A DNA stretch of 64,000 nucleotides from Halobellus litoreus (GTDB taxonomy: Archaea; Halobacteriota; Halobacteria; Halobacteriales; Haloferacaceae), in the NCBI RefSeq assembly GCF_024464595.1, contig NZ_JANHAW010000001.1:558001-622000 (forward strand), read 5' to 3'. Of this stretch, positions 1-64,000 are shown one piece after another. A program made the translations under genes and the position numbers. Below the pieces are notes generated by a model. It made no database searches. It worked only from the letters and a program-made list of their open reading frames with translations, and was not told the origin of the DNA. Each line of letters starts with the position of its first letter. The first letter of the stretch is position 1.

Positions 1-935
1 GCCGCGAGTGTCGTCGTCCCCGTCCCGAGGAAGGGATCGAGGACGGTGTCGCCGTACACCGAGTGCATACAGACGAGTCGGTACGGAATCTCGAAGGGGT
101 ACGCCCCGGTTCGGTCGCGCTCTGTCGGCGCGTCGTGACCGTGGCTTGACGCGACGTCGGCGGCGACGACGCCACCCGGTCCGTCGTCACCGCCGGCCGT
201 CGGCGGGCCATCGTCACCCTCAGCCCCCGGCCCGTCGTCGTTGCCGCCGACTGTCGGCGGGTCGTCGCCGTGCTGCGGACCGTCCGCGGGGGGTGCCCCC
301 TCGCCGTCGTCGACCCGTCCGTCGTCGCGGCGCTGTCTCGCCCCCTGGACGTCGGTCCAGACGTCCGAGAACCACCGGTTCCGCTCCTCCCAGAAGTACG
401 CGGACTCGTAGCGTCGGGTCGCGCCCGGCTCGAACTCGCGGCGGGACCCGCCGTTCCGGAACAGGAGCACGTACTCGTGTTCGAGGGTCACGTAGGCGTT
501 CGGCGGCACCATCCCGCTCCCCAGGAACTTCGACGCGGCGTTGGTCGGCTTCCGCCAGAGGACGTTGGGCAGCGGGTCGAAATCCAGCGCCTCGAACGCG
601 TCGATCACTCGCGCGTGGTTCGGGTACACGCGATACCGGCCGTCGAGCGTCCGGGTGGCGTCGCCGACGACGACGGCCGCGACGCCGCCGGGGGCGAGCA
701 CGCGGGCGACCTCGCGCCAGACCGAGTGCAGGCATTCGTGCATCGCCTCGAACGCCCGCTCGCCGTCGCCGTCTTCGAGTGCCGCGGCCACCGATTCCGA
801 CTGACAGGCGAACTGTTCGTCCCACATCTCGATCATCGGGTACGGCGGTGAGGTGACCACGAGGTCCACGGCGTCCGTTGCGACGTCCGACATACCGCTC
901 GCGTCGCCGACGCGGATCCGATGCCGGGACTCCAT
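1..935 (-). CDS. DNA methyltransferase, beta-class N4/N6 type (3' end off the window)
   Basis: The ATG at 935 opens a frame that stays open to the window edge, so about 311 residues are visible. Motif IV, TSPPYP, lies at residues 28-33, and the SAM-binding motif DPFLGTGTT appears only at the visible C-terminal end. Catalytic motif before SAM motif is the beta-class order of N4-cytosine and N6-adenine methyltransferases. Between them is a roughly 70-residue Gly/Asp/Pro-rich stretch (residues 215-285) that looks like an inserted flexible loop. The TSPPYPMIEMW context resembles the haloarchaeal CTAG methylases called Zim, but I cannot confirm specificity. No restriction endonuclease gene is next to it in the window, which fits an orphan methylase. 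The family is sure, the target site is not. Confidence 0.85.
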   Translation of the reverse strand, partial: MESRHRIRVGDASGMSDVATDAVDLVVTSPPYPMIEMWDEQFACQSESVAAALEDGDGERAFEAMHECLHSVWREVARVLAPGGVAAVVVGDATRTLDGRYRVYPNHARVIDAFEALDFDPLPNVLWRKPTNAASKFLGSGMVPPNAYVTLEHEYVLLFRNGGSRREFEPGATRRYESAYFWEERNRWFSDVWTDVQGARQRRDDGRVDDGEGAPPADGPQHGDDPPTVGGNDDGPGAEGDDGPPTAGGDDGPGGVVAADVASSHGHDAPTERDRTGAYPFEIPYRLVCMHSVYGDTVLDPFLGTGTTTLA

Positions 936-1094
936 TGGTAGATGTATACGCATCGACACGTATAGTTCCCGTCGGTGGTGGCCCCGACGGATGAGGCCAT
1001 CCGTTGCGCGAGCGCGAGGCTGGTGAGACGTCGAGTCGCGCTTCTGTCCTCGCAAGCCGCCTCGCTGTCGCTCGGTGACTGGCGTCGAGAGAAG

Positions 1095-1169
<75 letters not shown>

Positions 1170-1271
1170 CTGCATTCACATGTGGCAGATATACTCGTTT
1201 AAACATTCCGTTACGGGAGCGGTGCGGCACTGTGTCGCGCACGCCCGACGCGCGATCGATCGGCCCGTCGG

Positions 1272-1691
1272 TCACCGAACGACGGTCACCGGGACCGGCG
1301 AGCGGTTGAACACGGTCTTCGCGACGTCGCCGACGATGAGCCGGTCGCGGAGCGTCCCGCCGTGGCTGCCCACGACGACCGCGTCGAACGACTCCGCGCG
1401 GTTGACGATTTCCCGCGCCGGCGCGCCGTAGCCGACGGTCGTGGTGATCTCACGGCCCGCCTCGTCGGCGATCTCGCGGGCGCGATCGAGGATCGGCGCG
1501 GCGATCTCCGCAGCCTTCGCCTGGGGGTCCTCGGCCGTCGCGATGGCCGTCGCCTTGCCCATCAGCTGCGACGGTTCGCCGACGACGGCCAATACGGTTA
1601 TTTCCGCGTCCGCGTGCACGTCGAGCGCATAGCGCAGTGCTTCCACCGCCATCTCCGAGTCGTCCATCGCGACGAGGACTTGCGACACCAT
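1272..1691 (-). CDS. Universal stress protein, UspA family
   Basis: A 139-residue single-domain Usp protein starting MVSQVLVAMD. A longer frame begins seven codons upstream, but the ATG at 1691 gives the usual family N-terminus. The ATP-binding signature sits at residues 108-122 (GSHG, nine residues, then GD). In ATP-binding Usp proteins the last pair is normally GS or GT, so nucleotide binding is likely but slightly atypical. The family binds ATP or AMP and responds to stress, and the partner here is unknown. It stands alone between tRNA-Glu and the beta-oxidation fusion gene. Confidence 0.93.
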   Translation of the reverse strand: MVSQVLVAMDDSEMAVEALRYALDVHADAEITVLAVVGEPSQLMGKATAIATAEDPQAKAAEIAAPILDRAREIADEAGREITTTVGYGAPAREIVNRAESFDAVVVGSHGGTLRDRLIVGDVAKTVFNRSPVPVTVVR

Positions 1692-1800
1692 AGGAGTACA
1701 ATCGGGCGGCACTCAGTTAAGCGTGAACTGCCCCGGGTCAAACCCCGAGGCACTCGCCTGAAGACGCGCCGTGACGCCGATTACCCGACGCGAGCGACCC

Positions 1801-3795
1801 TCATTTGCCCTCGAACTCGGGGTCGCCGTCGCCCATAAACGCCGTCATTCCTTCCATCAGGTCGTCGGTGTCGAACAACAGGCCGAACGACTGCGCCTCG
1901 ACGTTGAGGCCGGCGTCGACGTCGTCCCAACTGCGGTGCATCGCGCGCTTGGTGTACCGTTGGGCGATCGGCGGCCCCGCGGCGAGGTCGCGGGCGAACT
2001 CGAACGCGCGCTCGTCGAAGTCCTCGTTCGCGGTCACCTCGTTGACGAAGCCGTAGTCGGCCATCGTCTCGGCGTCGTAGCGGTCGGCGGTGAAGATGAT
2101 CTCCTTCGCGCGCCCCATCCCGACGATCCGCTGGAGTCGGGCGGTTCCCCCCCACCCCGGGAGCAGACCCAGGTCGTGTTCGGGTTGGCCGAACTCCGAA
2201 CGCTCGGCGGCGATGCGTAGGTCCGCCGCCATCGCCAGCTCCATCCCGCCGCCGAGGCAGTAGCCGTCGATGCCCGCGACGACCGGGAGCGGCGACGACT
2301 CCAGGCGACCGAACGTCTCCTGCCCGAGTCGCGAGAGGTCTGCCGCGCGGTTCACGTCGCCCGCGCCGCCCGCCATCGCCTGGATATCTGCGCCGGCGGA
2401 GAACGCGCGGTCCCCGGTCCCCGTGATCAGGATCGTCCGCACAGCCTCGTCGGCCTCGAAGCGATCGACGGCGTCCTCGAGTTCTTCGAGGAGGTCGTCG
2501 GTGATCGTGTTCATCCGGTGCGGGCGGTCCAACCGGACGTGGCCCACGCCCTCGCTGATCTCGACCGAGAGTACGTCGTACGCGTAGGCGTCCGCGTCGT
2601 CCGGACCGTTCAGGTCGCTCCCGTCGGCTGCGTGGAAACCGCCGCCGGTCTCGGCGAGGTCGCGCAGGTACGAGACGGCCTCGTAGCGCTCCTCGCCCGT
2701 CTCCTCGTACCGTTCGTCGAGCACGTCGAGGAGGTGTCCGACGTCCGCGTCGTCGACCATCGCCGCGGGGCCGTCGGACCAGCGGCCGCCGAGTTTGACG
2801 GCCGTGTCGATCGCTTCGGGGTCTGCGACGTCGTCTTCGATCAGCCCGGCGACCTCGTTTGCGATCACGGCCAGGAGCCGGTCCGCGACGTCCTCCCGCA
2901 CCCGATCGGACGGGACCTGCGCGCCCTCGCCCGACTCGTAGTCGTAGAACCCCGCGCCGGTCTTCCGGCCGAGTTCCCCGGCTTCGACCTTCGATTCGAT
3001 CAGCGGACAGGGGCGGTAGGCGTCGCCGAGTTCCCCGTGCATATACTCGAGGACGTGATAGCCGACGTCGATCCCGACCTGATCGGCCAACTCGAAACTC
3101 CCCACCGGGAGCCCGAGTTCGTACTTCGTCGTGGAATCGACCTCCTCGATCGTCGCGTCCCCGGACTCGACCATCCAGGCCGCCTCGTTCATCAGCGGGA
3201 CGAGCACGCGGTTGACGATGAACCCCGGGCTGTCCTTGCGAACGCGAACGGGCGTCTTACCCATTCGTTCGGCCAGCTCCGAGATCAGATCGAGGGTCGC
3301 TTCGCTCGTCTCCGCGCCGGCGATGACCTCGACGAGATCCATCCGGACCGGCGGGTTGAAAAAGTGCATCCCGCAGAACTGTTCGGGCCGGTCCGTCACG
3401 TCCCCCAGTTCGGTGATCGAGAGGCTAGAGGTGTTCGTCGCGAAGACCGTCCGGTCGGGCGCGGCCGCCTCTAGGTCGTCGTACACGTCTTTCTTGATCG
3501 CCATCTTCTCGGGAACGGCCTCGATGACGACGTCGACGTCGTCGACCGCCTCGGCGAGGTCGACGTGCGTCGAGATGCGGTCCAGCGTCGCCTCGGCGTC
3601 GGCGTCTTCGATCTGCCCCTGCTCGACGAGTTTGCCGAGCGACCACTCGATCTGCTCGTAGCCGTCCTCGACGAACTCCGTCTCGATGTCGCGGAGGCGG
3701 ACCTCGAACCCGGCGAGGGCCGCCACCTCGGCGATACCGTGGCCCATACTTCCCGCACCGAGAACCGAAATGGCGTTGACGTCGTCGATATCCAT
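1801..3795 (-). CDS. 3-hydroxyacyl-CoA dehydrogenase / enoyl-CoA hydratase fusion
   Basis: A 664-residue bifunctional beta-oxidation enzyme. The N-terminal half is the NAD-dependent dehydrogenase: Rossmann motif GAGSMGHG at 13-20 and the catalytic-histidine signature GMHFFNP with His144, followed by the 3HCDH C-terminal domain to about residue 380. The C-terminal quarter is a crotonase domain with both hydratase glutamates, in LGGGMEL (about 510) and FGQPEHDLG (about 535). The dehydrogenase-first order is the reverse of bacterial FadB and is usual in archaea. The reading frame stays open far upstream, but the ATG at 3795 is chosen because the Rossmann strand begins within ten residues of it. 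It would hydrate enoyl-CoA and oxidise 3-hydroxyacyl-CoA, or run in reverse in crotonyl-CoA metabolism. Confidence 0.96.
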   Translation of the reverse strand: MDIDDVNAISVLGAGSMGHGIAEVAALAGFEVRLRDIETEFVEDGYEQIEWSLGKLVEQGQIEDADAEATLDRISTHVDLAEAVDDVDVVIEAVPEKMAIKKDVYDDLEAAAPDRTVFATNTSSLSITELGDVTDRPEQFCGMHFFNPPVRMDLVEVIAGAETSEATLDLISELAERMGKTPVRVRKDSPGFIVNRVLVPLMNEAAWMVESGDATIEEVDSTTKYELGLPVGSFELADQVGIDVGYHVLEYMHGELGDAYRPCPLIESKVEAGELGRKTGAGFYDYESGEGAQVPSDRVREDVADRLLAVIANEVAGLIEDDVADPEAIDTAVKLGGRWSDGPAAMVDDADVGHLLDVLDERYEETGEERYEAVSYLRDLAETGGGFHAADGSDLNGPDDADAYAYDVLSVEISEGVGHVRLDRPHRMNTITDDLLEELEDAVDRFEADEAVRTILITGTGDRAFSAGADIQAMAGGAGDVNRAADLSRLGQETFGRLESSPLPVVAGIDGYCLGGGMELAMAADLRIAAERSEFGQPEHDLGLLPGWGGTARLQRIVGMGRAKEIIFTADRYDAETMADYGFVNEVTANEDFDERAFEFARDLAAGPPIAQRYTKRAMHRSWDDVDAGLNVEAQSFGLLFDTDDLMEGMTAFMGDGDPEFEGK

Positions 3796-3884
3796 ACCGT
3801 ACCGTCGGCATCGCGGTGTTTGAACGTTTCCTTCGCCCGAAAAATAAACCCAAATAGAGTTGTCGTCGAGGCGTCCCCGGACGA

Positions 3885-4448
3885 TCAGTCGACGGCGCGC
3901 CAGAGGTACCGACTCGCGTAGCTGCGGTACGGTCGCCACCGCTCGGCGTGATCGATCATTCTCTCGGAGTCGCCCTCGTCGTAGCCGTACAGTTCCGCCA
4001 TCGCCTTCCGAACGCCGAGGTCCTCGACCGGAAAGACGTCGGGACGGCCGAGCACGAAGACCAGGTACATTTTCGCCGTCCAGACTCCGACGCCGCGGAT
4101 CTCCGTCAGCGCGTCGATCACCGCCTCGTCGCTCTCGCCCGCGAGTCCGTCGCGGGTGAGGTGCCGTTCGTCGAACGCCGCGGCGACGTTGCGGACGTAC
4201 TCGATTTTCTGCCCGGAGAGGCCGACCTCGCGGAGCGTCGTCTCTTCGGCGTCTCGGACGCCCGCGGGCGTGACCTCGACGCGGTCGAACAGCCGCTCCC
4301 GGATCGCCGCCGCCGACTCGACCGAGAGCTGTTGGTTCACGATCGCAACGACGAGCCGTGCGAACTCGTCGTCGGCCGTGCCGATCGGGAGTTCGCCGTG
4401 CACCTCGACGAGCGGTCCCAGTTTCGGGTCCCGCGCTACCGGATCCAT
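3885..4448 (-). CDS. DNA-3-methyladenine glycosylase-like HhH-GPD protein (AlkA type)
   Basis: 187 residues from the ATG at 4448. The helix-hairpin-helix segment is TEIRGVGVWTA at residues 115-125, followed by VFPVEDLG with the catalytic aspartate at 143. This is the HhH-GPD arrangement of AlkA-family base-excision glycosylases. There is no iron-sulfur cysteine loop, which argues against the Nth/MutY branch. It would remove alkylated purines. It lies 89 nt downstream of the 3-hydroxyacyl-CoA dehydrogenase start and is probably transcribed separately. Confidence 0.92.
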   Translation of the reverse strand: MDPVARDPKLGPLVEVHGELPIGTADDEFARLVVAIVNQQLSVESAAAIRERLFDRVEVTPAGVRDAEETTLREVGLSGQKIEYVRNVAAAFDERHLTRDGLAGESDEAVIDALTEIRGVGVWTAKMYLVFVLGRPDVFPVEDLGVRKAMAELYGYDEGDSERMIDHAERWRPYRSYASRYLWRAVD

Positions 4449-4562
4449 CGTTCCCGGGTGAGAACGCAACGGTCAAAGACGCGTCGTTCCCGGCGGTTCC
4501 CAGGTCCCGGGTGTCAGTCGGTGAATCCGACGATATATTCCGCTCTCGACCGAACGGGGCGT

Positions 4563-5213
4563 ATGGACGATCCGGACGACGCAGCCAAGTCCGACGCCGA
4601 TGACGGCCGCGACGCCGCCGGGACTGTCCCGGCGAACGACTCGACGGTCTCGATCGAGCGTCCGGACCTCGCCGCGGTCGACGCGCTGGTCGATCTGTGG
4701 GTCGCGCTCGCGTCCGAGCAGCAGGCACACGATTCGCACATCCTGCCCGAAGCGAATCGGGCCGTCGTTCGCGACGCGCTCGCGGAACACGCGGTCGCGG
4801 GCGGGCTTCGCGTGGCGCGCTGCGAGGGCGACGTCGTCGGCTTCGTCACGTTCGATATCGAACGCGGGGCGTACGAACAGGACGAGAAGCGAGGCGTCGT
4901 CCGGAACGTGTACGTCGAACCGGCGTACCGCGGAGCGGGCGTCGGAACGGACCTGATGGACGCCGCGGAATCGTCCCTCCGCGCGGACGGCGCGACCGTG
5001 GTCTCGCTGGAGGCGATGGCCGCAAATCGGGCGGCCCGCCGGTTCTACCGCGAACGGGGGTACCGTCCGCACCGGGTGCAGTTCGAGAAGGCCGTCGGCG
5101 GCTCCTCCGACGGGACGGATAACCCGACGACCGAGAGCGACAGCGCCGCGAACGACAACCGCGACACGGAGGGAGGAGGCGCAACGGAGGCCGACAACGG
5201 CTCGGGCGAGTAA
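4563..5213 (+). CDS. GNAT family N-acetyltransferase
   Basis: 216 residues. A GNAT core runs from about residue 30 to 176, with the acetyl-CoA pyrophosphate loop YRGAGVGT at 122-129 after the NVYVEP strand, and the typical C-terminal AARRFYRERGY helix-strand at 157-167. An acidic low-complexity N-terminus (about 28 residues) and a Ser/Asp/Asn/Gly-rich tail (from 180) flank the core. The ATG at 4563 follows a TATA-like stretch (gatatatt) at about 4530-4537, consistent with a leaderless mRNA. The substrate (small molecule or protein N-terminus) cannot be told. Confidence 0.92.
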   Translation: MDDPDDAAKSDADDGRDAAGTVPANDSTVSIERPDLAAVDALVDLWVALASEQQAHDSHILPEANRAVVRDALAEHAVAGGLRVARCEGDVVGFVTFDIERGAYEQDEKRGVVRNVYVEPAYRGAGVGTDLMDAAESSLRADGATVVSLEAMAANRAARRFYRERGYRPHRVQFEKAVGGSSDGTDNPTTESDSAANDNRDTEGGGATEADNGSGE

Positions 5214-5342
5214 GGCGCACACGCAGCGGCATCCACCGGGACGTCGTGGCTCGCTTCGGCGGCCGACAGCGGGCGTGGCTTCGGCGGCGGTGTCCGTCGA
5301 AAACGATACACACTCAAAGGAGGACCGAGTAGGTCGACCCGC

Positions 5343-5416
5343 GCCAGGGGAGCATGGGCGGTTCATGCACTCGACTTGTAATCGAGACTTCGTGGGTTCG
5401 AATCCCACCCCTGGCT
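5343..5416 (+). tRNA. tRNA-Thr (anticodon TGT)
   Basis: Acceptor stem GCCAGGG/CCCTGGC with a T discriminator, anticodon stem CTCGA/TCGAG around the loop CTTGTAA (anticodon TGT), and T-arm GTGGG-TTCGAAT-CCCAC. The length is 74 nt, with no intron and no encoded CCA. No integrase or duplicated 3' end is seen next to it. Confidence 0.96.
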
Positions 5417-5489
5417 CGTGACAAATTTTCGCATATACCGCGGTGTGATGCGACCGCGCCCGTGGCCTCGCAGCAAGAAATGGCCATAC

Positions 5490-8400
5490 TCACCTAAGGT
5501 CGTCCTCGAGCAAGCCCCGTGTTGCGATGACGTATGCGGCGCCCGTCAAGAGGGCCCAGGCGACTGCAGCCGTGATTCCGACGGTCAGCAAGGGGCTCGA
5601 GCCGAACAGTCCGGCAACGATCCAGACGAGGATCCCGAAGGCCGCGAGAGCTTGGATCTGTAGTCCATCGATGGGCGGAGAGCGGTGCGTAACGGTCAGT
5701 GCCATACCGTGAAGGCCGAAACCAAGTGCTAAGAGATAGCAGATCCCGCCGAGGAGTCCCCAAATCGAACCCAGGCTGCCGAGCAGTGTGGGGCTCGATT
5801 CGGCCGGCGGCGGTGTCGATGCCGGCGTCGTGGCTGTTGTCACTCCGGTCGCTGCCTCGGCTGGTGGCGGCGTTGACGTCGCCGCTGGTGTTGTTCTCGG
5901 TTCGATCGCCGCTTCGGTAGTGGTGCTCTCGATTCCGAGGCCGTCTTCGACGATGAGACCCACCTCGACGCGCTGGGACGGCATTTCGAAGGTGTATCTC
6001 GGGCGCTCGCTAGATTGAGCGGTCCCATCGATTTGGTATCGATACCGCGCGATCGATCCCTGCGCGCTCGTCGAGCCGCTCCCGGAGAGCTGCACGTCTT
6101 CGCCTGGCGGTGAGTGTGTCGGGGCGTCGAGCGCCGCAGTCGGGCGGGCGTATTCGGGGCCGGAGGGCGTCTCCCGGAACGGAACGAAGTCGACCCATCC
6201 CTGCTCTGTGACGACCGGGTTGCCCTCGCCTCCCGGGAGGATGGACGAGTGATATGGTCCGTTTTGACTCCCCCAGTAGTTGGATTCGGCGTGGACGGTA
6301 CGGGTCGACTCGGTCAGAATGAGTGCCGTCGTGTTAGCCGTGACGAACGGCGCAACGTCAACCGTCATCCCCCGGCTGTGACCGTAGATGCCGTTCTCCG
6401 TGAACCGGTAGCTGCTGTTCTCCGACCCCGTTTTTCGGATCCCGATTCCGGTCGGAATATCGCCGCTCACCCGGCGGATCGTGAGCGCACTCACTCCGTC
6501 GGTTCGTGTGTAACTCACGCCGTCAGTCCGGAGGACGGCCACGATTCCGTCTCCGACGGTCACCGCACTGAGTTGGTCGTCGATCGCCGGGTTCGAGACG
6601 AGTTCCGAGGGTTGAATCTCGGAGTTCGCTTGATTGAGGATCACACCGGCTTCGCCCTCTGCGACGTAGCTTCCCGTCCCCGGCTCGACGTCCGGAAGCC
6701 GAACCGGGTCGGCAAAGCGATTGGTGTTGAAGACGATCGCATTGTCGCGAATCGTCGTGCCAATCACCCCCCGGAGGACCATCCCGTAGGTGTTTGCGGC
6801 GACGACGTTGTTCACAACGGAGAGGTTCGCGCGATGTGTGACGGGGCTGGACACGACGAGCCCCGCACCGGCGTTGTTCGCGAGTTGGTTATCGGTGAAA
6901 TCGCTCCCGTACACGAGGAGGCTCGACTGCACGTCGAGCCCGTGGCCACCGCTGTCCGTGATCGTGTTGTTGTCGACGTCGAGGGTGCGTGCTGCGATGT
7001 CGGTCCGGATCGACACGCCGGTGTCGCCGTTCCCGACGACCTCGTTGCCACTGAGCCCCCCGCCCCGAAGTTCCCGGCCTGAGACGTAGATCCCCTCGCG
7101 ACCGTTCTCACGAACGGAGTTGTTGGACATATCCACAGTCAGATCGAGGCTCTGGGTCTCTATGCCGACGCCGTGAACGGCGTTGTTCGTGAGCGTATTT
7201 CTCCGGAGTGTGATGTCTGCGTCGGCAAAACTCTCCGTCCCCGATTGCCGGAGCCGGATTCCGGTCCGGGCGTCCCGAATACGGTTCGCGTTGGCTGTCA
7301 CCGACGTGGCTCTGCTAGTAGTCACCCGGATGCCGTCCCCTGAGCCCGTGATCTCGTTGCTCCAGAAGTAGCTCTCGCTTCTCTCGGCGCGCACCACGAC
7401 ACCGCTCCCGTCAGTCTCGGCGATCCGGTTTCGAGACGCTTGAAGCCGCCTGACGCGGTCGGCGGCGACGAACACTCCCGCGCCATCGATCGCACGGAAC
7501 GTCGAGTCCAGGACCCTGAGTCCGCGCACCCGCGTCGCGGGCTGGTCGGGTCCGATATCTGCGTCGGTCGGCGACGCCACATCTCCGACGACGAACGGTG
7601 CTTCGACACCGGCGGCGAGCTGCGAGACTGACTCCTCTCGGAGTTGGACCTCGACGGGATAGATCCCGCGCGTCGTCGGGTTTACCGCATTCCCGTATTC
7701 GACGATCAGCTGTCCCTCACTTGGAATCTCGACGGATTCCGAGAAGGAGATCTCAAGTTGCGTGGCCGTCGACGACACGGACGCCACCGACCCGGCGAAC
7801 GACTGTTCGATGCTACCGTCTCGGTCTCGGTCGAGGCCGATACGTCCGATGTTTTCGTTGCCGACCGACGCGACCGACCCATCAGCGGTATACTCCACGT
7901 GGATCGAATCCATCGAAACGCCGGCACCGGGCTGTAATGCGAGCGTGTGCTCCGCGTTCGCGCCGATCGTGTCCGGTGTGGCCGTCAGCGAGACCCGATC
8001 AGTCGTCCCGGCGCCCGGACTCGCCTGGATTGCGTGATCCCCGATGGTACGAAACGTCGATCGTTTGACCGTGATCCGCGGTGCGTCGGTCGTCTCAGTG
8101 ACTTCGAGGCCGGCGGTGGTGAAATCACGCATCGTGGAGTCGACGACCTCGACTGTCCCGTCACTGCTCGCCACGGTCAGGCCCGTGGTGCCGCCCTCAA
8201 GCGTCGTGTGCTGTAGTTCGAGTACACTCCGGTCCGTCCCGTTGTACTGGAGACTCGCCCACCGACGGTCCGCTGCCGCGCCGTTGGAGCGCGTGATCTC
8301 CACCGGGCGGGCGGCTGTCCCGTTCGTTCGGAACGAACCGCTCACGGAGACGGTGATGTCCTCGGCCATTTCGATTCTCGTCCCCGGCTCGACTGTTAGC

Positions 8401-8633
8401 GTCGCGCCGGGTTCGATCTCGATGTCCTGGATGATCCGGTACGGTCCATCGCCTGGCGTCCACGTTGTGTCCGTCGTAATTCCGGATTCGACGAACGTGA
8501 CGGACGGCTCCGCTGATGTTGATGTTGTGGCCCCAACTGCGGGCGCACTTACTGACAGCATAACTATCGCGCCGACGAATACAACCACGACCGTCTGCTG
8601 CCAGCCGTCAGTAACCCGTATCAATTGTATCAC
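5490..8633 (-). CDS. Large secreted/surface right-handed beta-helix protein with PKD-like domain and C-terminal membrane anchor
   Basis: 1047 residues from a GTG at 8633. The first 35 or so residues form a Sec-type signal peptide (VVVVFVGAIVMLSV, cleavage near AVGA). Residues about 80-790 are rich in Asn/Gly/Val turns of the NNTIT/GxGVxV type that build right-handed parallel beta-helices (NosD/pectate-lyase-like folds). A PKD-like Ig domain follows at about 830-925, then a Thr/Pro/Ala-rich linker, and three hydrophobic helices from about 960 to the end. This predicts an extracellular protein held in the membrane, possibly binding or cleaving polysaccharide. No catalytic residues are recognisable. 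It stands alone, downstream of and converging on tRNA-Thr. Confidence 0.85.
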   Translation of the reverse strand: MIQLIRVTDGWQQTVVVVFVGAIVMLSVSAPAVGATTSTSAEPSVTFVESGITTDTTWTPGDGPYRIIQDIEIEPGATLTVEPGTRIEMAEDITVSVSGSFRTNGTAARPVEITRSNGAAADRRWASLQYNGTDRSVLELQHTTLEGGTTGLTVASSDGTVEVVDSTMRDFTTAGLEVTETTDAPRITVKRSTFRTIGDHAIQASPGAGTTDRVSLTATPDTIGANAEHTLALQPGAGVSMDSIHVEYTADGSVASVGNENIGRIGLDRDRDGSIEQSFAGSVASVSSTATQLEISFSESVEIPSEGQLIVEYGNAVNPTTRGIYPVEVQLREESVSQLAAGVEAPFVVGDVASPTDADIGPDQPATRVRGLRVLDSTFRAIDGAGVFVAADRVRRLQASRNRIAETDGSGVVVRAERSESYFWSNEITGSGDGIRVTTSRATSVTANANRIRDARTGIRLRQSGTESFADADITLRRNTLTNNAVHGVGIETQSLDLTVDMSNNSVRENGREGIYVSGRELRGGGLSGNEVVGNGDTGVSIRTDIAARTLDVDNNTITDSGGHGLDVQSSLLVYGSDFTDNQLANNAGAGLVVSSPVTHRANLSVVNNVVAANTYGMVLRGVIGTTIRDNAIVFNTNRFADPVRLPDVEPGTGSYVAEGEAGVILNQANSEIQPSELVSNPAIDDQLSAVTVGDGIVAVLRTDGVSYTRTDGVSALTIRRVSGDIPTGIGIRKTGSENSSYRFTENGIYGHSRGMTVDVAPFVTANTTALILTESTRTVHAESNYWGSQNGPYHSSILPGGEGNPVVTEQGWVDFVPFRETPSGPEYARPTAALDAPTHSPPGEDVQLSGSGSTSAQGSIARYRYQIDGTAQSSERPRYTFEMPSQRVEVGLIVEDGLGIESTTTEAAIEPRTTPAATSTPPPAEAATGVTTATTPASTPPPAESSPTLLGSLGSIWGLLGGICYLLALGFGLHGMALTVTHRSPPIDGLQIQALAAFGILVWIVAGLFGSSPLLTVGITAAVAWALLTGAAYVIATRGLLEDDLR

Positions 8634-9410
8634 CTAGCGGTCCTGCGATGCGTGACCGGTCTTTCCCGCGGCGTAAAAAGGTGCTGAGGGAGAATCAGTA
8701 TCGATACTGTTCAGCGTTGTACGGCGGCAGAGCGGCGTGACGAAGGCGGCGGCGCGGACCGCTGCCAAGAAAACCGTATTTGGTGTGATGTCAACTAGCA
8801 CAAGGCTCTTTTCTCTCAACGATCACTTTCTACTGCGGGAAACTGTTGTCTCCAGTCACCGGCGCTGACCACGCCGGGTTCCCGCTTTTAGTTCTGGACT
8901 CGGAGGCGTCGAAAGAACACGTCACTACGTCGGGGTCGCGACGCCGAGACTGGTCGAGACGCACACCGTCGAGGTCGACACCACGCCGGCCCGGAGGGCC
9001 CTCGGGCGAGCGTGCGCACACCGAACTCGATGCAGGCGCTAGCGACGGGACCGACACTCCACCCTGTTCCGGACGACGAAACGATCCGAGGACAGGACCG
9101 CACACGTGGATTGATGACTCGGGAGACGTGGCGACAATCAGCGAACGGTGACGTGGCCGCTTTGGTTCTGTTCGTCCAGATCGTTCACCGCGCTGTGACG
9201 GAGCGTTCGAGTCGAGGGAGGGCAGCGTCAGCGGGGATGCCCAGTCGGCGGGCCACCGGTCCGACGGGAAGGGGAGGTGGGGGAGGGCAGTCGGGAGCGG
9301 GTCGCGTCGGCGGGAACCGAATCAGAGGCGGCCCAACCTGGGCACTGCTGACTACGAGGGAGACCAACGTAAAAGCGCCCTTGTCTCAAAGAGCCGTTTG
9401 ACTTATCGGC
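8634..9410. other. Intergenic stretch without a convincing gene
   Basis: About 775 bases between the beta-helix gene and a small membrane protein. Several short open frames exist on both strands, but all have Arg/Ser/Pro/Thr-rich compositions typical of GC-rich noise, and none has a recognisable domain or start context. It probably contains the promoter of the beta-helix gene and the 3' region of the membrane protein gene. Confidence 0.6.
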
Positions 9411-9824
9411 TCATCGTCGCCGTGCCGACGGAAGAAGGATCAACGCGCCCGGAATCGAGAGCGTGGCCAGTCGAAGCGGGTTCTCCCGGAAATCGAAGTC
9501 CGGATCGAGCGGCTGGCTCTGGACGTCGGTGATCCGCAGCGACGAGTAGTAGATGATCACGTGCGTGAGCAGATACCCGAGGCCGAACGGGACCACGAGG
9601 GAAAACCGAACGCCGAACTGCGTCGCGAGCAGGTCGAAGACGACGGCGGTCGCCGACGCGACGGCGAGGAAGTCCCCGACCTGAAGCGTCACGCCGGTGA
9701 ACGCCGTGAGTACGGTGTCGATCGTCGAGGTCGTCGTCGGCGTGTAGACGAACGCCGTGAAGACGCTGGTGGCGACGAGCGCCATCCCAACGAATAACCC
9801 CGCGATCGGGTACGCGTACTCCAT
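9411..9824 (-). CDS. Small integral membrane protein, unknown function
   Basis: 137 residues with about three or four hydrophobic helices: residues 5-26, a less regular segment near 40-65, and 78-93. A hydrophilic loop (residues 95-115) and a further hydrophobic stretch (LATLSIPGALILL) follow. The start MEYAYPIAGLF at 9824 places the first helix at the N-terminus as usual for such proteins. I do not recognise a family. Its downstream end is about 10 bp from the gene-poor 8.6-9.4 kb stretch. Confidence 0.7.
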   Translation of the reverse strand: MEYAYPIAGLFVGMALVATSVFTAFVYTPTTTSTIDTVLTAFTGVTLQVGDFLAVASATAVVFDLLATQFGVRFSLVVPFGLGYLLTHVIIYYSSLRITDVQSQPLDPDFDFRENPLRLATLSIPGALILLPSARRR

Positions 9825-9944
9825 CAGTTCCGTGATTCGTCGCGATCGGCATAATGCTACCTCTTCAGTATCAGATTTGAATTTCAGCCAATCGCACGCG
9901 GCACCGACGTCCCTGGTCGTGAGAGTGCAACGGTGAGCGTCTCT

Positions 9945-11084
9945 CTAGTCACCGCGATCCCGGCCAGGAGCGTCTCCGCTCCGTCCGGGGGCGTCGTCGG
10001 ACTGCCCCGCCGCGTCGCCGTCGTCGTTATCGCCCGGTGAATCGGACTCGGACGGGTCCGAATCGTCGGAGCCGTCGCCGGTCCGGGTGGCGTTCTTCTC
10101 CTTTCGGTCGTTACCGGCGTCCTCGCGACCGGGGTCATCGGTCCCTTCGGCACCCTCGCCGGAGTCGTTCGATCGTTCGGCACCGCCGTTCCCGGCGTCT
10201 TCGGGGCGCCGGTCCTCGGTCCCGTTCGCAGCGTCTGTCTCGTCACTCCGCCCCGGTACGTCACTCTCCCGTCCAGGTGCATCACCTTCGCGTCCAGGTG
10301 CGTCACTCTCCCGTCCGGGGCCATCACCTTCGCGTCCCGGTGCATCACCCTCGCGTCCGGGAGCGCTGTCGGGCCTCCCCATCCCACGTCCGGGATCGTT
10401 GCCTGCGATCTCACGGGCGATCTCGGCCGTTTCGGGCCCCGTGAGGTTCCGCGCGTCCGACCGGAGACGCTCGATGTTCGACGGGTCGATGCCGTTCGCC
10501 TCCCGCACCGACGCCGGCAGCGACGACGCGGACTCGTTGGCCTGGTCGAGACGCGCTTCCACCGAGTTGAGTTCGGCGGTCACCTGCGCGGTGCGAGCGC
10601 GGTATCGCCCCTCGGGGAGTTCACCGGACTCGTGCGCACGCTCCAGTTCGGCGAGTCGGTCGCGAAGCCGGTCGACCCGCTCTCGGCTGTCGTTGACCGT
10701 TCCGGCTATGACCGCCGCTTTGGAGTCGTTCGTGGTGGCGGCGGCGACTCGCTGGCCGAACGCACGCGATTGGACCTCGCTATCGATCTCCGTCCGCTGA
10801 ACCGCCACCACGCCGGCCAGTTTCGCGCCCGGCGCAATCGGGGTCGAACCGTTCGCCTCGTCCGCGGACGCGGTTTCGTTCGGCGCGGCTGCCGACGTCG
10901 TCTGTGTCTCGCCTCCCGTCTCGTTCGACGCCTGGCCCACCGTCCCGTCGTCCGTGGCCTGAGCCGGTGCCGACCCGCCGACGACCGACGTCGAAGCGTC
11001 GATCGACGCCGCGGCACCGACCCCGACCGGCACGGTCGCGACCACGACGACGAACGCGACGAGGAGCGTGGATGCTGGTCGCAT
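9945..11084 (-). CDS. Secreted haloarchaeal protein with PGR heptapeptide repeats
   Basis: 379 residues from the ATG at 11084. The N-terminus is a signal peptide (LLVAFVVVVATVPVGVGA), followed by a Ser/Thr/Glu-rich stretch. A predicted helical domain spans about residues 85-220 (Glu/Arg/Ala-rich, with segments such as RDRLAELERAHE). The remainder is a disordered acidic tail containing six adjacent copies of a 7-residue unit, DAPGREG or close variants, plus looser PGR copies near the end. There is no catalytic motif. Related proteins appear to be confined to haloarchaea, but I have no function for them. Start sites upstream of 11084 would put charged residues before the signal peptide and are less likely. 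Confidence 0.75.
   Translation of the reverse strand: MRPASTLLVAFVVVVATVPVGVGAAASIDASTSVVGGSAPAQATDDGTVGQASNETGGETQTTSAAAPNETASADEANGSTPIAPGAKLAGVVAVQRTEIDSEVQSRAFGQRVAAATTNDSKAAVIAGTVNDSRERVDRLRDRLAELERAHESGELPEGRYRARTAQVTAELNSVEARLDQANESASSLPASVREANGIDPSNIERLRSDARNLTGPETAEIAREIAGNDPGRGMGRPDSAPGREGDAPGREGDGPGRESDAPGREGDAPGRESDVPGRSDETDAANGTEDRRPEDAGNGGAERSNDSGEGAEGTDDPGREDAGNDRKEKNATRTGDGSDDSDPSESDSPGDNDDGDAAGQSDDAPGRSGDAPGRDRGD
10248..10370 (-). repeat. Six tandem 21-nt coding repeats (PGR heptapeptide)
   Basis: Within the secreted-protein gene, six consecutive 21-nt units encode SAPGREG, DAPGREG, DGPGRES, DAPGREG, DAPGRES and DVPGRSD. The DNA copies differ mainly at third positions and at GGC/AGT for the last residue, so selection at the protein level as well as slippage probably shaped them. 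Confidence 0.85.
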
Positions 11085-11199
11085 TTCACTCCACCGTAGC
11101 TCCCCAACGAACATATATATCCGACATCCTTTCGCCGGATTTCACCGGCTTAACTCGGATTATTTTCGCACCACGGCGGCAGCTCCACCGGAAACGGTC

Positions 11200-12549
11200 T
11201 CATTCCTCGTCCGGACCGCTCGGGTCGAGGCCCTCTCCGGGGAGCACGAGCACGTTCTCGCGACCCAGTCGGAACGCGTCGAGTTTGTCCTCGTCGCGCA
11301 TCTTCCGGACGACCTGGCTCGTCTTCGCGTCGGTCCACTCCAGCGTCCCCGCGACCTCCTGTTGCTTCATCCGGCCCCCCTCGTGCTCGACGAGCGCGAG
11401 CACCCGCTCCTCGTTGCTGAGGAGTTCGTCCTCCCAGGGCCGGTCCTCCGCGGGAGCCGGTTCCGGTTCGGCCTCGCTCTCGTCCGTTCCGCTCTCGTCC
11501 GCGTCGCCCTCGGCTGTCTCGCTGCCGTCCGGAGCGCCCTCCCGCTCGGCGTCTTCGGAGGTGGCGGCGGAACTCTCAGCGGGTCCGTCGTCAGCGTCGA
11601 CCGCGTCGGTGGATTCAGTCGTCCCAGTAGCTGTTTCCGGCGAGGGGTCCGCAACGGCCGTCTCCCCCGTCGACCCCCCGGCGGTCGATCCTGTCACAGT
11701 CGCCCCGCCGGACTCGTCAGAATCGGAAGCACCCACGCGCCCCCCCGTCTCGCGCCGCCGGTAGAGGACCCACCCGCCGACGCCGACGACGCCACCGAGG
11801 AGCACGAACGCGCCGATCAGAATCGCGTCGAGGCCCCCGTCTGTTCCACCCGGGGCGGCTCCGGGCGTCGGAGTCGCCGTTTCGTCGCCGCCCGGCGGCC
11901 GCTCCGTGGCCACGAGCGTCGGTTCGTTCGGTCCGAAGTCGAGCGGACCGTTCCAGACGACGATGCGCGAGGACGAGCGCGTGTCGTCGGGGGCGGGCTG
12001 CACGGTGTCGAGCGCGTAACCCTCGGGCCACGCGAACTGCAGCGACGTCTCCTCGTCGAGGAAGAGCCCCGCGAGCGCGTCGCCGGCGCGGATCTCACCG
12101 TCCTCGACGGCAGCGAAGTTCGTCCAGACGAAAGTGTACCTGACGACGCCGTAGTCCTGGGGGAGTTGCTGACGCGTCGCGGTGACCGAGACGTTCCGGA
12201 TCGCCATCTCCCGGCCGGTCGCGTTCTCCGCGGTGGCGGCCGTCGACGCCATCCGGTCCCCAAACTGCGCGGTGTACTGGGACTCGTTCGCCCGAATGTC
12301 ACTACGGAGCGACTCGAACGCGTCGGTCGTGTTCTCGTCGTCGAGGCGGACTCGGTACTCGACCGCCCACGCCGCGGAGCCATCCGAACGGAGTTCGATG
12401 CGCATCGAGACGTCGTCCGGGGCGATCTGGGATCCCGCGATGGTCTCTGTCGTCTGCGCCGACGCGCTCGGAGCGGCCGCACCGACGCCGCCGAGAACGG
12501 CCGCGACGACGAGAGCGACACAGACGAGGCGCGCGGCGCGGTCGGTCAT
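11200..12549 (-). CDS. Membrane-anchored protein with C-terminal winged-helix DNA-binding domain
   Basis: 449 residues from the ATG at 12549. A signal peptide (residues 1-32) precedes an extracytoplasmic domain of about 200 residues with beta-rich sequence. One transmembrane helix (ILIGAFVLLGGVVGVGGWVLY, about 245-265) leads to a long acidic linker and a C-terminal winged helix (LLSNEERVLALVEHEGGRMKQQEV onward, about 375-440). This outside-sensor, inside-HTH layout is common in haloarchaea and suggests a one-component membrane sensor-regulator or a protein released by proteolysis. The ligand and targets are unknown. Confidence 0.8.
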   Translation of the reverse strand: MTDRAARLVCVALVVAAVLGGVGAAAPSASAQTTETIAGSQIAPDDVSMRIELRSDGSAAWAVEYRVRLDDENTTDAFESLRSDIRANESQYTAQFGDRMASTAATAENATGREMAIRNVSVTATRQQLPQDYGVVRYTFVWTNFAAVEDGEIRAGDALAGLFLDEETSLQFAWPEGYALDTVQPAPDDTRSSSRIVVWNGPLDFGPNEPTLVATERPPGGDETATPTPGAAPGGTDGGLDAILIGAFVLLGGVVGVGGWVLYRRRETGGRVGASDSDESGGATVTGSTAGGSTGETAVADPSPETATGTTESTDAVDADDGPAESSAATSEDAEREGAPDGSETAEGDADESGTDESEAEPEPAPAEDRPWEDELLSNEERVLALVEHEGGRMKQQEVAGTLEWTDAKTSQVVRKMRDEDKLDAFRLGRENVLVLPGEGLDPSGPDEE

Positions 12550-12652
12550 CTCGTAGGCATCTCGTCCCGGGGGGCACAAACAACTTCCGAGACGGACCGT
12601 CCGCCGCTCCGGGCGCGATCACCGGTCGGAGCGCGCGATCGACCGGACGCGA

Positions 12653-13174
12653 TCACACGTCGAAGACGACGTACGCGACCCAGCCGGTTTCCGTCCGTTC
12701 CAGCCGCATCTCCGAGTACGTGACGGCTTTGACCTCTCTGGCGTCGATCTCCGCGAGCGGGAGACCGCGATAGGTGCCCGAGAGCGACCACTCCGCCTCG
12801 TCGTCGGTGTCGACCGCAGTACCCGCACTGTCGTCCGCGTCCCCGCCTCCCGGCCGCTCGATCCGAACGCGGTTGTCGACCGGGAGCACGCTCCGAACGT
12901 CGCGCTCGTAGATCAACTGATCGAGGTAGTCGAACAACAGCGCCTCCGGGCTCTCGGCGGTCACGGACACCTCGAATGTCTCGCCGTCGATCTCCGGCAG
13001 CACCGGCTCGGCTCCGACAGACCCCTCGCCCGTCGAGCCCGCAGCGCTCTCGGCGACGTCGTCGCAGGACGCCGCGGCGAGTCCGTCGGCCACCGAGCCG
13101 AACGCCGCCGAGAGGTCGGAACCCGTCGCCTCGACGGCGATATCGGCGGTGTGCTCGCGAAGTTCGAAGGCCAT
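12653..13174 (-). CDS. Archease
   Basis: 173 residues. The N-terminus MAFELREHTADIAVEATG and the C-terminal VKAVTYSEMRL...VVFDV match archease, the small metal-binding protein that activates the RNA ligase RtcB for tRNA splicing and RNA repair by promoting its guanylylation. The acidic metal ligands are expected at Asp11 and in the terminal FDV. A haloarchaeal insertion of about 30 acidic residues lies near 40-60, and another Gly/Asp-rich insert near 110-125. rtcB is not next to it in this window. Confidence 0.93.
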   Translation of the reverse strand: MAFELREHTADIAVEATGSDLSAAFGSVADGLAAASCDDVAESAAGSTGEGSVGAEPVLPEIDGETFEVSVTAESPEALLFDYLDQLIYERDVRSVLPVDNRVRIERPGGGDADDSAGTAVDTDDEAEWSLSGTYRGLPLAEIDAREVKAVTYSEMRLERTETGWVAYVVFDV

Positions 13175-13211
13175 ACGTATCGAGGGATCGCCGGGGGCCT
13201 GTGTCTTCCGG

Positions 13212-14171
13212 TCACCCGCTCCCGTCCGCCTCCTCTGTCTCGTCGGTCTCGTCCGAGTTCTTCGAACGCGTTCGCCTGACGAGATCCCGCGGTGTCTCGG
13301 CGTGTTCGGGATCGATCCGGTCGTCGTATCGGAGCGTCGGTTCGTCGTCCCGGTCGTCGGTGGACTCCGTTCGCGGGTCGCCGTTCGAGTCGGCCGCCGA
13401 GCCGCTGTCGGTCTCGGCGCTTCCGGCCTCGTTCAACGACAGCGAGTTCAGCTCCTCCGGCGAGAGCCCGGCGTCGCCACGGTCGGTCATCGCGACGCCG
13501 CTCGTGACGATCGCCTGCACTCCCTCCTCGACGCTCATCTCGACGTCCATCACCCGGCTTTCGGGTAGATGTACGAGATGGCCGCCCATCACGGGATTGG
13601 GCGCGAGCGGGAGAAACAGCGTGTACATCTCTTCGTGGCCCGCGGCCGACCGCAACACCTCCGGCGTCTCTGTCGTGACGAACCCGATAGTGTACGCGCC
13701 CTCGTGCGGGAACTCGACCAGTTTGACCTCGCGGAAGTTCTCAGCGTCGGATTCGAGCACCACGTCGCTCATCCGACGGAAGCTCTCGTAGACGGAGCCG
13801 ACCCCGGGTATCTGTACCATCACGTAGTCGAAGTATTCGACCGCCCGCTCGCCGTACCGCGAGCTGTTCACCACGAGTCCGATCCCGAGGACGGAACCGA
13901 AGACCACGACGGGCACCGCCGCCTCGACGACCGTCTCGGGGCTCACGTTCAGTACCTCCGGGATGAGCGAGACCACCGGGAGGGCGACGATGGCCTCCGA
14001 GAACAGGTTCAGATACCCGTAGAGCGCGTTGAACAGGAAGAGGAAGACCGCGACCGTGATCACGAGCGGAATGACGACGGCGAGACCGGAGATGAACGCC
14101 TCGCGGAGCACGTCGTACATCGAGCGCCGAACGCCGCGCATCGAGGGGACGTCAGGGCGTGCGTCAGACAT
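13212..14171 (-). CDS. DUF502 family membrane protein
   Basis: 319 residues from the ATG at 14171. Two transmembrane segments (about 28-50 and 75-105) precede the conserved DUF502 core, with IPGVGSVYESFR near 127 and PLAPNPVMGGHLVHLPESRV near 190. The last 90 residues are an acidic, disordered tail. DUF502 proteins occur across bacteria, archaea and plants (the plant homologues include LIKE COV), and their molecular role is poorly defined. It is 37 nt downstream of the archease start and in the same direction, so the two may be co-transcribed. Confidence 0.9.
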   Translation of the reverse strand: MSDARPDVPSMRGVRRSMYDVLREAFISGLAVVIPLVITVAVFLFLFNALYGYLNLFSEAIVALPVVSLIPEVLNVSPETVVEAAVPVVVFGSVLGIGLVVNSSRYGERAVEYFDYVMVQIPGVGSVYESFRRMSDVVLESDAENFREVKLVEFPHEGAYTIGFVTTETPEVLRSAAGHEEMYTLFLPLAPNPVMGGHLVHLPESRVMDVEMSVEEGVQAIVTSGVAMTDRGDAGLSPEELNSLSLNEAGSAETDSGSAADSNGDPRTESTDDRDDEPTLRYDDRIDPEHAETPRDLVRRTRSKNSDETDETEEADGSG

Positions 14172-14324
14172 ACGTATACACCACGTACGAGCGGTTCCTG
14201 AAAGGTGTCTCGGCTCCGCGCTCGGGGCAGTCACCCCGACTGCCGGGACTGCGACGGCGGGCAACCGGGTGGCGAGGCGACGCCGGCGAGGACCTTTAAC
14301 CGCCTCGCGCCCGGAGTGTGCGGT

Positions 14325-15011
14325 ATGCCGATGAAGGGCGGCGACAGCGACGAGTATCGCGAGATCGACCGGTGGGACCGGGGCGTCGGCTGGATCGCCC
14401 ATCCGGGGGAGACGATGCAGCGCGCCAGCCACGCGCTCGTTGGGGACGACGGCGGCCTCTGGGTGGTCGACCCGGTCGACGCGCCCGACGTCGACGGGCT
14501 GCTCTCGGAATTCGGCGACGTGGCGGGCGTCGTCGTGGGGCTGGACCGACACAAACGCGACGCGGGGGCGCTCGCGAGACGGCACGACGCGTCCGTGTAC
14601 GTCCCGCAGTGGATGACCGGCGTGGCGAGAGAGATCGATGCACCGATCGAGCGCTTCGGAGGGGAGTTGGCCGATTCGGGGTTCGAGGCGTTCCGCATCC
14701 GCGACTCCGACATCCCGCCGTGGCAGGAGATCGGCCTCTACCACCCGGAGGACGGGACGCTCGTCGTTCCCGAGGCGGTCGGAACGGTCTCGTATTTCTG
14801 CGCGCCCGGGGAACGCCTGGGTGTGCACCCGATGCTGCGTCCGATGCCGCCCCGGCGGGCGCTGTCGGGATTCGACCCGGAGCGGGTTCTCGTCGGCCAC
14901 GGTGCGGGCGTGTCCACGGACGCGGGAGCGGCGCTTCGAGACGCACTCGACAACGCGCGCTCGAATCTCCCGGGGGCCTACGGGCGCGCACTGCGGGAGT
15001 TGCTGTCGTAG
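14325..15011 (+). CDS. Conserved haloarchaeal protein, metallo-beta-lactamase-like but lacking metal ligands
   Basis: 228 residues from the ATG at 14325, after a TTTAA-type promoter element at about 14295-14300. The pattern of strands (ASHALVGDDGGLWVVDPVDA, VVVGLDRHKRDAGALAR, VSYFCAPGERLGVHP, RVLVGHGAGV) resembles a metallo-beta-lactamase fold. The usual HxHxDH is replaced by LDRHKRDA, so catalysis by bound zinc is doubtful. I regard it as a probable degenerate MBL-fold protein, and the function is unknown. It is divergent from the DUF502 gene and followed by a same-strand small gene 61 nt later. Confidence 0.75.
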   Translation: MPMKGGDSDEYREIDRWDRGVGWIAHPGETMQRASHALVGDDGGLWVVDPVDAPDVDGLLSEFGDVAGVVVGLDRHKRDAGALARRHDASVYVPQWMTGVAREIDAPIERFGGELADSGFEAFRIRDSDIPPWQEIGLYHPEDGTLVVPEAVGTVSYFCAPGERLGVHPMLRPMPPRRALSGFDPERVLVGHGAGVSTDAGAALRDALDNARSNLPGAYGRALRELLS

Positions 15012-15072
15012 CGTCGCCGACCGGGCGCTGCGCTCCGACGGCGTTTTCACCTGTGCGACCGATATCCCGGTC

Positions 15073-15489
15073 GTGGTCTACATCACGCGCGGGCTGCTTG
15101 ACGCGCTCTTGGAGATGGCCGAGGCGGAGGAACCCTCGCCGGTCAGCGTCGTGCTCGCGTCGACACCGGCCGAGCGGTTCGGGCCGGATCTGGACCTCGA
15201 CCCGGAGACGCCGGTCCTCACTCACTTCTACTTCCCCGAGGCGAGCGGGTCGGTCACGGCCGTCTTCGGGATGGATCTCGGGACCCCCGCGGGACAGGGG
15301 CGCGCGCGGTTCGTCTCCCACCCGCAGGGGCCGCTGGAAGCGACGCGCGAGGACACCTTCGCCGCCGCGCTCGTGGTCGCGGTGCCGCCCTGGGGCGAGG
15401 AGTCGTGCGCGGCCTTCGACCGCAACGACCGCGAACTGAACTTGGACGTACTCGACGTCGAGCCGCCCGAAGAGACGGTCGCGGGGTGA
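15073..15489 (+). CDS. Conserved haloarchaeal protein with a JAMM-like SHP signature
   Basis: 138 residues from a GTG at 15073 (MVYITRGLL). It is followed by a conserved-looking core: VLASTPAERF, THFYFPEA, and FVSHPQGPLEATREDT at about 90-105. The latter resembles the JAMM metalloprotease motif (HxHP, about seven residues, then SxxD), but the first histidine is Val/Ser and the serine is Thr. If the fold is JAMM it is probably not a classical zinc peptidase. The family assignment is inferred from this motif only. Its position 61 nt after the previous gene suggests co-transcription. Confidence 0.75.
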   Translation: MVYITRGLLDALLEMAEAEEPSPVSVVLASTPAERFGPDLDLDPETPVLTHFYFPEASGSVTAVFGMDLGTPAGQGRARFVSHPQGPLEATREDTFAAALVVAVPPWGEESCAAFDRNDRELNLDVLDVEPPEETVAG

Positions 15490-15503
15490 GCGGGCGTAGC
15501 GGT

Positions 15504-15716
15504 TTATCGGTCGAGATATCCCAGGTCCGCGAGCTGTTCGGCGATGTCCTCGAACTGCGCCTCGGTCAGCTCGCCCTCGCGCTGGTACTGGATGACGATG
15601 CTCCGCAGGAGGAAGCGCACGAGGTCGCTGGTGCTCGAAAAGCTGGTCCCCTCGATGGTCTCGTCGACCCGCTCGGCCAGGTCCTTCGGGATCGAGACGG
15701 TCGTGTACTCGGTCAT
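15504..15716 (-). CDS. Ribbon-helix-helix (CopG-like) DNA-binding protein
   Basis: 70 residues from the ATG at 15716. The N-terminal strand TTVSIPKDLAERVDETI, followed by TSDLVRFLLRSIV, gives the ribbon-helix-helix pattern of small archaeal regulators that bind DNA as dimers. A short acidic C-terminal helix follows. No toxin partner sits beside it, so it is more likely a stand-alone regulator than an antitoxin. It converges on the preceding gene with only 14 nt between the stops. Confidence 0.85.
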   Translation of the reverse strand: MTEYTTVSIPKDLAERVDETIEGTSFSSTSDLVRFLLRSIVIQYQREGELTEAQFEDIAEQLADLGYLDR

Positions 15717-15844
15717 CGTCCGAGCGGTGTGAGGCGACGCGCGGACAAAACCCTGTGGAGTCGGCGTCGGGACCGCTGGCACCGTCCTGCCCCGTTCGAC
15801 CGGAGCCGGGGGTTTTTCCATCCCCCGAACCGTAGCGGACTTCG

Positions 15845-16168
15845 ATGGCTGTCAGACCACCGCAGCAGGGCGGCGACGACCCCGACTCCCTGGAGTTCGG
15901 CATCGCGGCGCTCACTCCTTATCTCTCCGAAGCGGATCTCGCGTTCCCCGCGACGACGGACGAGATCGTCCGCGCGCTCAACGACCCCGCGATCCCCTAC
16001 GACGCCAACGGGAACGCCGTTTCGCTCTCGGAGGCCCTCGCCGCGGTCGGCCCGAGCCGGTTCGACAGCGAGCGGGAACTGCTGGACGCGCTGCATCCCG
16101 TCTTCGAGGAGTACCGCGCCTCCGGTGGCGGCATCTTTTCGCAGTTGCGGGCGCTGCTCCCGTTCTGA
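15845..16168 (+). CDS. DUF5789-like small haloarchaeal protein
   Basis: 107 residues. The body EFGIAALTPYLSEADLAFPATTDEIVRALNDPAIPYDANGN followed by LSEAL...LLDALHPVFEEYR fits the small haloarchaeal DUF5789 family, named from memory. It has no catalytic motif, and the acidic helical pattern suggests a protein-binding or regulatory role. It is divergent from the ribbon-helix-helix gene across 128 bases. Confidence 0.82.
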   Translation: MAVRPPQQGGDDPDSLEFGIAALTPYLSEADLAFPATTDEIVRALNDPAIPYDANGNAVSLSEALAAVGPSRFDSERELLDALHPVFEEYRASGGGIFSQLRALLPF

Positions 16169-16228
16169 ATCGTCTCCCGTCGGCCGTGCGATCGCATCCG
16201 CCTCGATCCGAAGGTACCGAGCGGGTCG

Positions 16229-17236
16229 CTATCGATGGCGAAGTTCGGGCGTGACGAGCGACGGGTCGAACCGGACCTCGTCAGTGCGCCACCGAACCCA
16301 CAGGACTGTGAGCGCGAGGCCGATCCCGATGGCACCGATGCCGACGAGACCGGCTTCCGGGCCGAACGCACCGCCGGTGACGAGGGATGGGCCGGACTGC
16401 TCGATCGCGACGAGCGAGACGCCGTTGTTCGTCCCGCTGACGGGGAAACCGTAGACCGTCCCCTGAAAGAAGTTCCACGTCGCGTGGAGCCCGATCGGGA
16501 TTGCGAGTTCGCCGGTCAGCACGTAACCGGCCGCGAGCGTGACCGCCGCGAGGACGATGCCGAGGGTGCTCGCGAGCGTCGCGTTCGGGTTCCCGGCGTG
16601 CGCGACGCCGAAAACCGCCGACGTGAGCACCGTGGCGATGCCGACCGCAGCCGTGCGGTCGACCCGGTCGAACCACGTGAATCCCTCGGCGAGGTTCGTG
16701 ATCAGGTATCCCCTGAACACCAGTTCCTCGTAGACCCCCACCGCCAGAAAGGTGACGAATCCCCACCCGAACCACGGCCAGAAGGCGAAGTCAGCGCGTG
16801 CGATGAAGAACAGCTCTCGGACGGTGATCCAGCCCGCCAGCAACTCGAAAGCGAAGACGCCCGTCATCAATACCGCCCCGAGACCGAGCCCGAATCCCAG
16901 ATCGATCCACCAGTTCCGATCGAGTCGGAAACCGAAGTCGCGAAACCACCGGCGGTCGAGGAATCGCCCGGCCAGATAGACGCTGCCGACCATCACGAAC
17001 AGCTGCGAGGAAACGAACAGCAGGTTCCGGGCCGCGACGATCGTCTGGTCACCCGGTCGCCCGGGCGTGAAGAGTGCGAGAAGGGGTTCGATCGACCGGC
17101 CCCAGAGGACACCGAGCGCCGCCGTCGCGAGGAGTCCGAGGAGCACCAGCAGCGCGAGCCAGAGCCCCAGCCGCCACGGGAGCCGAATCCGTCTCGCTCC
17201 CTCGTTCCAGAGGACAGCTTTGGTACGTGTGAGCAT
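16229..17236 (-). CDS. CPBP family intramembrane glutamic-type endopeptidase
   Basis: 335 residues with about eight hydrophobic helices. The CPBP/Abi (Rce1-like) signature EELVFRG lies at residues 170-176. The second and third motifs follow: FGVAHAGN with a histidine near 215 and GLHATWNF with a histidine near 270. These residues form the Glu/His active site of CAAX-type and bacteriocin-immunity-type membrane proteases. The substrate is unknown. Convergent with the preceding small gene; a separate HTH gene lies upstream on the same strand. Confidence 0.92.
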   Translation of the reverse strand: MLTRTKAVLWNEGARRIRLPWRLGLWLALLVLLGLLATAALGVLWGRSIEPLLALFTPGRPGDQTIVAARNLLFVSSQLFVMVGSVYLAGRFLDRRWFRDFGFRLDRNWWIDLGFGLGLGAVLMTGVFAFELLAGWITVRELFFIARADFAFWPWFGWGFVTFLAVGVYEELVFRGYLITNLAEGFTWFDRVDRTAAVGIATVLTSAVFGVAHAGNPNATLASTLGIVLAAVTLAAGYVLTGELAIPIGLHATWNFFQGTVYGFPVSGTNNGVSLVAIEQSGPSLVTGGAFGPEAGLVGIGAIGIGLALTVLWVRWRTDEVRFDPSLVTPELRHR

Positions 17237-17289
17237 CGTGTGGAACTATCCGCGAACTGAATGGTAAATTCCCCCGTCGCGCGAACACG

Positions 17290-18081
17290 TCAAAGGGGTT
17301 CCAGCGGCTCACTCTCGGCGCGGATTTCGGCGTACCGCCGTTCCATCCACCGGAGGGCCGCCGCGTCGTCGGTGACGATGACTCCGCCGAGGTTTCGGTC
17401 CGCAGTATGCGTCACGATCGCGCCCTGGGTCCCCGACTCGGAGTCGGCGATGATGAGCGTGTATCGGGGCCCACCGGCGGTCCGATAGCCCGTGAATCCG
17501 TCTATCTCGCACAACGTCTCGACCTCCTCGGTTCGGTTCTCGGTCAACTCTGCGACCAGTACGTCGGTGAACACGATCTCGAGCGGAACCGTCTGGGCCA
17601 AGTGCCGTGCGAGCTCGAGGCCTCGTGGATTCGAAAAGGAGGGGACGTACACCCGAACGTCGCCGTCGGCATCCGGCCTGTCCAGCACGTCCTCGACCGC
17701 GTGGTATGGGTCGTACGGATGCGGTCCCTCGGGCGTGACGACCTCCGCGTCCCTGAGGGCGGTCGCTGGCAGATCGGCCTCCGTCGGGAGGACCCTGAGA
17801 ACGTCGCGGGCCCGAACAATATCGGTCACGGTCTCCCTGTACGCCCTGTACTGGGTGGCCAGCAGCGACCCGACGAAAGTCGTCTGACAGCCACGGGGAG
17901 CGTCATCGACGAGTCCCGCGTCGGCGAGTTGGGTGATCGCTCGATTGACCGTCGACCTGGAGTAACCGAGATCGTCGACGATCTCCCGCTTCGGCAACCG
18001 CGATCCCTCGAGCAGAGTGAGAACGTCGATTCGATCGGCGACGAGCGCCTGCGCATCGGCGATCTCCGTGTCCGTGGCCAT
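17290..18081 (-). CDS. Winged-helix transcriptional regulator (FilR1-like architecture)
   Basis: 263 residues. An N-terminal winged helix (residues 15-65, LPKREIVDDLGYSRSTVNRAITQLADAGLV) is followed by a roughly 180-residue sensor domain of the type found in many haloarchaeal regulators with a FilR1-like middle domain. An A/T-rich promoter (revcomp AAATATAATAGG) lies about 25 nt upstream of the ATG at 18081. Targets and ligand are unknown. The gene diverges from the small HTH gene at 18192. Confidence 0.88.
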   Translation of the reverse strand: MATDTEIADAQALVADRIDVLTLLEGSRLPKREIVDDLGYSRSTVNRAITQLADAGLVDDAPRGCQTTFVGSLLATQYRAYRETVTDIVRARDVLRVLPTEADLPATALRDAEVVTPEGPHPYDPYHAVEDVLDRPDADGDVRVYVPSFSNPRGLELARHLAQTVPLEIVFTDVLVAELTENRTEEVETLCEIDGFTGYRTAGGPRYTLIIADSESGTQGAIVTHTADRNLGGVIVTDDAAALRWMERRYAEIRAESEPLEPL

Positions 18082-18191
18082 AGGTACCGATTAACAATCC
18101 TATTATATTTTATTTTCTCACACCGTGGGAAACTGCTCTCCCGGTAACAATATCACAGTAGGCGACTCTCGGGTGAGTAACTCGTGGGACG

Positions 18192-18500
18192 ATGTCCGAA
18201 CACCGTCACGGTAACGACTCCGCCGTCCTCACCGCCTTGGCAAACGAACGGCGGCGAGTCGTCCTCCGGCACCTCGGGCGGACGAGCGGTCCGACCTCCG
18301 TGAGCGAGCTGGCGGAACGCGTCTCGGAATCCGGCCCGTACAAAACCGTCAGTCGCACGCGCGCCGCGATAGAACTGTATCACGTTCATTTGCCGCAACT
18401 CGACGTGGCCGGTCTCATCGAGTACGACGCCGATCGACGACTTATCGAGGGAGGTCCCGAGTTGGAATCCGGCCTCGCGCTCCTGGAGCATCTGGAGTGA
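18192..18500 (+). CDS. Small winged-helix protein of the haloarchaeal DUF7344 type
   Basis: 102 residues. The sequence LTALANERRRVVLRHLGR, then SVSELAERV, then YHVHLPQLDVAGLIEYDADRR, is the pattern of single-domain haloarchaeal winged-helix proteins annotated DUF7344 (number from memory). It probably binds DNA. It is followed by 465 bases without a gene before tupA, so it need not regulate tupA. Confidence 0.85.
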   Translation: MSEHRHGNDSAVLTALANERRRVVLRHLGRTSGPTSVSELAERVSESGPYKTVSRTRAAIELYHVHLPQLDVAGLIEYDADRRLIEGGPELESGLALLEHLE

Positions 18501-18965
18501 GAGGCGACTCATTCCGTAGTCGTCGACGTAATCGAGAGAACACTCGTTCCCTGTCTCGCTGAATCGCGTCCGCCAGTCGGGTGTAGTCGCGTCGTTGCTG
18601 CTCCAGATTCGTGTCCCGACATTCGGTTGGGTACTTCGTGGAGCGTGCGCTGTCAGCACCCGATAGTTAGTGATAGATAGCATACAGGAACTCGGTTTTG
18701 AAGGCGAAATTAGTCCGAAATGATCCCGCTAGCGCGAACGCATCTGGTTTCGTCGGGTTCAGCGGCCCGTGCAACAGTTGTCCCGCCGCCCGATACGCTC
18801 CGATTCGGTGAGTCGTGCTCAGTACACCGATTAGACACCGTAGATTACGTGTGATTTCCGACGTGGAACGCGCAGGAATCAGTCAGGGCGGGATCCGGCA
18901 GTGTAATCGCTAAAAGTTAATCGAGTAACGGAAAGTATATTTGATATCAGATCAACGGTGTTTCT
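18501..18965. other. Intergenic region upstream of the tungstate transporter
   Basis: No convincing gene. Composition turns A/T-rich in the last 70 bases, where the tupA promoter lies. A reverse frame overlapping the small HTH gene runs into this stretch but looks like noise. Confidence 0.6.
18935..18942 (+). promoter_or_regulatory. TATA box of tupA
   Basis: The element gtatattt lies about 27 nt upstream of the tupA ATG (18966), the normal distance for a leaderless archaeal transcript. Confidence 0.6.
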
Positions 18966-19907
18966 ATGCCGATACAACGTCGACGGTTCATCGCAGCGAT
19001 CGGGGCGGGAGCACTCGCGAGCGCGGCCGGCTGTACTCAGTTGGGCGGGAGCGGACAGTCGGAATCGGACGGGCCGCAGGCGGCAGTTGCCGGCGAAACG
19101 CTCACGCTGACCACGACGACGAGTACCTACGACACGGGGCTGCTCGACGAGATTCACCCCGACTTCGAGGAGATGTACGGCGTCTCCGTCGACGCGGTCG
19201 CGCAGGGAACCGGTGCGGCACTCGAATCCGCGCGCAACGGGGATTCCGACGTAGTGATGGTTCACGCGCGCGGCCTCGAAGACGAGTTTATGCGAAACGG
19301 GTACGGAATCAACCGTCGGGACCTGATGTTCAACGACTTCGTCATCGTCGGCCCCGAGAGCGACCCCGCGGGGATTCAGGGGACGGGTTCGGCGACCGAG
19401 GCACTCACTGCGATCGCCGACGCCGAGGCGTCGTTCGTTTCGCGCGGAGACAACTCCGGAACCCACACCAAGGAGCTCAATCTGTGGGAGGCCGCCGGAA
19501 CCGAGCCGGGCGGTAACTGGTATCAGGAGACCGGCACCGGGATGGGCGAAGCGCTGAACATCGCCAACCAGCAGGGCGCGTACACGCTCGCGGACCGCGG
19601 GACGTTCATCTCCCAGCGCTCGGAGATCGATCTGGTCATTCTGGTGCAGGGCCCCATCGAGGACGGCCCGGAGATCCTCGCGAACCCTTACGGGATTATG
19701 GCGGTCAACCCCGGCGTCCACGACAACGCCAACTACGACCTCGCGATGGCGTACATCGGGTGGATCACGAGCCCCGGCGCTCAGGACGCCATCTCGAACT
19801 ACCAGATGAACGGGGAACAGCTGTTCTTCCCGGAGGCGGTCTCGGAGAATCCCGACTTCCAGCAGTACGTTCCGGAAGGCTGGAGTAGCGACTCCACTGA
19901 CTCGTAA
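18966..19907 (+). CDS. tupA: Tungstate ABC transporter substrate-binding lipoprotein
   Basis: 313 residues. The N-terminus ([20 protein letters not shown]) is a Tat-type lipoprotein signal with the lipobox cysteine at 23. The mature protein begins with the TupA/WtpA-like oxyanion signature [13 protein letters not shown] at 49-61, and [12 protein letters not shown] near 158 is the second ligand-binding loop of TupA proteins. It would bind tungstate, possibly molybdate, outside the cell for delivery to TupBC. The permease gene starts 2 nt after its stop codon. Haloarchaea need tungsten for aldehyde:ferredoxin oxidoreductases, which fits this assignment. Phosphate- or sulfate-binding homologues lack the TTTSTxxTGLLD motif. 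Confidence 0.93.
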
Positions 19908-19909
19908 GC

Positions 19910-20626
19910 GTGCCGCTCGAACCAGCCGCACAGCTCCTCCCGACCGTCGTCGACCTCCCGTTCAGAGAGGGCTACGTCTCGAGTATCATCTACGTCTCCC
20001 TGTACGTGAGCGTCATCGCCGTGACGCTGAGTACGCTCTTCAGCATCCCGGTCGCCATCGTGATGGGCTTCGCGGACTTCCCCGGCAAACAGTTCGTGAA
20101 GTCGGTCATCAACACGGGGATGGGCTTTCCCAGCGTGGTCGTCGGCCTGCTGGTGCTTTTCGCCGTCTCCAATCAGGGGCCGCTGGGGTCGCTGGAACTC
20201 ATCTTCACGAAGGAGGCGATGATTATGTCGCAGTTCGTGCTCGCGACGCCGCCGATCACGGCGATCAGCCTCGCGGCCATCACCGGGGTGAGCGAGAACG
20301 TTCGCGACGCCGCACGCGTCCTCGGTGGCACGCGCCTCGACGTGGCGCTCGTCGTCATCAAAGAGGCGCGATACGGCATTGCGACGGCGATCCTGGCCGG
20401 GTTCGGCCGCGCCATCAGCGAGGTCGGATCCGTGCTCATCGTCGGTGGCAACATCACGAGCGCGGACGGGATCTCGAAGACCCGAACGCTGACCACCGCG
20501 ATCCAACTGGAGGCGCGTCAGGGGCAGTACGAGACCGCGATGGTGCTCGGCGCCGTCCTGGTCGCGCTCGTCCTCACGGTCAACGCCGTCGTCGTCCGCT
20601 TCGGCGATCAGGGGGTGCAGCGCTGA
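19910..20626 (+). CDS. tupB: Tungstate ABC transporter permease
   Basis: 238 residues from a GTG at 19910, two bases after the tupA stop. Six hydrophobic segments are visible. The cytoplasmic EAA loop reads [30 protein letters not shown] (about 138-167), typical of a permease that docks with its ATPase. It forms the membrane channel of the Tup importer. The stop codon overlaps the start of tupC by one base (TGATG), so translation of the two is probably coupled. Confidence 0.93.
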
Positions 20627-21390
20627 TGCTCCGGGCCGTCGGCGTGTCGCAGTCGTTCGGGGGCGAACGGGTCTTCCGCGACCTCTCCATCGACGTCGAC
20701 ACCGGTGAGGTCGTCGCGATCATCGGCCCGTCCGGCGTCGGGAAGACGACGCTGCTCCGACTGCTCGCGCTGTCTCTCGAACCGGACGACGGGACCGTCG
20801 AGTTCGACGGGACGGACGTATGGGGAGTCGAAGAGACCGAACGCCTCGCGCTCCGGCGACGCGTCGGGATGGTCTTCCAGGAGGCGAGCCTCTTCGACGG
20901 CTCGGTCGCTCGCAACGTCGAATACGGTCTGCGGATCCGCAGGTCCTGGAGCGACCGGCTCCGCAACGAACTCGATTCGCTCGTTCGCTCGAACGGGACC
21001 GTCGACGCCGTCCGCGACTCCCTCGACATCGTGGGGTTGACGCACAAGATAGACCAGCGTGCCGACTCGCTCTCGGGCGGCGAGGCCCAGCGGGTGTCGT
21101 TCGCGCGCGCCCTGGCCTACGACCCGGACGTCCTGCTGCTCGACGAACCGACGTCGGACCTGGACCCGCGAAACACCGCGGTCATCGAAGACGCGATCTC
21201 CGAGGCTCGAAATCGGGGGATCGGCGTCGTCGTCGCGACGCACGATATGCATCAGGCCGAGCGCGTTGCGGACCGCGTCGCGGTGCTGCTCGACGAGCGC
21301 ATTACCGAAATCGCCCCGACCGAAGTGATTTTCGAGGACCCCTCGGACGATCGGACCCGGAAATTCATCTCGGGCGAGTTGGTGTACTGA
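20626..21390 (+). CDS. tupC: Tungstate ABC transporter ATP-binding protein
   Basis: 254 residues with all ABC ATPase motifs: Walker A GPSGVGKTT at 34-42, Q-loop VFQEAS near 84, signature LSGGEAQRV near 149, Walker B LLLDEPT near 168, and the H-loop ATHDM near 203. It powers uptake through TupB. The third gene of a compact three-gene operon, it is followed by an A/T-rich non-coding stretch in which transcription probably ends. Confidence 0.94.
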   Translation: MLRAVGVSQSFGGERVFRDLSIDVDTGEVVAIIGPSGVGKTTLLRLLALSLEPDDGTVEFDGTDVWGVEETERLALRRRVGMVFQEASLFDGSVARNVEYGLRIRRSWSDRLRNELDSLVRSNGTVDAVRDSLDIVGLTHKIDQRADSLSGGEAQRVSFARALAYDPDVLLLDEPTSDLDPRNTAVIEDAISEARNRGIGVVVATHDMHQAERVADRVAVLLDERITEIAPTEVIFEDPSDDRTRKFISGELVY

Positions 21391-21741
21391 TCATATTCGA
21401 CGCCGAAGAACTGGCTGCGGTACCCCGCTCGCCGGCGTATTTTTCCGCTCTCCCTGTCGGAAGCGTTAGCACCGTCGCTGTGGGCACTGTCGGTTTCTCT
21501 GACGGAATTTCTGAAAGGTCGTCGATACGTCGTCGCTGCGTGATGCTAGCGGAACTGCCTCCTCTGCACGCAGAAGTTAAACGTAGTATGATATTTAATC
21601 CGAAATAAATTGAGAACTTATATTTGGCACCAGATTTGGGATTCGACAGGCCGTATTATCCGCTAGAATCCATTTATTGCTACTTATGCCGGTATTTTGT
21701 AGAGACACATTCATAAACTTGATTTTATGATTTCACTATAG
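21391..21741. other. A/T-rich intergenic region
   Basis: About 350 bases between the convergent tupC and MetE-like genes. The part from about 21580 to 21745 is markedly richer in A and T than the surroundings, with runs such as ttttatgattt. No gene is evident. It likely contains the terminators of both operons. Confidence 0.6.
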
Positions 21742-22896
21742 TTACAGTAGTCTATCACTAGCTTCGACGGCACCCTCTGAGAGCGCTTCCAACTTGGCCC
21801 ACGCGATCTCGGGTTCGACGATCTGGTGTCCGGCGAGCGTCGCCAGCCCGCAGTCGGGAGCCGCGACGATCCGTGTCGGGTCTCCGACGATCTCGGCCAG
21901 CGTGACGATGCGATCCGCGACCGTCTTCGGATGCTCGATGATGTTCGTCTTGACGTCGACGACGCCGGGGATCAGCAGCCAGTCGTCCGGGAGCGGGTGT
22001 TCCTCGAAGGCCCGCCACTCGTGGTGGTGCCGCGGGTTGGCGTACTCGATCAACAACCCGCCGACGTCGGCCTCGTACAGGATCGGGAGGATCTCCGCCA
22101 GCGGGACGTCCTCGTGGTGCGGTCCCTCGTAATTCCCCCAACAGGTGTGGAGGCGAATCTGGTCCGCCGGGACCTCGCTCGTGGCCTCGTTGATCGCCTC
22201 GATTCGCCGGCGCGCGCGGTCTTTGAACTCCTCCGTCGAGAGGTCCTTGAACTTCCGATGCCGCTCGGAGAGCAGGTCCGGGGCGTCGATCTGAAGCGTC
22301 AGCCCCGCGTCGGCGATCCGCTCGTATTCCGCACGCATCGCTCTCGCCAGCGCGAACGTGTATTCGTCGTTCGAGTCGTAGTGCTGATTCCCCAGGGACG
22401 AGGCGATGACCCCGGGCGACGCGGCGGTCATAAACGTCTCCTCGAATTCGACACCCGTGGTGTCGAGCAGCCGATCGAAGCGTTCGAGTTCGGCGTCGAC
22501 CTGATTCGGCCCGCCGTACCGCACGTCCTCGACCGCGACCGGCCGCGTCTGCGCCTCGGAGACGATGTCCGGAAACGCCTTTCCGGCGTACTCCGGAAAG
22601 GCTTCGACGTCCGCCCACTGCGGGCGAGGGATCGTTCGATCGCTGAAGCCGTCGAGTCGTTCGGAGACGTAGATGTGGAAGCCCGGACGGGACTGCTCAC
22701 CGTCGTTACCGATGTCGATGCCGACGTCGGCCTGTCTTCGGATGGCCCGCTGGGTCGCCTCCTGGATCGCTTCGCGCATCGCGGTTCGGTCGGTGTCCGC
22801 TCCCTGTCCCCGCTGATGCATCAGTTCGATCAGGCGGTCCGTCCGCGGCAGACTGCCGACGTGAGTCGTGAGAATGCGCTCGTCGCTTCGTTTCAT
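21742..22896 (-). CDS. MetE-like cobalamin-independent methyltransferase (COG0620 family)
   Basis: 384 residues, the size of a single MetE C-terminal-type barrel rather than full-length MetE (about 750). Zinc-ligand motifs are HTCWGNYEGPHHED (His about 250, Cys about 252) and APDCGLA (Cys about 347). The N-terminus THVGSLPRT is typical of the archaeal and epoxyalkane:CoM-transferase-like branch. Known members transfer methyl or alkyl groups to a zinc-bound thiol. Position next to the glycine cleavage operon suggests a role in one-carbon metabolism. It could be a methionine synthase using a methyl donor other than methyl-THF-triglutamate, or a distinct methyltransferase. Confidence 0.85.
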   Translation of the reverse strand: MKRSDERILTTHVGSLPRTDRLIELMHQRGQGADTDRTAMREAIQEATQRAIRRQADVGIDIGNDGEQSRPGFHIYVSERLDGFSDRTIPRPQWADVEAFPEYAGKAFPDIVSEAQTRPVAVEDVRYGGPNQVDAELERFDRLLDTTGVEFEETFMTAASPGVIASSLGNQHYDSNDEYTFALARAMRAEYERIADAGLTLQIDAPDLLSERHRKFKDLSTEEFKDRARRRIEAINEATSEVPADQIRLHTCWGNYEGPHHEDVPLAEILPILYEADVGGLLIEYANPRHHHEWRAFEEHPLPDDWLLIPGVVDVKTNIIEHPKTVADRIVTLAEIVGDPTRIVAAPDCGLATLAGHQIVEPEIAWAKLEALSEGAVEASDRLL

Positions 22897-23044
22897 ATCG
22901 TACCGGAGACTGAGCGCGGAGACTCATATCTGTGTGTGGTACCGGATCGATCCGCCGGGATCGAGGTTCGGGTACTGTGGCGTCGGTTCTGTCTTCGCCG
23001 GATACGATTCCGGTGTCGCTGCCGGCGGAACAGAACCGGGGCCC

Positions 23045-24454
23045 TCAGCGATTGAGCGTGTGGATCGCGAGGTCCTGTTCGTTGGCCGCGGCTTCCTCGA
23101 TCGACTCGGAGAGCGTCGGGTGGGGGTGTATCGATTCCGCGAGTTCACCCGCTGACAGGCCTGCCTCGACGGCGAGCGTGATCTCGGAAATCAGCTCCGA
23201 GGCCTCCGGACCCACGACCTGACCGCCGAGCACGACGCCGCCGTCCCCGCACACGAGACGGACGAACCCCTCGGTATGTCCGATCGTGAGTGCACGTCCG
23301 CTGGCGCGCATCGGGAACTCGCCGACCGACACGGCGTGGTCGGTCTCTTCGGCCTCCGCTTCGGTCAGCCCGACCGTCGCGATCTCCGGGGACGTGAACG
23401 CGACGGCGGGGATCGCCCGATCCACGGCCGAGGAATCCCGGCCGGCGATCTCGGCGGCGGCGATTTCCCCCTCCGTCGCGCCGGCGTGCGCGAGCATCGG
23501 TTCGCCCGCCACGTCGCCGACGGCGAACACGTGATCGACGGCCGTGCGCCCGTACTCGTCCGTTCGAACGAATCCGTCCTCGTCCGGTTCGATGCCGATC
23601 CGGCCGAGGTCAATCGTGTCCGTCACGGGGGTCCGACCCACCGCGACCAGCACCGCGTCCGCCTCGTACTCCCGCCGGTCGCCGCTGTCGACGTCCTCCG
23701 TCGTGACCGCGACACCCCGGTCGGTGGGATGACACTCAGAAGCGAGTTCGCCGTAGTTCGTCTCGATCCCGAGCTCCGACGCCGCCGACGCGACCGGCGC
23801 GACCAGATCCGGGGAGAACGCTGGCATCATCGAATCGAGCGCCTCGACGACCGTGACCTCGACGCCGAGTTTCGCGAACAGCGTCGAGAGTTCCATCCCG
23901 ATGTACCCCGCACCGACGACCACGAGACTGTCCGGAAGTTCGTCGAGCGCCAGCGCTCCCTTGGCATCGAGCACTTCGGGTCGATGAAACTCGAACCCCG
24001 GGAGTTCGATGGGACGGCTGCCCGTCGCCACGACGGCGTACTCGAACGTGAGCCGCTCGGACTCGCCGTTCGGCCCCTCGATGCGGGCCGAGTGCTCGTC
24101 CTCGAACGCCGCGCGTCCGTTCACGAGCGAGACGCGGTTGGCCTTGCAGAGTTTCTCGACGCTCCGGTTCATGTTTCCGACGACGTCGTCCTTCCACTCG
24201 ACCATCCGCTGGAAGTCGACGTCGACGTCGGCCGAGATCCCCATCTGAGAGCCCGTCCGCGCGTCGTGGGCGACGTTCGCCGCCGAGAGCAGCGCCTTCG
24301 AGGGGATACAGCCGCGGTTGAGACAGGTCCCGCCCAGGGCGTGCATCTCGACGAGCGTCACGTCGAGGTCGTACTGCGCCGCGCGGATCGCGGCGACGTA
24401 CCCCGCGGGACCGCCGCCCACGACGAGGACCTCCGTGTCGAAGCGCTCACTCAT
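23045..24454 (-). CDS. lpdA: Dihydrolipoyl dehydrogenase (glycine cleavage L protein)
   Basis: 469 residues. FAD-binding motif GGGPAGY at 13-19, redox-active disulfide GGTCLNRGC with Cys44 and Cys49, a second Rossmann VVGAGYIGMELS near 185, and the C-terminal HPHPTLSE that supplies the active-site His/Glu. It reoxidises the lipoyl group of GcvH with NAD. Its start overlaps the end of gcvPB by 8 nt, so it is the last gene of the gcv operon and a dedicated L protein. Haloarchaea usually have further copies for 2-oxoacid complexes. Confidence 0.96.
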   Translation of the reverse strand: MSERFDTEVLVVGGGPAGYVAAIRAAQYDLDVTLVEMHALGGTCLNRGCIPSKALLSAANVAHDARTGSQMGISADVDVDFQRMVEWKDDVVGNMNRSVEKLCKANRVSLVNGRAAFEDEHSARIEGPNGESERLTFEYAVVATGSRPIELPGFEFHRPEVLDAKGALALDELPDSLVVVGAGYIGMELSTLFAKLGVEVTVVEALDSMMPAFSPDLVAPVASAASELGIETNYGELASECHPTDRGVAVTTEDVDSGDRREYEADAVLVAVGRTPVTDTIDLGRIGIEPDEDGFVRTDEYGRTAVDHVFAVGDVAGEPMLAHAGATEGEIAAAEIAGRDSSAVDRAIPAVAFTSPEIATVGLTEAEAEETDHAVSVGEFPMRASGRALTIGHTEGFVRLVCGDGGVVLGGQVVGPEASELISEITLAVEAGLSAGELAESIHPHPTLSESIEEAAANEQDLAIHTLNR

Positions 24455-25904
24455 CGACTTCCTCGACAGCCTCCTCGACGTCCCGCCACGAGAGGCGCGG
24501 GTTCCGTGCGGCGCTGGTCTGATCGATGCGCGCCGCGGCGGTCGTCGTGGGAGCCGCAGCGAGTTCCTCGGGCGTCTTCTGGCTCGCCGCCGTGAACGCG
24601 TCCGCCAGCACGTCGAGTTGGTCCTTGCTCAGCGCCTCCGTGGGCTCGGTCATCAGCGCCTCGTCGACGATTTCCGGCCACTTGGTCGTCGGCGGGTGCA
24701 CCGCCTCGTCGAGCATCCCCTTGGCGAACTCCGCCGCGTCGACGTCGCCGGCGCTGGCGACGAACTCGTGATGGAACGGCCCGTACGGGACGTCGAGATC
24801 GATCTGTGAGGCGAGGTAGTTCGCGTTCAGGACGGCCATCGCAGAGGTGTCCTTCAGTCCGGCGTCACCGAGCCGGGAGATGTACGCGTAGGTCTTCAGA
24901 AGCACCAGCCAGTTGCCGTGGAAGCCGTGGACCTTCCCGACGCTCTCAGGGGGCTCGGAGAACTCGAACGAGCCGTCGTCGGCCTCGCGGACGTGCGGGT
25001 CGGGGAGGAACTCCGTGAGTTCGTCCACGACGCCGATCGGTCCGGCCCCCGGACCGCCGCCGCCGTGTGGCGACGCGAACGTCTTGTGCACGTTGTAGTG
25101 CATGATGTCGAAGCCCATATCGCCGGGACGCGCACGGCCGAGCAGCGCGTTGAGGTTCGCGCCGTCGTAGTAGAGCAGGCCGCCCGCGTCGTGGACGATC
25201 TCGGCGATCTCTTCGATGTCGCGCTCGAAGAGCCCCAGCGTGTTCGGGTTCGTCAGCATCAACGCCGCCGTCGACTCCCCGACGGCCTCTTCGAGCGCGT
25301 CGACGGGGACGCGCCCGTCCTCGTCGCTCGGAAGTTCGACGACGTCGTAGCCGGCCATCGCGGCGCTCGCGAAGTTCGTCCCGTGGGCCGATGCAGGTAC
25401 GATCACCTCCCGGCGGTCGTCGTCTTCGTCGTTCGAGCGGTGATAGGCGCGCGCCACGAGCAGGCCGGTGAACTCCCCGGCCGCCCCGGCGGGCGGTTGC
25501 AGCGTCACCGCGTCCATCCCGCCGATCTCCGCCAGGTACTCCTGGAGTCCGTGGAGGACTGCGAGGGTGCCCTGCGCGTACTCGTCGGGGCGGTCCGGAT
25601 GGATCGCGCCGTCTTCCAGCGCGGCGACGTCCTCGGTGAACTTCGGGTTGTACTTCATCGTACAGCTCCCCAGCGGGTACGGCCCGTGTTCGACCGAGTA
25701 GTTCATCTGCGAGAGCCGCGTGTAGTGGCTCGCGACCTCGGGTTCGGCCGGTTCCGGCAGCGTCAGTTCGTCGCGGACCAGTTCGTCGGGCAGATCGACG
25801 TCGTCGTGGGTGACGGTCTCCGTCCGCTTCTCCGAGAGGAGCGGTTCGTTGACCGCCTCGCCGCTCTCGGTCTCCCGCTCCCAGGTGGCCTGTCGGTAGT
25901 TCAT
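24447..25904 (-). CDS. gcvPB: Glycine dehydrogenase (decarboxylating) subunit 2
   Basis: 485 residues from the ATG at 25904 ([11 protein letters not shown]). The PLP lysine is Lys274 in [21 protein letters not shown]. The split P protein (PA plus PB) is usual in archaea and Gram-positive bacteria. It decarboxylates glycine and passes the aminomethyl group to GcvH. The start overlaps the gcvPA stop by 4 nt (ATGA) and the end overlaps lpdA. The frame extends 22 codons further upstream, but that extension lies inside gcvPA. Confidence 0.96.
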
Positions 25905-27268
25905 GCCAGCACCTCCCGAACGGCCGCGACCAGATCGTCCAACGCGCCGCTGTTGGTCTCCGTCACGCACACCTGGATCTCGAACTCACCGACCTCGTGG
26001 ACGAGGAAGCCCTGCTCGGCCAGTTCCGACACCACCTCGGCTGCGGGACGGTCCGTGCGCGCGACGAACTCGCGGAAGTGGTGGCGGTCGTCGACCGGCG
26101 CCGAGACGCCGTCGACGTCGTCGAGTCGGGCGGCAGCCTCAGCGGCCGTCGTCACGGACTCCTCGGCGAGGGCTGAAAGGCCCGACGCGCCGAGCGACGC
26201 GATGTGGATCGCCGTTCGGAGCGCGACCCACGCCTGGTTCGTACAGATGTTCGACGTGGCCCGCTCTTTCCGGATGTGCTGTTCTCGGGTCTGGAGGGTC
26301 AGGGTGTAGGCACGCCGTCCGTCGGCCGTCTCGCTCGTCCCCACGAGCCGGCCGGGGGCTTGCCGCAGATACGACTCCGTGACGGCGAACAGGCCGAGTC
26401 CCATCCCGTGACTGGCCGAGAGCCCGAGTACGCTCGCGTCGCCGACGACGATGTCGGCACCCACCGCGGCCGGTTCTTGGAGGAGCGCCAGTGCGACCGG
26501 ATCGGAGCCGAGGCAGAACGCCGCCTCGTGGTCGTCCGCGAGCGTCGCGACCGCCGACAGCCGCTCTTCGATCGCGCCCCCGGTCGTCGGCGATTCGGCG
26601 TACACCATCACGACGTCGTCGTCGATCAGTTCCGCGAGCGCGTCGAGGTCGGCGTTGCCGTCGGCGAGCGGATACGTCTCCACCGCCAACTCCGCGCCGT
26701 CGGCGTAGTTCTCCAACACGCTGCGTCGCTCCGAGCGGATGGTCTCGGGGACGAGGACGCGCGACCCGCTGGTGTCTCTGACCCGGGCCGAAAGCGTTGC
26801 TGCCTCGCCGAGTGCGGTCGCGGCGTCGTACATCGAACAGTTCGCGACCGGGAGCCCGGTCAGTTCGACGATCATCGACTGGAACTCGAAGAGCGCCTGG
26901 AGGAATCCCTGCGAGGTCTCCGGTTGATACTGCGTGTAGGAGGTCAGAAACTCCGAGCGCAGCGAGAGGTAGTCGACGACCGACGGCACGTAGTGGTCGT
27001 AGTGGCCGCGACCGAGGAACTCGGTCCGGTCGGCGTTCCGCCCGAGCAGCTCCTCGATTTCGGTCACGACCTCGAACTCCGACTTCGCCTCGATGTCGAA
27101 GTCGCCGTCGAACGCGACCGCCTCCGGAACGTCGAACAGTTCTTCCACGCTTTCGGCACCGATGGCCGAGAGCATCTCCTCTACTTCCTGTGGCGTCTGC
27201 GGGGCGAAGGGACTCGATTCGTCGAGTTCGTGCGTCCGGTCCGCCTCGTCGTGCTGTATTCGTTGCAT
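25901..27268 (-). CDS. gcvPA: Glycine dehydrogenase (decarboxylating) subunit 1
   Basis: 455 residues from the ATG at 27268. Family markers include [18 protein letters not shown] near 76, [15 protein letters not shown] near 99, and [16 protein letters not shown] near 130. It is the non-PLP-lysine subunit that pairs with GcvPB. It begins 5 nt after the gcvH stop. Longer frames upstream run into gcvH and are rejected. Confidence 0.96.
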
Positions 27269-27273
27269 TGTCG

Positions 27274-27648
27274 TTATTCGATCTGCTCGCGGTAGTCGGT
27301 TGCGCCGAGCGCCTCGTCGGGTACCGCTCCGTCGATCTCGAAGAGCCACCCCTCGCCGTACGGATCGGTGTTGAGCAGTTCCGGCTGATCGAGCACGCCG
27401 TCGTTCGTCGCGGTCACCGCCCCCGTGACGGGCGTGTAGATGTCCGAGACCGCCTTGATGCTCTCGACGACGGCGCAGGCGTCTCCGCTGTCGAGGGACT
27501 CGCCCTCCGCCGGGAGTTCGACGAACACGACGTCGCCGAGTTCGTCCTGCGCGAAGTCGGTGATTCCGATGCGCAGGGCGTCCCCGCTGTCGTCGATCCA
27601 TTCGTGTGAGTCGGTGTACCGTAATTCGTCGGGCGTCTCGTGCGTCAT
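27274..27648 (-). CDS. gcvH: Glycine cleavage system H protein
   Basis: 124 residues. The lipoylated lysine is Lys65 in [16 protein letters not shown] at 15-18 and the [19 protein letters not shown] strand are typical. It shuttles the aminomethyl group between the P, T and L proteins. It lies between gcvT (61 nt upstream) and gcvPA (5 nt downstream). Confidence 0.97.
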
Positions 27649-27709
27649 TGGTGCTGGGATTCGTCGGGGTTGTCGTTCGTCATTTGCACTAGTGTGTGTT
27701 CGGTCCGGG

Positions 27710-28807
27710 TTACTCGCCGCACGATTCGAGGAACGGCGTGTCGACGACGGTCGCGTCGACGGTCCGGTCGCGGATCGAGACGGCCAGTTCGGTGCCCGAA
27801 GCAGCGGAACCGGCGTCGACGTAGCCGAGTGCGATCGGAATTTCGAGTGTGGGACTCATCGTGCCGCTGGTCACCTGCCCGACGTCGTCGCCGTCGGCGA
27901 CGATCCGGTGTCCGTGACGGGCGATCGCCCGCTCCTCGAGCCGCAGTCCGACGATCCGCTCGTCGACTCCCTCGTCTCGGGCCTGCTCGAGGGCCGACCG
28001 GCCGACGAACTCCTCGTCGCCGAAGTCGACGACGAAGCCGATTCCCGCCTCGAAGGGGTCGTGCGGTTCGTCCTCGGGGTGGAAGTCCTGTCCCGAGAGC
28101 AGCAATCCCGCTTCGAGCCGGAGCGTGTCCCTGGCTCCGAGCCCGCAGCGCCGGACGTCGTCGAATCGCCGATCGATCGCCGTCGCCTCGTTGCCGGGGA
28201 AAATGATCTCGACGCCGTCCTCACCCGTGTATCCCGTGCGTGCCACGAGACACTCGACGTCGCCGATCGCCGTCTCCGTCGTCGTGAACGGCTCCAACGC
28301 GTCGATCTGCTCGTCCGCCTCGGCGTCGACACGGTCGACTGCCTCGGGCCCCTGGACCGCGATCATTCCGAGTTCGGCGGTCCGGTTCGCGAGCGTGACA
28401 TCGAGACTCCAGCGGTCGGCGTGCTCGCGCAACCGATCGTACATCGCCTCGTCGTGTCCGGCGTTCGGAACGACGATGTACTCGCTTTCGACCGGGTGAT
28501 CGTACACGACGATGTCGTCGAGGATGACGCCATCGGATCGGAGGAAAGACGAGTACAGCGCGTCGCCCGGTTCGAGACCGCGCACGTCACTCGGGGTGAG
28601 TCGGTGTAACAGCGTCTCCGCTTCGGGTCCGTCGACGGCCAATTGGCCCATATGACTCACGTCGAACAGTCCGACGCCCTCCCGAACGGCCCGGTGTTCC
28701 TCGCGGATGGAGTCGAACGAGACCGGCATCTCCCACCCGCCGAAGTCGGTGAAGTCCGCGCCCGCCCGGCAGTGGGATTCGTACAGCGGTGTTTGCTTCG
28801 ATGACAC
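27710..28807 (-). CDS. gcvT: Aminomethyltransferase (glycine cleavage T protein)
   Basis: 365 residues from a GTG at 28807, giving MSSKQTPLYESHCRAGADFTDFGGWEMPVSF. No in-frame ATG lies nearby, and the GTG is about 27 nt from a TATA box, which supports a leaderless GTG start. The folate-binding Asp lies in GLFDVSHMG, and the C-terminal barrel follows GYVDAG near 320. It transfers the methylene group to tetrahydrofolate and releases ammonia. First gene of gcvT-H-PA-PB-lpdA. Distinct from the LigM-like paralogue at 44087. Confidence 0.96.
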   Translation of the reverse strand: MSSKQTPLYESHCRAGADFTDFGGWEMPVSFDSIREEHRAVREGVGLFDVSHMGQLAVDGPEAETLLHRLTPSDVRGLEPGDALYSSFLRSDGVILDDIVVYDHPVESEYIVVPNAGHDEAMYDRLREHADRWSLDVTLANRTAELGMIAVQGPEAVDRVDAEADEQIDALEPFTTTETAIGDVECLVARTGYTGEDGVEIIFPGNEATAIDRRFDDVRRCGLGARDTLRLEAGLLLSGQDFHPEDEPHDPFEAGIGFVVDFGDEEFVGRSALEQARDEGVDERIVGLRLEERAIARHGHRIVADGDDVGQVTSGTMSPTLEIPIALGYVDAGSAASGTELAVSIRDRTVDATVVDTPFLESCGE

Positions 28808-28830
28808 ACCGATTACTACACAACTGCAAG

Positions 28831-28838
28831 TATTTATA
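28831..28838 (-). promoter_or_regulatory. TATA box of the gcv operon
   Basis: Read on the minus strand this is TATAAATA, about 27 nt before the gcvT GTG. It faces away from the iclR gene at 29267. Confidence 0.65.
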
Positions 28839-29236
28839 CGTTTATTACCCAAATAATAATGTATTCGTTGAATTCTAATCGGATATTTTTCGTTATACGT
28901 GAATCTACACGGCCGGCAGCCGGACTGAATCGGCCCCTCGATCCGGGCGGGTAGTCGAAACAGATCAGTGCGTGGAGTCCGCTCCGCGCGGAGTAGTGGG
29001 ACCAAGACCGATTCGAGCGCAGTATCGCTTGCAGGCCCGCTTCCGTCGCGGGCGAGGTACCTTTCGCCTCTGCGGAAGCCGTGATTCGGACTTTGTCGTG
29101 ATTCTGGACCGCTTTCGTGTACGATTCAAATTCCATCCAGTTCCACTGCAACTTTTCTCAATTCTCTCCCCGACGAGAGCGGGTCTGCCGCGACTCACGC
29201 TTCCAAGGGTGACTGAAAATTCGGTTCTCGTGAATA
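28839..29236. other. Intergenic region between gcvT and the divergent IclR gene
   Basis: About 400 bases between two divergent promoters. The gcvT side is A/T-rich, with ataataat repeats. A 12-bp perfect palindrome, CTCCGCGCGGAG, lies at 28982-28993. A reverse open frame of about 105 codons covers part of it, but it starts far from any promoter and ends inside the A/T-rich promoter region. I do not support it as a gene. Confidence 0.55.
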
Positions 29237-29244
29237 TTTATATA
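29237..29244 (+). promoter_or_regulatory. TATA box of the first iclR gene
   Basis: TTTATATA about 27 nt upstream of the GTG at 29267, consistent with a leaderless transcript. Confidence 0.65.
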
Positions 29245-29266
29245 CCTCCGCTCCCAACGACCGAGC

Positions 29267-30037
29267 GTGCCAGACCACGGACGCGAACTGACGACGACCG
29301 CCACCTCGCTCCGGATCCTCGACGCGATCGACCGGTTGGAGGGGGCTCGGATGAGCGAGATCGCCGGGGAACTAGACCTGGCTAACAGTACCGTCCACGC
29401 GCACCTGACGACGCTCCGGAACCACGAACTCGTCGTGAAGGAGGGCAACGAGTTCTACCTGGGCATCAAGCTCTTCCACCTCGGCGAGCAGGCGCGGCAC
29501 CGGAAACCCGAGTACGAGATCGTCCGACGGCACGCCCACGAACTGAGCAATCGGCTCAACGAGGAGGTCGCCTTCGCCATCACCGAGCACGGGCGGTCGG
29601 TCATCATCTTCGACGAGAACAACGACCCCGCGAAAGAGGGGTTCCAGGTGGGCCGGTACTTCCATATGCACAACTCTGCGAGCGGGAAAGCGATGCTCGC
29701 GGAGTTCTCCCGCGAGCGCGTCGAGGAAGTCCTGGAGCGGTGGGGACTGCCCGCGGAGACCGAAAACACGATCCGGAGCGCCGACGAACTCTACGAAGAA
29801 CTGGAACGGACCCGCGAGCGAGGCTACTCGCTCAACCGACAGGAGGCCCTCGAAGGACTGATGGCCGTCGGAATGGCGATCACGAATCCCGACGGGAGCG
29901 TCCTGGGATCGCTCGACGTGTCGGGGCCGCCGTACCGCCTCTCCGAAGAACAGATCGTCCCGGAGTTACGCGAGACGGTAACGCAGATCGAACGCGAAAT
30001 CGCCTCTCGTACGGAACCGAGTGAATCGGCTCAGTAG
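29267..30037 (+). CDS. IclR family transcriptional regulator
   Basis: 256 residues from a GTG at 29267. The N-terminal winged helix (about 10-65) contains MSEIAGELDLANSTVHAHLTTLRNHELV, and the effector domain (75-250) has the IclR pattern HNSASGKAMLAEF and GYSLNRQEALEGLMAVGMAI. It would sense a small-molecule catabolic intermediate. It diverges from gcvT and converges on the SnoaL-like gene at 30031, overlapping it by 7 nt. Candidate targets are the gcv operon and the SnoaL array, with no direct evidence. Confidence 0.93.
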   Translation: MPDHGRELTTTATSLRILDAIDRLEGARMSEIAGELDLANSTVHAHLTTLRNHELVVKEGNEFYLGIKLFHLGEQARHRKPEYEIVRRHAHELSNRLNEEVAFAITEHGRSVIIFDENNDPAKEGFQVGRYFHMHNSASGKAMLAEFSRERVEEVLERWGLPAETENTIRSADELYEELERTRERGYSLNRQEALEGLMAVGMAITNPDGSVLGSLDVSGPPYRLSEEQIVPELRETVTQIEREIASRTEPSESAQ

Positions 30038-30510
30038 TCGTGAATCGGGTCGTCGTCGTCGGTGACGGCCTTGATGTAGCCCAGTTTGTCGTAGGCGATC
30101 CACTCTTCGACGTACTTCCACTCGCCGTCGACCTTCTGGATGAGGCAGTTCGCGATCCCGAGGTTCTCTTCCATCGTCTTCCCGGTCGGCGGCCCGTACT
30201 CGGTCGGCCCGGTGTTCTCGGCGGTGATCGTCCGCACCATCGAGGTGTAGTAGCCGTCTTCGGGATTGCCCTCCCAGATGATCTTCTCGATGTTCATCTC
30301 GGTTTCGGGGAAGGCGTTCAACCGCGCCAGGGTGTCTTCGACGAGCGCCTCGGAGCCGACGATGTCTCCCTCGCCGCCGTGGACGACAACGTCGTCGTCG
30401 TAGTACTCGTAGATCTTGCCGACGAGTTTGTCGTCCCAGATCTCTCGGGTGCTCTGTCGGATCATCCGCTCGACGTCGAGTTCGTCGGCCGTCCGCCAGT
30501 CTTCGGTCAT
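30031..30510 (-). CDS. SnoaL/NTF2-like single-domain protein
   Basis: 159 residues with the NTF2-like pattern: an N-terminal helix, then YEYYDDDVVVHGGEGDIVGSEALVEDTLARLNAFPETEMNIEKIIWEGN and a C-terminal sheet ending KVDGEWKYVEEWIAYDKLG. Such folds host cyclases, hydrolases and dehydratases but also non-catalytic binders, so no reaction can be assigned. It is the first of five SnoaL-like genes on this strand, but has a single domain and is only distantly similar to the other four. Confidence 0.85.
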   Translation of the reverse strand: MTEDWRTADELDVERMIRQSTREIWDDKLVGKIYEYYDDDVVVHGGEGDIVGSEALVEDTLARLNAFPETEMNIEKIIWEGNPEDGYYTSMVRTITAENTGPTEYGPPTGKTMEENLGIANCLIQKVDGEWKYVEEWIAYDKLGYIKAVTDDDDPIHDY

Positions 30511-30715
30511 CGCCGCTCTCCTCGTGGGGAAGTCGCTGTCCGGAAGTCGGTGCCTGCATCGAACGTCGCCGTCGCGTGTCGGCTTGGTTGTCGCACTGAA
30601 TGAACCCTCATCGAGAAGTCTCCATCGTAGATGTTAAATATTCCGCTCGGGTCGTCTTCCGGGCCGCAGCGTCCGTCGGGAGTCCGCCCCACGAGTCGTC
30701 GTCAGCCGTCTCCCC

Positions 30716-31705
30716 TCAGAAGTACTGCTGATCGTTGCGGAGTCGCTCGAAGACGTCGACGCCCATCTGTTGGAGCAGGTCGATCTTGTCGATGAGGACC
30801 CAGTTCTCGGCGAGTTTGTCGCCCTCGCGACGCCAGAAGTCCATCACCCGCATACCGACCGGTTCGTCGGTCGCCGGGAGCCCCATCCACCCGTCGCCGA
30901 GGTGCGTCGCCTCGACCGACGGCCATCCCGTCGAGGCGCAGTAGTTACCCTCGGCGAACCGAGCGACGTGGTCGCCGCCCTCGCGGTCGGGGAAGGCTTC
31001 GAGGAAGGGTGCCTGGTGGTACTCCTGGAAGCCGTCGATTCCGCGGGTCGTTCCGGTCCCCGCCGGTCCGTACCACATGAAGTCCTCGTGCCAGAACTTC
31101 TCGAGGCCCATCCCGTCGAGACCCTCCTCCTCGTAGTCGTGGAGGCCGTCGATCATCCCCTCGACCACCTGGAGCGTCTTTTCGGACGCCTCGTCGTCCT
31201 GTTCGTCGAGGAGGACGCCGTCCTGCGTCGTCGGCCCGGGGATGACGACCTCCGGAGCGAGCGCGGGCACGAACTGGTAGCCCGCCTGCCGCATCACGTC
31301 GAGGACGTCGACGAGCAAGCGGGTCTCGGCGATCTTGCCGTCCACGACGCGGTGGAACTCGCCGTACCGGAGCCACGTCGCGTGTCCGGTCGCGGGAATG
31401 TCCAGCCAGTCGTTCTCGAACGTCCCGACCAGGTTGCCGGCCGCACAGACCCACTCGCCGCCCTCGAACTCGCCGGCGAACAGGATGTAGTCGTTCTTTT
31501 CGAGATCCGGGAACGATTCGAGGAGCGGCCCCCAGTACGCGTCGGCGATCGCGTCGGGTCCTTCTACCGCGTTGATCGGTTCCGGGCCGTGCCACTCGGC
31601 GTCGGCGTGGTAGTAGTCGGTGAGGAGGTCACCGACGTTCTCCGCGCTCGCGCCGTGGATCTCCTGGGAAAACTCGTGGACTAACCGCTTGCGTTCCGTG
31701 GTCAT
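30716..31705 (-). CDS. Tandem two-domain SnoaL-like protein, paralogue 1
   Basis: 329 residues from the ATG at 31705. A GTG three codons upstream is possible, but paralogue 2 supports the ATG. Two NTF2/SnoaL-like domains are visible. The first (about 1-150) carries YYHADAEWHGPEPI and SFPDLEKNDYIL. The second (about 190-320) carries KFWHEDFMWYGPAG and AFPDREGGDH. The linker APEVVIPGPTTQDGVLLD is conserved in the paralogues. The W-H-x-D-x-x-W-x-G-P element in both domains may line a substrate pocket. SnoaL proteins include polyketide cyclases and ester hydrolase-like enzymes. The reaction is unknown. Confidence 0.88.
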   Translation of the reverse strand: MTTERKRLVHEFSQEIHGASAENVGDLLTDYYHADAEWHGPEPINAVEGPDAIADAYWGPLLESFPDLEKNDYILFAGEFEGGEWVCAAGNLVGTFENDWLDIPATGHATWLRYGEFHRVVDGKIAETRLLVDVLDVMRQAGYQFVPALAPEVVIPGPTTQDGVLLDEQDDEASEKTLQVVEGMIDGLHDYEEEGLDGMGLEKFWHEDFMWYGPAGTGTTRGIDGFQEYHQAPFLEAFPDREGGDHVARFAEGNYCASTGWPSVEATHLGDGWMGLPATDEPVGMRVMDFWRREGDKLAENWVLIDKIDLLQQMGVDVFERLRNDQQYF

Positions 31706-31916
31706 ATAACTCACCTAAGCTGGTGCGTAACACAGACAAATAAGTGTCGGTCAGAAGTCGGTGTGAGGCGTCGCGGAGGCAATCAGGGGGGAACGGGACG
31801 TACTCGTGGCGTCTCGTGCGCGGCGGCTCACCCGGAATGAGGGCGATTCGAGCCGAGTTGTGGTGGTAGCTAGACGCTCGCTTCTGGACCCCGCGACAGG
31901 TCCCGGTTTGGACCCG

Positions 31917-32927
31917 TCACGGCGTCCCCGTCCACCGAACCGATTCCGGATTGTTCCGGAGCCGTTCGAAGACGTCGACGCCGAACTGCTCGAGGAGGTC
32001 GATCGTATCGATGAACACCCAGTTCTCCGCCAGCAGGTCTCCCTCCCGCCGCCAGAAGTCGATGACGCGGAAGGTTACTGTCTCACCGGTGCTCGGGAGG
32101 CCAAACAAGCCGTCCCCGCGATGCGTGGCTTCACCGCTCGGCCACGCCGTCCACGCACAGTAGTCACCTTCGGCAACACGGATGGCGTTCCCCCCGGTTC
32201 CGCGGTCGGGGAAGGCTTCCAGCCACGGCCCTTGGTGGAACTCCTGAAACCCGTCGACGCCACGGGTGGTACCGATCCCCGCCGGGCCGTACCACATAAA
32301 GTCCGTATGCCAGTACGCATCCATATCCATAACATCCAGATTCTCCCCATCGTACGAACCGAGCCCCTCGAAGATCATATCCTCAACCATCTGGAGGGTC
32401 TGTTCGGAATCTGATTCTTCCTGCTCGTCAAATAGGAGTCCGTCCTGTGTTGCTGGGCCTGGTCGAACGACTTCGGGCGCAAGTGCCGGGATAAATCGGT
32501 AACCCGCCTGTCGCATCACATCAAGCACGTCAAACAGCATCCGCGTCTCTGCTATTTTCCCGTCCACTACGCGATAGAGTGCACCGTACTGGATCCAAGT
32601 CGTACGCCCGGTTGCAGGGATGTCGAGCCAGTCTTCATCAAACGTCCCGATAAGCGTCCCTGCCGCACTGACCCACTGCTCGCCTTCGAACTCACCCTCG
32701 AGGAGGATGTAGTCGTTCTTTTCGAGGTCGGGAAACGCAGTCAAGAGTGGTTCCCAGCATCCTTGGGCTATCGATTCGACACCGTTCAACTCGTTGAGTG
32801 GCTCAGGGCCGTACCACCCCGCGTCATCGTGGTAGAACTCCCCGAGGAGGTCATCGACACTCCCCGCCGTCACGTCGTGGATGGACTGTGAGAACTCGTG
32901 GACTACTTGCTTACGTTCAGCTGCCAT
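31917..32927 (-). CDS. Tandem two-domain SnoaL-like protein, paralogue 2
   Basis: 336 residues (MAAERKQVVHEFSQSIHD). The same two-domain plan: FYHDDAGWYGPEPL in the first half and AYWHTDFMWYGPAG in the second, with PDLEKNDYIL and PDRGTGGNAIR between. It is the most divergent of the four in protein sequence, and its DNA is visibly less GC-rich between about 32240 and 32900, so it may have a different history from its neighbours. The reaction is unknown. The 211-nt gap to paralogue 1 is the largest in the array and could hold a separate promoter. Confidence 0.87.
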   Translation of the reverse strand: MAAERKQVVHEFSQSIHDVTAGSVDDLLGEFYHDDAGWYGPEPLNELNGVESIAQGCWEPLLTAFPDLEKNDYILLEGEFEGEQWVSAAGTLIGTFDEDWLDIPATGRTTWIQYGALYRVVDGKIAETRMLFDVLDVMRQAGYRFIPALAPEVVRPGPATQDGLLFDEQEESDSEQTLQMVEDMIFEGLGSYDGENLDVMDMDAYWHTDFMWYGPAGIGTTRGVDGFQEFHQGPWLEAFPDRGTGGNAIRVAEGDYCAWTAWPSGEATHRGDGLFGLPSTGETVTFRVIDFWRREGDLLAENWVFIDTIDLLEQFGVDVFERLRNNPESVRWTGTP

Positions 32928-33014
32928 ATGATTCAGTCTCGACTAAGAGAATCGCTCACACGCAGAAATAACTACCGCACGGGGTGGTGCGTCCGAGCGC
33001 GTGCTTTCGCCAAG

Positions 33015-34034
33015 TTATGGCGCGGAGGACCGCCGAACAGACCGTGGATTCTCGCGGAGGCGTTCAAACACGTCGACACCGAGCTGGTTGAGCAGGTCGA
33101 TCATATCGATGAACACCCAGTTCTCTGCGAGGAGATCCCCCTCTCGCCGCCAAACGTCGATGACGCGCATATCTGTCGAATTCCCAGTCGCTGGCAATCC
33201 CAGCCAGCCGTCGCCGAGGTGGGTCCCCACGACGGCGGGCCATCCGGTCGAGGCACAGAAGTTCCCCTCGGCGATACGCGAGTCGTGATGCCCGACCTCC
33301 CGATCGGGGAACGCCCGCAGGAACGGGTTCTGATGGAACTCTTGGAACCCGTCGATCCCGCGGGTACTGCCGATCCCTGCGGGGCCGTACCACATAAAGT
33401 CCTCGTGCCAGTACCGTTCCATCCCCATATTCTCGAGGCCTTCTTCCTCGTAGGAGTTCAGGCCGTCGAACAGCATCCCTTCGACCAGTTCCATCGTCTG
33501 CTGGGTGTCTTCCTCGTCCTGTTCGTCGAGGAGGATCCCGTCTTGGGTCGTCGGCCCCGGGATGACTACTTCGGGGGCCAGTGACGGAACGAACTGATAG
33601 CCGGCCTGTCGAAGCACGTCCAGCACGTCGACGATGGTTCGGGTCTCGGCGATTTTCCCGTCCTCGAACCGGTGGAACTCGCCGTAGCGGATCCACGTGG
33701 CGTGACCCGTCGCGGGGATGTCGAGCCAGTCGTTCTCGAACGTGCCCACGAGATTGCCGGTCGCACAGACCCATTCGTCGCCCTCGAACTCGCCGCCGAA
33801 GAGCACGTAGTCGTTCTTTTCGAGGTCCGGGAACGCCTTCAGCAGGGGCTCCCAGAACTCGGACACCAGTTCACTCCTGCCGGTGAGCGTGTCGATCGGT
33901 GCCGGACCGTGCCACTGGACGTCCTCGTGGACGTACTCGGCGACCAAGTCGTCGACGTCTTCGTGAGTCGTTTCGTGAACGGCACGGGAGAATTCGTGTG
34001 CTGTCTGTTTGTTTTCCACTCTGGTTGATGACAT
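33015..34034 (-). CDS. Tandem two-domain SnoaL-like protein, paralogue 3
   Basis: 339 residues from the ATG at 34034 (MSSTRVENKQTAHEFSRAVHE). A GTG three codons upstream is an alternative. First domain VHEDVQWHGPAPID, second domain RYWHEDFMWYGPAG, with the conserved linker PGPTTQDGILLDEQ. Near-identical blocks shared with paralogues 1 and 4 (for example ENDWLDIPATGHATW) indicate recent duplication or gene conversion. The reaction is unknown. Confidence 0.88.
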   Translation of the reverse strand: MSSTRVENKQTAHEFSRAVHETTHEDVDDLVAEYVHEDVQWHGPAPIDTLTGRSELVSEFWEPLLKAFPDLEKNDYVLFGGEFEGDEWVCATGNLVGTFENDWLDIPATGHATWIRYGEFHRFEDGKIAETRTIVDVLDVLRQAGYQFVPSLAPEVVIPGPTTQDGILLDEQDEEDTQQTMELVEGMLFDGLNSYEEEGLENMGMERYWHEDFMWYGPAGIGSTRGIDGFQEFHQNPFLRAFPDREVGHHDSRIAEGNFCASTGWPAVVGTHLGDGWLGLPATGNSTDMRVIDVWRREGDLLAENWVFIDMIDLLNQLGVDVFERLRENPRSVRRSSAP

Positions 34035-34098
34035 AGCTTTCACCGATCGGATAAGCCTCGGCGCGAGTTACTCAAAATACTATCGGTGACGCGGGCAG

Positions 34099-35100
34099 TC
34101 AGAAGCATTGTTTCTCCTTCCGAACACGCTCGAAGACGTCGACGCCGAGTTGCTCCAGAAGGTGGATCATATCGATGAACACCCAGTTCTCCGCCAGCAG
34201 GTCGCCTTCGCGACGCCAGAAGTCCATCACGCGCATTTCGACCGATTCGCCCGTTGCGGGCAGCCCCAACCAGCCGTCGCCGAGGTGTGTCGCCTCCAGG
34301 CTCGGCCAGCCGGTCCACGCGCAGTACGTTCCCTCGGCGACGCGGATGTCGTCACTGTCGGCCTCTCTGTCGGGGAAGGCTTCGAGGAACGGCTCCTGAT
34401 GATACGCCTGGAAGCCGTCGATACCGCGGGTACTGCCGATCCCTGCGGGACCATACCACATAAAGTCCTCGTGCCAGTACTCGTCCATCCCCATCCCGTC
34501 GATGCCCGCGTCTTCGTAGGATTCCAGCCCCTCGAAGATCATTCCCTCGACCAGTTCCAGCGTCTGCTCCGTTTCGGCGGCGTCCGCACTGTCGAGGAGG
34601 ACGCCGTCCTGCGTCGTCGGTCCGGGGATGACGACCTCCGGAGCGAGCGCGGGCACGAACTGATAGCCGGCCTGCCGCAGCACGTCGAGCACGTCGACGA
34701 ACAGACGGGTCTCGGCGATCTTGCCGTCCTCGAACCGATGGAACGTGCCGTGCCTGAGCCACGTCGCGTGCCCGGTCGCGGGGACGTCGAGCCAGTCGTT
34801 TTCGAACGTCCCGACGAAGTTGCCGGCGGCACACACCCACGTGCTGTCCCGAAACTCCCCGCCGAAGAGGATGTAATCGTTCTGTTCGAGGTCCGGGAAC
34901 GATTCGAGGAGCGGCGCCCAGTAGCCGCGACTGATCTCGTCGCGGCCGGTGAGCCGTCCGATCGGCGCGGGACCGTGCCACTCCGCGTCCGGATGGTAAT
35001 AGTCGCCCAACACGTCTCCGATCTGGTCGGTTCCGGTGTTCCGAATCGCCCCAGAGAACTCGTGGACTCGACGCTTGCACTGGCTGTAATCGTTGCTCAT
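34099..35100 (-). CDS. Tandem two-domain SnoaL-like protein, paralogue 4
   Basis: 333 residues from the ATG at 35100. First domain YYHPDAEWHGPAPIG, second domain EYWHEDFMWYGPAG, with the same linker. It is the promoter-proximal copy of the array, 159 bases from the divergent MBL-fold gene. The four proteins may act on related substrates or form hetero-oligomers. I cannot tell which. Confidence 0.88.
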   Translation of the reverse strand: MSNDYSQCKRRVHEFSGAIRNTGTDQIGDVLGDYYHPDAEWHGPAPIGRLTGRDEISRGYWAPLLESFPDLEQNDYILFGGEFRDSTWVCAAGNFVGTFENDWLDVPATGHATWLRHGTFHRFEDGKIAETRLFVDVLDVLRQAGYQFVPALAPEVVIPGPTTQDGVLLDSADAAETEQTLELVEGMIFEGLESYEDAGIDGMGMDEYWHEDFMWYGPAGIGSTRGIDGFQAYHQEPFLEAFPDREADSDDIRVAEGTYCAWTGWPSLEATHLGDGWLGLPATGESVEMRVMDFWRREGDLLAENWVFIDMIHLLEQLGVDVFERVRKEKQCF

Positions 35101-35259
35101 CGTTGACTACCGTCTATCGCTGCGTCCCACCGCCACAAAAACAATTCGGAGACTGAGGTGGAACACGACGGGATTCGGGCGGCCCGTCGGTGCGCAACCC
35201 GGCGGAGCAGCGGGTCAAGTGACGATAGCTATTTGTATCTCGGTGGAATCTCTCCTCGT

Positions 35260-36054
35260 ATGCCCGAGAGTGCTCCAGTGGTTAGAACGCTCGACATCGC
35301 CGATACCGTCTACGACATCACCTGGCAGACCGCCGAGGAAGGCCCCGACATCACCCAGGGCGAACGCCACCGCTCGTACTTCTTCGACCTCCCCGGCGAC
35401 GTTCCCACCCTCGTCGACACCTGTTTTCAGAACCGCGCCGAATACCTCTTCGAGGGGATCGAACAGACCGGCGTCGAACCCGAGCGGCTCATCATCACGC
35501 ACCGACACCTCGACCACGTCGGGGCGTTCGACGAGGTAGTCGAGCGGTACGATCTGGAAACGTGGGTGCCCGAGGAGGACAACGTCGCCGAGATCGACGA
35601 CTACGGCATCGACATCGAAACCGAACCGGATCACCTCTTCGGCGATAGGGAGCAGATCGGCCGGTTCGAGACCGTCCACGTCCCCGGGCACTCGCCGGGG
35701 AACTCCGTGCTCGTCGACGAGGAGGCGGGGATCGCCCACTGCGCAGACACCGTCTCCGGGTCGGACCGCCGCGGCCTCCCGCCGGGGTATCTCCTCCATC
35801 CGCCGCAGGCGACGCACACGAACCAACCGCCGGAAGCGGCCGTCGAAGCCGAGAAGAACCTCGACAAACTGCTGGACTACGAGTTCGACGTCGCACTCCT
35901 CAATCACGGAACCCCGGTGTTCGAAGACGCCTCGAAGAAACTCGAACGCTACGTCAACTTCGAGTCGAACTTCAGCGGCGAGGGTCGATCGATCCACGCG
36001 AACGATCGAAAGACCATCGACGCGGACGAACTGTACAGCCGTCTCGACGAGTAG
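35260..36054 (+). CDS. MBL-fold metallo-hydrolase
   Basis: 264 residues from the ATG at 35260, preceded by tatttgta about 27 nt upstream. The zinc-binding HxHxDH is THRHLDHVG (His81, His83, Asp85, His86). Later ligands are in HVPGHSPGN, HCADTV and LLNHGTPV. All ligands of a binuclear MBL hydrolase are present, as in glyoxalase II, lactonases and quorum-quenching enzymes. Located among catabolic genes, it may hydrolyse a thioester, lactone or ester. It ends 2 nt from the convergent dehydrogenase gene. Confidence 0.93.
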   Translation: MPESAPVVRTLDIADTVYDITWQTAEEGPDITQGERHRSYFFDLPGDVPTLVDTCFQNRAEYLFEGIEQTGVEPERLIITHRHLDHVGAFDEVVERYDLETWVPEEDNVAEIDDYGIDIETEPDHLFGDREQIGRFETVHVPGHSPGNSVLVDEEAGIAHCADTVSGSDRRGLPPGYLLHPPQATHTNQPPEAAVEAEKNLDKLLDYEFDVALLNHGTPVFEDASKKLERYVNFESNFSGEGRSIHANDRKTIDADELYSRLDE

Positions 36055-36056
36055 CG

Positions 36057-36956
36057 TTACTCTTCGCCGACCCGGTCTTCCAGTTCCTGCTCGAACATCT
36101 TCACGACCGCACCCACGTCTTCCTCGCCGAACCCCTCGTCGCTGGCTCGCGTGTACAGGCGGTGGACCAGGCTTCCCATCACCATCGGGAAGTCCTCCGA
36201 GTCCGCCATGTCGACCGCGAGACCGACGTCCTTCCGCGCGAAGTCGACGCTGAACCCCGCCTCGAAGTCCCGTTCGAGCACGCGCGGCATCCGGCTCTCG
36301 AAGGCGACCGAAGTCGCGCTCGCGTTCCCGAGGATGTCCCAGAGGCGCTCGCTGTCGATGCCGTACCGGGCGCCGAGCGCGACGGTCTCCATCGCAAGCA
36401 GCAGGTTCCCCATCGACATCGTGTTGTTCAGCAGTTTCATCGCGTGTCCGGCTCCGGAAGAACCGGCGTAATGGAGCTCCGCACAGAGGGCCTGCAGCAC
36501 GTCCTGTGCGTGCTCGGATTCGAAGACGGCCTCCTTGCCACCGACGAGGCCGGTGAGGGTCCCGTCGCGCGAGTTTTCCGGCCCGCCCGTGATCGGCGCG
36601 TCGAGAATCTCCGCGGGCGTCTCCTCGATCGCGTCGGCGACGACCTCGGTCGTCGGCGGTGCGATCGTGCTCATCTCCAGGAACGTAGTCTCGACGGACT
36701 CGTGCGCCAGTCCTCCCTCTCCGGTGTAAACGCCTTTCACGATGTCCGAGTTCGGCAGACTCGTGATCGTGACGTCACTCTGGCTGGCGACGTCGCGGCC
36801 GCTGTCGGCGACGATCCCGCCGTAGTCCGCGAACGCTTCGCGAGCCTCCGGCTGGAGGTCGTGTCCGTACACCTCGAAGCCCTCGTCGAGGAGGTGCTTC
36901 GCCATATTGCCGCCCATCTTGCCGAGTCCAACGACTCCGGCGGTGGTCTCAACCAT
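36057..36956 (-). CDS. Beta-hydroxyacid dehydrogenase (3-hydroxyisobutyrate dehydrogenase family)
   Basis: 299 residues. The NAD(P) motif is GLGKMGGNMAKHL at 10-22, the substrate loop is DAPITGGPENSRDGTLTGLVGG at 119-140 (canonical DAPVSGG...GTL), and the catalytic lysine is Lys174 in GHAMKLLNN. It oxidises a 3-hydroxy acid to a semialdehyde or reduces it, as 3-hydroxyisobutyrate dehydrogenase or tartronate semialdehyde reductase. The aldehyde dehydrogenase 76 nt upstream on the same strand would act on the resulting aldehyde. A TATA-like ACATATAATAAC lies about 27 nt before the ATG. Confidence 0.93.
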   Translation of the reverse strand: MVETTAGVVGLGKMGGNMAKHLLDEGFEVYGHDLQPEAREAFADYGGIVADSGRDVASQSDVTITSLPNSDIVKGVYTGEGGLAHESVETTFLEMSTIAPPTTEVVADAIEETPAEILDAPITGGPENSRDGTLTGLVGGKEAVFESEHAQDVLQALCAELHYAGSSGAGHAMKLLNNTMSMGNLLLAMETVALGARYGIDSERLWDILGNASATSVAFESRMPRVLERDFEAGFSVDFARKDVGLAVDMADSEDFPMVMGSLVHRLYTRASDEGFGEEDVGAVVKMFEQELEDRVGEE

Positions 36957-37032
36957 ACGGAAAAATCAGACTACCCGTTATTATATGTACCGACTAGTCG
37001 GGGCGTGGCGTCGAAGTCGTGACAGGGTCAGA

Positions 37033-38481
37033 CTACTGGAAATTGTGGTAGACCGACTTGATCTGGGTGTACTTCAGCGCGCCGTGTTTCCCGTCTTCGC
37101 CGCCCAGCCCGGACTCGTTCCAGCCGATGTGGTGGCCCTGTTGCGCGCCGCCGCTCCCGTTGATGAACGTCTCGCCGAAGTCGAGGTCCTCCGCGACCTG
37201 CATCGCGTCCCGGTAGCTCTCGGTGAAGACGTAGGAGGAGAGCCCGTACCGCGAGTCGTTGGCGTACGCGACGGCCTGATCCACGGAGTCGACCTCGACG
37301 ATGGGCGCCACCGGTCCGAAGACCTCCTCGCTGACGACGTCCATCTCCTGGTCGACGTCGGCGAGGACGGTCGGTTCCACCCAGTGACCGCCGGAGGTGG
37401 GCGGGTCTGCAACCGACTCCCCGCCCGTCAGGACTGTTGCCCCCTGCTCGACCGCGCCTCGGATCGCGTCCTGCGTTTTTTGGAGTTCCCCGGCGCTCAC
37501 CTGCGGCCCCATATCGGGGTCGTCCCTCGGATCGCCGATTTCGAGCGCCTCCATCGCCGCGACGAACTGCGTTTCAAACTCCTCGCGGACGTCGGCGTGG
37601 ACGTACACCCGCTCGACGCACGTACAGGCCTGTCCCGCGTTGATCGTCCGCGAGGCGACGATGTTCTCGACCGCGCTCTCGACGTCGGCGTCGGCGGCGA
37701 CGATCGCCGGCGCTTTCCCGCCGAGTTCGAGCGAGACCCGGGTGAGGTCGTCGGCGGCGTTGCGCATTATCGCCTTCCCGGTCTCGACGTTACCGGTCAT
37801 CGTCACGTAGTCCACCTCGTCGTCGCTCACGAGTCCGGCCCCGACCGCGCCGCCGCCGGTCACGACGTTCAAGACGCCCGGCGGGAGGTCGACCTCGCGG
37901 TCGAGGACGTCGACCAGTTCGAGCGTCGTCAGCGGCGTCAGTTCGCTCGGTTTCAGGACCGTCGTGTTGCCGGTGACGAGCGCCGGCGCGAACTTCCGGA
38001 CGAAGACGGATATCGGGAAGTTCCACGGGATGATCCCCGCGACCACTCCGTACGGTTTCCGCACCAGGTTGATCGACTGGCGCGGTTCGCTCCCCGGGAC
38101 CACGTCGCCCTCGATCCGACGGTCCCACTCCGACATATACCGGGCGATGTCGGCGGCGGCACGGATCTCGTATTCGGCCACCGAGGACGTCTTGCCCTGT
38201 TCGGTAACGAGGGTCTCGGCCAGCGGTTCGGCGTGGCTCTCGATGACGTCTGCGACCTCACGAAGCAGGTCCCCCCGTTCCTTCGCCGGGCGCCGTTCCC
38301 AGTCGGGCTGCGCGCTGCGGGCGGCCTCCGTCGCGCGCCGGACGTCTTCCTCCGTCCCGGACGGGACCGAATCCACTACCGCTCCCGTCGTCGGATCGGA
38401 GACGGGAATGCTGTCGTCGCTCGTCGGTGCGTGCCACTCGCCGTCGATATAGAGAGGCGTATCGCTGAACTCTGCGGTCAT
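37033..38481 (-). CDS. NAD(P)-dependent aldehyde dehydrogenase (lactaldehyde/glycolaldehyde/succinate-semialdehyde type)
   Basis: 482 residues. Catalytic cysteine Cys286 lies in NAGQACTCVERVYV, the glutamate in LELGGKAP near 240, and the cofactor motif is GNVETGKAIM near 227. The double-cysteine context GQxCxCxERVYV is found in AldA-type lactaldehyde/glycolaldehyde dehydrogenases, which favours that substrate range. It would oxidise a short aldehyde to the acid. It sits between the Pot-like ABC operon and the beta-hydroxyacid dehydrogenase gene on the same strand. Confidence 0.94.
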   Translation of the reverse strand: MTAEFSDTPLYIDGEWHAPTSDDSIPVSDPTTGAVVDSVPSGTEEDVRRATEAARSAQPDWERRPAKERGDLLREVADVIESHAEPLAETLVTEQGKTSSVAEYEIRAAADIARYMSEWDRRIEGDVVPGSEPRQSINLVRKPYGVVAGIIPWNFPISVFVRKFAPALVTGNTTVLKPSELTPLTTLELVDVLDREVDLPPGVLNVVTGGGAVGAGLVSDDEVDYVTMTGNVETGKAIMRNAADDLTRVSLELGGKAPAIVAADADVESAVENIVASRTINAGQACTCVERVYVHADVREEFETQFVAAMEALEIGDPRDDPDMGPQVSAGELQKTQDAIRGAVEQGATVLTGGESVADPPTSGGHWVEPTVLADVDQEMDVVSEEVFGPVAPIVEVDSVDQAVAYANDSRYGLSSYVFTESYRDAMQVAEDLDFGETFINGSGGAQQGHHIGWNESGLGGEDGKHGALKYTQIKSVYHNFQ

Positions 38482-38651
38482 CTATTGAGCGGTTGAGCCA
38501 CAGGAATAAATAATTAGCCTCTGGGCCGGAGCAGTCGGGTCTGAGGGGAGAATTGTCACCCGTATTTTTACCACTAGCGGCTGGACGGCGAGATACCCAG
38601 GGCTGAATCTCAGTGAGAGACTGGCAAAAACTGAGCGAAACGAACCGCGCC

Positions 38652-39527
38652 TCAGGAGCTCACGGCGGCGGCCTTGAAGCCGATCAAGCGGCCGATCAGC
38701 AGCACGAGGACCAGCACCAGTAGGATCTGGATCGAGGCGGTGGCCGCCACCAGCGGTGACGACTCGTACTGCAGGAAGAGGAATATCTCGACCGGCAGCG
38801 TCGTCGAGCTCCCGCTCGAGAGGAACAGTGCGACCAGCGAGTCCGTGAACGAGAGGATGAACGCCAGCAAGAAGCCCGAGACGACCCCGCTTTTCATCAG
38901 CGGGAGCGTTATCTTCCGGAACGCCTGGAACTTGGTCGCGCCGAGGTTTCGCGCCCCCTCGACGAGTTCGGTATCGACCGACTCGATCGCCGTCATCGCT
39001 GTAAGGAACGTGTACGGGATCGTGATGACCACGTGACCCACGACGAGCTTTGCGGACGTCGGAACGAAATCCAGTAAGTTGAAATTGAGCGTTATCATCA
39101 GCGCGAGCGCGATGATCGCCGGCGGGATGATGAGCGGGGAGATGAAGTACATCACGACCTCGTTCTCGAACGGGACGTCACGGCGGACGACGACGTACGC
39201 GGCGAGAATCCCCAGGATCGTCGAGATCGTGGCGGTGGCGACCGCGATCGGTAGGCTCACGAAAAAGAACGGCTCGAAGAACGGGCTCACGAGGAACTCC
39301 TGATACCAGCGCAGGGAGATCCCCGACGGTGGGAATGCCTGCGACTGGGTCGGGTTGAGCGAGATGCCGATCACGATTATGATCGGAAGGACCAGTGTCG
39401 ATACCGCGAGTCCGAGCAGCCCGTAGTAGAGCGCTCGGCCGGCTACGACCGCCGGAGCCGAGAGCGACCGCGAGTTTCGGCCGGTCAGTACGGCCGAAAG
39501 CACGCTCATAATCGCCATCAGTCCCAT
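38652..39527 (-). CDS. ABC transporter permease (PotC-like)
   Basis: 291 residues, about six hydrophobic helices, and a cytoplasmic EAA loop VEGARNLGATKFQAFRKITLPL (about 190-211). It overlaps the end of the upstream permease gene by 10 nt, so translation is coupled. It is the last gene of a substrate-binding protein, ATPase, permease, permease operon resembling spermidine/putrescine importers. The true substrate is unknown. The 170-bp gap to the aldehyde dehydrogenase gene makes co-transcription possible. Confidence 0.93.
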   Translation of the reverse strand: MGLMAIMSVLSAVLTGRNSRSLSAPAVVAGRALYYGLLGLAVSTLVLPIIIVIGISLNPTQSQAFPPSGISLRWYQEFLVSPFFEPFFFVSLPIAVATATISTILGILAAYVVVRRDVPFENEVVMYFISPLIIPPAIIALALMITLNFNLLDFVPTSAKLVVGHVVITIPYTFLTAMTAIESVDTELVEGARNLGATKFQAFRKITLPLMKSGVVSGFLLAFILSFTDSLVALFLSSGSSTTLPVEIFLFLQYESSPLVAATASIQILLVLVLVLLIGRLIGFKAAAVSS

Positions 39528-40423
39528 TCTGAAACCCCCATTCGGTCGCGGACGAATGAAAAGTAGATGTACACAAGCGCGGTAGTCGTGATCGTCAGGA
39601 CCGTCCCGACGGCGCTCGCGAAGGGCCAGTTGAGACCGTTCACGGCGCTATCGTAGATCAACCGCCCCATCGTCAGGTCTGAACGGCCGCCGAGCAAGTC
39701 GGGAGTCACGATGGAGTTCATCGTGAGGACGAACACGAAGATGGTCCCGGTGAGCAGACCGGGCAGGCTCAGGCGGAACGTCACCTTGTAGAACGCCTGG
39801 AGCTGGTTCGCGCCGAGGTTTCGCGCGGCCGGGACGAGCGAGTCCGGGATGTCTTCGATCGACGAGTAGACCGGGAGGACGACGAGCGGGAGGTATACCC
39901 CGATTAGACCGATCGTGACCGACAGCGTGTTCCCCAAGAGTGCGAGTTTGAAACCCAGCAGATCTTGGAGGACAGTGTTGATCACGCCGTTGGTAGCGAA
40001 CAGAACGATCCACCCGTAGATGCGGACCACCGTCCCGACCATAAGCGGGAGGAAGACCGCGAACAGCGCCAACTGGCGACGCAGCGGAGTGGTCGTTGCG
40101 ATAAAGTACCCGAGTGGATACCCCAGTAGCACACAGAATGCGGACACGATGAGCGACAGCCTGACAGTGTACCAGAGCAGTCCCTGGTAGAAGGGGTCGA
40201 ACAGGAGCTGTTCGTAGTGTTCGAGGGTGAAGTTCCACGAGATGATCGTCGTCGCGCTGTACTCGAAGAAGCTGATGTACACCGCATAGAGGATCGGGAG
40301 AATCAGGAAGATCAGCAGGTACGCCGCCGGTGGCACGGCCGGAAGGTACTCGTCCAGCCAGTCCGAGACCCGGTTTGGCCGACGGAATAAGTTGCCCGTG
40401 TAATCGGTGATTGCGCCCAACAT
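39518..40423 (-). CDS. ABC transporter permease (PotB-like)
   Basis: 301 residues with six hydrophobic helices, beginning with a basic N-terminal segment and a first helix near 32-52. The EAA loop reads VPAARNLGANQLQAFYKVTFRL (about 197-218). It pairs with the permease at 38652 to form the channel. It is separated from the ATPase gene by one base. Confidence 0.93.
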   Translation of the reverse strand: MLGAITDYTGNLFRRPNRVSDWLDEYLPAVPPAAYLLIFLILPILYAVYISFFEYSATTIISWNFTLEHYEQLLFDPFYQGLLWYTVRLSLIVSAFCVLLGYPLGYFIATTTPLRRQLALFAVFLPLMVGTVVRIYGWIVLFATNGVINTVLQDLLGFKLALLGNTLSVTIGLIGVYLPLVVLPVYSSIEDIPDSLVPAARNLGANQLQAFYKVTFRLSLPGLLTGTIFVFVLTMNSIVTPDLLGGRSDLTMGRLIYDSAVNGLNWPFASAVGTVLTITTTALVYIYFSFVRDRMGVSEWD

Positions 40424-40424
40424 A

Positions 40425-41462
40425 CTACGCCTCCACGAGTCCGTAATCCTCGAACTGAACGGTCACGCTGTCACCTTTGGTGTACTTCGGTGCGCCCAGA
40501 TCAGTGGTGAGGAACTCGTTGCCACCGACTTCGATCTTGTACTCGGTCACCGAGCCAAGGTGGACCGTGCTGCGGACGGTCCCGGAGAAGACTCGGTCCC
40601 CATCGGAGGGGTTGATCGTGATGTCTTCGGGCCGGATGTAGAGGAGATCCGTGGTTGCGTCAGCGTCCGCCTCGTGCATCGGCAGCGAGATGTCGTCGTC
40701 CTCGAACGCCACGGTACCGTTCTGACCCTTAGTGACAGAGACGAAGTTCGAGTCGCCGACGAAGTTCGCGACGAATTTCGACTGTGGGTCCTGGTAGATC
40801 TCCGACGGAGGCGCGTACCGGACCTTCTCGCCCTCGTGGAGCACGAGCACGCGGTCAGACAGCGTCAGTGCCTCGCGCTGGTTGTGTGTCACGTAGATCG
40901 ACGTGATCTCGAGCCTGTCGTGCAGGTCTTTGATCTCACGGCGCATCTGCTCGCGGAGCTGGCGGTCGAGGTCCGACAGCGGTTCGTCGTAGAGGAGCAA
41001 GTCGGGCTCCAGGACGAGGACGCGGGCCAGTGCGACACGCTGTTGTTCCCCGCCGCTCAAGTTCTGGATATTACGGTCTTCGTAGCCTGGCAGTGAGACG
41101 ATCTCGAGGATCTCGGCGACGCGCTCTTCCATCTCTGCCTCCGTGAGGTTCTCCCGATGTCGGAGCCCGAACGCCACGTTGTCGAACACAGACATATGCG
41201 GAAACAGCGCCAGGCGCTGGAACACGAGCCCCATATTTCGGTCCTCGGGCGGGAGCCCGATCATTTCGTTCCCGGCGACGACGATGCTCCCCGCGGTGGG
41301 GTCGACGAATCCGGCGATCGACTTCAGCATCGTCGTCTTCCCGGATCCCGAGGGCCCGAGAATCGAGACGAACTCGCCTTCTTCGATGTCCAGTGAAACA
41401 TCGTTCACTGCGACGACGTCCCCGTACGTTTTTCGGAGGTTCTGAATGTTTACGAATGCCAT
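40425..41462 (-). CDS. ABC transporter ATP-binding protein (PotA-like)
   Basis: 345 residues from the ATG at 41462. Walker A GPSGSGKTT at 37-45, signature LSGGEQQRV near 135, Walker B LLLYDEPLSDLD near 155, H-loop VTHNQ near 189. A C-terminal TOBE domain (about 270-345) is typical of sugar, polyamine and iron importers. A longer frame upstream (22 codons) starts inside the intergenic promoter zone and is rejected. It stands between the permease and binding-protein genes. Confidence 0.95.
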   Translation of the reverse strand: MAFVNIQNLRKTYGDVVAVNDVSLDIEEGEFVSILGPSGSGKTTMLKSIAGFVDPTAGSIVVAGNEMIGLPPEDRNMGLVFQRLALFPHMSVFDNVAFGLRHRENLTEAEMEERVAEILEIVSLPGYEDRNIQNLSGGEQQRVALARVLVLEPDLLLYDEPLSDLDRQLREQMRREIKDLHDRLEITSIYVTHNQREALTLSDRVLVLHEGEKVRYAPPSEIYQDPQSKFVANFVGDSNFVSVTKGQNGTVAFEDDDISLPMHEADADATTDLLYIRPEDITINPSDGDRVFSGTVRSTVHLGSVTEYKIEVGGNEFLTTDLGAPKYTKGDSVTVQFEDYGLVEA

Positions 41463-41551
41463 TTCTGGATTATAGCTTGAGATTGGCTGGATATTATTTA
41501 TTCTTTGCGGAGAAAATACACCACGCACAGACGCGCTGACGGATGCGGGTA

Positions 41552-42739
41552 TTACGCGCCAGCGATGATTTTCTTGAAGCGCTGGCCGTCTTCCTGCTTC
41601 TGCTGCTCCACCTGGAGCCAGTCGATGCCGACGTCGTACCGCTCCATCTGTTCCTCGCTGGGGCTCATCATCGGGTGCTTCTCTTTAGCCTCTTCGGAGA
41701 TCATCTCGATCGCGTTCGGATTGGCCGGCGGGTATCCCATAGTCTCGGCGAACAGGACTTGCGGTTCAGGGGCCAGATTTCCGTTTCCGAGTATTTTAGC
41801 CTGCTCGAGGCGGTCCTCGCTGGTGTGTTTCGTGATCGGGTACCCCCAGGTGTCCTGGACGCATCCGCCCTCCGGGACCGAGAAGCCCATCGGGAGGCCC
41901 TCGTCGATCTCAATGTTCTCGGCTCGCGCCGAAAGGAAGGGGGCGACGTACATCTCGTCGTTCAGATAGAGAGACCGAGCCTGGTCGATCGAGTCGAAGA
42001 TGATGGGATCGGTCGTCTCGACGAACTCACGGAGCCAGTTCAGTCCCGGCTCGATATTGTCAAGCGAACCGCCCTCGATCTTGTTGATGACGTAGAAGTA
42101 CTTCGAGCCCGCGTTGTCCCAGGGTTCGAATCCGACTTTCCCCTCGAGATCGGGGTCGATGAGCGAATCCCACGTATTGAATTCTTTATCTGTCTTGTCC
42201 TCCCGGTAGGCGATCCCACGCGGGAAGTAGACAGTCCCGCCCATATACTCGTTTTTGAATGCAGGCGGGATGTCGTCGTAGTTATCGAACTCCGTCTGTT
42301 TGATGAGGGCGTCGTTCTGTCCGAGCAGTTCGGCGCGCTGCGCGTCCAGTTCGACGAGTTCGTAGTTCGGATTCTCCGGGTCGCGTTTCAGCTCCGCCGT
42401 GTACTGTTCGGACGAAGCGGTGATGTACTTGTAATTGTATTCCTCTTCGTACGGCGGCTCACCGTTTGCGAACGGTTCGAATAACGATTCCCGCCGGGCC
42501 TCCCCCCAGCTACCGCCGCCGCCGCCGACGCGGACGACTGCCTTGTCGCCACCGGAACTGCCGCCGCTGGAGCTGGTGGTGCTTCCGTCACCGGAACCGC
42601 CGTCGCCGCTACCACTGCCGCCGTCGGACGAGCCACCGCCGCCACCACCAGAACAGCCGGCAAGTCCTGCGACTCCAGTCCCTGCGGCAAGTGCTTTGAC
42701 TACTCTTCTCCGAGATACCGGGCTGTCATTGACACCCAT
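41552..42739 (-). CDS. ABC transporter substrate-binding lipoprotein (PotD-like)
   Basis: 395 residues from the ATG at 42739. The signal SRRRVVKALAAGTGVAGLAGC is a Tat-type lipoprotein signal with a lipobox, followed by a Gly/Ser/Asp-rich linker of about 45 residues and an extracellular solute-binding domain (about 75-395) of the PotD/SBP_bac_8 type. The ligand is unknown. It heads the four-gene importer operon and diverges from the IclR gene at 42908, whose probable operator lies between them. Confidence 0.93.
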   Translation of the reverse strand: MGVNDSPVSRRRVVKALAAGTGVAGLAGCSGGGGGGSSDGGSGSGDGGSGDGSTTSSSGGSSGGDKAVVRVGGGGGSWGEARRESLFEPFANGEPPYEEEYNYKYITASSEQYTAELKRDPENPNYELVELDAQRAELLGQNDALIKQTEFDNYDDIPPAFKNEYMGGTVYFPRGIAYREDKTDKEFNTWDSLIDPDLEGKVGFEPWDNAGSKYFYVINKIEGGSLDNIEPGLNWLREFVETTDPIIFDSIDQARSLYLNDEMYVAPFLSARAENIEIDEGLPMGFSVPEGGCVQDTWGYPITKHTSEDRLEQAKILGNGNLAPEPQVLFAETMGYPPANPNAIEMISEEAKEKHPMMSPSEEQMERYDVGIDWLQVEQQKQEDGQRFKKIIAGA

Positions 42740-42830
42740 AGGTAGGGATATACATACTACTACTAAAACATTTTCAAACATATATGATACTATCCCCGAA
42801 CAGTGACGCACGAGTGAGACCGGACATTTT

Positions 42831-42847
42831 GTTCAACAGTATTGAAC
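42831..42847. promoter_or_regulatory. 17-bp perfect palindrome, probable IclR operator
   Basis: GTTCAACAGTATTGAAC: arms GTTCAA and TTGAAC around CAGTA. It lies in the 168-bp gap between the divergent importer operon and iclR genes. A second copy occurs at 43827-43843. IclR proteins bind such palindromes near their own promoter, so this is a good autoregulatory candidate. Confidence 0.6.
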
Positions 42848-42907
42848 CGAGACGGTAGCTCCGGGAGAACAACAAGATTGTTAATGCATCGCACCCAATT
42901 CCGTGGT

Positions 42908-43678
42908 ATGGCTCAACACGACAACACCCTCAAATCGGTTAACAAGGTGTTCAAGATGGTTGAACACCTCAAAACCAACGGTGGAAAAACGGTCACAGAA
43001 CTATCGAAGGAGCTAGATATGCCGAAGAGTACTGTACAGGTCTATTTGAATACCCTCGCGAAGAACAAGTTCGTCGTACAGAACGGTGCAAAGTACCAGA
43101 TCGGTCTGCAGTTCCTGCAATATGGAATGTACGCGCTCTGGAACGAACCCGTGTTTCCGAACGTCAAATCGAAAGTCGAGGAACTGGCGGACACGACGGG
43201 TGAACTGGCGGCCTGCTTCGTAGAGGAACTCGGAGAGGCCGTGTACGTCTATGGGACGGAGGGAAATCGAGCGATCCGAACAGACCTCACGATGGGTGAC
43301 CGGTCGGGACTCCACTGTACAGCCAGCGGGAAGGCGATATTCGCCCATCTCTCACAGGAGCGAATCGAAGAGATCATTTCACAGCGATCGCTAGAGCGGA
43401 AGACGCCACAGACGATCACGGACCCCGACGAGCTGCGAGAGGAGTTGAAACAGATACGCGAGCGGGGTCACGCGTACTCCAAGGAGGAGTCTGTCGAGGG
43501 GATGCGCTCGGTCGCTGCACCAATTCTGCTCGACGGAGAGGTCGTCTGCTCGATTAGCCTCGCCGGACCTGCAAATCGATTCGTCGGCGAACGGTTCACG
43601 GCCGAGATCCCGGACATCGTGAAGGGCGCAGCCAACGAGATAGAACTGAAGTTGACATATTCCGAGAGTGGTCTGTAG
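42908..43678 (+). CDS. IclR family transcriptional regulator
   Basis: 256 residues from the ATG at 42908. Winged helix at about 5-60 (KTVTELSKELDMPKSTVQVYLNTLAKNKFV), and an IclR effector domain with CTASGKAIFAHL near 138 and AYSKEESVEGMRSVAAPILL near 190. An upstream in-frame ATG (42884) is less likely. Its position next to the importer operon and the LigM-like gene, together with repeated palindromes on both sides, makes it the likely local regulator of that cluster. Confidence 0.94.
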   Translation: MAQHDNTLKSVNKVFKMVEHLKTNGGKTVTELSKELDMPKSTVQVYLNTLAKNKFVVQNGAKYQIGLQFLQYGMYALWNEPVFPNVKSKVEELADTTGELAACFVEELGEAVYVYGTEGNRAIRTDLTMGDRSGLHCTASGKAIFAHLSQERIEEIISQRSLERKTPQTITDPDELREELKQIRERGHAYSKEESVEGMRSVAAPILLDGEVVCSISLAGPANRFVGERFTAEIPDIVKGAANEIELKLTYSESGL

Positions 43679-43690
43679 GCCGTGGACCAG

Positions 43691-43713
43691 AATAACAGAT
43701 GTACATATATTAT
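43691..43713. promoter_or_regulatory. 23-bp imperfect palindromic repeat, copy A
   Basis: It begins AATAACAGATGTACA and ends TATATTAT. It matches copy B at 43767 in 20 of 23 positions. It lies just after the iclR stop, upstream of the LigM-like gene. Possibly a regulator-binding site, though A/T-richness alone could produce part of the resemblance. Confidence 0.4.
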
Positions 43714-43766
43714 AAATATTCTTGACGACAGTACCTCGAGCGCACCTCCATCGGAAGAACCCAAAT

Positions 43767-43789
43767 AATAACATATGTACAAATGTTAT
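43767..43789. promoter_or_regulatory. 23-bp palindromic repeat, copy B
   Basis: Contains the perfect inverted repeat ATAACAT ... ATGTTAT with an 8-nt spacer (ATGTACAA). Copy A begins 76 bp upstream. A possible operator between the iclR and LigM-like genes. Confidence 0.45.
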
Positions 43790-43824
43790 GTCTTGGGCGT
43801 CGCGCAGAGTTTCCGGCGATAAAA

Positions 43825-43845
43825 GTGTTCAACAATATTAAACAC
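43825..43845. promoter_or_regulatory. Second copy of the GTTCAA-N5-TTGAAC palindrome
   Basis: The core GTTCAACAATATTAAAC (43827-43843) repeats the palindrome at 42831 with one arm mismatch, and the arms extend two bases further (GT...AC). A TATA-like GATAAAAG at 43818-43825 lies immediately before it, so a repressor bound here would block that promoter. It is 241 nt upstream of the LigM-like ATG. Confidence 0.55.
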
Positions 43846-43865
43846 GAACCAGAGAAACGATCATT

Positions 43866-43946
43866 ATGGATCTTCTGAACAAGTCCGCGCCGACGATCGA
43901 GCCTGTGTCAGGGCTCCGCACGACTGATCGATACCAGATCTCGTAG
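43866..43946 (+). CDS. Possible 26-codon leader ORF
   Basis: An ATG 20 nt after the second palindrome opens a 26-residue frame (MDLLNKSAPTIEPVSG and on) ending in TAG at 43946. It lies in the leader that a transcript starting near 43848 would have, upstream of the LigM-like gene. It may be only chance. No homologue is known to me. Confidence 0.25.
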   Translation: MDLLNKSAPTIEPVSGLRTTDRYQIS

Positions 43947-44056
43947 CGTGCGACGTTTACAGATGGTTTCGGCGGGAGAATCTACCAACGACGGTTGGAG
44001 GCACAATCGATGGTCCAACGTTCGAACCCCCCATTCCACCCCGGTTGGACGATAGG

Positions 44057-44064
44057 TTTAAATA
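44057..44064 (+). promoter_or_regulatory. TATA box of the LigM-like gene
   Basis: TTTAAATA about 27 nt before the ATG at 44087, giving a leaderless transcript. Confidence 0.65.
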
Positions 44065-44086
44065 ACAAAAACGTATTCACCTCTGT

Positions 44087-45439
44087 ATGGCAGACCGAAG
44101 CCTACAGACAGCTCTAGATGCAGCTCAGGATCCAGTGGGAATGCTCCAACAGGCCGGCGGTCGGTGGGTCTGGCCGCAGGAAGTCAAACGCGAGTACACG
44201 AACTGGATGGACGAGCTTCGCGCCGCCCGCGAAACGTGCGTGTTGGCGGATCTCTCACACCACCAGATGGATCAGGTGATCGAGGGCGCTGACTCGTTCG
44301 ACCTCCTGAAGAACCTCTGTACGAACAGCTTCGAGGGGTTCGACGTGGGCAAGGCCAAGCAGGCCATCTTCTGCAACCCCGACGGCAAGTTCATCGGGGA
44401 CGGGGTGCTGCAGCGACTGGAGGAGGAAAAGTTCGTGATGAGCGGCAAAGTCCCAGCCGCACACTGGCTCGCGTATCACGCTGAAACGGGTGAGTACGAC
44501 GTCAGCGAAACCATCTATCCGAAGTCCTCGAAGACCGACGACGACCCGCATTACTACACCTACCAGGTCCAGGGACCGAACGCCCTCGACGTGATGCAGG
44601 AGATCGTCGACGAGTCTCTCACTGACATCCCGTTCTTCAACTTCAAGCGCGTGACCATCGCCGGCGAGGAAGTTCGCGCACTCCGTCACGGGATGGCCGG
44701 CGAAATCGGCTTCGAACTGCAGGGCCCCTACGAACACGCCGACCTGATCAAAGACGTCATCCTCGAAGCGGGTGAAGAATACGACATCCAACGGCTCGGG
44801 ACCCGTGCGTACGAACCGCTGAGCGTGAAGCTCGGCTGGGTCACGACGCACGTTCCAGCCATCTATACCGGCGAAGCGATGGAAGAGTACCGAGAGTGGC
44901 TGAGTGCGAGCAGCTACGAAGGAACGTATTCGATCGCTGGAAGCTACCACTCGGACGACATCCGCGATTACTACGTGAGTCCGATCGATATCGGCTACGA
45001 CCATATGGTCGAGTTCGACCACGAGTTCGTCGGACGGGAGGCCCTCGAAACCGAGGCGGCAGACCCCGATCGGACACGCGTGACGCTCGTCTGGGACGAC
45101 GAGGACGCGATCAGCATCTTCGCGTCGCTGTTCGACGACGGTGGGCTCCCACACAAGTCGATCGACCTGCCGCGCGATCGGTGGGGCGGTCACCACGACA
45201 AAGTGCTCAAAGACGGCGAGATCGTCGGCGTCTCGAAGAGCTTCGCGTACTCCTACAGTGATCGGGAGATGATTTCCATCTGCTCGATCGATCGAGAGTA
45301 CAGCGAACCCGGAACAGAGGTCACCTTCGTCTGGGGCGAAGACGGCGGTCAATCACCGAATCCGACGGTGGAGGCGCACTCGCAGACAGAGATATCCGCG
45401 ACCGTCGCACCGAGTCCGTACCTCGACGACGCACGATAA
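44087..45439 (+). CDS. LigM/DesA-like tetrahydrofolate-dependent O-demethylase (GcvT family)
   Basis: 450 residues. The two-part GcvT fold is visible, but the sequence resembles vanillate/syringate O-demethylases LigM and DesA much more than glycine-cleavage GcvT. Examples are GKAKQAIFCNPDGKFIGDGV at 88-107, LRHGMAGEIGFELQGPYE at 199-216, IYTGEAMEEYREWLSASSYEG at 259-279 and DYYVSPIDIGYDHMVEFDHEFVGREALE at 294-321. LigM transfers the aromatic methoxyl carbon to THF, giving methyl-THF. The LigM catalytic Arg in GRxPAxxW is Lys121 here (GKVPAAHW), while the Tyr in RAY (242) is present. The substrate could therefore differ from vanillate. DMSP demethylase DmdA is a less likely alternative. Confidence 0.85.
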   Translation: MADRSLQTALDAAQDPVGMLQQAGGRWVWPQEVKREYTNWMDELRAARETCVLADLSHHQMDQVIEGADSFDLLKNLCTNSFEGFDVGKAKQAIFCNPDGKFIGDGVLQRLEEEKFVMSGKVPAAHWLAYHAETGEYDVSETIYPKSSKTDDDPHYYTYQVQGPNALDVMQEIVDESLTDIPFFNFKRVTIAGEEVRALRHGMAGEIGFELQGPYEHADLIKDVILEAGEEYDIQRLGTRAYEPLSVKLGWVTTHVPAIYTGEAMEEYREWLSASSYEGTYSIAGSYHSDDIRDYYVSPIDIGYDHMVEFDHEFVGREALETEAADPDRTRVTLVWDDEDAISIFASLFDDGGLPHKSIDLPRDRWGGHHDKVLKDGEIVGVSKSFAYSYSDREMISICSIDREYSEPGTEVTFVWGEDGGQSPNPTVEAHSQTEISATVAPSPYLDDAR

Positions 45440-45482
45440 GTCGGAACGGACAGCGCGACCGGGCACGTGACGCGCGTCGTGT

Positions 45483-46265
45483 TCAGTTGTCGTCCCGGAC
45501 CGCGCCAAGTCGCTCTCCGAGCGTCGACTCGATCGAGCCGAGGTCGCCACCGACGCGGAGGATCTGGTATCCCCGTTGTTCGGCTTCTGCTATCGACGCT
45601 GGGTCGGTTCTGATCCCACCGAGCGGAACGCCGGCATCGAGGCAGGCGTCCTCGATTGCCTCGATTTGGCTCGTCACCGCTGCGTGGGTCTTGTTCGTCG
45701 GACGCCCCATCTGTACGGAGAGATCTGACGGCCCGATGAAGGCGAACCCTAGCTCCGGGACGTCTACGATCGCTTCGAGGTCGTCGACGGCGGTCGTCTT
45801 CTCGATCATCACGCCGAGACAGACCTCCTCGTCCTCGGTCTGAATGTACTCATTGGCGGCACCCCAGTTGCTGGATCGTCCGCTCGCTTTGCCGCGCTCG
45901 CCGGGGTCGCCGTCGTACACGAACCGCGTCGCTTCGACCGCTTCGCGGACCTCCTCGGCCGAATCGACGCGAGGAATGAGGAGATTGCGGACGCCGGCGT
46001 CCAGGACCTTCCTGATGAGCGGTGGGTCCCCGCTCGGCAGTCGAACGAAGAGTTCCGTCCCGCCGGCCTCGGCCGCTCGGGTGAGGTCTTCGAAGACCCG
46101 ACTGTCGTACGGACTTGGCCCCATATGCTCGAAGTCGAGCCAGACGAAATCGACGCCCAACTCACCGAACAGTTCGATTATGGTCGGCGAGAACGTCGAC
46201 GCTCGCGCTCCATAGACGATACCACCGTCTTCGATGGTTCGACGAAGGCTGTTGCTCTGATCCAT
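45483..46265 (-). CDS. HpcH/HpaI family aldolase
   Basis: 260 residues from the ATG at 46265 (MDQSNSLRRTIEDGGIVYGAR). Motifs are DFVWLDFEHMGPSPYD (about 38-53), VRLPSGDPPLIRKVLDAGVRNLLIPRVDSAEE (74-105, metal-binding region), LGVMIEKTTAVDDLEAIVDVPELGFAFIGPSDLSVQMG (150-187). The glutamates and aspartate that bind Mg2+ or Mn2+ in class II pyruvate aldolases are present (E in MIEK, D in GPSDLS). It would cleave a hydroxyl-oxo acid to pyruvate and an aldehyde. It converges on the LigM-like gene 43 nt away. Confidence 0.93.
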   Translation of the reverse strand: MDQSNSLRRTIEDGGIVYGARASTFSPTIIELFGELGVDFVWLDFEHMGPSPYDSRVFEDLTRAAEAGGTELFVRLPSGDPPLIRKVLDAGVRNLLIPRVDSAEEVREAVEATRFVYDGDPGERGKASGRSSNWGAANEYIQTEDEEVCLGVMIEKTTAVDDLEAIVDVPELGFAFIGPSDLSVQMGRPTNKTHAAVTSQIEAIEDACLDAGVPLGGIRTDPASIAEAEQRGYQILRVGGDLGSIESTLGERLGAVRDDN

Positions 46266-46356
46266 TCGCACCCTGGCGTCGTGACGCGGTTGTAGTAACT
46301 ATTTCGATGCGTCGGTAAAAAAATCCGCGAGTAACGTACCCGGGTGGACGCGCCGG

Positions 46357-46722
46357 TCAGTCGTCGTCCGAGACGACCTGGAATCGGTGCCCGTCGGGGT
46401 CCCGGAAGTTCGTGATCGTCCGACCCGTCTTGTCGACGTCGTACGGGCCGACGATCGAATCTACGTCCGCCTCTTCGAGGCGCTGGGACACCGCTTCGAT
46501 GTCGTCGACAGCGAAGGCGATGTGGTTGATCCCCGGAGTCTCCTCGCCGGAGACCGTGTGAATCTCGAAGAGGGGACCGTCACCTTCGGAGGGAACGTAC
46601 TCGTAGGACTCTCCGTGGTGCTCCGTCTGGCGGTGCTGTTCGTACCCGATCTTCTCGAGGAACTCCGCGGTCTCGGAAGCGTCGCTGACTTCGAGCTCGA
46701 TGTGGTCGATTTCACCAATCAC
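46357..46722 (-). CDS. VOC family (glyoxalase/dioxygenase-like) protein
   Basis: 121 residues from a GTG at 46722, about 27 nt after a TATA-like CTTTATGTA. An ATG at 46749 is an alternative. One vicinal-oxygen-chelate domain with two beta-alpha-beta-beta-beta repeats: DHIELEVSDASETAEFLEK and NHIAFAVDDIEAVSQRLEEADVD. Metal-ligand candidates are His7, Glu57 (LFEIHTV), His73 (INHIAF) and a late Glu/Asp near the C-terminus. Could be a glyoxalase, epimerase or ring-cleavage-type enzyme; no way to choose from sequence alone. Confidence 0.88.
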   Translation of the reverse strand: MIGEIDHIELEVSDASETAEFLEKIGYEQHRQTEHHGESYEYVPSEGDGPLFEIHTVSGEETPGINHIAFAVDDIEAVSQRLEEADVDSIVGPYDVDKTGRTITNFRDPDGHRFQVVSDDD

Positions 46723-46975
46723 ACGTGTCACTGCTGAATACAAGTACATAAAGACACCGCCATTGCGCTGGGATCGCCGCAGACACGAACCCCTCCCGAT
46801 GACGAACCCGCCGATCGATACTGGCCATCCAAGAGTGAGAGAACTGGAATCGGCTTTGCGACGCTCTCGTAAGCCCCACCCATCAGCCGGTTTTCGCACA
46901 GCACTCGCGTATCTGGACGCTGCCTCCACAGTCATCCAAACATTAATTATGTACTATCTAGAACGACCGTGTACG

Positions 46976-48229
46976 ATGAGGGAGAGCCGCAGATTCACTC
47001 GGAGGGCAGTGCTACAAACCGGCGGGGCGACAGTCGCAGGTGCCGCTGGATTAGCAGGTTGCACGACGACGACCACCTCGTCGGGCGAGGGGCCGATAAC
47101 GATCGGCGCGACGATGCCGAAGACCGGTCCCCTCTCTGCGACCGGCAAGTCGGTTCTCCAAGGCTACGAACTCGGTGTCGAGTACGTCAACAACAACGGC
47201 GGCGTCGACGGCAGAGAATTAGAACTGATCGTCAAAGACGACGAAGGAGAAGCCAAAACGGCGCGGACGAAACTCCGCGAGATCGTCTCGAACAACGACG
47301 TCGCGATGCTGTGGGGAAGCTTCTCCAGTCTGCTCGTCACCGCCGGGAGCGCGTTCGCAGAACAGCAGGAACTGCCGTTTCTCGGGAGCACCTTCGCCTA
47401 TATGGAACCGCACGAGGAGAAGGACTACGAGTGGACGTTCGCTCCCTTTATGAAGAGCCGGGACATCGCTCGGGCGACCAAAGAGTGGTTCGACACCCTG
47501 CAGCCCGAGCCGCCGAGACGGCTCGCCATCTGGGAATTGAATTCCGGGTGGGGTAACGAAATGGCCGAGTACTGGACGGACACCTTCGAAGGGACGGACT
47601 ACGAGGTCGTGTTCCGCGAAAAATACTCCCTCGGGACCAGCGACTTCGCGTCGCTGATTTCGCAGACGAAGTCGAAGAACGCGGACGCCGTGCTCTCGAA
47701 TCCGGTTCCGCCGGACGGCATCACTGCGGTCAGACAGATGAAAACCCAGGGGTACAACCCGAAGCTCATCAACTTCGTTCGAGCGTCCGACCCCAGGTCG
47801 TGGATTTCCGCACTCGGAGACACGGGGAACTACGTCGGGAGCAGCGGTGTGGGCTGGCTCGGCGGACTCGATACGACGGGGACCGACGACCTGCTGGATC
47901 TCTACCACGAGCAGGACGGTGTCTCCGAGGACGCCGTTCCGATCGACGTGGTCGGGGACGCGTTCGGATTGGTGCAGGTGGCCGCACAGGCGCTCGAAGC
48001 GGCCGGTTCGACGGAGAACACGGAAATCCAGAACGCGCTGCGTGAGGAGCGGTTCGACACCGTTCTCGGGAAGTTCGGCTTCGACGACACCGGGATGCCG
48101 GCTCAGGGCGAAATCACGCCCGCGTGCGGACAGTGGTACGAGGGCGATCCGATGTTGGTCCACCCCGAAACGGACAGCGAGTACTCGGTAGACACCGTGT
48201 ACCCGATGCCGCCGTTCGACGGTCGATAG
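46976..48229 (+). CDS. ABC transporter substrate-binding lipoprotein (Leu/Ile/Val-binding type)
   Basis: 417 residues from the ATG at 46976. Tat-type signal RRFTRRAVLQTGGATVAGAAGLAGC with lipobox. The mature domain is a type I periplasmic-binding fold (ITIGATMPKTGPLSATGKSVLQGYELGVEYVNNNGGVDG) of the branched-chain amino acid and aromatic-acid binding group. No permease or ATPase gene lies beside it, so it is an orphan binding protein for a transporter encoded elsewhere. It is divergent from the VOC gene. Confidence 0.92.
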   Translation: MRESRRFTRRAVLQTGGATVAGAAGLAGCTTTTTSSGEGPITIGATMPKTGPLSATGKSVLQGYELGVEYVNNNGGVDGRELELIVKDDEGEAKTARTKLREIVSNNDVAMLWGSFSSLLVTAGSAFAEQQELPFLGSTFAYMEPHEEKDYEWTFAPFMKSRDIARATKEWFDTLQPEPPRRLAIWELNSGWGNEMAEYWTDTFEGTDYEVVFREKYSLGTSDFASLISQTKSKNADAVLSNPVPPDGITAVRQMKTQGYNPKLINFVRASDPRSWISALGDTGNYVGSSGVGWLGGLDTTGTDDLLDLYHEQDGVSEDAVPIDVVGDAFGLVQVAAQALEAAGSTENTEIQNALREERFDTVLGKFGFDDTGMPAQGEITPACGQWYEGDPMLVHPETDSEYSVDTVYPMPPFDGR

Positions 48230-48286
48230 ACGAACGGGGTCGCTGAATAGCCCTCCGAAGCTAGCGTCAAGGCGCGTGTCGACTGA

Positions 48287-49378
48287 CTACGTACTCTCGC
48301 GGATCCGCTCGGCGACGGTCTCGAAGGTCACGTCCCGCTCGGCTTCGCCAAAGGCGCGAGTGACGACGAGATCGAGCACGTTCAGCTGACGGAGCAGTTC
48401 ACGCGTTCCGTCGTGATCGAGATCCAGGCGACGATTGACCTCGTGGACGGTCCTGGCCTCCGAAACGATCTCGGCGAGTTCACGAAGAGTAACGTCGTCC
48501 GGCAAGCCAACACCGTCCGTGATCAGCTCACCCGTCGGAAGCGACTCCGCGCAGTCGGGTTCGGTCTGGGCGGGTTCGGGCTGTGACGCCCCCGTCCGAA
48601 CCGACGTGGAGGCTTCGGACTCCTGCGCCGAAGGCGTCTGGGCGCTCCGTGTCGGCTGAGCGAACGTCTCTCGCGACCCGTCAGTTGCCTCACCGGACTC
48701 ACTCCGATCGGGTTTCGCGTTCGACCCCGGCACGTGGACGCCCGCGTCCATCATATACCGGCGAACGGTTTCGGCGGAGACGTCCAGTTCGATCACGTCG
48801 CTCATCTGATCGAAGGTTTCCGCGAGCTCGTACAACCGACTGAGGTACGCCCTGTCCTCGTAGGCGGGAACGGACTCGTTACGCACCGCATCGAGAGCCG
48901 ACTCGATTCCCTCCCGCTCGTATTCGGCTTCGTCCCGTTCAGTATCCGCCGCCTCTCTCGACGCAGGGGGAGCAAGGGAGTGCGACGCTGTCCCGTCGGG
49001 AGACCCGCTTTCGACAACGTCGACCCTGAGATCAATCAGGAGCTTCCCGTCACCCGTCTCGACGTCGTTCGGCGAGATCGATATTCCGGGTCCGTCGTCG
49101 CCGTCTCGTTCCGCGATGTCCGGGAACAGCGTCGACGGAAGATCCTCCAGTCGGAACGTGAAGACCGGTCCGACGTCGTCTATCGACGCCGTCGAAGCGG
49201 AAACCGACAGCGGGGAGTCACCGTCGAAGAGGTCACCGATCGATACCCTTAGTTCCACGCTTGCGGACACTGGTCCGTGCCGGTCGGCCGTGATCGCTAC
49301 CCGGCGCACGGAGCGGCCGTTTCGATCGAACTCTTTGAGCACGTTCGACAGTGTCTCGAACGAGGAGTGCAGATCCAT
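48287..49378 (-). CDS. Haloarchaeal protein of unknown function with a possible helix-turn-helix
   Basis: 363 residues. The N-terminal beta-rich domain (about 1-130) is followed by an acidic helical region with LSRLYELAETFDQMSDVIELDVSAETVRRYMMDAGVHVPG (about 185-225), which looks like a helix-turn-helix, then a Ser/Thr/Gln-rich disordered stretch (235-295) and a second helix-turn-helix-like segment (LRELAEIVSEARTVHEVNRRLDLDHDGTRELLRQLNVLDLV, about 310-350). A minus-strand TATA box (TTTATATATC) lies at about 49409-49418, before the ATG at 49378. A DNA-binding role is inferred, not proven. Confidence 0.75.
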   Translation of the reverse strand: MDLHSSFETLSNVLKEFDRNGRSVRRVAITADRHGPVSASVELRVSIGDLFDGDSPLSVSASTASIDDVGPVFTFRLEDLPSTLFPDIAERDGDDGPGISISPNDVETGDGKLLIDLRVDVVESGSPDGTASHSLAPPASREAADTERDEAEYEREGIESALDAVRNESVPAYEDRAYLSRLYELAETFDQMSDVIELDVSAETVRRYMMDAGVHVPGSNAKPDRSESGEATDGSRETFAQPTRSAQTPSAQESEASTSVRTGASQPEPAQTEPDCAESLPTGELITDGVGLPDDVTLRELAEIVSEARTVHEVNRRLDLDHDGTRELLRQLNVLDLVVTRAFGEAERDVTFETVAERIREST

Positions 49379-49614
49379 TCCGCGGTCACGGAAGTGGATC
49401 GGTTACTGAGATATATAAATCCACGTGAGACCTCTCGAACCCGGGGGCCAGCGGGGTTGCGCTTTCCGAGGACGAGCAATACGCAGTCCGCTGAGTCGAC
49501 TGTCTGTAGACACGCTCGATTTAAATTACCTATGTGCATATTAAAGACGTATACAATTATTGCAGGTTAGTATATTTATAACCCGTTGCCCCCTGTCCAC
49601 CGATATGCACAGCA

Positions 49615-50550
49615 ATGGATACGATACTAGTCACCGGAGCGCTCGGCCAAATCGGCTCGGAACTCACGCCGACTCTCCGGAATCGATACGACGACGTGGA
49701 AGTAGTTGCCAGTGACATCGACCCTGACCCAGCTGTTTCGCCGCCGTACGAGACCGTCGACGTGACGGATCGCTCGCAGATCGAGTCGGTCGTCGAGGAG
49801 TACGATGTCGACACCGTGTTCCACCTGGCAGCGCTGCTGTCCGCCGCCGGCGAACAGAACCCGGGCAGAGCGTTCGAGGTGAACGTCGAGGGACTGCACA
49901 ACGTCCTCGAAGTCGGTCGAGAGTACGGGCTCGATCGGATCGTGGTCCCGAGCTCGATCGCGGTGTACGGGCCGTCGACTCCGGACAATCCGTCCGAGCG
50001 CACGATCCGCACCCCGACGACGATGTACGGGATCACGAAGGTGCTGGCGGAGAATCTCGGGACGTATTATCACCAGCAATACGATTTGGACGTTCGGGGT
50101 ATCAGGCTCCCGGGAATCGTGAGTCACGAGACCAGACCAGACGGTGGAACGACCGACTACGCCGTCGACGCCTTCTACGAGGCGGTCGACGAGGGCGAAT
50201 ACACCTACTTCGTTCGCGAGGACACGCGGCTCCCGATGGTGTATATGTCCGATGCGATCGATGCTCTCATCGATCTCGCGGAGGCGGACGAATCTGACCT
50301 GCGGTTTCAGTGCGAGTACAACATCTCCGCGCTGAGTTTCACGGCGGGCGAGTTGAGCGAGCGGATCGAAGAGCGGGTCGGGCGGTTCGACGCCCGGTAC
50401 GAACCCGACGGACGACAATCGATCGCAGACTCGTGGCCGAGCACGCTCGACGACACGGCCGCACGGTCCGACTGGGGTTGGTCGGCCGAGTACGACCTCG
50501 ATAGGGTTGTGGACGAGATGGTCCGTACCCTCCAGCGAGGCGCCCCATGA
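49615..50550 (+). CDS. tdh: L-threonine 3-dehydrogenase, extended-SDR type
   Basis: 311 residues. NAD motif TGALGQIG at 7-14, catalytic Tyr138 and Lys142 in YGITK, and LAALLSAAGEQNPGRAFEVNVEGLHNVLEV and PSSIAVYGPSTP, which match SDR-type threonine dehydrogenases rather than UDP-glucose epimerases. It oxidises threonine to 2-amino-3-oxobutyrate. The next gene encodes the matching CoA ligase. A TATA-like TATATTTATAA at 49569-49579 lies about 36 nt upstream, giving a short leader. Confidence 0.9.
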   Translation: MDTILVTGALGQIGSELTPTLRNRYDDVEVVASDIDPDPAVSPPYETVDVTDRSQIESVVEEYDVDTVFHLAALLSAAGEQNPGRAFEVNVEGLHNVLEVGREYGLDRIVVPSSIAVYGPSTPDNPSERTIRTPTTMYGITKVLAENLGTYYHQQYDLDVRGIRLPGIVSHETRPDGGTTDYAVDAFYEAVDEGEYTYFVREDTRLPMVYMSDAIDALIDLAEADESDLRFQCEYNISALSFTAGELSERIEERVGRFDARYEPDGRQSIADSWPSTLDDTAARSDWGWSAEYDLDRVVDEMVRTLQRGAP

Positions 50551-50710
50551 GCGCGACCGTGGCCGGAGTCCGGACGGACCGGCCGTGCGTCCGCGAGAGG
50601 TCGGCAGTGAGCCCTCCGTATCGGGACGACACGCAGAGTCCCCTCACGGAGTCGAGGACGGAGCGACCGACAGGAAAGATGGCAACCGAAACAACCGGAC
50701 GAGGGAACGT

Positions 50711-51892
50711 ATGACACGAGAAACGACTGCGTACCTGCGCGAAAAATACGAGAAGATGGACGAACGAGGCGAAACGTGGCCGCTCAAACAACTGGAGACG
50801 GCGTCTCAAGCCAGGCCGATCGTCGAAGGCCGAGAGGTGATTATGCTCGCCTCGAACAACTACCTCGACCTGGCGAACGACGATCGTCTCCGCGAGGCGG
50901 CCGTGGACGCGATCGAGAGGTTCGGCGTCGGTGCGGGTTCCGACTGGTCGATCGCGGGGTACACCGAACTCCAGGACGAACTCCACGACGCCATCGCCGA
51001 GTTCAAAGGAACCGAGGGGGGACTGTCGTATCAAACCGGATTCGCGGTGAACGCTGGGCTCCTTCCACAGTTGCTCGACGAGGGCGACGTGTACGTCTCC
51101 GACGAATACAACCACGGGAGCATCATCGACGGGGTTCGACTTTCGCCCGCTGATTCTCTCGTCTACGAACACTCGGATATGTCCGATCTCGAACGGGTCC
51201 TGCGGTCGGCACGCAGCGAATACGACCGGATCATCGTGGTGACTGACGGCGTCTTCTCGATGGACGGCGACGTGGCCAAGCTCGACGAGATCCACCGTCT
51301 CGCCGAGGAGTACCGAGCGATGACGTACGTCGACGACTGTCACGGCGAAGGGGTACTGGGCGATGGCCACGGGATCACGGGGGAATTCGGTCTCGAAGAC
51401 GAGATCGACTTCCAGATGGGCAGTTTCTCGAAGGCCTGTGGCGGGTTCGGCGGAATGCTCGCGGGGGATCGACACGTCGTCGATTTCGCGTACAACACGT
51501 CGAGGACCTGGCTGCTGAGCGCCGGGTATCCGCCCGCCGTCGCGGCCGCAAACAAGCGCGCGCTCGAAATCATCGACGAAGAACCCGGACGCGTCCGGGA
51601 CCTGTGGCGCAAACGCGAGTACTTCCAGTCGGAACTGGTGGATCTGGGGTTCGACACCGGGGAGAGCGAGACGCCCATTATCTCAGTGATGATCGGAGAC
51701 AGCAACACGGCCAAAGCGTTCGCCGAACGTCTCTTCGAGCACGGCGTGTTCGCCCTCTCGATCGTCTATCCGATGGTCCCCCGCGGCGAGGCACGGATTC
51801 GGAATCAGATAAACGTCGGGCTCTCCGAGGCGGATCTCAACGAAGCCCTTCGCGTCTACGAGAAGGTCGGCCGAGAGCTCGACATCATCTGA
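50711..51892 (+). CDS. kbl: 2-amino-3-ketobutyrate CoA ligase (glycine C-acetyltransferase)
   Basis: 393 residues from the ATG at 50711. Alpha-oxoamine synthase family: NNYLDLANDDRLREAA near 50, DDCHGEGVLG near 208 and the PLP lysine Lys241 in MGSFSKACGGFGG. With CoA it splits 2-amino-3-oxobutyrate to glycine and acetyl-CoA. BioF and serine palmitoyltransferase belong to the same family, but the adjacent tdh gene makes Kbl the best call. It lies 160 bases after tdh, on the same strand. Confidence 0.9.
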   Translation: MTRETTAYLREKYEKMDERGETWPLKQLETASQARPIVEGREVIMLASNNYLDLANDDRLREAAVDAIERFGVGAGSDWSIAGYTELQDELHDAIAEFKGTEGGLSYQTGFAVNAGLLPQLLDEGDVYVSDEYNHGSIIDGVRLSPADSLVYEHSDMSDLERVLRSARSEYDRIIVVTDGVFSMDGDVAKLDEIHRLAEEYRAMTYVDDCHGEGVLGDGHGITGEFGLEDEIDFQMGSFSKACGGFGGMLAGDRHVVDFAYNTSRTWLLSAGYPPAVAAANKRALEIIDEEPGRVRDLWRKREYFQSELVDLGFDTGESETPIISVMIGDSNTAKAFAERLFEHGVFALSIVYPMVPRGEARIRNQINVGLSEADLNEALRVYEKVGRELDII

Positions 51893-51948
51893 TCGAGCCA
51901 GGCTGATTCGATCGGTCGACGCCCTGGAGGAATTGACCGGAGGTGGGA

Positions 51949-53895
51949 CTAAATCGAGGTGACGCGGGTGAACTCCTCGTCGAGCGCTTGGGCGTCTTCC
52001 GGCAGCAGCGCCACCACCAGGAAGTCCGCGTAATCAGCGAAGTACTCGACGAGGTCCGCGATCCGGTCCGAATCGATCGCTTCCAGCGAGTCTAACAACA
52101 TGAACGGCACCGTCTCGTGGAGGTCGTGCACCAGATAGCCCGCCAGCGCGAATATCAATCCCGTCACCTCCCGCTCGCTCTCCGAGAGGTGCTCGATCGT
52201 GTCCTCGTAGGCCGCCCCGTTCTCCGTCGTCCGCACGATGTGCAACTCGAACCGCGTCTGGCCGTCACTTCCCGACGGATTCTCGATCCGCTCGATCCAG
52301 ATCCGCTCGATGTTCTCGTAGCCCAATAGCTCCAGAATCGACTCCATGTGCTCGTTGAACGATTCGACCGCTTCCGCCTCGATCTGATCGATCTTCGTCC
52401 GCTGATCCGTCAGCTCTTCCACGAGCTCCGAGCGCTCTTCCCGGAGTTCGTCCGCCCGCTCGACGTCCGCTTCGATCGACTCGATCTCTTCGGTCACTTC
52501 CTCGAGATCCGACTCCAGACTGTCGATCTCGAACTCCAGTTGGTTTGCCTCCTTGTGCAGCGACAGGATCTCCTCGAAATCAGCCGATTCGAGGTTCTCC
52601 ACGTCCGACTCTAAGGCTTCGACCTCCTCGGTCAGCGACTCGCGGTTCTGCTTCAGCGCGTCGATTTGCTCGTCGCGCCGCTGGAGTTCCGACTCGATGT
52701 CGTCGAGTTTGCGTTCGATCTCCTCGCGGCGGCGCTGTTTCTTCGTCGCCTCCCGCTGGGCCTCCTTCTTCTCTTCCAGCCTCGTTTTGATGTCGTTCAA
52801 TTCGTCGACTTTCTCCGTGCGCAGGCGTTTCAGCCGGTCGATCGTCGATTCGATCTGCTCGCGCTCGACGGAGGAGCCGCAGGTCCAACACACCACGGTC
52901 TCGGACTCGGAGGCGACCAGTTGATCGGTCACCGAGCCCTCGCCGCTGTCGGCGGCCGTGCCGCCGTCTTCTAAGAGGTCGTAGTCTTCGGCTTCGAGGC
53001 GTTCCTCGTTGTACTGGATGAGGCTGCGGAGTTCGTTGATCTCCGTGTTGAGGTCCTGGCGCTCGGTTCGCAAGCGGTCGATGTCGGCTTCGAGGTTTTG
53101 GTGCTCGCCCATCGGCGCCTCGGGCAGTTCCTCGAGGTCGTCTTCGAGGTCGCTGCGCTCGCGTTTCAGCGAGGAGATGCTCTCCTCTTGGCGTTCGATT
53201 TTGCGACGGATGGATTCCAGTTCCGAGCGGGTCGAGCGGAGTTCTTGGAGTTTCTCTTCGAGTTCGGCTTGCTCTTTGCGGCCTTCTTCGACGTCGCGGC
53301 TGCTGTCGTCGATGTCGGCTTCGAGGTCGGCGAGTTCTTCGCGTTTGTCCTCGATTTTCTCGCGGAGTTGGGTGCGCTGTTGTTCGAGGTCGGGGAGGTC
53401 GCGCTTGTTGGATTCGATGCGGGCGAGTTCGTCGTTGATGTCACCCTTCTGGTCTTCGAGGGAGCGGATTTGCGAGCGGATGGCGTCGACGTCGACGGGA
53501 CGCATGATGACGTCGCGCAACTGCTCGCCGCGGGCGGCGGCCTGGCGGGCGTCGTTGGTTTCGAGGAGGAAGGCGAAGAGGTCGGCGACGGCGGGGTCGT
53601 CGAGGTAGGCGTCGCCGTCGAAGGTGACGCCGTCGCCGGCGCGGGTGAGAGTGCGTTCGTAGGTGGTGCCGTCGAGGGTGAGTTCGACACGACCGTCGTC
53701 GGCGTCGCCTTTCAGAGAGACGCGATGGCTGCCCATGGCGGCCATGATCGAGCGGAGGAAGGAGGTGCGATTGGTGGCGTTTTTGCCGGTGAGGACGGTG
53801 ACGCCGGGTGGGATGTCTACTTCGGTGTGATCGATGCCGCCGACGTTCTCGACAGAGAAGTGAGCGGAGTCAGTCAGTTGTTCGGAAGTTGCCAT
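51949..53895 (-). CDS. Archaea-specific SMC/Rad50-related ATPase
   Basis: 648 residues from the ATG at 53895. Head halves lie at both ends, and between them two coiled-coil arms (about 150-330 and 345-535) meet at a CxxC zinc-hook (CWTC, Cys336 and Cys339). The P-loop region is GKNATNRTS at 37-45, not the usual GxxGxGKS/T. The C-terminal head has signature LSESEREVTG near 575 and Walker B MLLDSLEAID near 605, with LSESE in place of LSGGE. Haloarchaea have such SMC-related proteins with degenerate nucleotide-binding motifs. It probably acts on DNA or chromosome structure. It diverges from mftA. Confidence 0.87.
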   Translation of the reverse strand: MATSEQLTDSAHFSVENVGGIDHTEVDIPPGVTVLTGKNATNRTSFLRSIMAAMGSHRVSLKGDADDGRVELTLDGTTYERTLTRAGDGVTFDGDAYLDDPAVADLFAFLLETNDARQAAARGEQLRDVIMRPVDVDAIRSQIRSLEDQKGDINDELARIESNKRDLPDLEQQRTQLREKIEDKREELADLEADIDDSSRDVEEGRKEQAELEEKLQELRSTRSELESIRRKIERQEESISSLKRERSDLEDDLEELPEAPMGEHQNLEADIDRLRTERQDLNTEINELRSLIQYNEERLEAEDYDLLEDGGTAADSGEGSVTDQLVASESETVVCWTCGSSVEREQIESTIDRLKRLRTEKVDELNDIKTRLEEKKEAQREATKKQRRREEIERKLDDIESELQRRDEQIDALKQNRESLTEEVEALESDVENLESADFEEILSLHKEANQLEFEIDSLESDLEEVTEEIESIEADVERADELREERSELVEELTDQRTKIDQIEAEAVESFNEHMESILELLGYENIERIWIERIENPSGSDGQTRFELHIVRTTENGAAYEDTIEHLSESEREVTGLIFALAGYLVHDLHETVPFMLLDSLEAIDSDRIADLVEYFADYADFLVVALLPEDAQALDEEFTRVTSI

Positions 53896-54305
53896 TGAGA
53901 CGCGTTGTTGTCGAGTACACATATCTTTTGTGCGTAGAACCCGCAATGACCGTAGTATTTCATAAAGAATATTAGTATTATTTAAATATTGTATTAATAT
54001 ACTTTTATGTCTCAGTGAATTCGTTCTAAAGCCTAAATTGTTCTATTAGCGCTAATTTAGCGTTAGATACAACTGATATCTATATTGAAAGTACAGTAGA
54101 AATATAGTATTATTGTTGAATAATTGTATACTGTATATCGAGCGTAGAATGTACTGACATAACGGCGGGCAACTGCGAAGAGGTCCGACAGTCGAACGGA
54201 TACTCTCGCTGGAATCGGCAACGGCTTCGAATCCGGCCCGGTTCTGTGGGTGGGGGGAGGGGGTATCCAAACGTATATGTTAGTTCGTTATGTTATTGGC
54301 ACTGT
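53896..54305. other. A/T-rich intergenic region upstream of the mycofactocin genes
   Basis: About 410 bases. From 53950 to 54160 the DNA is very A/T-rich, in contrast to the flanking genes, and it holds several TATA-like stretches. It likely carries the promoter of the SMC-related gene (leftwards) and of mftA (rightwards). No gene is evident. Confidence 0.65.
54272..54279 (+). promoter_or_regulatory. TATA box of mftA
   Basis: CGTATATG about 30 nt before the mftA ATG at 54306, which fits a leaderless or nearly leaderless mftABCF transcript. Confidence 0.55.
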
Positions 54306-54425
54306 ATGTCACAGTCAGCCGACCCGGGCAACGAGGCCGAGCAGTCCCCGACCGAGGAACCGGACATCGAGGAAGACCTCTTCGACGAAGAAATCCGTAT
54401 TGACGGGATCTGCGGCGTGTATTGA
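54306..54425 (+). CDS. mftA: Mycofactocin precursor peptide
   Basis: 39 residues: an acidic, unstructured leader (MSQSADPGNEAEQSP and on) and the core IDGICGVY at the very C-terminus. The known MftA consensus ends in IDGMCGVY, so Met is Ile here. In the known pathway MftC, with MftB, decarboxylates the terminal Tyr and links it to the Val. The proteolysed product becomes the redox cofactor premycofactocin and then mycofactocin. The stop codon is one base from the mftB ATG. The gene is too short for ordinary gene callers and is easily missed. Confidence 0.93.
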   Translation: MSQSADPGNEAEQSPTEEPDIEEDLFDEEIRIDGICGVY

Positions 54426-54426
54426 G

Positions 54427-54669
54427 ATGCCGACGACAGTCTCGAAGCCCTCTCACATCAAGTTCCGCCGCGAGGCGGACGGGGGCCTCGTCTACGACCA
54501 CGAGAATTACGGCTACGAGGACGCCTCGATGTACGCCGTCAGCGACACCGTTATCGATGCCCTGGAATTCGTCGGCGACGGGAAATCGCGAGACGCCGTC
54601 GAATCGAAGTTCTCGCCTCCGGTCGTCGAGTCGCTGCTCGAACGCGGGGTTCTCACCGATGGGGAGTGA
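54427..54669 (+). CDS. mftB: Mycofactocin chaperone (PqqD-like)
   Basis: 80 residues from the ATG at 54427. PqqD-like small winged-helix: IKFRREADGGLVYDHENYGYEDASMYAVSDTVIDALEFVGDG, then SPPVVESLLERGVL. MftB binds the MftA leader and presents it to MftC. The gene follows mftA by one base and overlaps mftC by 11 nt. Confidence 0.92.
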   Translation: MPTTVSKPSHIKFRREADGGLVYDHENYGYEDASMYAVSDTVIDALEFVGDGKSRDAVESKFSPPVVESLLERGVLTDGE

Positions 54670-55618
54670 GCCTCTTTCCGCGCCGGTGACGATCACCTGG
54701 GAAGTTACGCTGGGCTGTAACCTCCACTGCGACCACTGTCTGTCGGGGAGCGGTCCCGGCCATCAGATGCCCGACGAGCTCACGACGGCCGAAGCGAAGT
54801 CGTTCATCGCGGAACTCGACGAGATGGACGTCTTTCAGGTCAACATCGGCGGCGGGGAACCGTTCGTCCGCCCAGATATGCTCGAACTGCTCGAGGAACT
54901 CACCGACCGCGACATCTCGACGTGTGTGAGCACCAACGGCACGCAACTGGACGAGTCGACACTCGATCGACTGGAGGCGATGGACCCGCTCTTCCTCCAG
55001 GTGAGTATGGACGGACTCCGCGCCGACAACGACGCAATTCGGGGTGACGGCGTCTTCGACCAGGTCGTCGACGCGGTCTCGCGACTCGAAGATCGGGACA
55101 TCGGAACGACGGTCAACACGGTCGTTACCCGACAGAACGTCGAGGACCTCCCCGAGATATACGAACTGGCGACCGCACACGGCGCGGGGCTCAGGCTGAA
55201 CCGCTTCCGGCCGAGCGGTCGCGGCGAAGATACCTGGGACGAACTCCGCCTCCGCGAGGAGCAGATCCGGTTTCTCCACGGCTGGATCGACGAGCACCCG
55301 GACGTCAGAACGGGCGATTCGTTCTTCTACCTGAACGCGTTGGGAGAGGTCCGCAACAACACGCTCAAACAGTGCGGCGCGGGCTCGATGACCTGCCTCG
55401 TGGATCCGGTGGGAGACGTCTACCCCTGCGCGTTCACCCAGTGGGAACATCTCTCATCCGGCAACGTCATCGACGACGGCTTCCAGGCCGCCTGGAACGA
55501 GATCGCGAACCTCCGAAGCCGGATCGACGACCACGAAGGCTGTCCGGCCGTCGCGATGGGGAGCGCGGACCCGAACGGCGAAGACCCGCAGTTGCGGGCG
55601 ATCCTCTCGGGTGACTGA
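54659..55618 (+). CDS. mftC: Mycofactocin radical SAM maturase
   Basis: 319 residues from the ATG at 54659. The radical-SAM cluster is CNLHCDHC (Cys20, Cys24, Cys27). The C-terminal SPASM-type region carries CGAGSMTCLVDPVGDVYPC. In the characterised enzyme MftC removes the carboxylate of the C-terminal Tyr of MftA and forms the Val-Tyr carbon-carbon bond. Length and motif spacing are near those of mycobacterial MftC. It overlaps mftB and mftF, giving a tightly coupled operon. Confidence 0.94.
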   Translation: MGSEPLSAPVTITWEVTLGCNLHCDHCLSGSGPGHQMPDELTTAEAKSFIAELDEMDVFQVNIGGGEPFVRPDMLELLEELTDRDISTCVSTNGTQLDESTLDRLEAMDPLFLQVSMDGLRADNDAIRGDGVFDQVVDAVSRLEDRDIGTTVNTVVTRQNVEDLPEIYELATAHGAGLRLNRFRPSGRGEDTWDELRLREEQIRFLHGWIDEHPDVRTGDSFFYLNALGEVRNNTLKQCGAGSMTCLVDPVGDVYPCAFTQWEHLSSGNVIDDGFQAAWNEIANLRSRIDDHEGCPAVAMGSADPNGEDPQLRAILSGD

Positions 55619-58052
55619 TCCGGCGATGTCGGATCGGGGAGTCGGCGAGTACCGTCGTCGGGACACGGCGCGGTTGGTCGGCGACCTGCTCGTGTCGCGA
55701 CGGCCGCTGGTCGTGACGCGACTCAACGACACCGCCGCTGACCTGTTCGGAGCGCTCGACGACGAGGACTTTCGTGCTCCCGGGACCGTCGCGGCCTCCG
55801 GGGAGTACGACGTCGCGGCGGTCGAACGGCTGTTCGAACGGTTACACGACCGGGGCTTCCTGGAGTGGCGGCCGACGCGGGACCCGGAGTTCCGACCGCC
55901 GGTGTCCGTCGTCGTGACCGTCCGGAACGACCGCGCGCATCTCGAACGGTGTCTCGACGCCCTCGGGGAACTTCGCTATCCGTCCTACGAGGTCGTCGTC
56001 GTCGACGACGGGTCCACGGACGAGACGAAAGCGATGATCAAGGGCCACGAACTCGCCGCTGCCGGTCGAGCGCGCGTGGTCTCGGTCGGCAGTCCGGACG
56101 AGCCCATCGGGATCGGTGCGTCCCGGAACCGCGGCGTCGAGGCGGCGGCACACGACGTGATCGCCTTCACCGACGCGGACTGCAGACCGCGCCCCGAGTG
56201 GCTTTCCGAGCTCGTGCCGTGTCTCACCGCCAACGACGTCGTCGGCGGGCGGATCCGCCCCGCCGGCGAGAGCGCTGCGAGCGCGTACGAGGGGATCAAC
56301 TCCTCGCTCGATATGGGCGCGTACGCGTCCCGAATCGACCCCGCCGGGGCCACGCCGTACCTCCCGACGGCGAACCTCGTCGGCCGCCGCCGGGTGTTCG
56401 ACGCGGTCCCGTTCCCGGCCCGCGACGTAGCGGAGGACGTCGACGTCTGTTGGCGAGCGGTGAAAGCCGGGTTCGACGTCGTCTACACACCGACGGGGGT
56501 CGTCGAGCACGTCTACCGGACGGATTTGGGCTCGGTCGCCGCGCGACGGGCGACCTACGCGTCCTCGGAGGCGCTGCTCGCGCGTGAACACGGACGCGAC
56601 GAGGGACAGCGGGTCGGGATCCCGACGACGGCACTGCTCCTGTCCGCGCTCCTCCTCGTCGGCGTTCTCGGACGCGGACCGATGGCCGCCGGTGGCATCG
56701 TCGCTGCCGGCGGGCTGGCCGTCGCGCTGGCCGGGATCCGGGGTCGACGGATGTGGCGACGCTACGCCCGCCTTCCCGCCACCCTCTCTGTCCGCGACGT
56801 GGCGAGGAGTTGGGGGAGAGAAGTGGTGTCGTCGAGTTACACCGTCGCGCGCGAAGTGACGCGGTACTACGCCGTTCCCATCGCGCTCGTGGGCGGCCTC
56901 GCCTGGGGGGCCGGCGCGACGGCGGTCGGCGTGGGGACACTGGCGGCTGTCGTAGTCGCGGTCGGGCTGCCCGTGGCGGTCGAGTACCGCGTCCACGCGC
57001 CGGACGCCACGCTCGGGGGATACGGACTGTACTACCTCGCCGACCACTTCGGGTACCAGTACGGGCTCTATCGCGGCGCGTTCACCTACCGGACGATCGC
57101 CCACGTCCGCCCGGACGCGCGGTTTCGGCTGGTGGGCCCGGGAGCAAGACTGTCCGCCGCGATGGGCGCGGATGACGACACGGAGCCGACGCGGACCGTC
57201 ACTGTCGAGGGCGCCACGGCGCGGTTCCGCGTCGCATCGAGCACCGAGAAGTGGTGGTTCGGGGACGAGGGACTCCGCGGCGAGCGTGCCGTCCTGGCGG
57301 ACCTCCTCGCGCGATTGGAGCCGGGCGACGTGTTCCTCGACGTCGGCGCGAACGTGGGTCTCTACAGTTGCCTCGTCGGCCGGGCGCTCGCGGACGGCAC
57401 CGTCGTCTCCGTCGAACCGCATCCGAAAAACGCCGCGCGCCTCGAAGAGAACCTCGCGGCGAACGGCGTCGCGGCGCGCGTGATACGTCGAGCCCTGGGG
57501 CGACGCAACCGACGGGGCGCGCTCACCGGTTCGGAGGAGCCGCCCGGGACGGGGACCCCGACGCTTCTCGACGCCGCCCGATCCTCGGCGAAGGGGGCGG
57601 AAGCTGAGAACGAGGCGGAAGTCGATGGCGGGTCGAAGCGGACACCTCGACAGGTGGGGCGGAAGCAGAGCAGGGGCGTGGCTGAGGCCTCGCTCGTCGA
57701 CACGGCCGTCGTGACGGGGGACTCGCTTTTGGCCTCGGGAGAGAGCCCGCAACCGACGGTCGTGAAGATCGACGTCGAGGGCGCGGAGGCAGACGTCGTC
57801 GCCGGACTGGTCGCCACGCTGACAGCGCCGGCGTGTCGCCTCGTCTACTGCGAGGTGCACCCGGGGTTGTTGGACGACCGCGATCAGGATCCCGACGCCG
57901 TCCGGCGCACCCTTCGAGACTGTGGCTTCCGGGTCGAGACGGTCCGGGAGCTACCGAACGGACGGGCGGTTCTCAGAGCGCAAAAGCCGACCCCGAAGCG
58001 GGGCAGAACTGTCGGCCAAAGGGGAACCGCCGACCAACGCAGAACGGACTGA
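55611..58052 (+). CDS. mftF: MftF-type glycosyltransferase fused to FkbM-family methyltransferase
   Basis: 813 residues from a GTG at 55611 that overlaps the mftC stop by 8 nt (an ATG at 55626 is an alternative). Residues about 97-330 are a family-2 glycosyltransferase with VDDGS, the metal-binding FTDADC near 185 and EDVDVCWRA. Two hydrophobic segments (about 340-375 and 420-458) suggest membrane association. From about 560 an FkbM SAM-methyltransferase domain follows: FLDVGANVGLYS near 573, VEPHPKNAARLEENL near 603, VVKIDVEGAEADVV near 717. A Gly/Ser/Ala insertion sits at about 645-695. MftF glucosylates mycofactocin, and mycobacterial MftM methylates it, so one chain may do both. Confidence 0.88.
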   Translation: MTDPAMSDRGVGEYRRRDTARLVGDLLVSRRPLVVTRLNDTAADLFGALDDEDFRAPGTVAASGEYDVAAVERLFERLHDRGFLEWRPTRDPEFRPPVSVVVTVRNDRAHLERCLDALGELRYPSYEVVVVDDGSTDETKAMIKGHELAAAGRARVVSVGSPDEPIGIGASRNRGVEAAAHDVIAFTDADCRPRPEWLSELVPCLTANDVVGGRIRPAGESAASAYEGINSSLDMGAYASRIDPAGATPYLPTANLVGRRRVFDAVPFPARDVAEDVDVCWRAVKAGFDVVYTPTGVVEHVYRTDLGSVAARRATYASSEALLAREHGRDEGQRVGIPTTALLLSALLLVGVLGRGPMAAGGIVAAGGLAVALAGIRGRRMWRRYARLPATLSVRDVARSWGREVVSSSYTVAREVTRYYAVPIALVGGLAWGAGATAVGVGTLAAVVVAVGLPVAVEYRVHAPDATLGGYGLYYLADHFGYQYGLYRGAFTYRTIAHVRPDARFRLVGPGARLSAAMGADDDTEPTRTVTVEGATARFRVASSTEKWWFGDEGLRGERAVLADLLARLEPGDVFLDVGANVGLYSCLVGRALADGTVVSVEPHPKNAARLEENLAANGVAARVIRRALGRRNRRGALTGSEEPPGTGTPTLLDAARSSAKGAEAENEAEVDGGSKRTPRQVGRKQSRGVAEASLVDTAVVTGDSLLASGESPQPTVVKIDVEGAEADVVAGLVATLTAPACRLVYCEVHPGLLDDRDQDPDAVRRTLRDCGFRVETVRELPNGRAVLRAQKPTPKRGRTVGQRGTADQRRTD

Positions 58053-58092
58053 CGTGTGTGGGAGGCGGGAGCACGGAGCGGGAGTCCGACCG

Positions 58093-58956
58093 TCAGAGCA
58101 GTTCCTTCTCCTCGAGGAACGCGACGACGCGCTCGGCCGCCGCGTCGGGGGGCGCGTCGATCCGCTCGCCGGCGCTCTTCGTCCCGCCGCCTCCCCGGCC
58201 GAGCATCCGGTAGATCCGCTCTTCGACCGTCTCCGACCGCGGCGGGCGCCCGCGACCCCAGCGCTCGTTCGGCCTGACAGTTTCGACCGTCGCGTTGCCG
58301 ATGCTCATCGAGAACCGGGTTTCGCCGGGCACGACGTTCGTCAGTTCGAGCGTTTCGATGGTCGCTCTCCGCCCGGCGATCGCGGTATCTAACGATGCCC
58401 GATCGGGGTCGGTGAACCCGGAGTCGACGCCCAGCACCGCCGGGAGCGCCGTGACGACGACCTCCTGACGCCCGATCGCGAGCTTCCGCTGGACCGGGAG
58501 TTCGCTCGCTTCGAGATCGACGTCGGCCTCGACGGCGAGATCGTCCGGATCGAGGGCCGTGATCCGAGTGACGCTCGGCCAGTCCAGTCGGGCCGCGGCG
58601 AGTCCGGCGACCTCCGATCCGGCGAACGAGTCGGATTCGCCGACGAACACGGCCGTCGGCGACTCGCGGGCCGCGACGCGGGCGAGCGCGGCGGCGAACT
58701 TCTCGCTCGCGATCCCCTCGATCGGGTCGAACGCGACGTGAAGTCCCCGGTCGGCGCCGCGCTCCAGCGCCGAGCGGACGCACCGCTTCGCGGCGTCGCC
58801 GCCGACGCCGACGGCGAGCACCTCGTCGGCGGCGTCGAGTGCGGCCTCGAGGGCGACGCGGTCGTCGATGCTGAGCTGCCGGCGGTACGGTTCGGCGTTG
58901 CCGTCGTCGTCGACGACGCGGTGCGGTTCGGGGCGTGCGGTGACGAGCGCTCTCAT
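58093..58956 (-). CDS. etfB: Electron transfer flavoprotein subunit beta (FixA type)
   Basis: 287 residues. EtfB pattern: SIDDRVALEAALDAADEVLAVGVG, VFVGESDSFAGSEVAGLAAARLDWPSVT near 105 and the dipeptide-rich C-terminal region ending in an acidic tail. It pairs with EtfA (61457). In FixABCX complexes the pair carries electrons to FixC and FixX, in some cases by bifurcation. It overlaps the upstream SDR gene by 4 nt. Stops 40 nt from the convergent mftF. Confidence 0.93.
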   Translation of the reverse strand: MRALVTARPEPHRVVDDDGNAEPYRRQLSIDDRVALEAALDAADEVLAVGVGGDAAKRCVRSALERGADRGLHVAFDPIEGIASEKFAAALARVAARESPTAVFVGESDSFAGSEVAGLAAARLDWPSVTRITALDPDDLAVEADVDLEASELPVQRKLAIGRQEVVVTALPAVLGVDSGFTDPDRASLDTAIAGRRATIETLELTNVVPGETRFSMSIGNATVETVRPNERWGRGRPPRSETVEERIYRMLGRGGGGTKSAGERIDAPPDAAAERVVAFLEEKELL

Positions 58957-59753
58957 CGCGCCGTGTACCCCCCGTCGACCGGGAGCGTCGCGCCGGTGAT
59001 CGCGGCCGCGTCGTCGGACGCCAGAAACGCCACGGCGCGCGCGACGTCTTCGGGCGCGGCCGTCCCGAGCGGCGTGTCCTCGATCATCCGTTCGAGCGTT
59101 TCCTGCCCACCGGTCGACCCCTCGCCGCCGTCGGTGTCGTCGAGCGCCGCCTCGAGCATCGGCGTTTCGACGACCCCTGGACAGACCACGTTCACCCGGA
59201 TTTCAGGCGCGTACTCGACGGCGAGCGAGCGCGTGAGCGACACGAGCGCCCCCTTGGTCGCGGTGTAGACGTCCATCTCCGGTTCGGCGACGAGCGCCGC
59301 GACGGAGGCGTTGTTGACGACGACGCCGCTGCCGTCGCCGGTGTCCCGCATCGCCGGGATCGCGTGCTTGCAGGCGTACATCGGGCCGCGGAGGTTGACG
59401 CCGGTCAGGAACTCGTAGGCCTCGTCGGTCACCTCCGTGATCGGACCGTCGGCCTCCCGGGAGGCGACGGCGGCGTTGTTGACCAGCACGTCCACGCGGT
59501 CGAACTCGCGTTCGGCGTGTTCGATCATCGCCTCGACGGCGTCCTCGTCGCTCACGTCCGCCTCGACGGCGGCGGCTCGACCGGCGTCCGCGCCGGTCTC
59601 GGATTCGATCTCCGCGGCGGTCGCCGCGGCCGCCTCGCTGTCGAGATCGGCGACGACGACGTCGGCCCCGCGCTCGGCCAGCGTGCGGCACGTTGCCGCG
59701 CCGATCCCGCTCGCACCACCGGTCACGACGGCCGTTCGGTTGTCGAGGCGCAT
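58953..59753 (-). CDS. Short-chain dehydrogenase/reductase
   Basis: 266 residues from the ATG at 59753. Cofactor motif TGGASGIG at 11-18, NNAA at 92-95, catalytic Ser150, Tyr163 and Lys167 (YTATK), and the C-terminal GATLPVDGGYTAR. Longer frames upstream run through fixX and are rejected. It lacks the long insertion after the second strand that marks the SDRs known to need mycofactocin, so this one probably uses free NAD(P). It lies inside an Etf/Fix operon, which is unusual. Confidence 0.93.
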   Translation of the reverse strand: MRLDNRTAVVTGGASGIGAATCRTLAERGADVVVADLDSEAAAATAAEIESETGADAGRAAAVEADVSDEDAVEAMIEHAEREFDRVDVLVNNAAVASREADGPITEVTDEAYEFLTGVNLRGPMYACKHAIPAMRDTGDGSGVVVNNASVAALVAEPEMDVYTATKGALVSLTRSLAVEYAPEIRVNVVCPGVVETPMLEAALDDTDGGEGSTGGQETLERMIEDTPLGTAAPEDVARAVAFLASDDAAAITGATLPVDGGYTAR

Positions 59754-59755
59754 CG

Positions 59756-60046
59756 TCACCCGAAGTCGAACTCGACGCCCTTGCCGCCCTCCGACTTCGA
59801 CCAGGAGACCGCGCCCTTCTCGGGGTCGTTCGCGCAGAAGACCATACACGCGCCGCACTCGACGCAGGGCTCGTACGCGAAGTAGATGCCGCCCTGCTGG
59901 TCTTCCTGGTAGTCGAAGCACTCCGCCGGACAGAGGTGGAGACAGGGCTTGTCCTCGCAACTCTCGCAGCGTTCGTTGTCGACGGTGATGTGGGCCTCCT
60001 CGCTGACGTCCCAGTTGACCGTCTCCAGACTGTCCTGAACGCTCAT
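59756..60046 (-). CDS. fixX: Ferredoxin-like protein FixX
   Basis: 96 residues. Cysteines at 27, 30, 35, 39 and 43, and again at 61, 64, 67 and 71 (CVECGACMVFC), give the two-cluster layout of FixX ferredoxins. It passes electrons between the FixC flavoprotein and its partner. It starts 100 bases after the fixC stop and ends 2 nt before the SDR start. Confidence 0.95.
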   Translation of the reverse strand: MSVQDSLETVNWDVSEEAHITVDNERCESCEDKPCLHLCPAECFDYQEDQQGGIYFAYEPCVECGACMVFCANDPEKGAVSWSKSEGGKGVEFDFG

Positions 60047-60146
60047 CGCTCTCTCCCGAGGGATTTCGTCTGTCGTGTCATTTGTGAACGCATCTGTATT
60101 GAGTGATCGGCATCTGACGGCTTTGCTCTTTGGGTCACTTCGGGAC

Positions 60147-61460
60147 TCACAGCGATCGGAACCCCCTGTAGCCGTCCTTCAATAGGTCGACGACGCCGGC
60201 ATCGCTCCGGCGGAACGCGCGGTAGGCCTGCTTCCAGGTGAGCCCCTCCGCGTCGCTCGCCGCCGAGTACATCCCGCGCAACGTCTCCGTGGCGATGCCG
60301 GGATAGGCCCCGTACATCCGCTCGTTCTTCAGGAACTTCGGCAGGTTGCGGTGCTGTTTCATATCTTGCAGGACGTAGGAGTCCTCCAACTTCCGGTCGT
60401 AGTGCTCGCCGAAGGCGTCCCAGTTTCCGTCTCGCGACCGTTCGATCGCCGACTCGGCGGCGAGGAGGCCGCTCTTGATGCCGTAATCCAGCCCCCGGAA
60501 CGTGTAGCCCTTGTTCAGGACGAGCCCGGCCGCGTCGCCGACGAGCGCCACCCGGCCGTCGTATCTGTCCGGGAGCGAATCGTAGTCGTGTTCGGGCACC
60601 AGGATGCCCTGGTACTCCTCGAGGGCGTCGCCCTGCACGTACGGCCGGACCGTGTCGAGTTCCATAAACTCCTCTAAGAGGCCGTAAAGCGGCGTTCCCG
60701 AACCGCCGTAGCCTTCCTCGCCGAGCCACCGTAAGGTCTCTAGGCCCCCGACCGCACCCACGGAGATGTACTCCTCGAACGTGTAGATGAAGTAGCCGAT
60801 GGTGGGCGCGCCCTCGGGGTAGCCCGTGTAGATGTAGGCCGCGCCCTCGTCGCTGTCGAGGGTGAACCGCTCGTTGATCGTCTCCCGGCCGACGTCGAGG
60901 ACCTTCTTCACCGACAGCGCCATGTCCTCGTTGCGCATCGTCCGCTGGATTCCGGTCTTCCGCCCGACGGTCGTGTTCACCCCATCGGCACCGACGACCG
61001 CGTGACAGGCCAGGTCCCCGTTCTCGCGGTCCGTGTGGACGACCGCGCGGTCGGCCTCCTGGCTCACGTCTCGCACCGTCGTCTCCGGCAGGAACACCGC
61101 CCCCTCGTCGACGGCGCGGTCGACGAACCAGCGATCGAACTTCCCGAGCATCAGCGTGTAGTTCGGTTCCTCGCGGAGTTCGAGGTCGCGGTAGCCGATC
61201 GAGACCTCGGCGTCGCCGTGGAGCAGTTTGATGTTGTGTTCGATGACGTGTCGCTCCAGGGGTGCCTCCTCCGGGAACTCCGGGACGAGGTCCGCCAGAA
61301 TGCTCCCGTAGAGCACGCCGCCGGTGACGTTCTTCATTCCCGGTTGCTTGGCCCGATCGACGAGTGCGACGTCGAAGCCCTCGGTCGCGAGTTTGTAGGC
61401 GGCGGCCGTCCCGGCCCGACCGGCACCGACGACGACCACGTCGAAGTCGACGGCCGTCAT
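60147..61460 (-). CDS. fixC: FixC-type flavoprotein (ETF:quinone oxidoreductase family)
   Basis: 437 residues. FAD-binding VVVGAGRAGTAAA at 9-21 and a second FAD motif RVALVGDAAGLVLNKGYTFRG near 312. Its PGMKNVTGGVLYG block (about 40-52) is typical of FixC/ETF-QO. It accepts electrons from ETF and passes them on to quinone or, with FixX, to ferredoxin. It overlaps etfA by 4 nt. It is not a geranylgeranyl reductase, which shares the fold. Confidence 0.94.
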   Translation of the reverse strand: MTAVDFDVVVVGAGRAGTAAAYKLATEGFDVALVDRAKQPGMKNVTGGVLYGSILADLVPEFPEEAPLERHVIEHNIKLLHGDAEVSIGYRDLELREEPNYTLMLGKFDRWFVDRAVDEGAVFLPETTVRDVSQEADRAVVHTDRENGDLACHAVVGADGVNTTVGRKTGIQRTMRNEDMALSVKKVLDVGRETINERFTLDSDEGAAYIYTGYPEGAPTIGYFIYTFEEYISVGAVGGLETLRWLGEEGYGGSGTPLYGLLEEFMELDTVRPYVQGDALEEYQGILVPEHDYDSLPDRYDGRVALVGDAAGLVLNKGYTFRGLDYGIKSGLLAAESAIERSRDGNWDAFGEHYDRKLEDSYVLQDMKQHRNLPKFLKNERMYGAYPGIATETLRGMYSAASDAEGLTWKQAYRAFRRSDAGVVDLLKDGYRGFRSL

Positions 61461-62605
61461 TCTGTCACCTCCGGTCCGTCGGCGTCGGACTCCCCGTCGG
61501 CGGTCGCTTCGGCCGTCGACCGCTCCTCGTCCTGCCCGTTTTCGTCGTCGTGTTCATCTTCAGCAGTCTGCTCGCCTTCAGCAGTCTGCTCGTCTTCGGT
61601 ATTCTGCTCACCTTCGGCACTCTGCCCGTCCGTCCGCTCGTCTTTGGCGGCGCGGATTGCCTCGGCCAGGGCCGGTCCGTGTTCGAACGCGTCGCCGACG
61701 ATACCGATGTCCGCGAAGTTGAAGATCCGCGCGTCGGGGTCGGCGTTGATCGCCACGAGGGTGTCGGCGTTCACCGAGCGCATATGATACGAATCGCCGG
61801 AGATGGCCATCGGAACGTACAGTTCCACGTCGATCTCCTTGCCCGTGACGCCGATCTGGCGGTCGTAGGGGACCCATCCCTCGTCCGACGGCGGCCGCGA
61901 CGCCCCGACGGCCGCCCCCAGCGCGTCGGCCAGGTCGTCGACGACCTGGAAGCCGTCCGGGCCGCCGAGGCCGAAGCCGCCGGCGACGATCCGGCGCGCC
62001 TTCGCGAGGTCCGACTCGGGGACGTCGACCGTCTCGACGTGCCGCACCCGGTCGTCGTCTTCGATACCGACTTCCACGGAGCGGACCGACGGGGAACCGC
62101 TCGGCGCGGTCTCCGGGGTCCCCAGTGCCTCCGTGTTCAGCGTCACCACCGGCGGGCCGCCCTCGAAGCCGAGTTCGGCGTACGCCCGGCCGCCGTAGGC
62201 CGGCCGCCCGGCGGTGAGTTCGCCGTCGCGGACCCGGAGGAGGCAGTCGGTGACGCACCCGCCGCGGAGGGCCCGCGACGTCGCCGCGGCGAGATCCGTC
62301 CCGTCGGGCGTGTCCGGAAGGAGCACGACCCGCGGCTCGGAGACGGCCGCCGCGAGCGCGGTCGCGCGTGCTCGGACGCCCGCCGCGCCGGCGCGGAACG
62401 CCTCCCCGTCCTCGCGGAGGACGTGGACGACCTCGTCCGGGGCTCCCGGCGACAGAGCCGCCGGTGCGGTGAGCCCGTCGAACGCGACGCCGACGACTCG
62501 CGGGGAGGTCCCGTCCGCCCCGGACAGTTCGGCCGCGACGCGGTGGGCCTCCTCGAACAGCACCGTCTCCTCGGAGCCCGGGACAACGACGATCGACCCC
62601 GTCAT
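61457..62605 (-). CDS. etfA: Electron transfer flavoprotein subunit alpha (FixB type)
   Basis: 382 residues. C-terminal FAD domain: RRIVAGGFGLGG near 205-216, LGAAVGASRPPSDEGWVPYDRQIGVTGKEI, ELYVPMAISGDSYHM and LVAINADPDARIFNFADIGIVGDA. The consensus GGRG is GGFG here, which is unusual. A long acidic Glu/Gln/Thr tail (about 320-382) contains imperfect short repeats. It pairs with EtfB at 58093. It overlaps the upstream OYE-like gene and fixC by 4 nt each. Confidence 0.93.
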   Translation of the reverse strand: MTGSIVVVPGSEETVLFEEAHRVAAELSGADGTSPRVVGVAFDGLTAPAALSPGAPDEVVHVLREDGEAFRAGAAGVRARATALAAAVSEPRVVLLPDTPDGTDLAAATSRALRGGCVTDCLLRVRDGELTAGRPAYGGRAYAELGFEGGPPVVTLNTEALGTPETAPSGSPSVRSVEVGIEDDDRVRHVETVDVPESDLAKARRIVAGGFGLGGPDGFQVVDDLADALGAAVGASRPPSDEGWVPYDRQIGVTGKEIDVELYVPMAISGDSYHMRSVNADTLVAINADPDARIFNFADIGIVGDAFEHGPALAEAIRAAKDERTDGQSAEGEQNTEDEQTAEGEQTAEDEHDDENGQDEERSTAEATADGESDADGPEVTE

Positions 62606-64000
62606 GCCGAAAGCTCCCGTGCGAGCATCTCGCCGTCGTAGATCGCCTTGTCTATCAGCCTCGGAGCGACGCAGTCGCCGATCCGGTGGACCGCCCCGTC
62701 GACGCCCCGCTCGCGGATCGCTTCGGCGAGCCCGTTACGGGCGCGCCGGCGCTCCGCGACCACGAGCGAGTCCGCGGGTCTCGTCGTCATCTCTTCGGAG
62801 TAGACGTTGAGCAACTGCGCGGCGCCGTCCTCGAAACCGATGATCGTGGTGTGGGTCTCGATGTCGACGTCGTTCTCGTACAGCGTCTCCAGGAACGGCG
62901 GGACGTTCGTGCCTTCGAGTTGATCGCCGGGGTGATACGAGGTCGTGACGAAGGTCACCTCGCAGTCCTGTTTGTCGAGGAGGTACTCCGCGACGCCGAC
63001 GCCCGCGGCGTGTTTGTTGTTGTCGAAGACGATCACCCTGTCGCCGACCGCCTCCCCGCGGAGCACGTCCCAGGAGCGGTGGACGTCGGGACCCGCGAGG
63101 TCTGGCGCTCGCTCGGTAGCCCCGATCGCGATCACGATGTCGTCCCACGACTCGCCGGCGAGGTCTCCGGCTTCGACTTCGGTGTCCGTCTCGACGGTCA
63201 CGTCGCGGTTGTCGAGTTGGTTGCGGAGGTTCCGGACGGCGTCGCCGAACTCCCGGCGGGAGTCGACCTGGGTCGCGATGTTCGACTGCCCGCCGAGTTC
63301 GGACTCCTTCTCGCGGATCGTCACGTCGTGCCCGAAGTCGGCCGCCGTGACCGCGAAGGAGAGTCCGGCGGGACCGCCCCCGACGACTAACACCTCTCTC
63401 GGGTCCGGGGCCGAATCGAGGTCCTCGATGTGGGGGATGGCCGTCTCGCGGCCCGACCGGGGCGTCTGAATGCAGCCGACGTGACCGTTCGTGTGGATCC
63501 CGCCGAGGCAGTTCTGGTTGCACGCGATGCAGTGGGTCACCTCTTCGTCCTCGCCGCGACGGACCTTGCGGACGGTGTCGGCGTCGCAGATGAGTTGCCG
63601 GCACATCCCGACGAAGTCCGCGTCGCCCGCCTCCAGCACGTCGTTGGCCTTCGTGAGGTCGTTGATACGGCCGGCCGCGATCACCGGTACGTCCAAGAGT
63701 TCCCGCGCCGCGCCGTAGTATTCGGCGGTGTATCCCAGGGGCGCGTGCATCGGGGCGTCCGTGATGTGGAGCTTCGAGATCGTGGCGATGTCGGAGTCCA
63801 GGAAGTCCAGGCTGGGGTGGAGGCGGCGGATCACCTCGACGGCGTAGTCGTAGTCGTAGCCGCCGTCTTCCATCTCGTCGAGTGTCAGGCGGATGCCGAC
63901 CGGGAAGTCCTCGCCCACGCGGTCGCGGATCGCCTCGACGACTTCGTTCACCAACCGGACCCGGTTGTCGATCGACCCGCCGTACCTGTCCGAGCGAGTG
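62602..64000 (-). CDS. FadH/OYE family oxidoreductase (N-terminus outside the window)
   Basis: About 466 C-terminal residues are visible. The right edge ends inside RYGGSIDNRVRLVNEVVEAIRD of the flavin barrel. The iron-sulfur motif CIACNQNC, 11 residues, then C is the [4Fe-4S] motif of 2,4-dienoyl-CoA reductase. It is followed by an FAD/NAD domain (VVGGGPAGLS). Some families of this type are annotated as mycofactocin-system FadH/OYE oxidoreductases. It is the first gene seen of the etf/fix operon, overlapping etfA by 4 nt. Substrates range from dienoyl-CoA to trimethylamine-type compounds. Confidence 0.9.
   Translation of the reverse strand, partial: TRSDRYGGSIDNRVRLVNEVVEAIRDRVGEDFPVGIRLTLDEMEDGGYDYDYAVEVIRRLHPSLDFLDSDIATISKLHITDAPMHAPLGYTAEYYGAARELLDVPVIAAGRINDLTKANDVLEAGDADFVGMCRQLICDADTVRKVRRGEDEEVTHCIACNQNCLGGIHTNGHVGCIQTPRSGRETAIPHIEDLDSAPDPREVLVVGGGPAGLSFAVTAADFGHDVTIREKESELGGQSNIATQVDSRREFGDAVRNLRNQLDNRDVTVETDTEVEAGDLAGESWDDIVIAIGATERAPDLAGPDVHRSWDVLRGEAVGDRVIVFDNNKHAAGVGVAEYLLDKQDCEVTFVTTSYHPGDQLEGTNVPPFLETLYENDVDIETHTTIIGFEDGAAQLLNVYSEEMTTRPADSLVVAERRRARNGLAEAIRERGVDGAVHRIGDCVAPRLIDKAIYDGEMLARELSA

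Follow-up and report, generated by a model that had tools for sequence, protein, structure and literature searches.

A haloarchaeal mycofactocin locus lacking MftD, with a shortened MftC and a convergent OYE/ETF operon

Results and discussion

The locus probably represents the haloarchaeal version of an MftD-less, OYE/ETF-type module for mycofactocin biosynthesis and re-oxidation, with all of its reactions predicted from gene content and sequence similarity. In the window (the whole 64,000-nt stretch of DNA that was analysed), the genes mftA, mftB, mftC and mftF face a convergent operon with the order ETF beta, SDR, ferredoxin, FixC-like, ETF alpha and OYE (Table 1). More tentatively, we suggest that an MftC with one auxiliary Fe-S cluster may suffice for both steps of its chemistry in haloarchaea, Aux II being dispensable, and that OYE, ETF and a quinone oxidoreductase may be a second, repeatedly exchanged MftD/MftG solution.

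Table 1. Features of the mycofactocin locus and the facing operon (window coordinates)
Feature	Position	Strand	Remarks
Probable mft operon promoter element TATCCAAACGTATATG, BRE/TATA	54264..54279	+	~27-42 nt 5' of mftA ATG; motif conservation, putative role
mftA, mycofactocin precursor	54306..54425	+	39 aa, core ...IDGICGVY; TIGR03969 profile match
mftB2, PqqD-like peptide chaperone	54427..54669	+	80 aa; NF043018
mftC, radical SAM maturase	54659..55618	+	319 aa; SPASM domain with Aux I cysteines only
Four retained Aux I cysteines of MftC (C239, C246, C257, C295)	55373..55543	+	alignment and cysteine scan
mftF, glycosyltransferase (GT2) and FkbM methyltransferase fusion	55611..58052	+	813 aa, GTG start
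FkbM methyltransferase domain of MftF	57330..57935	+	PF05050 61 bits, TIGR01444 84 bits, residues 574-775
ETF beta-like subunit, relative of mft_etfB	58093..58956	-	TIGR04503 64 bits, below cut-off 200; PF01012
SDR oxidoreductase inside ETF operon	58953..59753	-	not TIGR03971 (172 bits vs 300)
FixX-like ferredoxin	59756..60046	-	96 aa; 86% identity to Haloterrigena 4Fe-4S ferredoxin adjoining its mft cluster
FixC / ETF-quinone oxidoreductase-like flavoprotein	60147..61460	-	FixC-like NF007450 266 bits
ETF alpha-like subunit, relative of mft_etfA	61457..62605	-	NF038209 125 bits, below cut-off 240; PF00766
OYE/FadH-family flavoenzyme, related to mycofact_OYE_2	62602..64000	-	FMN barrel, 4Fe-4S motif, Rossmann domains; TIGR03997 612-627 bits, below cut-off 793

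Core genes and upstream region

The four genes at 54306-58052 are those named in the preliminary description, with the spacing given there: a 1-nt gap between mftA and mftB, and overlaps of 11 nt between mftB and mftC and 8 nt between mftC and mftF. The products MftA, MftB2, MftC and MftF each score above a curated profile cut-off. The 39-codon mftA ending in IDGICGVY was likewise borne out by profile searches (TIGR03969, 34.3 bits vs cut-off 25; PF23709, 28.2 bits vs cut-off 27), and the mftB product is MftB2 (NF043018, 130 bits vs cut-off 62). The order mftA, mftB, mftC is identical in 14/14 other haloarchaeal loci, and mftF comes next in 13 of these 14, with ETF beta there instead in locus L042. 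A check for loss of mftA where mftC persists found MftA orthologues with the core unchanged in all 15 haloarchaeal loci.

The A/T-rich stretch that had been described upstream of mftA is present. The motif TATCCAAACGTAT lies at 54264-54276, inside the last 45 nt before mftA, and is kept in about half of 14 haloarchaeal loci. The element extending to 54279 is probably the BRE/TATA promoter element of the operon, and its distance from the ATG suggests that the transcript is leaderless. There was no Rfam match to an RNA element near the mft operon.

The preliminary description called the cluster intact and canonical, which does not hold: there is no MftD in the genome and no MftE of the haloarchaeal clade, MftC is shortened and MftF is fused. 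It had passed over the absent end of the MftC SPASM domain, the FkbM domain on MftF, and the absence of mftD and mftE from the cluster. The acidic, salt-adapted form of the proteins, which it had put forward as a point of interest, is an ordinary composition for a haloarchaeon. Its identification of a haloarchaeal mycofactocin locus stands; the occurrence itself is not new, having been known since 2011, when Haft reported archaeal mycofactocin genes on a Haloterrigena turkmenica plasmid (PMC3023750).

A shortened MftC without Aux II cysteines

MftC scores 309 bits against TIGR03962 (cut-off 265) and has the previously noted CX3CX2C motif at residues 20-27. By profile score and by its place in the MftC tree it groups with MftC, and not with the unrelated peptide maturases that had been considered as a possible alternative. 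The match covers profile positions 8-287 of 339, the end of the SPASM domain being absent.

Mycofactocin is one of the sources of the name SPASM. We aligned 15 haloarchaeal and 5 bacterial MftC proteins and scanned 16 bacterial MftC for cysteines. The Aux I cysteines are present in 15/15 haloarchaeal proteins, and 0/15 have the four for Aux II: the final Cys (PEC to PQL) and the triplet CX2CX5C, the expected Aux II ligands, are missing. The seven-cysteine SPASM motif CX9-15GX4C-gap-CX2CX5CX3C-gap-C is incomplete in 15/15, its final Cys and three of the cysteines in CX2CX5CX3C being absent. The cysteine pattern of all 15 is that of a Twitch domain, a shortened SPASM that can ligate a single auxiliary cluster (definitions from PMC6231123 and PMC9012708). 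As far as cysteines predict cluster occupancy, haloarchaeal MftC is therefore Twitch-like, in a family that counts among the founding SPASM enzymes. We found no earlier report in the literature of an MftC without Aux II cysteines. A frameshift or assembly error as the origin of the short MftC was rejected because all 15 loci share its length (317-319 aa) and ending. The AlphaFold model of MftC, built with ten close homologues, was too poor to be of use, its pLDDT being 48 overall and under 40 across most of the C-terminus.

The Twitch enzymes BtrN, MoaA and SkfB likewise have ligands for one auxiliary cluster only, and SkfB is the best sequence match of haloarchaeal MftC among solved structures; their substrates differ, however, and haloarchaeal MftC is clearly in the MftC family. 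MftB2 would present MftA to MftC, which, by analogy with that family, would decarboxylate and cross-link the C-terminal Val-Tyr. Since none of the haloarchaeal proteins has the Aux II ligands, MftC would rely here on its radical-SAM cluster plus Aux I as the only auxiliary cluster. What Aux II does in SPASM enzymes has been stated to be unclear (PMC9012708), and a whole MftC clade without its ligands is a natural experiment on this role.

Fusion of MftF to an FkbM domain

MftF just exceeds the TIGR03965 cut-off (281.4 vs 280 bits, residues 24-502), and the rest of the protein contains an FkbM domain. This fusion is found in the locus studied here and in L037, L038, L040, L043 and L056, and MftF is without FkbM in L035, L036, L039, L041, L055, L060 and L062. 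The glycosyltransferase tree as drawn needs three changes for the fusion, and its well-supported branches are compatible with a single origin. MftM is also a SAM-dependent methyltransferase that goes with MftF, but it is a Methyltransf_11 protein encoded by a separate gene; the FkbM domain as an MftM homologue was rejected, there being no significant similarity. The predicted role of MftF is to attach the sugar chain, and that of the FkbM domain is probably to O-methylate it. The fusion suggests that sugar-chain methylation may have arisen independently of MftM.

An OYE/ETF operon as the proposed replacement of MftD

MftD and MftE occur in most but not all mycofactocin species (PMC3023750). 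In the genome studied here, which is 99.94% complete, the best MftD match is 23 bits vs a cut-off of 471, and MftD exceeds the cut-off in 0/9 mycofactocin haloarchaeal genomes (this one and eight relatives). The reading that the cluster is intact and canonical, with MftD and MftE encoded at other sites in the genome, would fit the four core genes in order and the presence of MftE-like creatininases, but is very improbable given this MftD result and given that all four creatininases fall outside the mft-linked MftE clade. In M. smegmatis, PMFT formation depends on mftD (PMC7491314), and therefore MftD-less clusters need a replacement for MftD.

OYE is found in 9/9 mycofactocin-positive vs 0/8 mycofactocin-negative haloarchaea. 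In a sample of the bacterial phylum to which genome G294 belongs, OYE_2 is above its cut-off in 15/18 genomes with MftC vs 1/377 others (Fisher p = 2.5e-23), and in 15 of the 18 its gene is 36-218 nt from mftC; the contig carrying MftD in G676, the sole genome with MftD in that sample, has no OYE. Streptomyces plasmids have the order mftABC-OYE1-OYE2-etfA-FixC-FixX-etfB without mftD or mftG on the plasmid, a contrast between MftD and OYE in actinobacteria that comes from plasmid records only, and mftD might lie on the chromosome. No OYE/ETF was seen in those clusters with mftD that were examined, and the two types of cluster interleave on the MftC tree. The link between missing mftD and OYE is already partly known, from a 2024 report on Saccharopolyspora, which has TIGR03997 and no mftD (PMC11162802). 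From this distribution we infer that OYE/ETF replaces MftD, and perhaps also MftG: the chain would take the MftD step and may also re-oxidise mycofactocinol.

It is also conceivable, although unlikely, that OYE/ETF is the re-oxidation branch only, as the counterpart of MftG, and that the MftD step falls to an amine or alpha-hydroxy-acid oxidase that is neither related nor linked. The GMC protein MftG (TIGR03970) exceeds its cut-off in none of 27 genomes from haloarchaea and bacteria (248 bits vs 387 for the best match in this genome, which is unlinked), it is absent from ~25% of MftC genomes, where standing in by other enzymes is an open question (PMC11778925), and ETF together with a quinone oxidoreductase offers a natural route into respiration. 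However, the OYE genes lie directly 3' of mftC, the place of mftD, OYE and mftD are inversely distributed even inside one phylum, and no shared alternative oxidase was identified. The OYE/ETF operon is a specific candidate for replacing both MftG and MftD.

The OYE gene extends ~500 nt beyond the window end (G000:C1:620611-622530). Haloarchaeal OYE proteins score 612-640 bits against TIGR03997, below the cut-off of 793, and this is still the best family by far; the NF038209 and TIGR04503 matches also stay below the cut-offs of these mycofactocin-associated ETF models. The ETF beta-like gene is kept in the other haloarchaeal loci, and the FixX-like ferredoxin is likely the partner of the FixC-like protein. 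OYE shares its FMN barrel, CX2CX3CX11C motif and Rossmann domains with histamine/trimethylamine dehydrogenase and 2,4-dienoyl-CoA reductase, and has a full-length match to histamine dehydrogenase 6de6, a primary-amine oxidative deaminase. Its reaction is not fixed by sequence, because the best-scoring solved relative is 2,4-dienoyl-CoA reductase, an ene-reductase, and because the active-site motif KxGH has Lys where the amine dehydrogenases have an aromatic residue before His.

Peptidase and client dehydrogenases

The clade of 11 mft-linked haloarchaeal MftE has no member in this genome or in G216. For the two of the four creatininases that are closest to this clade, mycofactocin-negative congeners carry orthologues too. 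In M. smegmatis, lack of mftE reduces the amount of mycofactocin but does not abolish it (PMC7491314), and therefore another peptidase can stand in; the cross-linked core would be freed by MftE in most of the haloarchaeal relatives and probably by another peptidase here. That the locus is instead decaying or non-functional through loss of mftE, as the missing MftE-clade protein might imply, is hard to credit in light of the M. smegmatis result, the intactness of all other reading frames and the eight SDR clients above the TIGR03971 cut-off in this genome. These mycofactocin-coupled SDRs are present in 2-9 copies in 9/9 mycofactocin-positive and in 0/8 mycofactocin-negative haloarchaea. The clients would be the tandem SDR nicotinoproteins encoded beyond the window.

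The end product could also differ, being a glycosylated, methylated AHDP or a mycofactocin-like molecule without the ketoamide. The absence of MftD would fit such a product, and the shortening of MftC and the additional methyltransferase may point to other chemistry. We consider this improbable, given that the core IDGICGVY is unchanged, that the coupled SDRs occur only alongside the cluster, and that methylated mycofactocin has been reported as a product of the MftD-less S. erythraea (PMC11162802).

Comparison with known mycofactocin clusters

The canonical mftABCDEF(G) clusters of mycobacteria and other actinobacteria share the MftA core, an MftB-like chaperone, the radical SAM domain of MftC, and MftF with the locus described here. 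They differ in that they have MftD, usually MftE and often MftG, in the complete SPASM domain of their MftC, and in having no adjoining OYE/ETF in those examined.

The clusters of Streptomyces plasmids, Saccharopolyspora (PMC11162802) and the phylum of G294 are like this locus in being MftD-less with OYE at mftC, and they have ETF genes too where there is enough sequence. In contrast to the haloarchaea, the SPASM motif of MftC is complete in every one of these bacterial clusters that was examined, the OYE and ETF genes follow downstream on the mft strand rather than convergently, and MftF is unfused in those examined.

A close known counterpart, on H. turkmenica pHTUR01 (PMC3023750), is the same module, with MftA, MftB2, an 85% identical MftC, the MftF-FkbM fusion, the convergent ETF/OYE operon, a chelatase-like pair and the SDR array. 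Unlike the cluster studied here, that of pHTUR01 is carried on a megaplasmid, has MftE adjoining mftA, and has no SDR inside the ETF operon.

Identity of the mft genes

We scored the mft genes against curated NCBIfam cut-offs and all four passed, at the positions claimed in the preliminary description (Table); the gene set is a real mycofactocin locus and not a chance one. The claim that the cluster is canonical did not hold up. The best MftD (TIGR03966) score is 23 bits in the window's genome and at most 154 bits across the nine mycofactocin-positive haloarchaeal genomes, against a cut-off of 471, and MftC is without the Aux II cysteines.

Table. Features of the mft locus and of related regions. 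Plain numbers are window positions; G, C and L mark genomes, contigs and compared loci, G000 being the window's genome.
Feature	Position	Description	Score
mftA	54306-54425	39 codons, MSQSADPGNEAEQSPTEEPDIEEDLFDEEIRIDGICGVY	TIGR03969, 34.3 bits (cut-off 25)
mftB (mftB2)	54427-54669		NF043018, 130 (cut-off 62)
mftC	54659-55618		TIGR03962, 309 (cut-off 265)
mftF	55611-58052		TIGR03965, 281.4 (cut-off 280)
ASRP	51949-53946	Archaea-specific SMC-related protein, divergent, upstream of mftA	692 bits
O-demethylase family protein	44087-45439	vanillate/syringate type (DesA/LigM, GcvT-like)	473 bits, under the equivalog cut-off
VWA protein and AAA partner	L059:10664-13916 (G000:C1, just past the window end)	cobaltochelatase/Mg-chelatase-like
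SDR array	G000:C1:626127-633529	tandem TIGR03971 SDR genes, dense nicotinoprotein array
OYE paralogue	G000:C1:633661-635616 (L097:3659-5614)
GMC oxidoreductase	G000:C2:1234675-1236228		248 bits (MftG cut-off 387)
OYE_2 gene pair	G688:C1:485997-489906	genome in the phylum of G294	both above cut-off

Distribution and gene order in haloarchaea

MftC scored above its cut-off in 9 of the 293 genomes sampled from the order, the window's genome counted, and a scan of genome contigs gave nine loci, in Halobellus, Halorubrum, Halolamina and others, whose MftC proteins are 81-90% identical. Genome G216 has the same genus placement as the window's genome. Our comparison set comprised 15 haloarchaeal loci including the window's, with L060 and L061 being near copies. 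All 15 keep mftA, mftB2 and mftC, and mftF comes next in 14; at L042, ETF beta rather than mftF directly follows mftC, and the locus ends at the contig end. In most loci the mft genes are followed by a convergent operon whose genes are ETF beta, SDR, ferredoxin, FixC-like protein, ETF alpha and OYE. Loci that extend further also have a chelatase-like VWA gene (and an AAA gene) and an array of mycofactocin-coupled SDRs after this operon. Locus L041 and genomes G039 and G012 have gene arrangements different from this main layout. Wherever loci of the main group reach it, the VWA/AAA pair adjoins the ETF/OYE operon. The ASRP gene occupies the site where many relatives carry mftE.

Mycofactocin-coupled SDRs (TIGR03971) number 2-9 per genome in all nine positive haloarchaea and zero in all eight negative ones (E 1e-70). 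The window's genome has eight above the cut-off and one slightly under, and with one exception these genes form a run outside the window.

Loss of Aux II ligands in MftC

The Aux II cysteines are lost in haloarchaeal MftC. In the genome search, the family-profile match stops at position 284-289 of 339 in every haloarchaeal protein, and it extends to 333/334 in 20/20 matches from our bacterial comparison sample, the phylum of G294. In the alignment, four cysteines are conserved throughout the 15 haloarchaeal sequences (C239, C246, C257 and C295 in the numbering of the window's protein), presumably the Aux I set by the anSME ligand pattern; the CX2CX5C triplet is missing from all 15, and the final PEC is replaced by PQL. 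All 16 bacterial MftC proteins examined have the CX2CX5CX3C motif and the last SPASM cysteine (PEC in 14, PGC in two). The seven-cysteine SPASM motif and the definition of Twitch are found in PMC6231123, and the best solved relative of haloarchaeal MftC by sequence is SkfB, a Twitch enzyme. Haloarchaeal MftC may therefore be an active enzyme with only one auxiliary cluster, an inference from its cysteines. What Aux II does is described as unclear in PMC9012708. Judging by titles and abstracts, with subscription literature thinly covered, we found no report of an archaeal MftC of Twitch type.

Absence of MftD and association with OYE/ETF genes

MftD is also missing from 17 of the 18 MftC genomes in the phylum of G294. 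OYE_2 is above cut-off in 15/18 of these versus 1/377 genomes without MftC (Fisher p = 2.5e-23, descriptive only because the genomes are related and not independent). The distance between mftC and the closest OYE is 36-218 nt in 15 of the 17 assessable genomes and 19.8 kb in G590; G437, whose contig stops 321 nt past mftC, was left out of this count. G676, the sole MftD genome of the set, has no OYE on its mftC contig. Three Streptomyces plasmids carry the full mftABC-OYE1-OYE2-etfA-FixC-FixX-etfB arrangement and two more show its first part, with neither mftD nor mftG near the mft cluster on any of the five, and four mftD-bearing clusters have no OYE/ETF genes beside their mft genes. On the MftC tree, clusters of the MftD type are intermixed with those of the OYE type, and the MftD label needs at least three changes; this pattern argues for repeated exchange. 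In G688, which has the OYE_2 pair, MftC was not detected at E 1e-70; the genome may be incomplete, or the pair may serve without mycofactocin.

Since M. smegmatis makes no PMFT once mftD is lost (PMC7491314), MftD would need a replacement, and since MftG is above cut-off in 0/27 genomes searched, including the MftD-bearing G676, a carrier for re-oxidation would be needed as well; re-oxidation without MftG is described as an open question in PMC11778925. The OYE is a candidate for either the MftD step or re-oxidation, and its sequence favours neither, because an ene-reductase scores best among its relatives and the haloarchaeal copy in the ETF operon (OYE A) has KxGH where amine dehydrogenases carry an aromatic residue. 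Histamine dehydrogenase, an amine-deaminating iron-sulfur flavoenzyme, is related to the OYE over its full length, and enzymes of this type can pass electrons to ETF. It is plausible that electrons from AHDP or mycofactocinol would pass to OYE, ETF alpha/beta, the FixC/FixX pair and finally quinone. A second OYE is on the same contig in all nine positive haloarchaea, and the two copies might divide the MftD and re-oxidation jobs.

OYE A/B paralogues occur in haloarchaea, Streptomyces and the phylum of G294 (also at L060, L041, L107 and L098); the His of the active-site motif is kept in A copies and lost in B copies, and the copies group by lineage, a hint of either parallel duplication or heteromers. 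The GMC oxidoreductase of the window's genome is also in G240 and is missing from the other seven positive haloarchaea.

MftF fusion and MftE

An FkbM domain with intact motifs is fused to 6 of 13 MftF proteins, with three changes of label on the GT tree, and may methylate the sugar chain. We rejected this domain as an MftM relative, as comparison found no relationship. MftE is close to mftA or mftF in most haloarchaeal loci, and all 11 mft-linked creatininases from haloarchaea fall into one clade (SH-aLRT 99). There is no MftE in the available flanking DNA of the window's cluster, L035 or L036, and none of the four creatininases in the window's genome falls in the mft-linked clade in a quickly built tree where two of the four sit on long branches. 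The absence need not be fatal, because mycofactocin is still produced by M. smegmatis lacking mftE (PMC7491314).

Relation to known systems

The occurrence of mycofactocin in haloarchaea is not new, given that Haft 2011 described the system from a plasmid of Haloterrigena turkmenica (PMC3023750) and the NCBI annotation of two haloarchaeal plasmids includes mftA, mftB2 and mftC. The window's locus belongs to a type that has been on record for haloarchaea since 2011, but it is not canonical: the variant adds a clean, testable structural trait of MftC, the lack of Aux II ligands, and a good but unproven candidate pathway substitution, OYE/ETF for MftD. The association of MftD loss with OYE is partly known, because BGCFlow noted that Saccharopolyspora is missing mftD and has a TIGR03997 gene, and cited evidence for methylated mycofactocin production by S. 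erythraea (PMC11162802). What this analysis adds is the inverse occurrence of MftD and OYE in different lineages, the ETF chain, and haloarchaea as a further group that shows the association.
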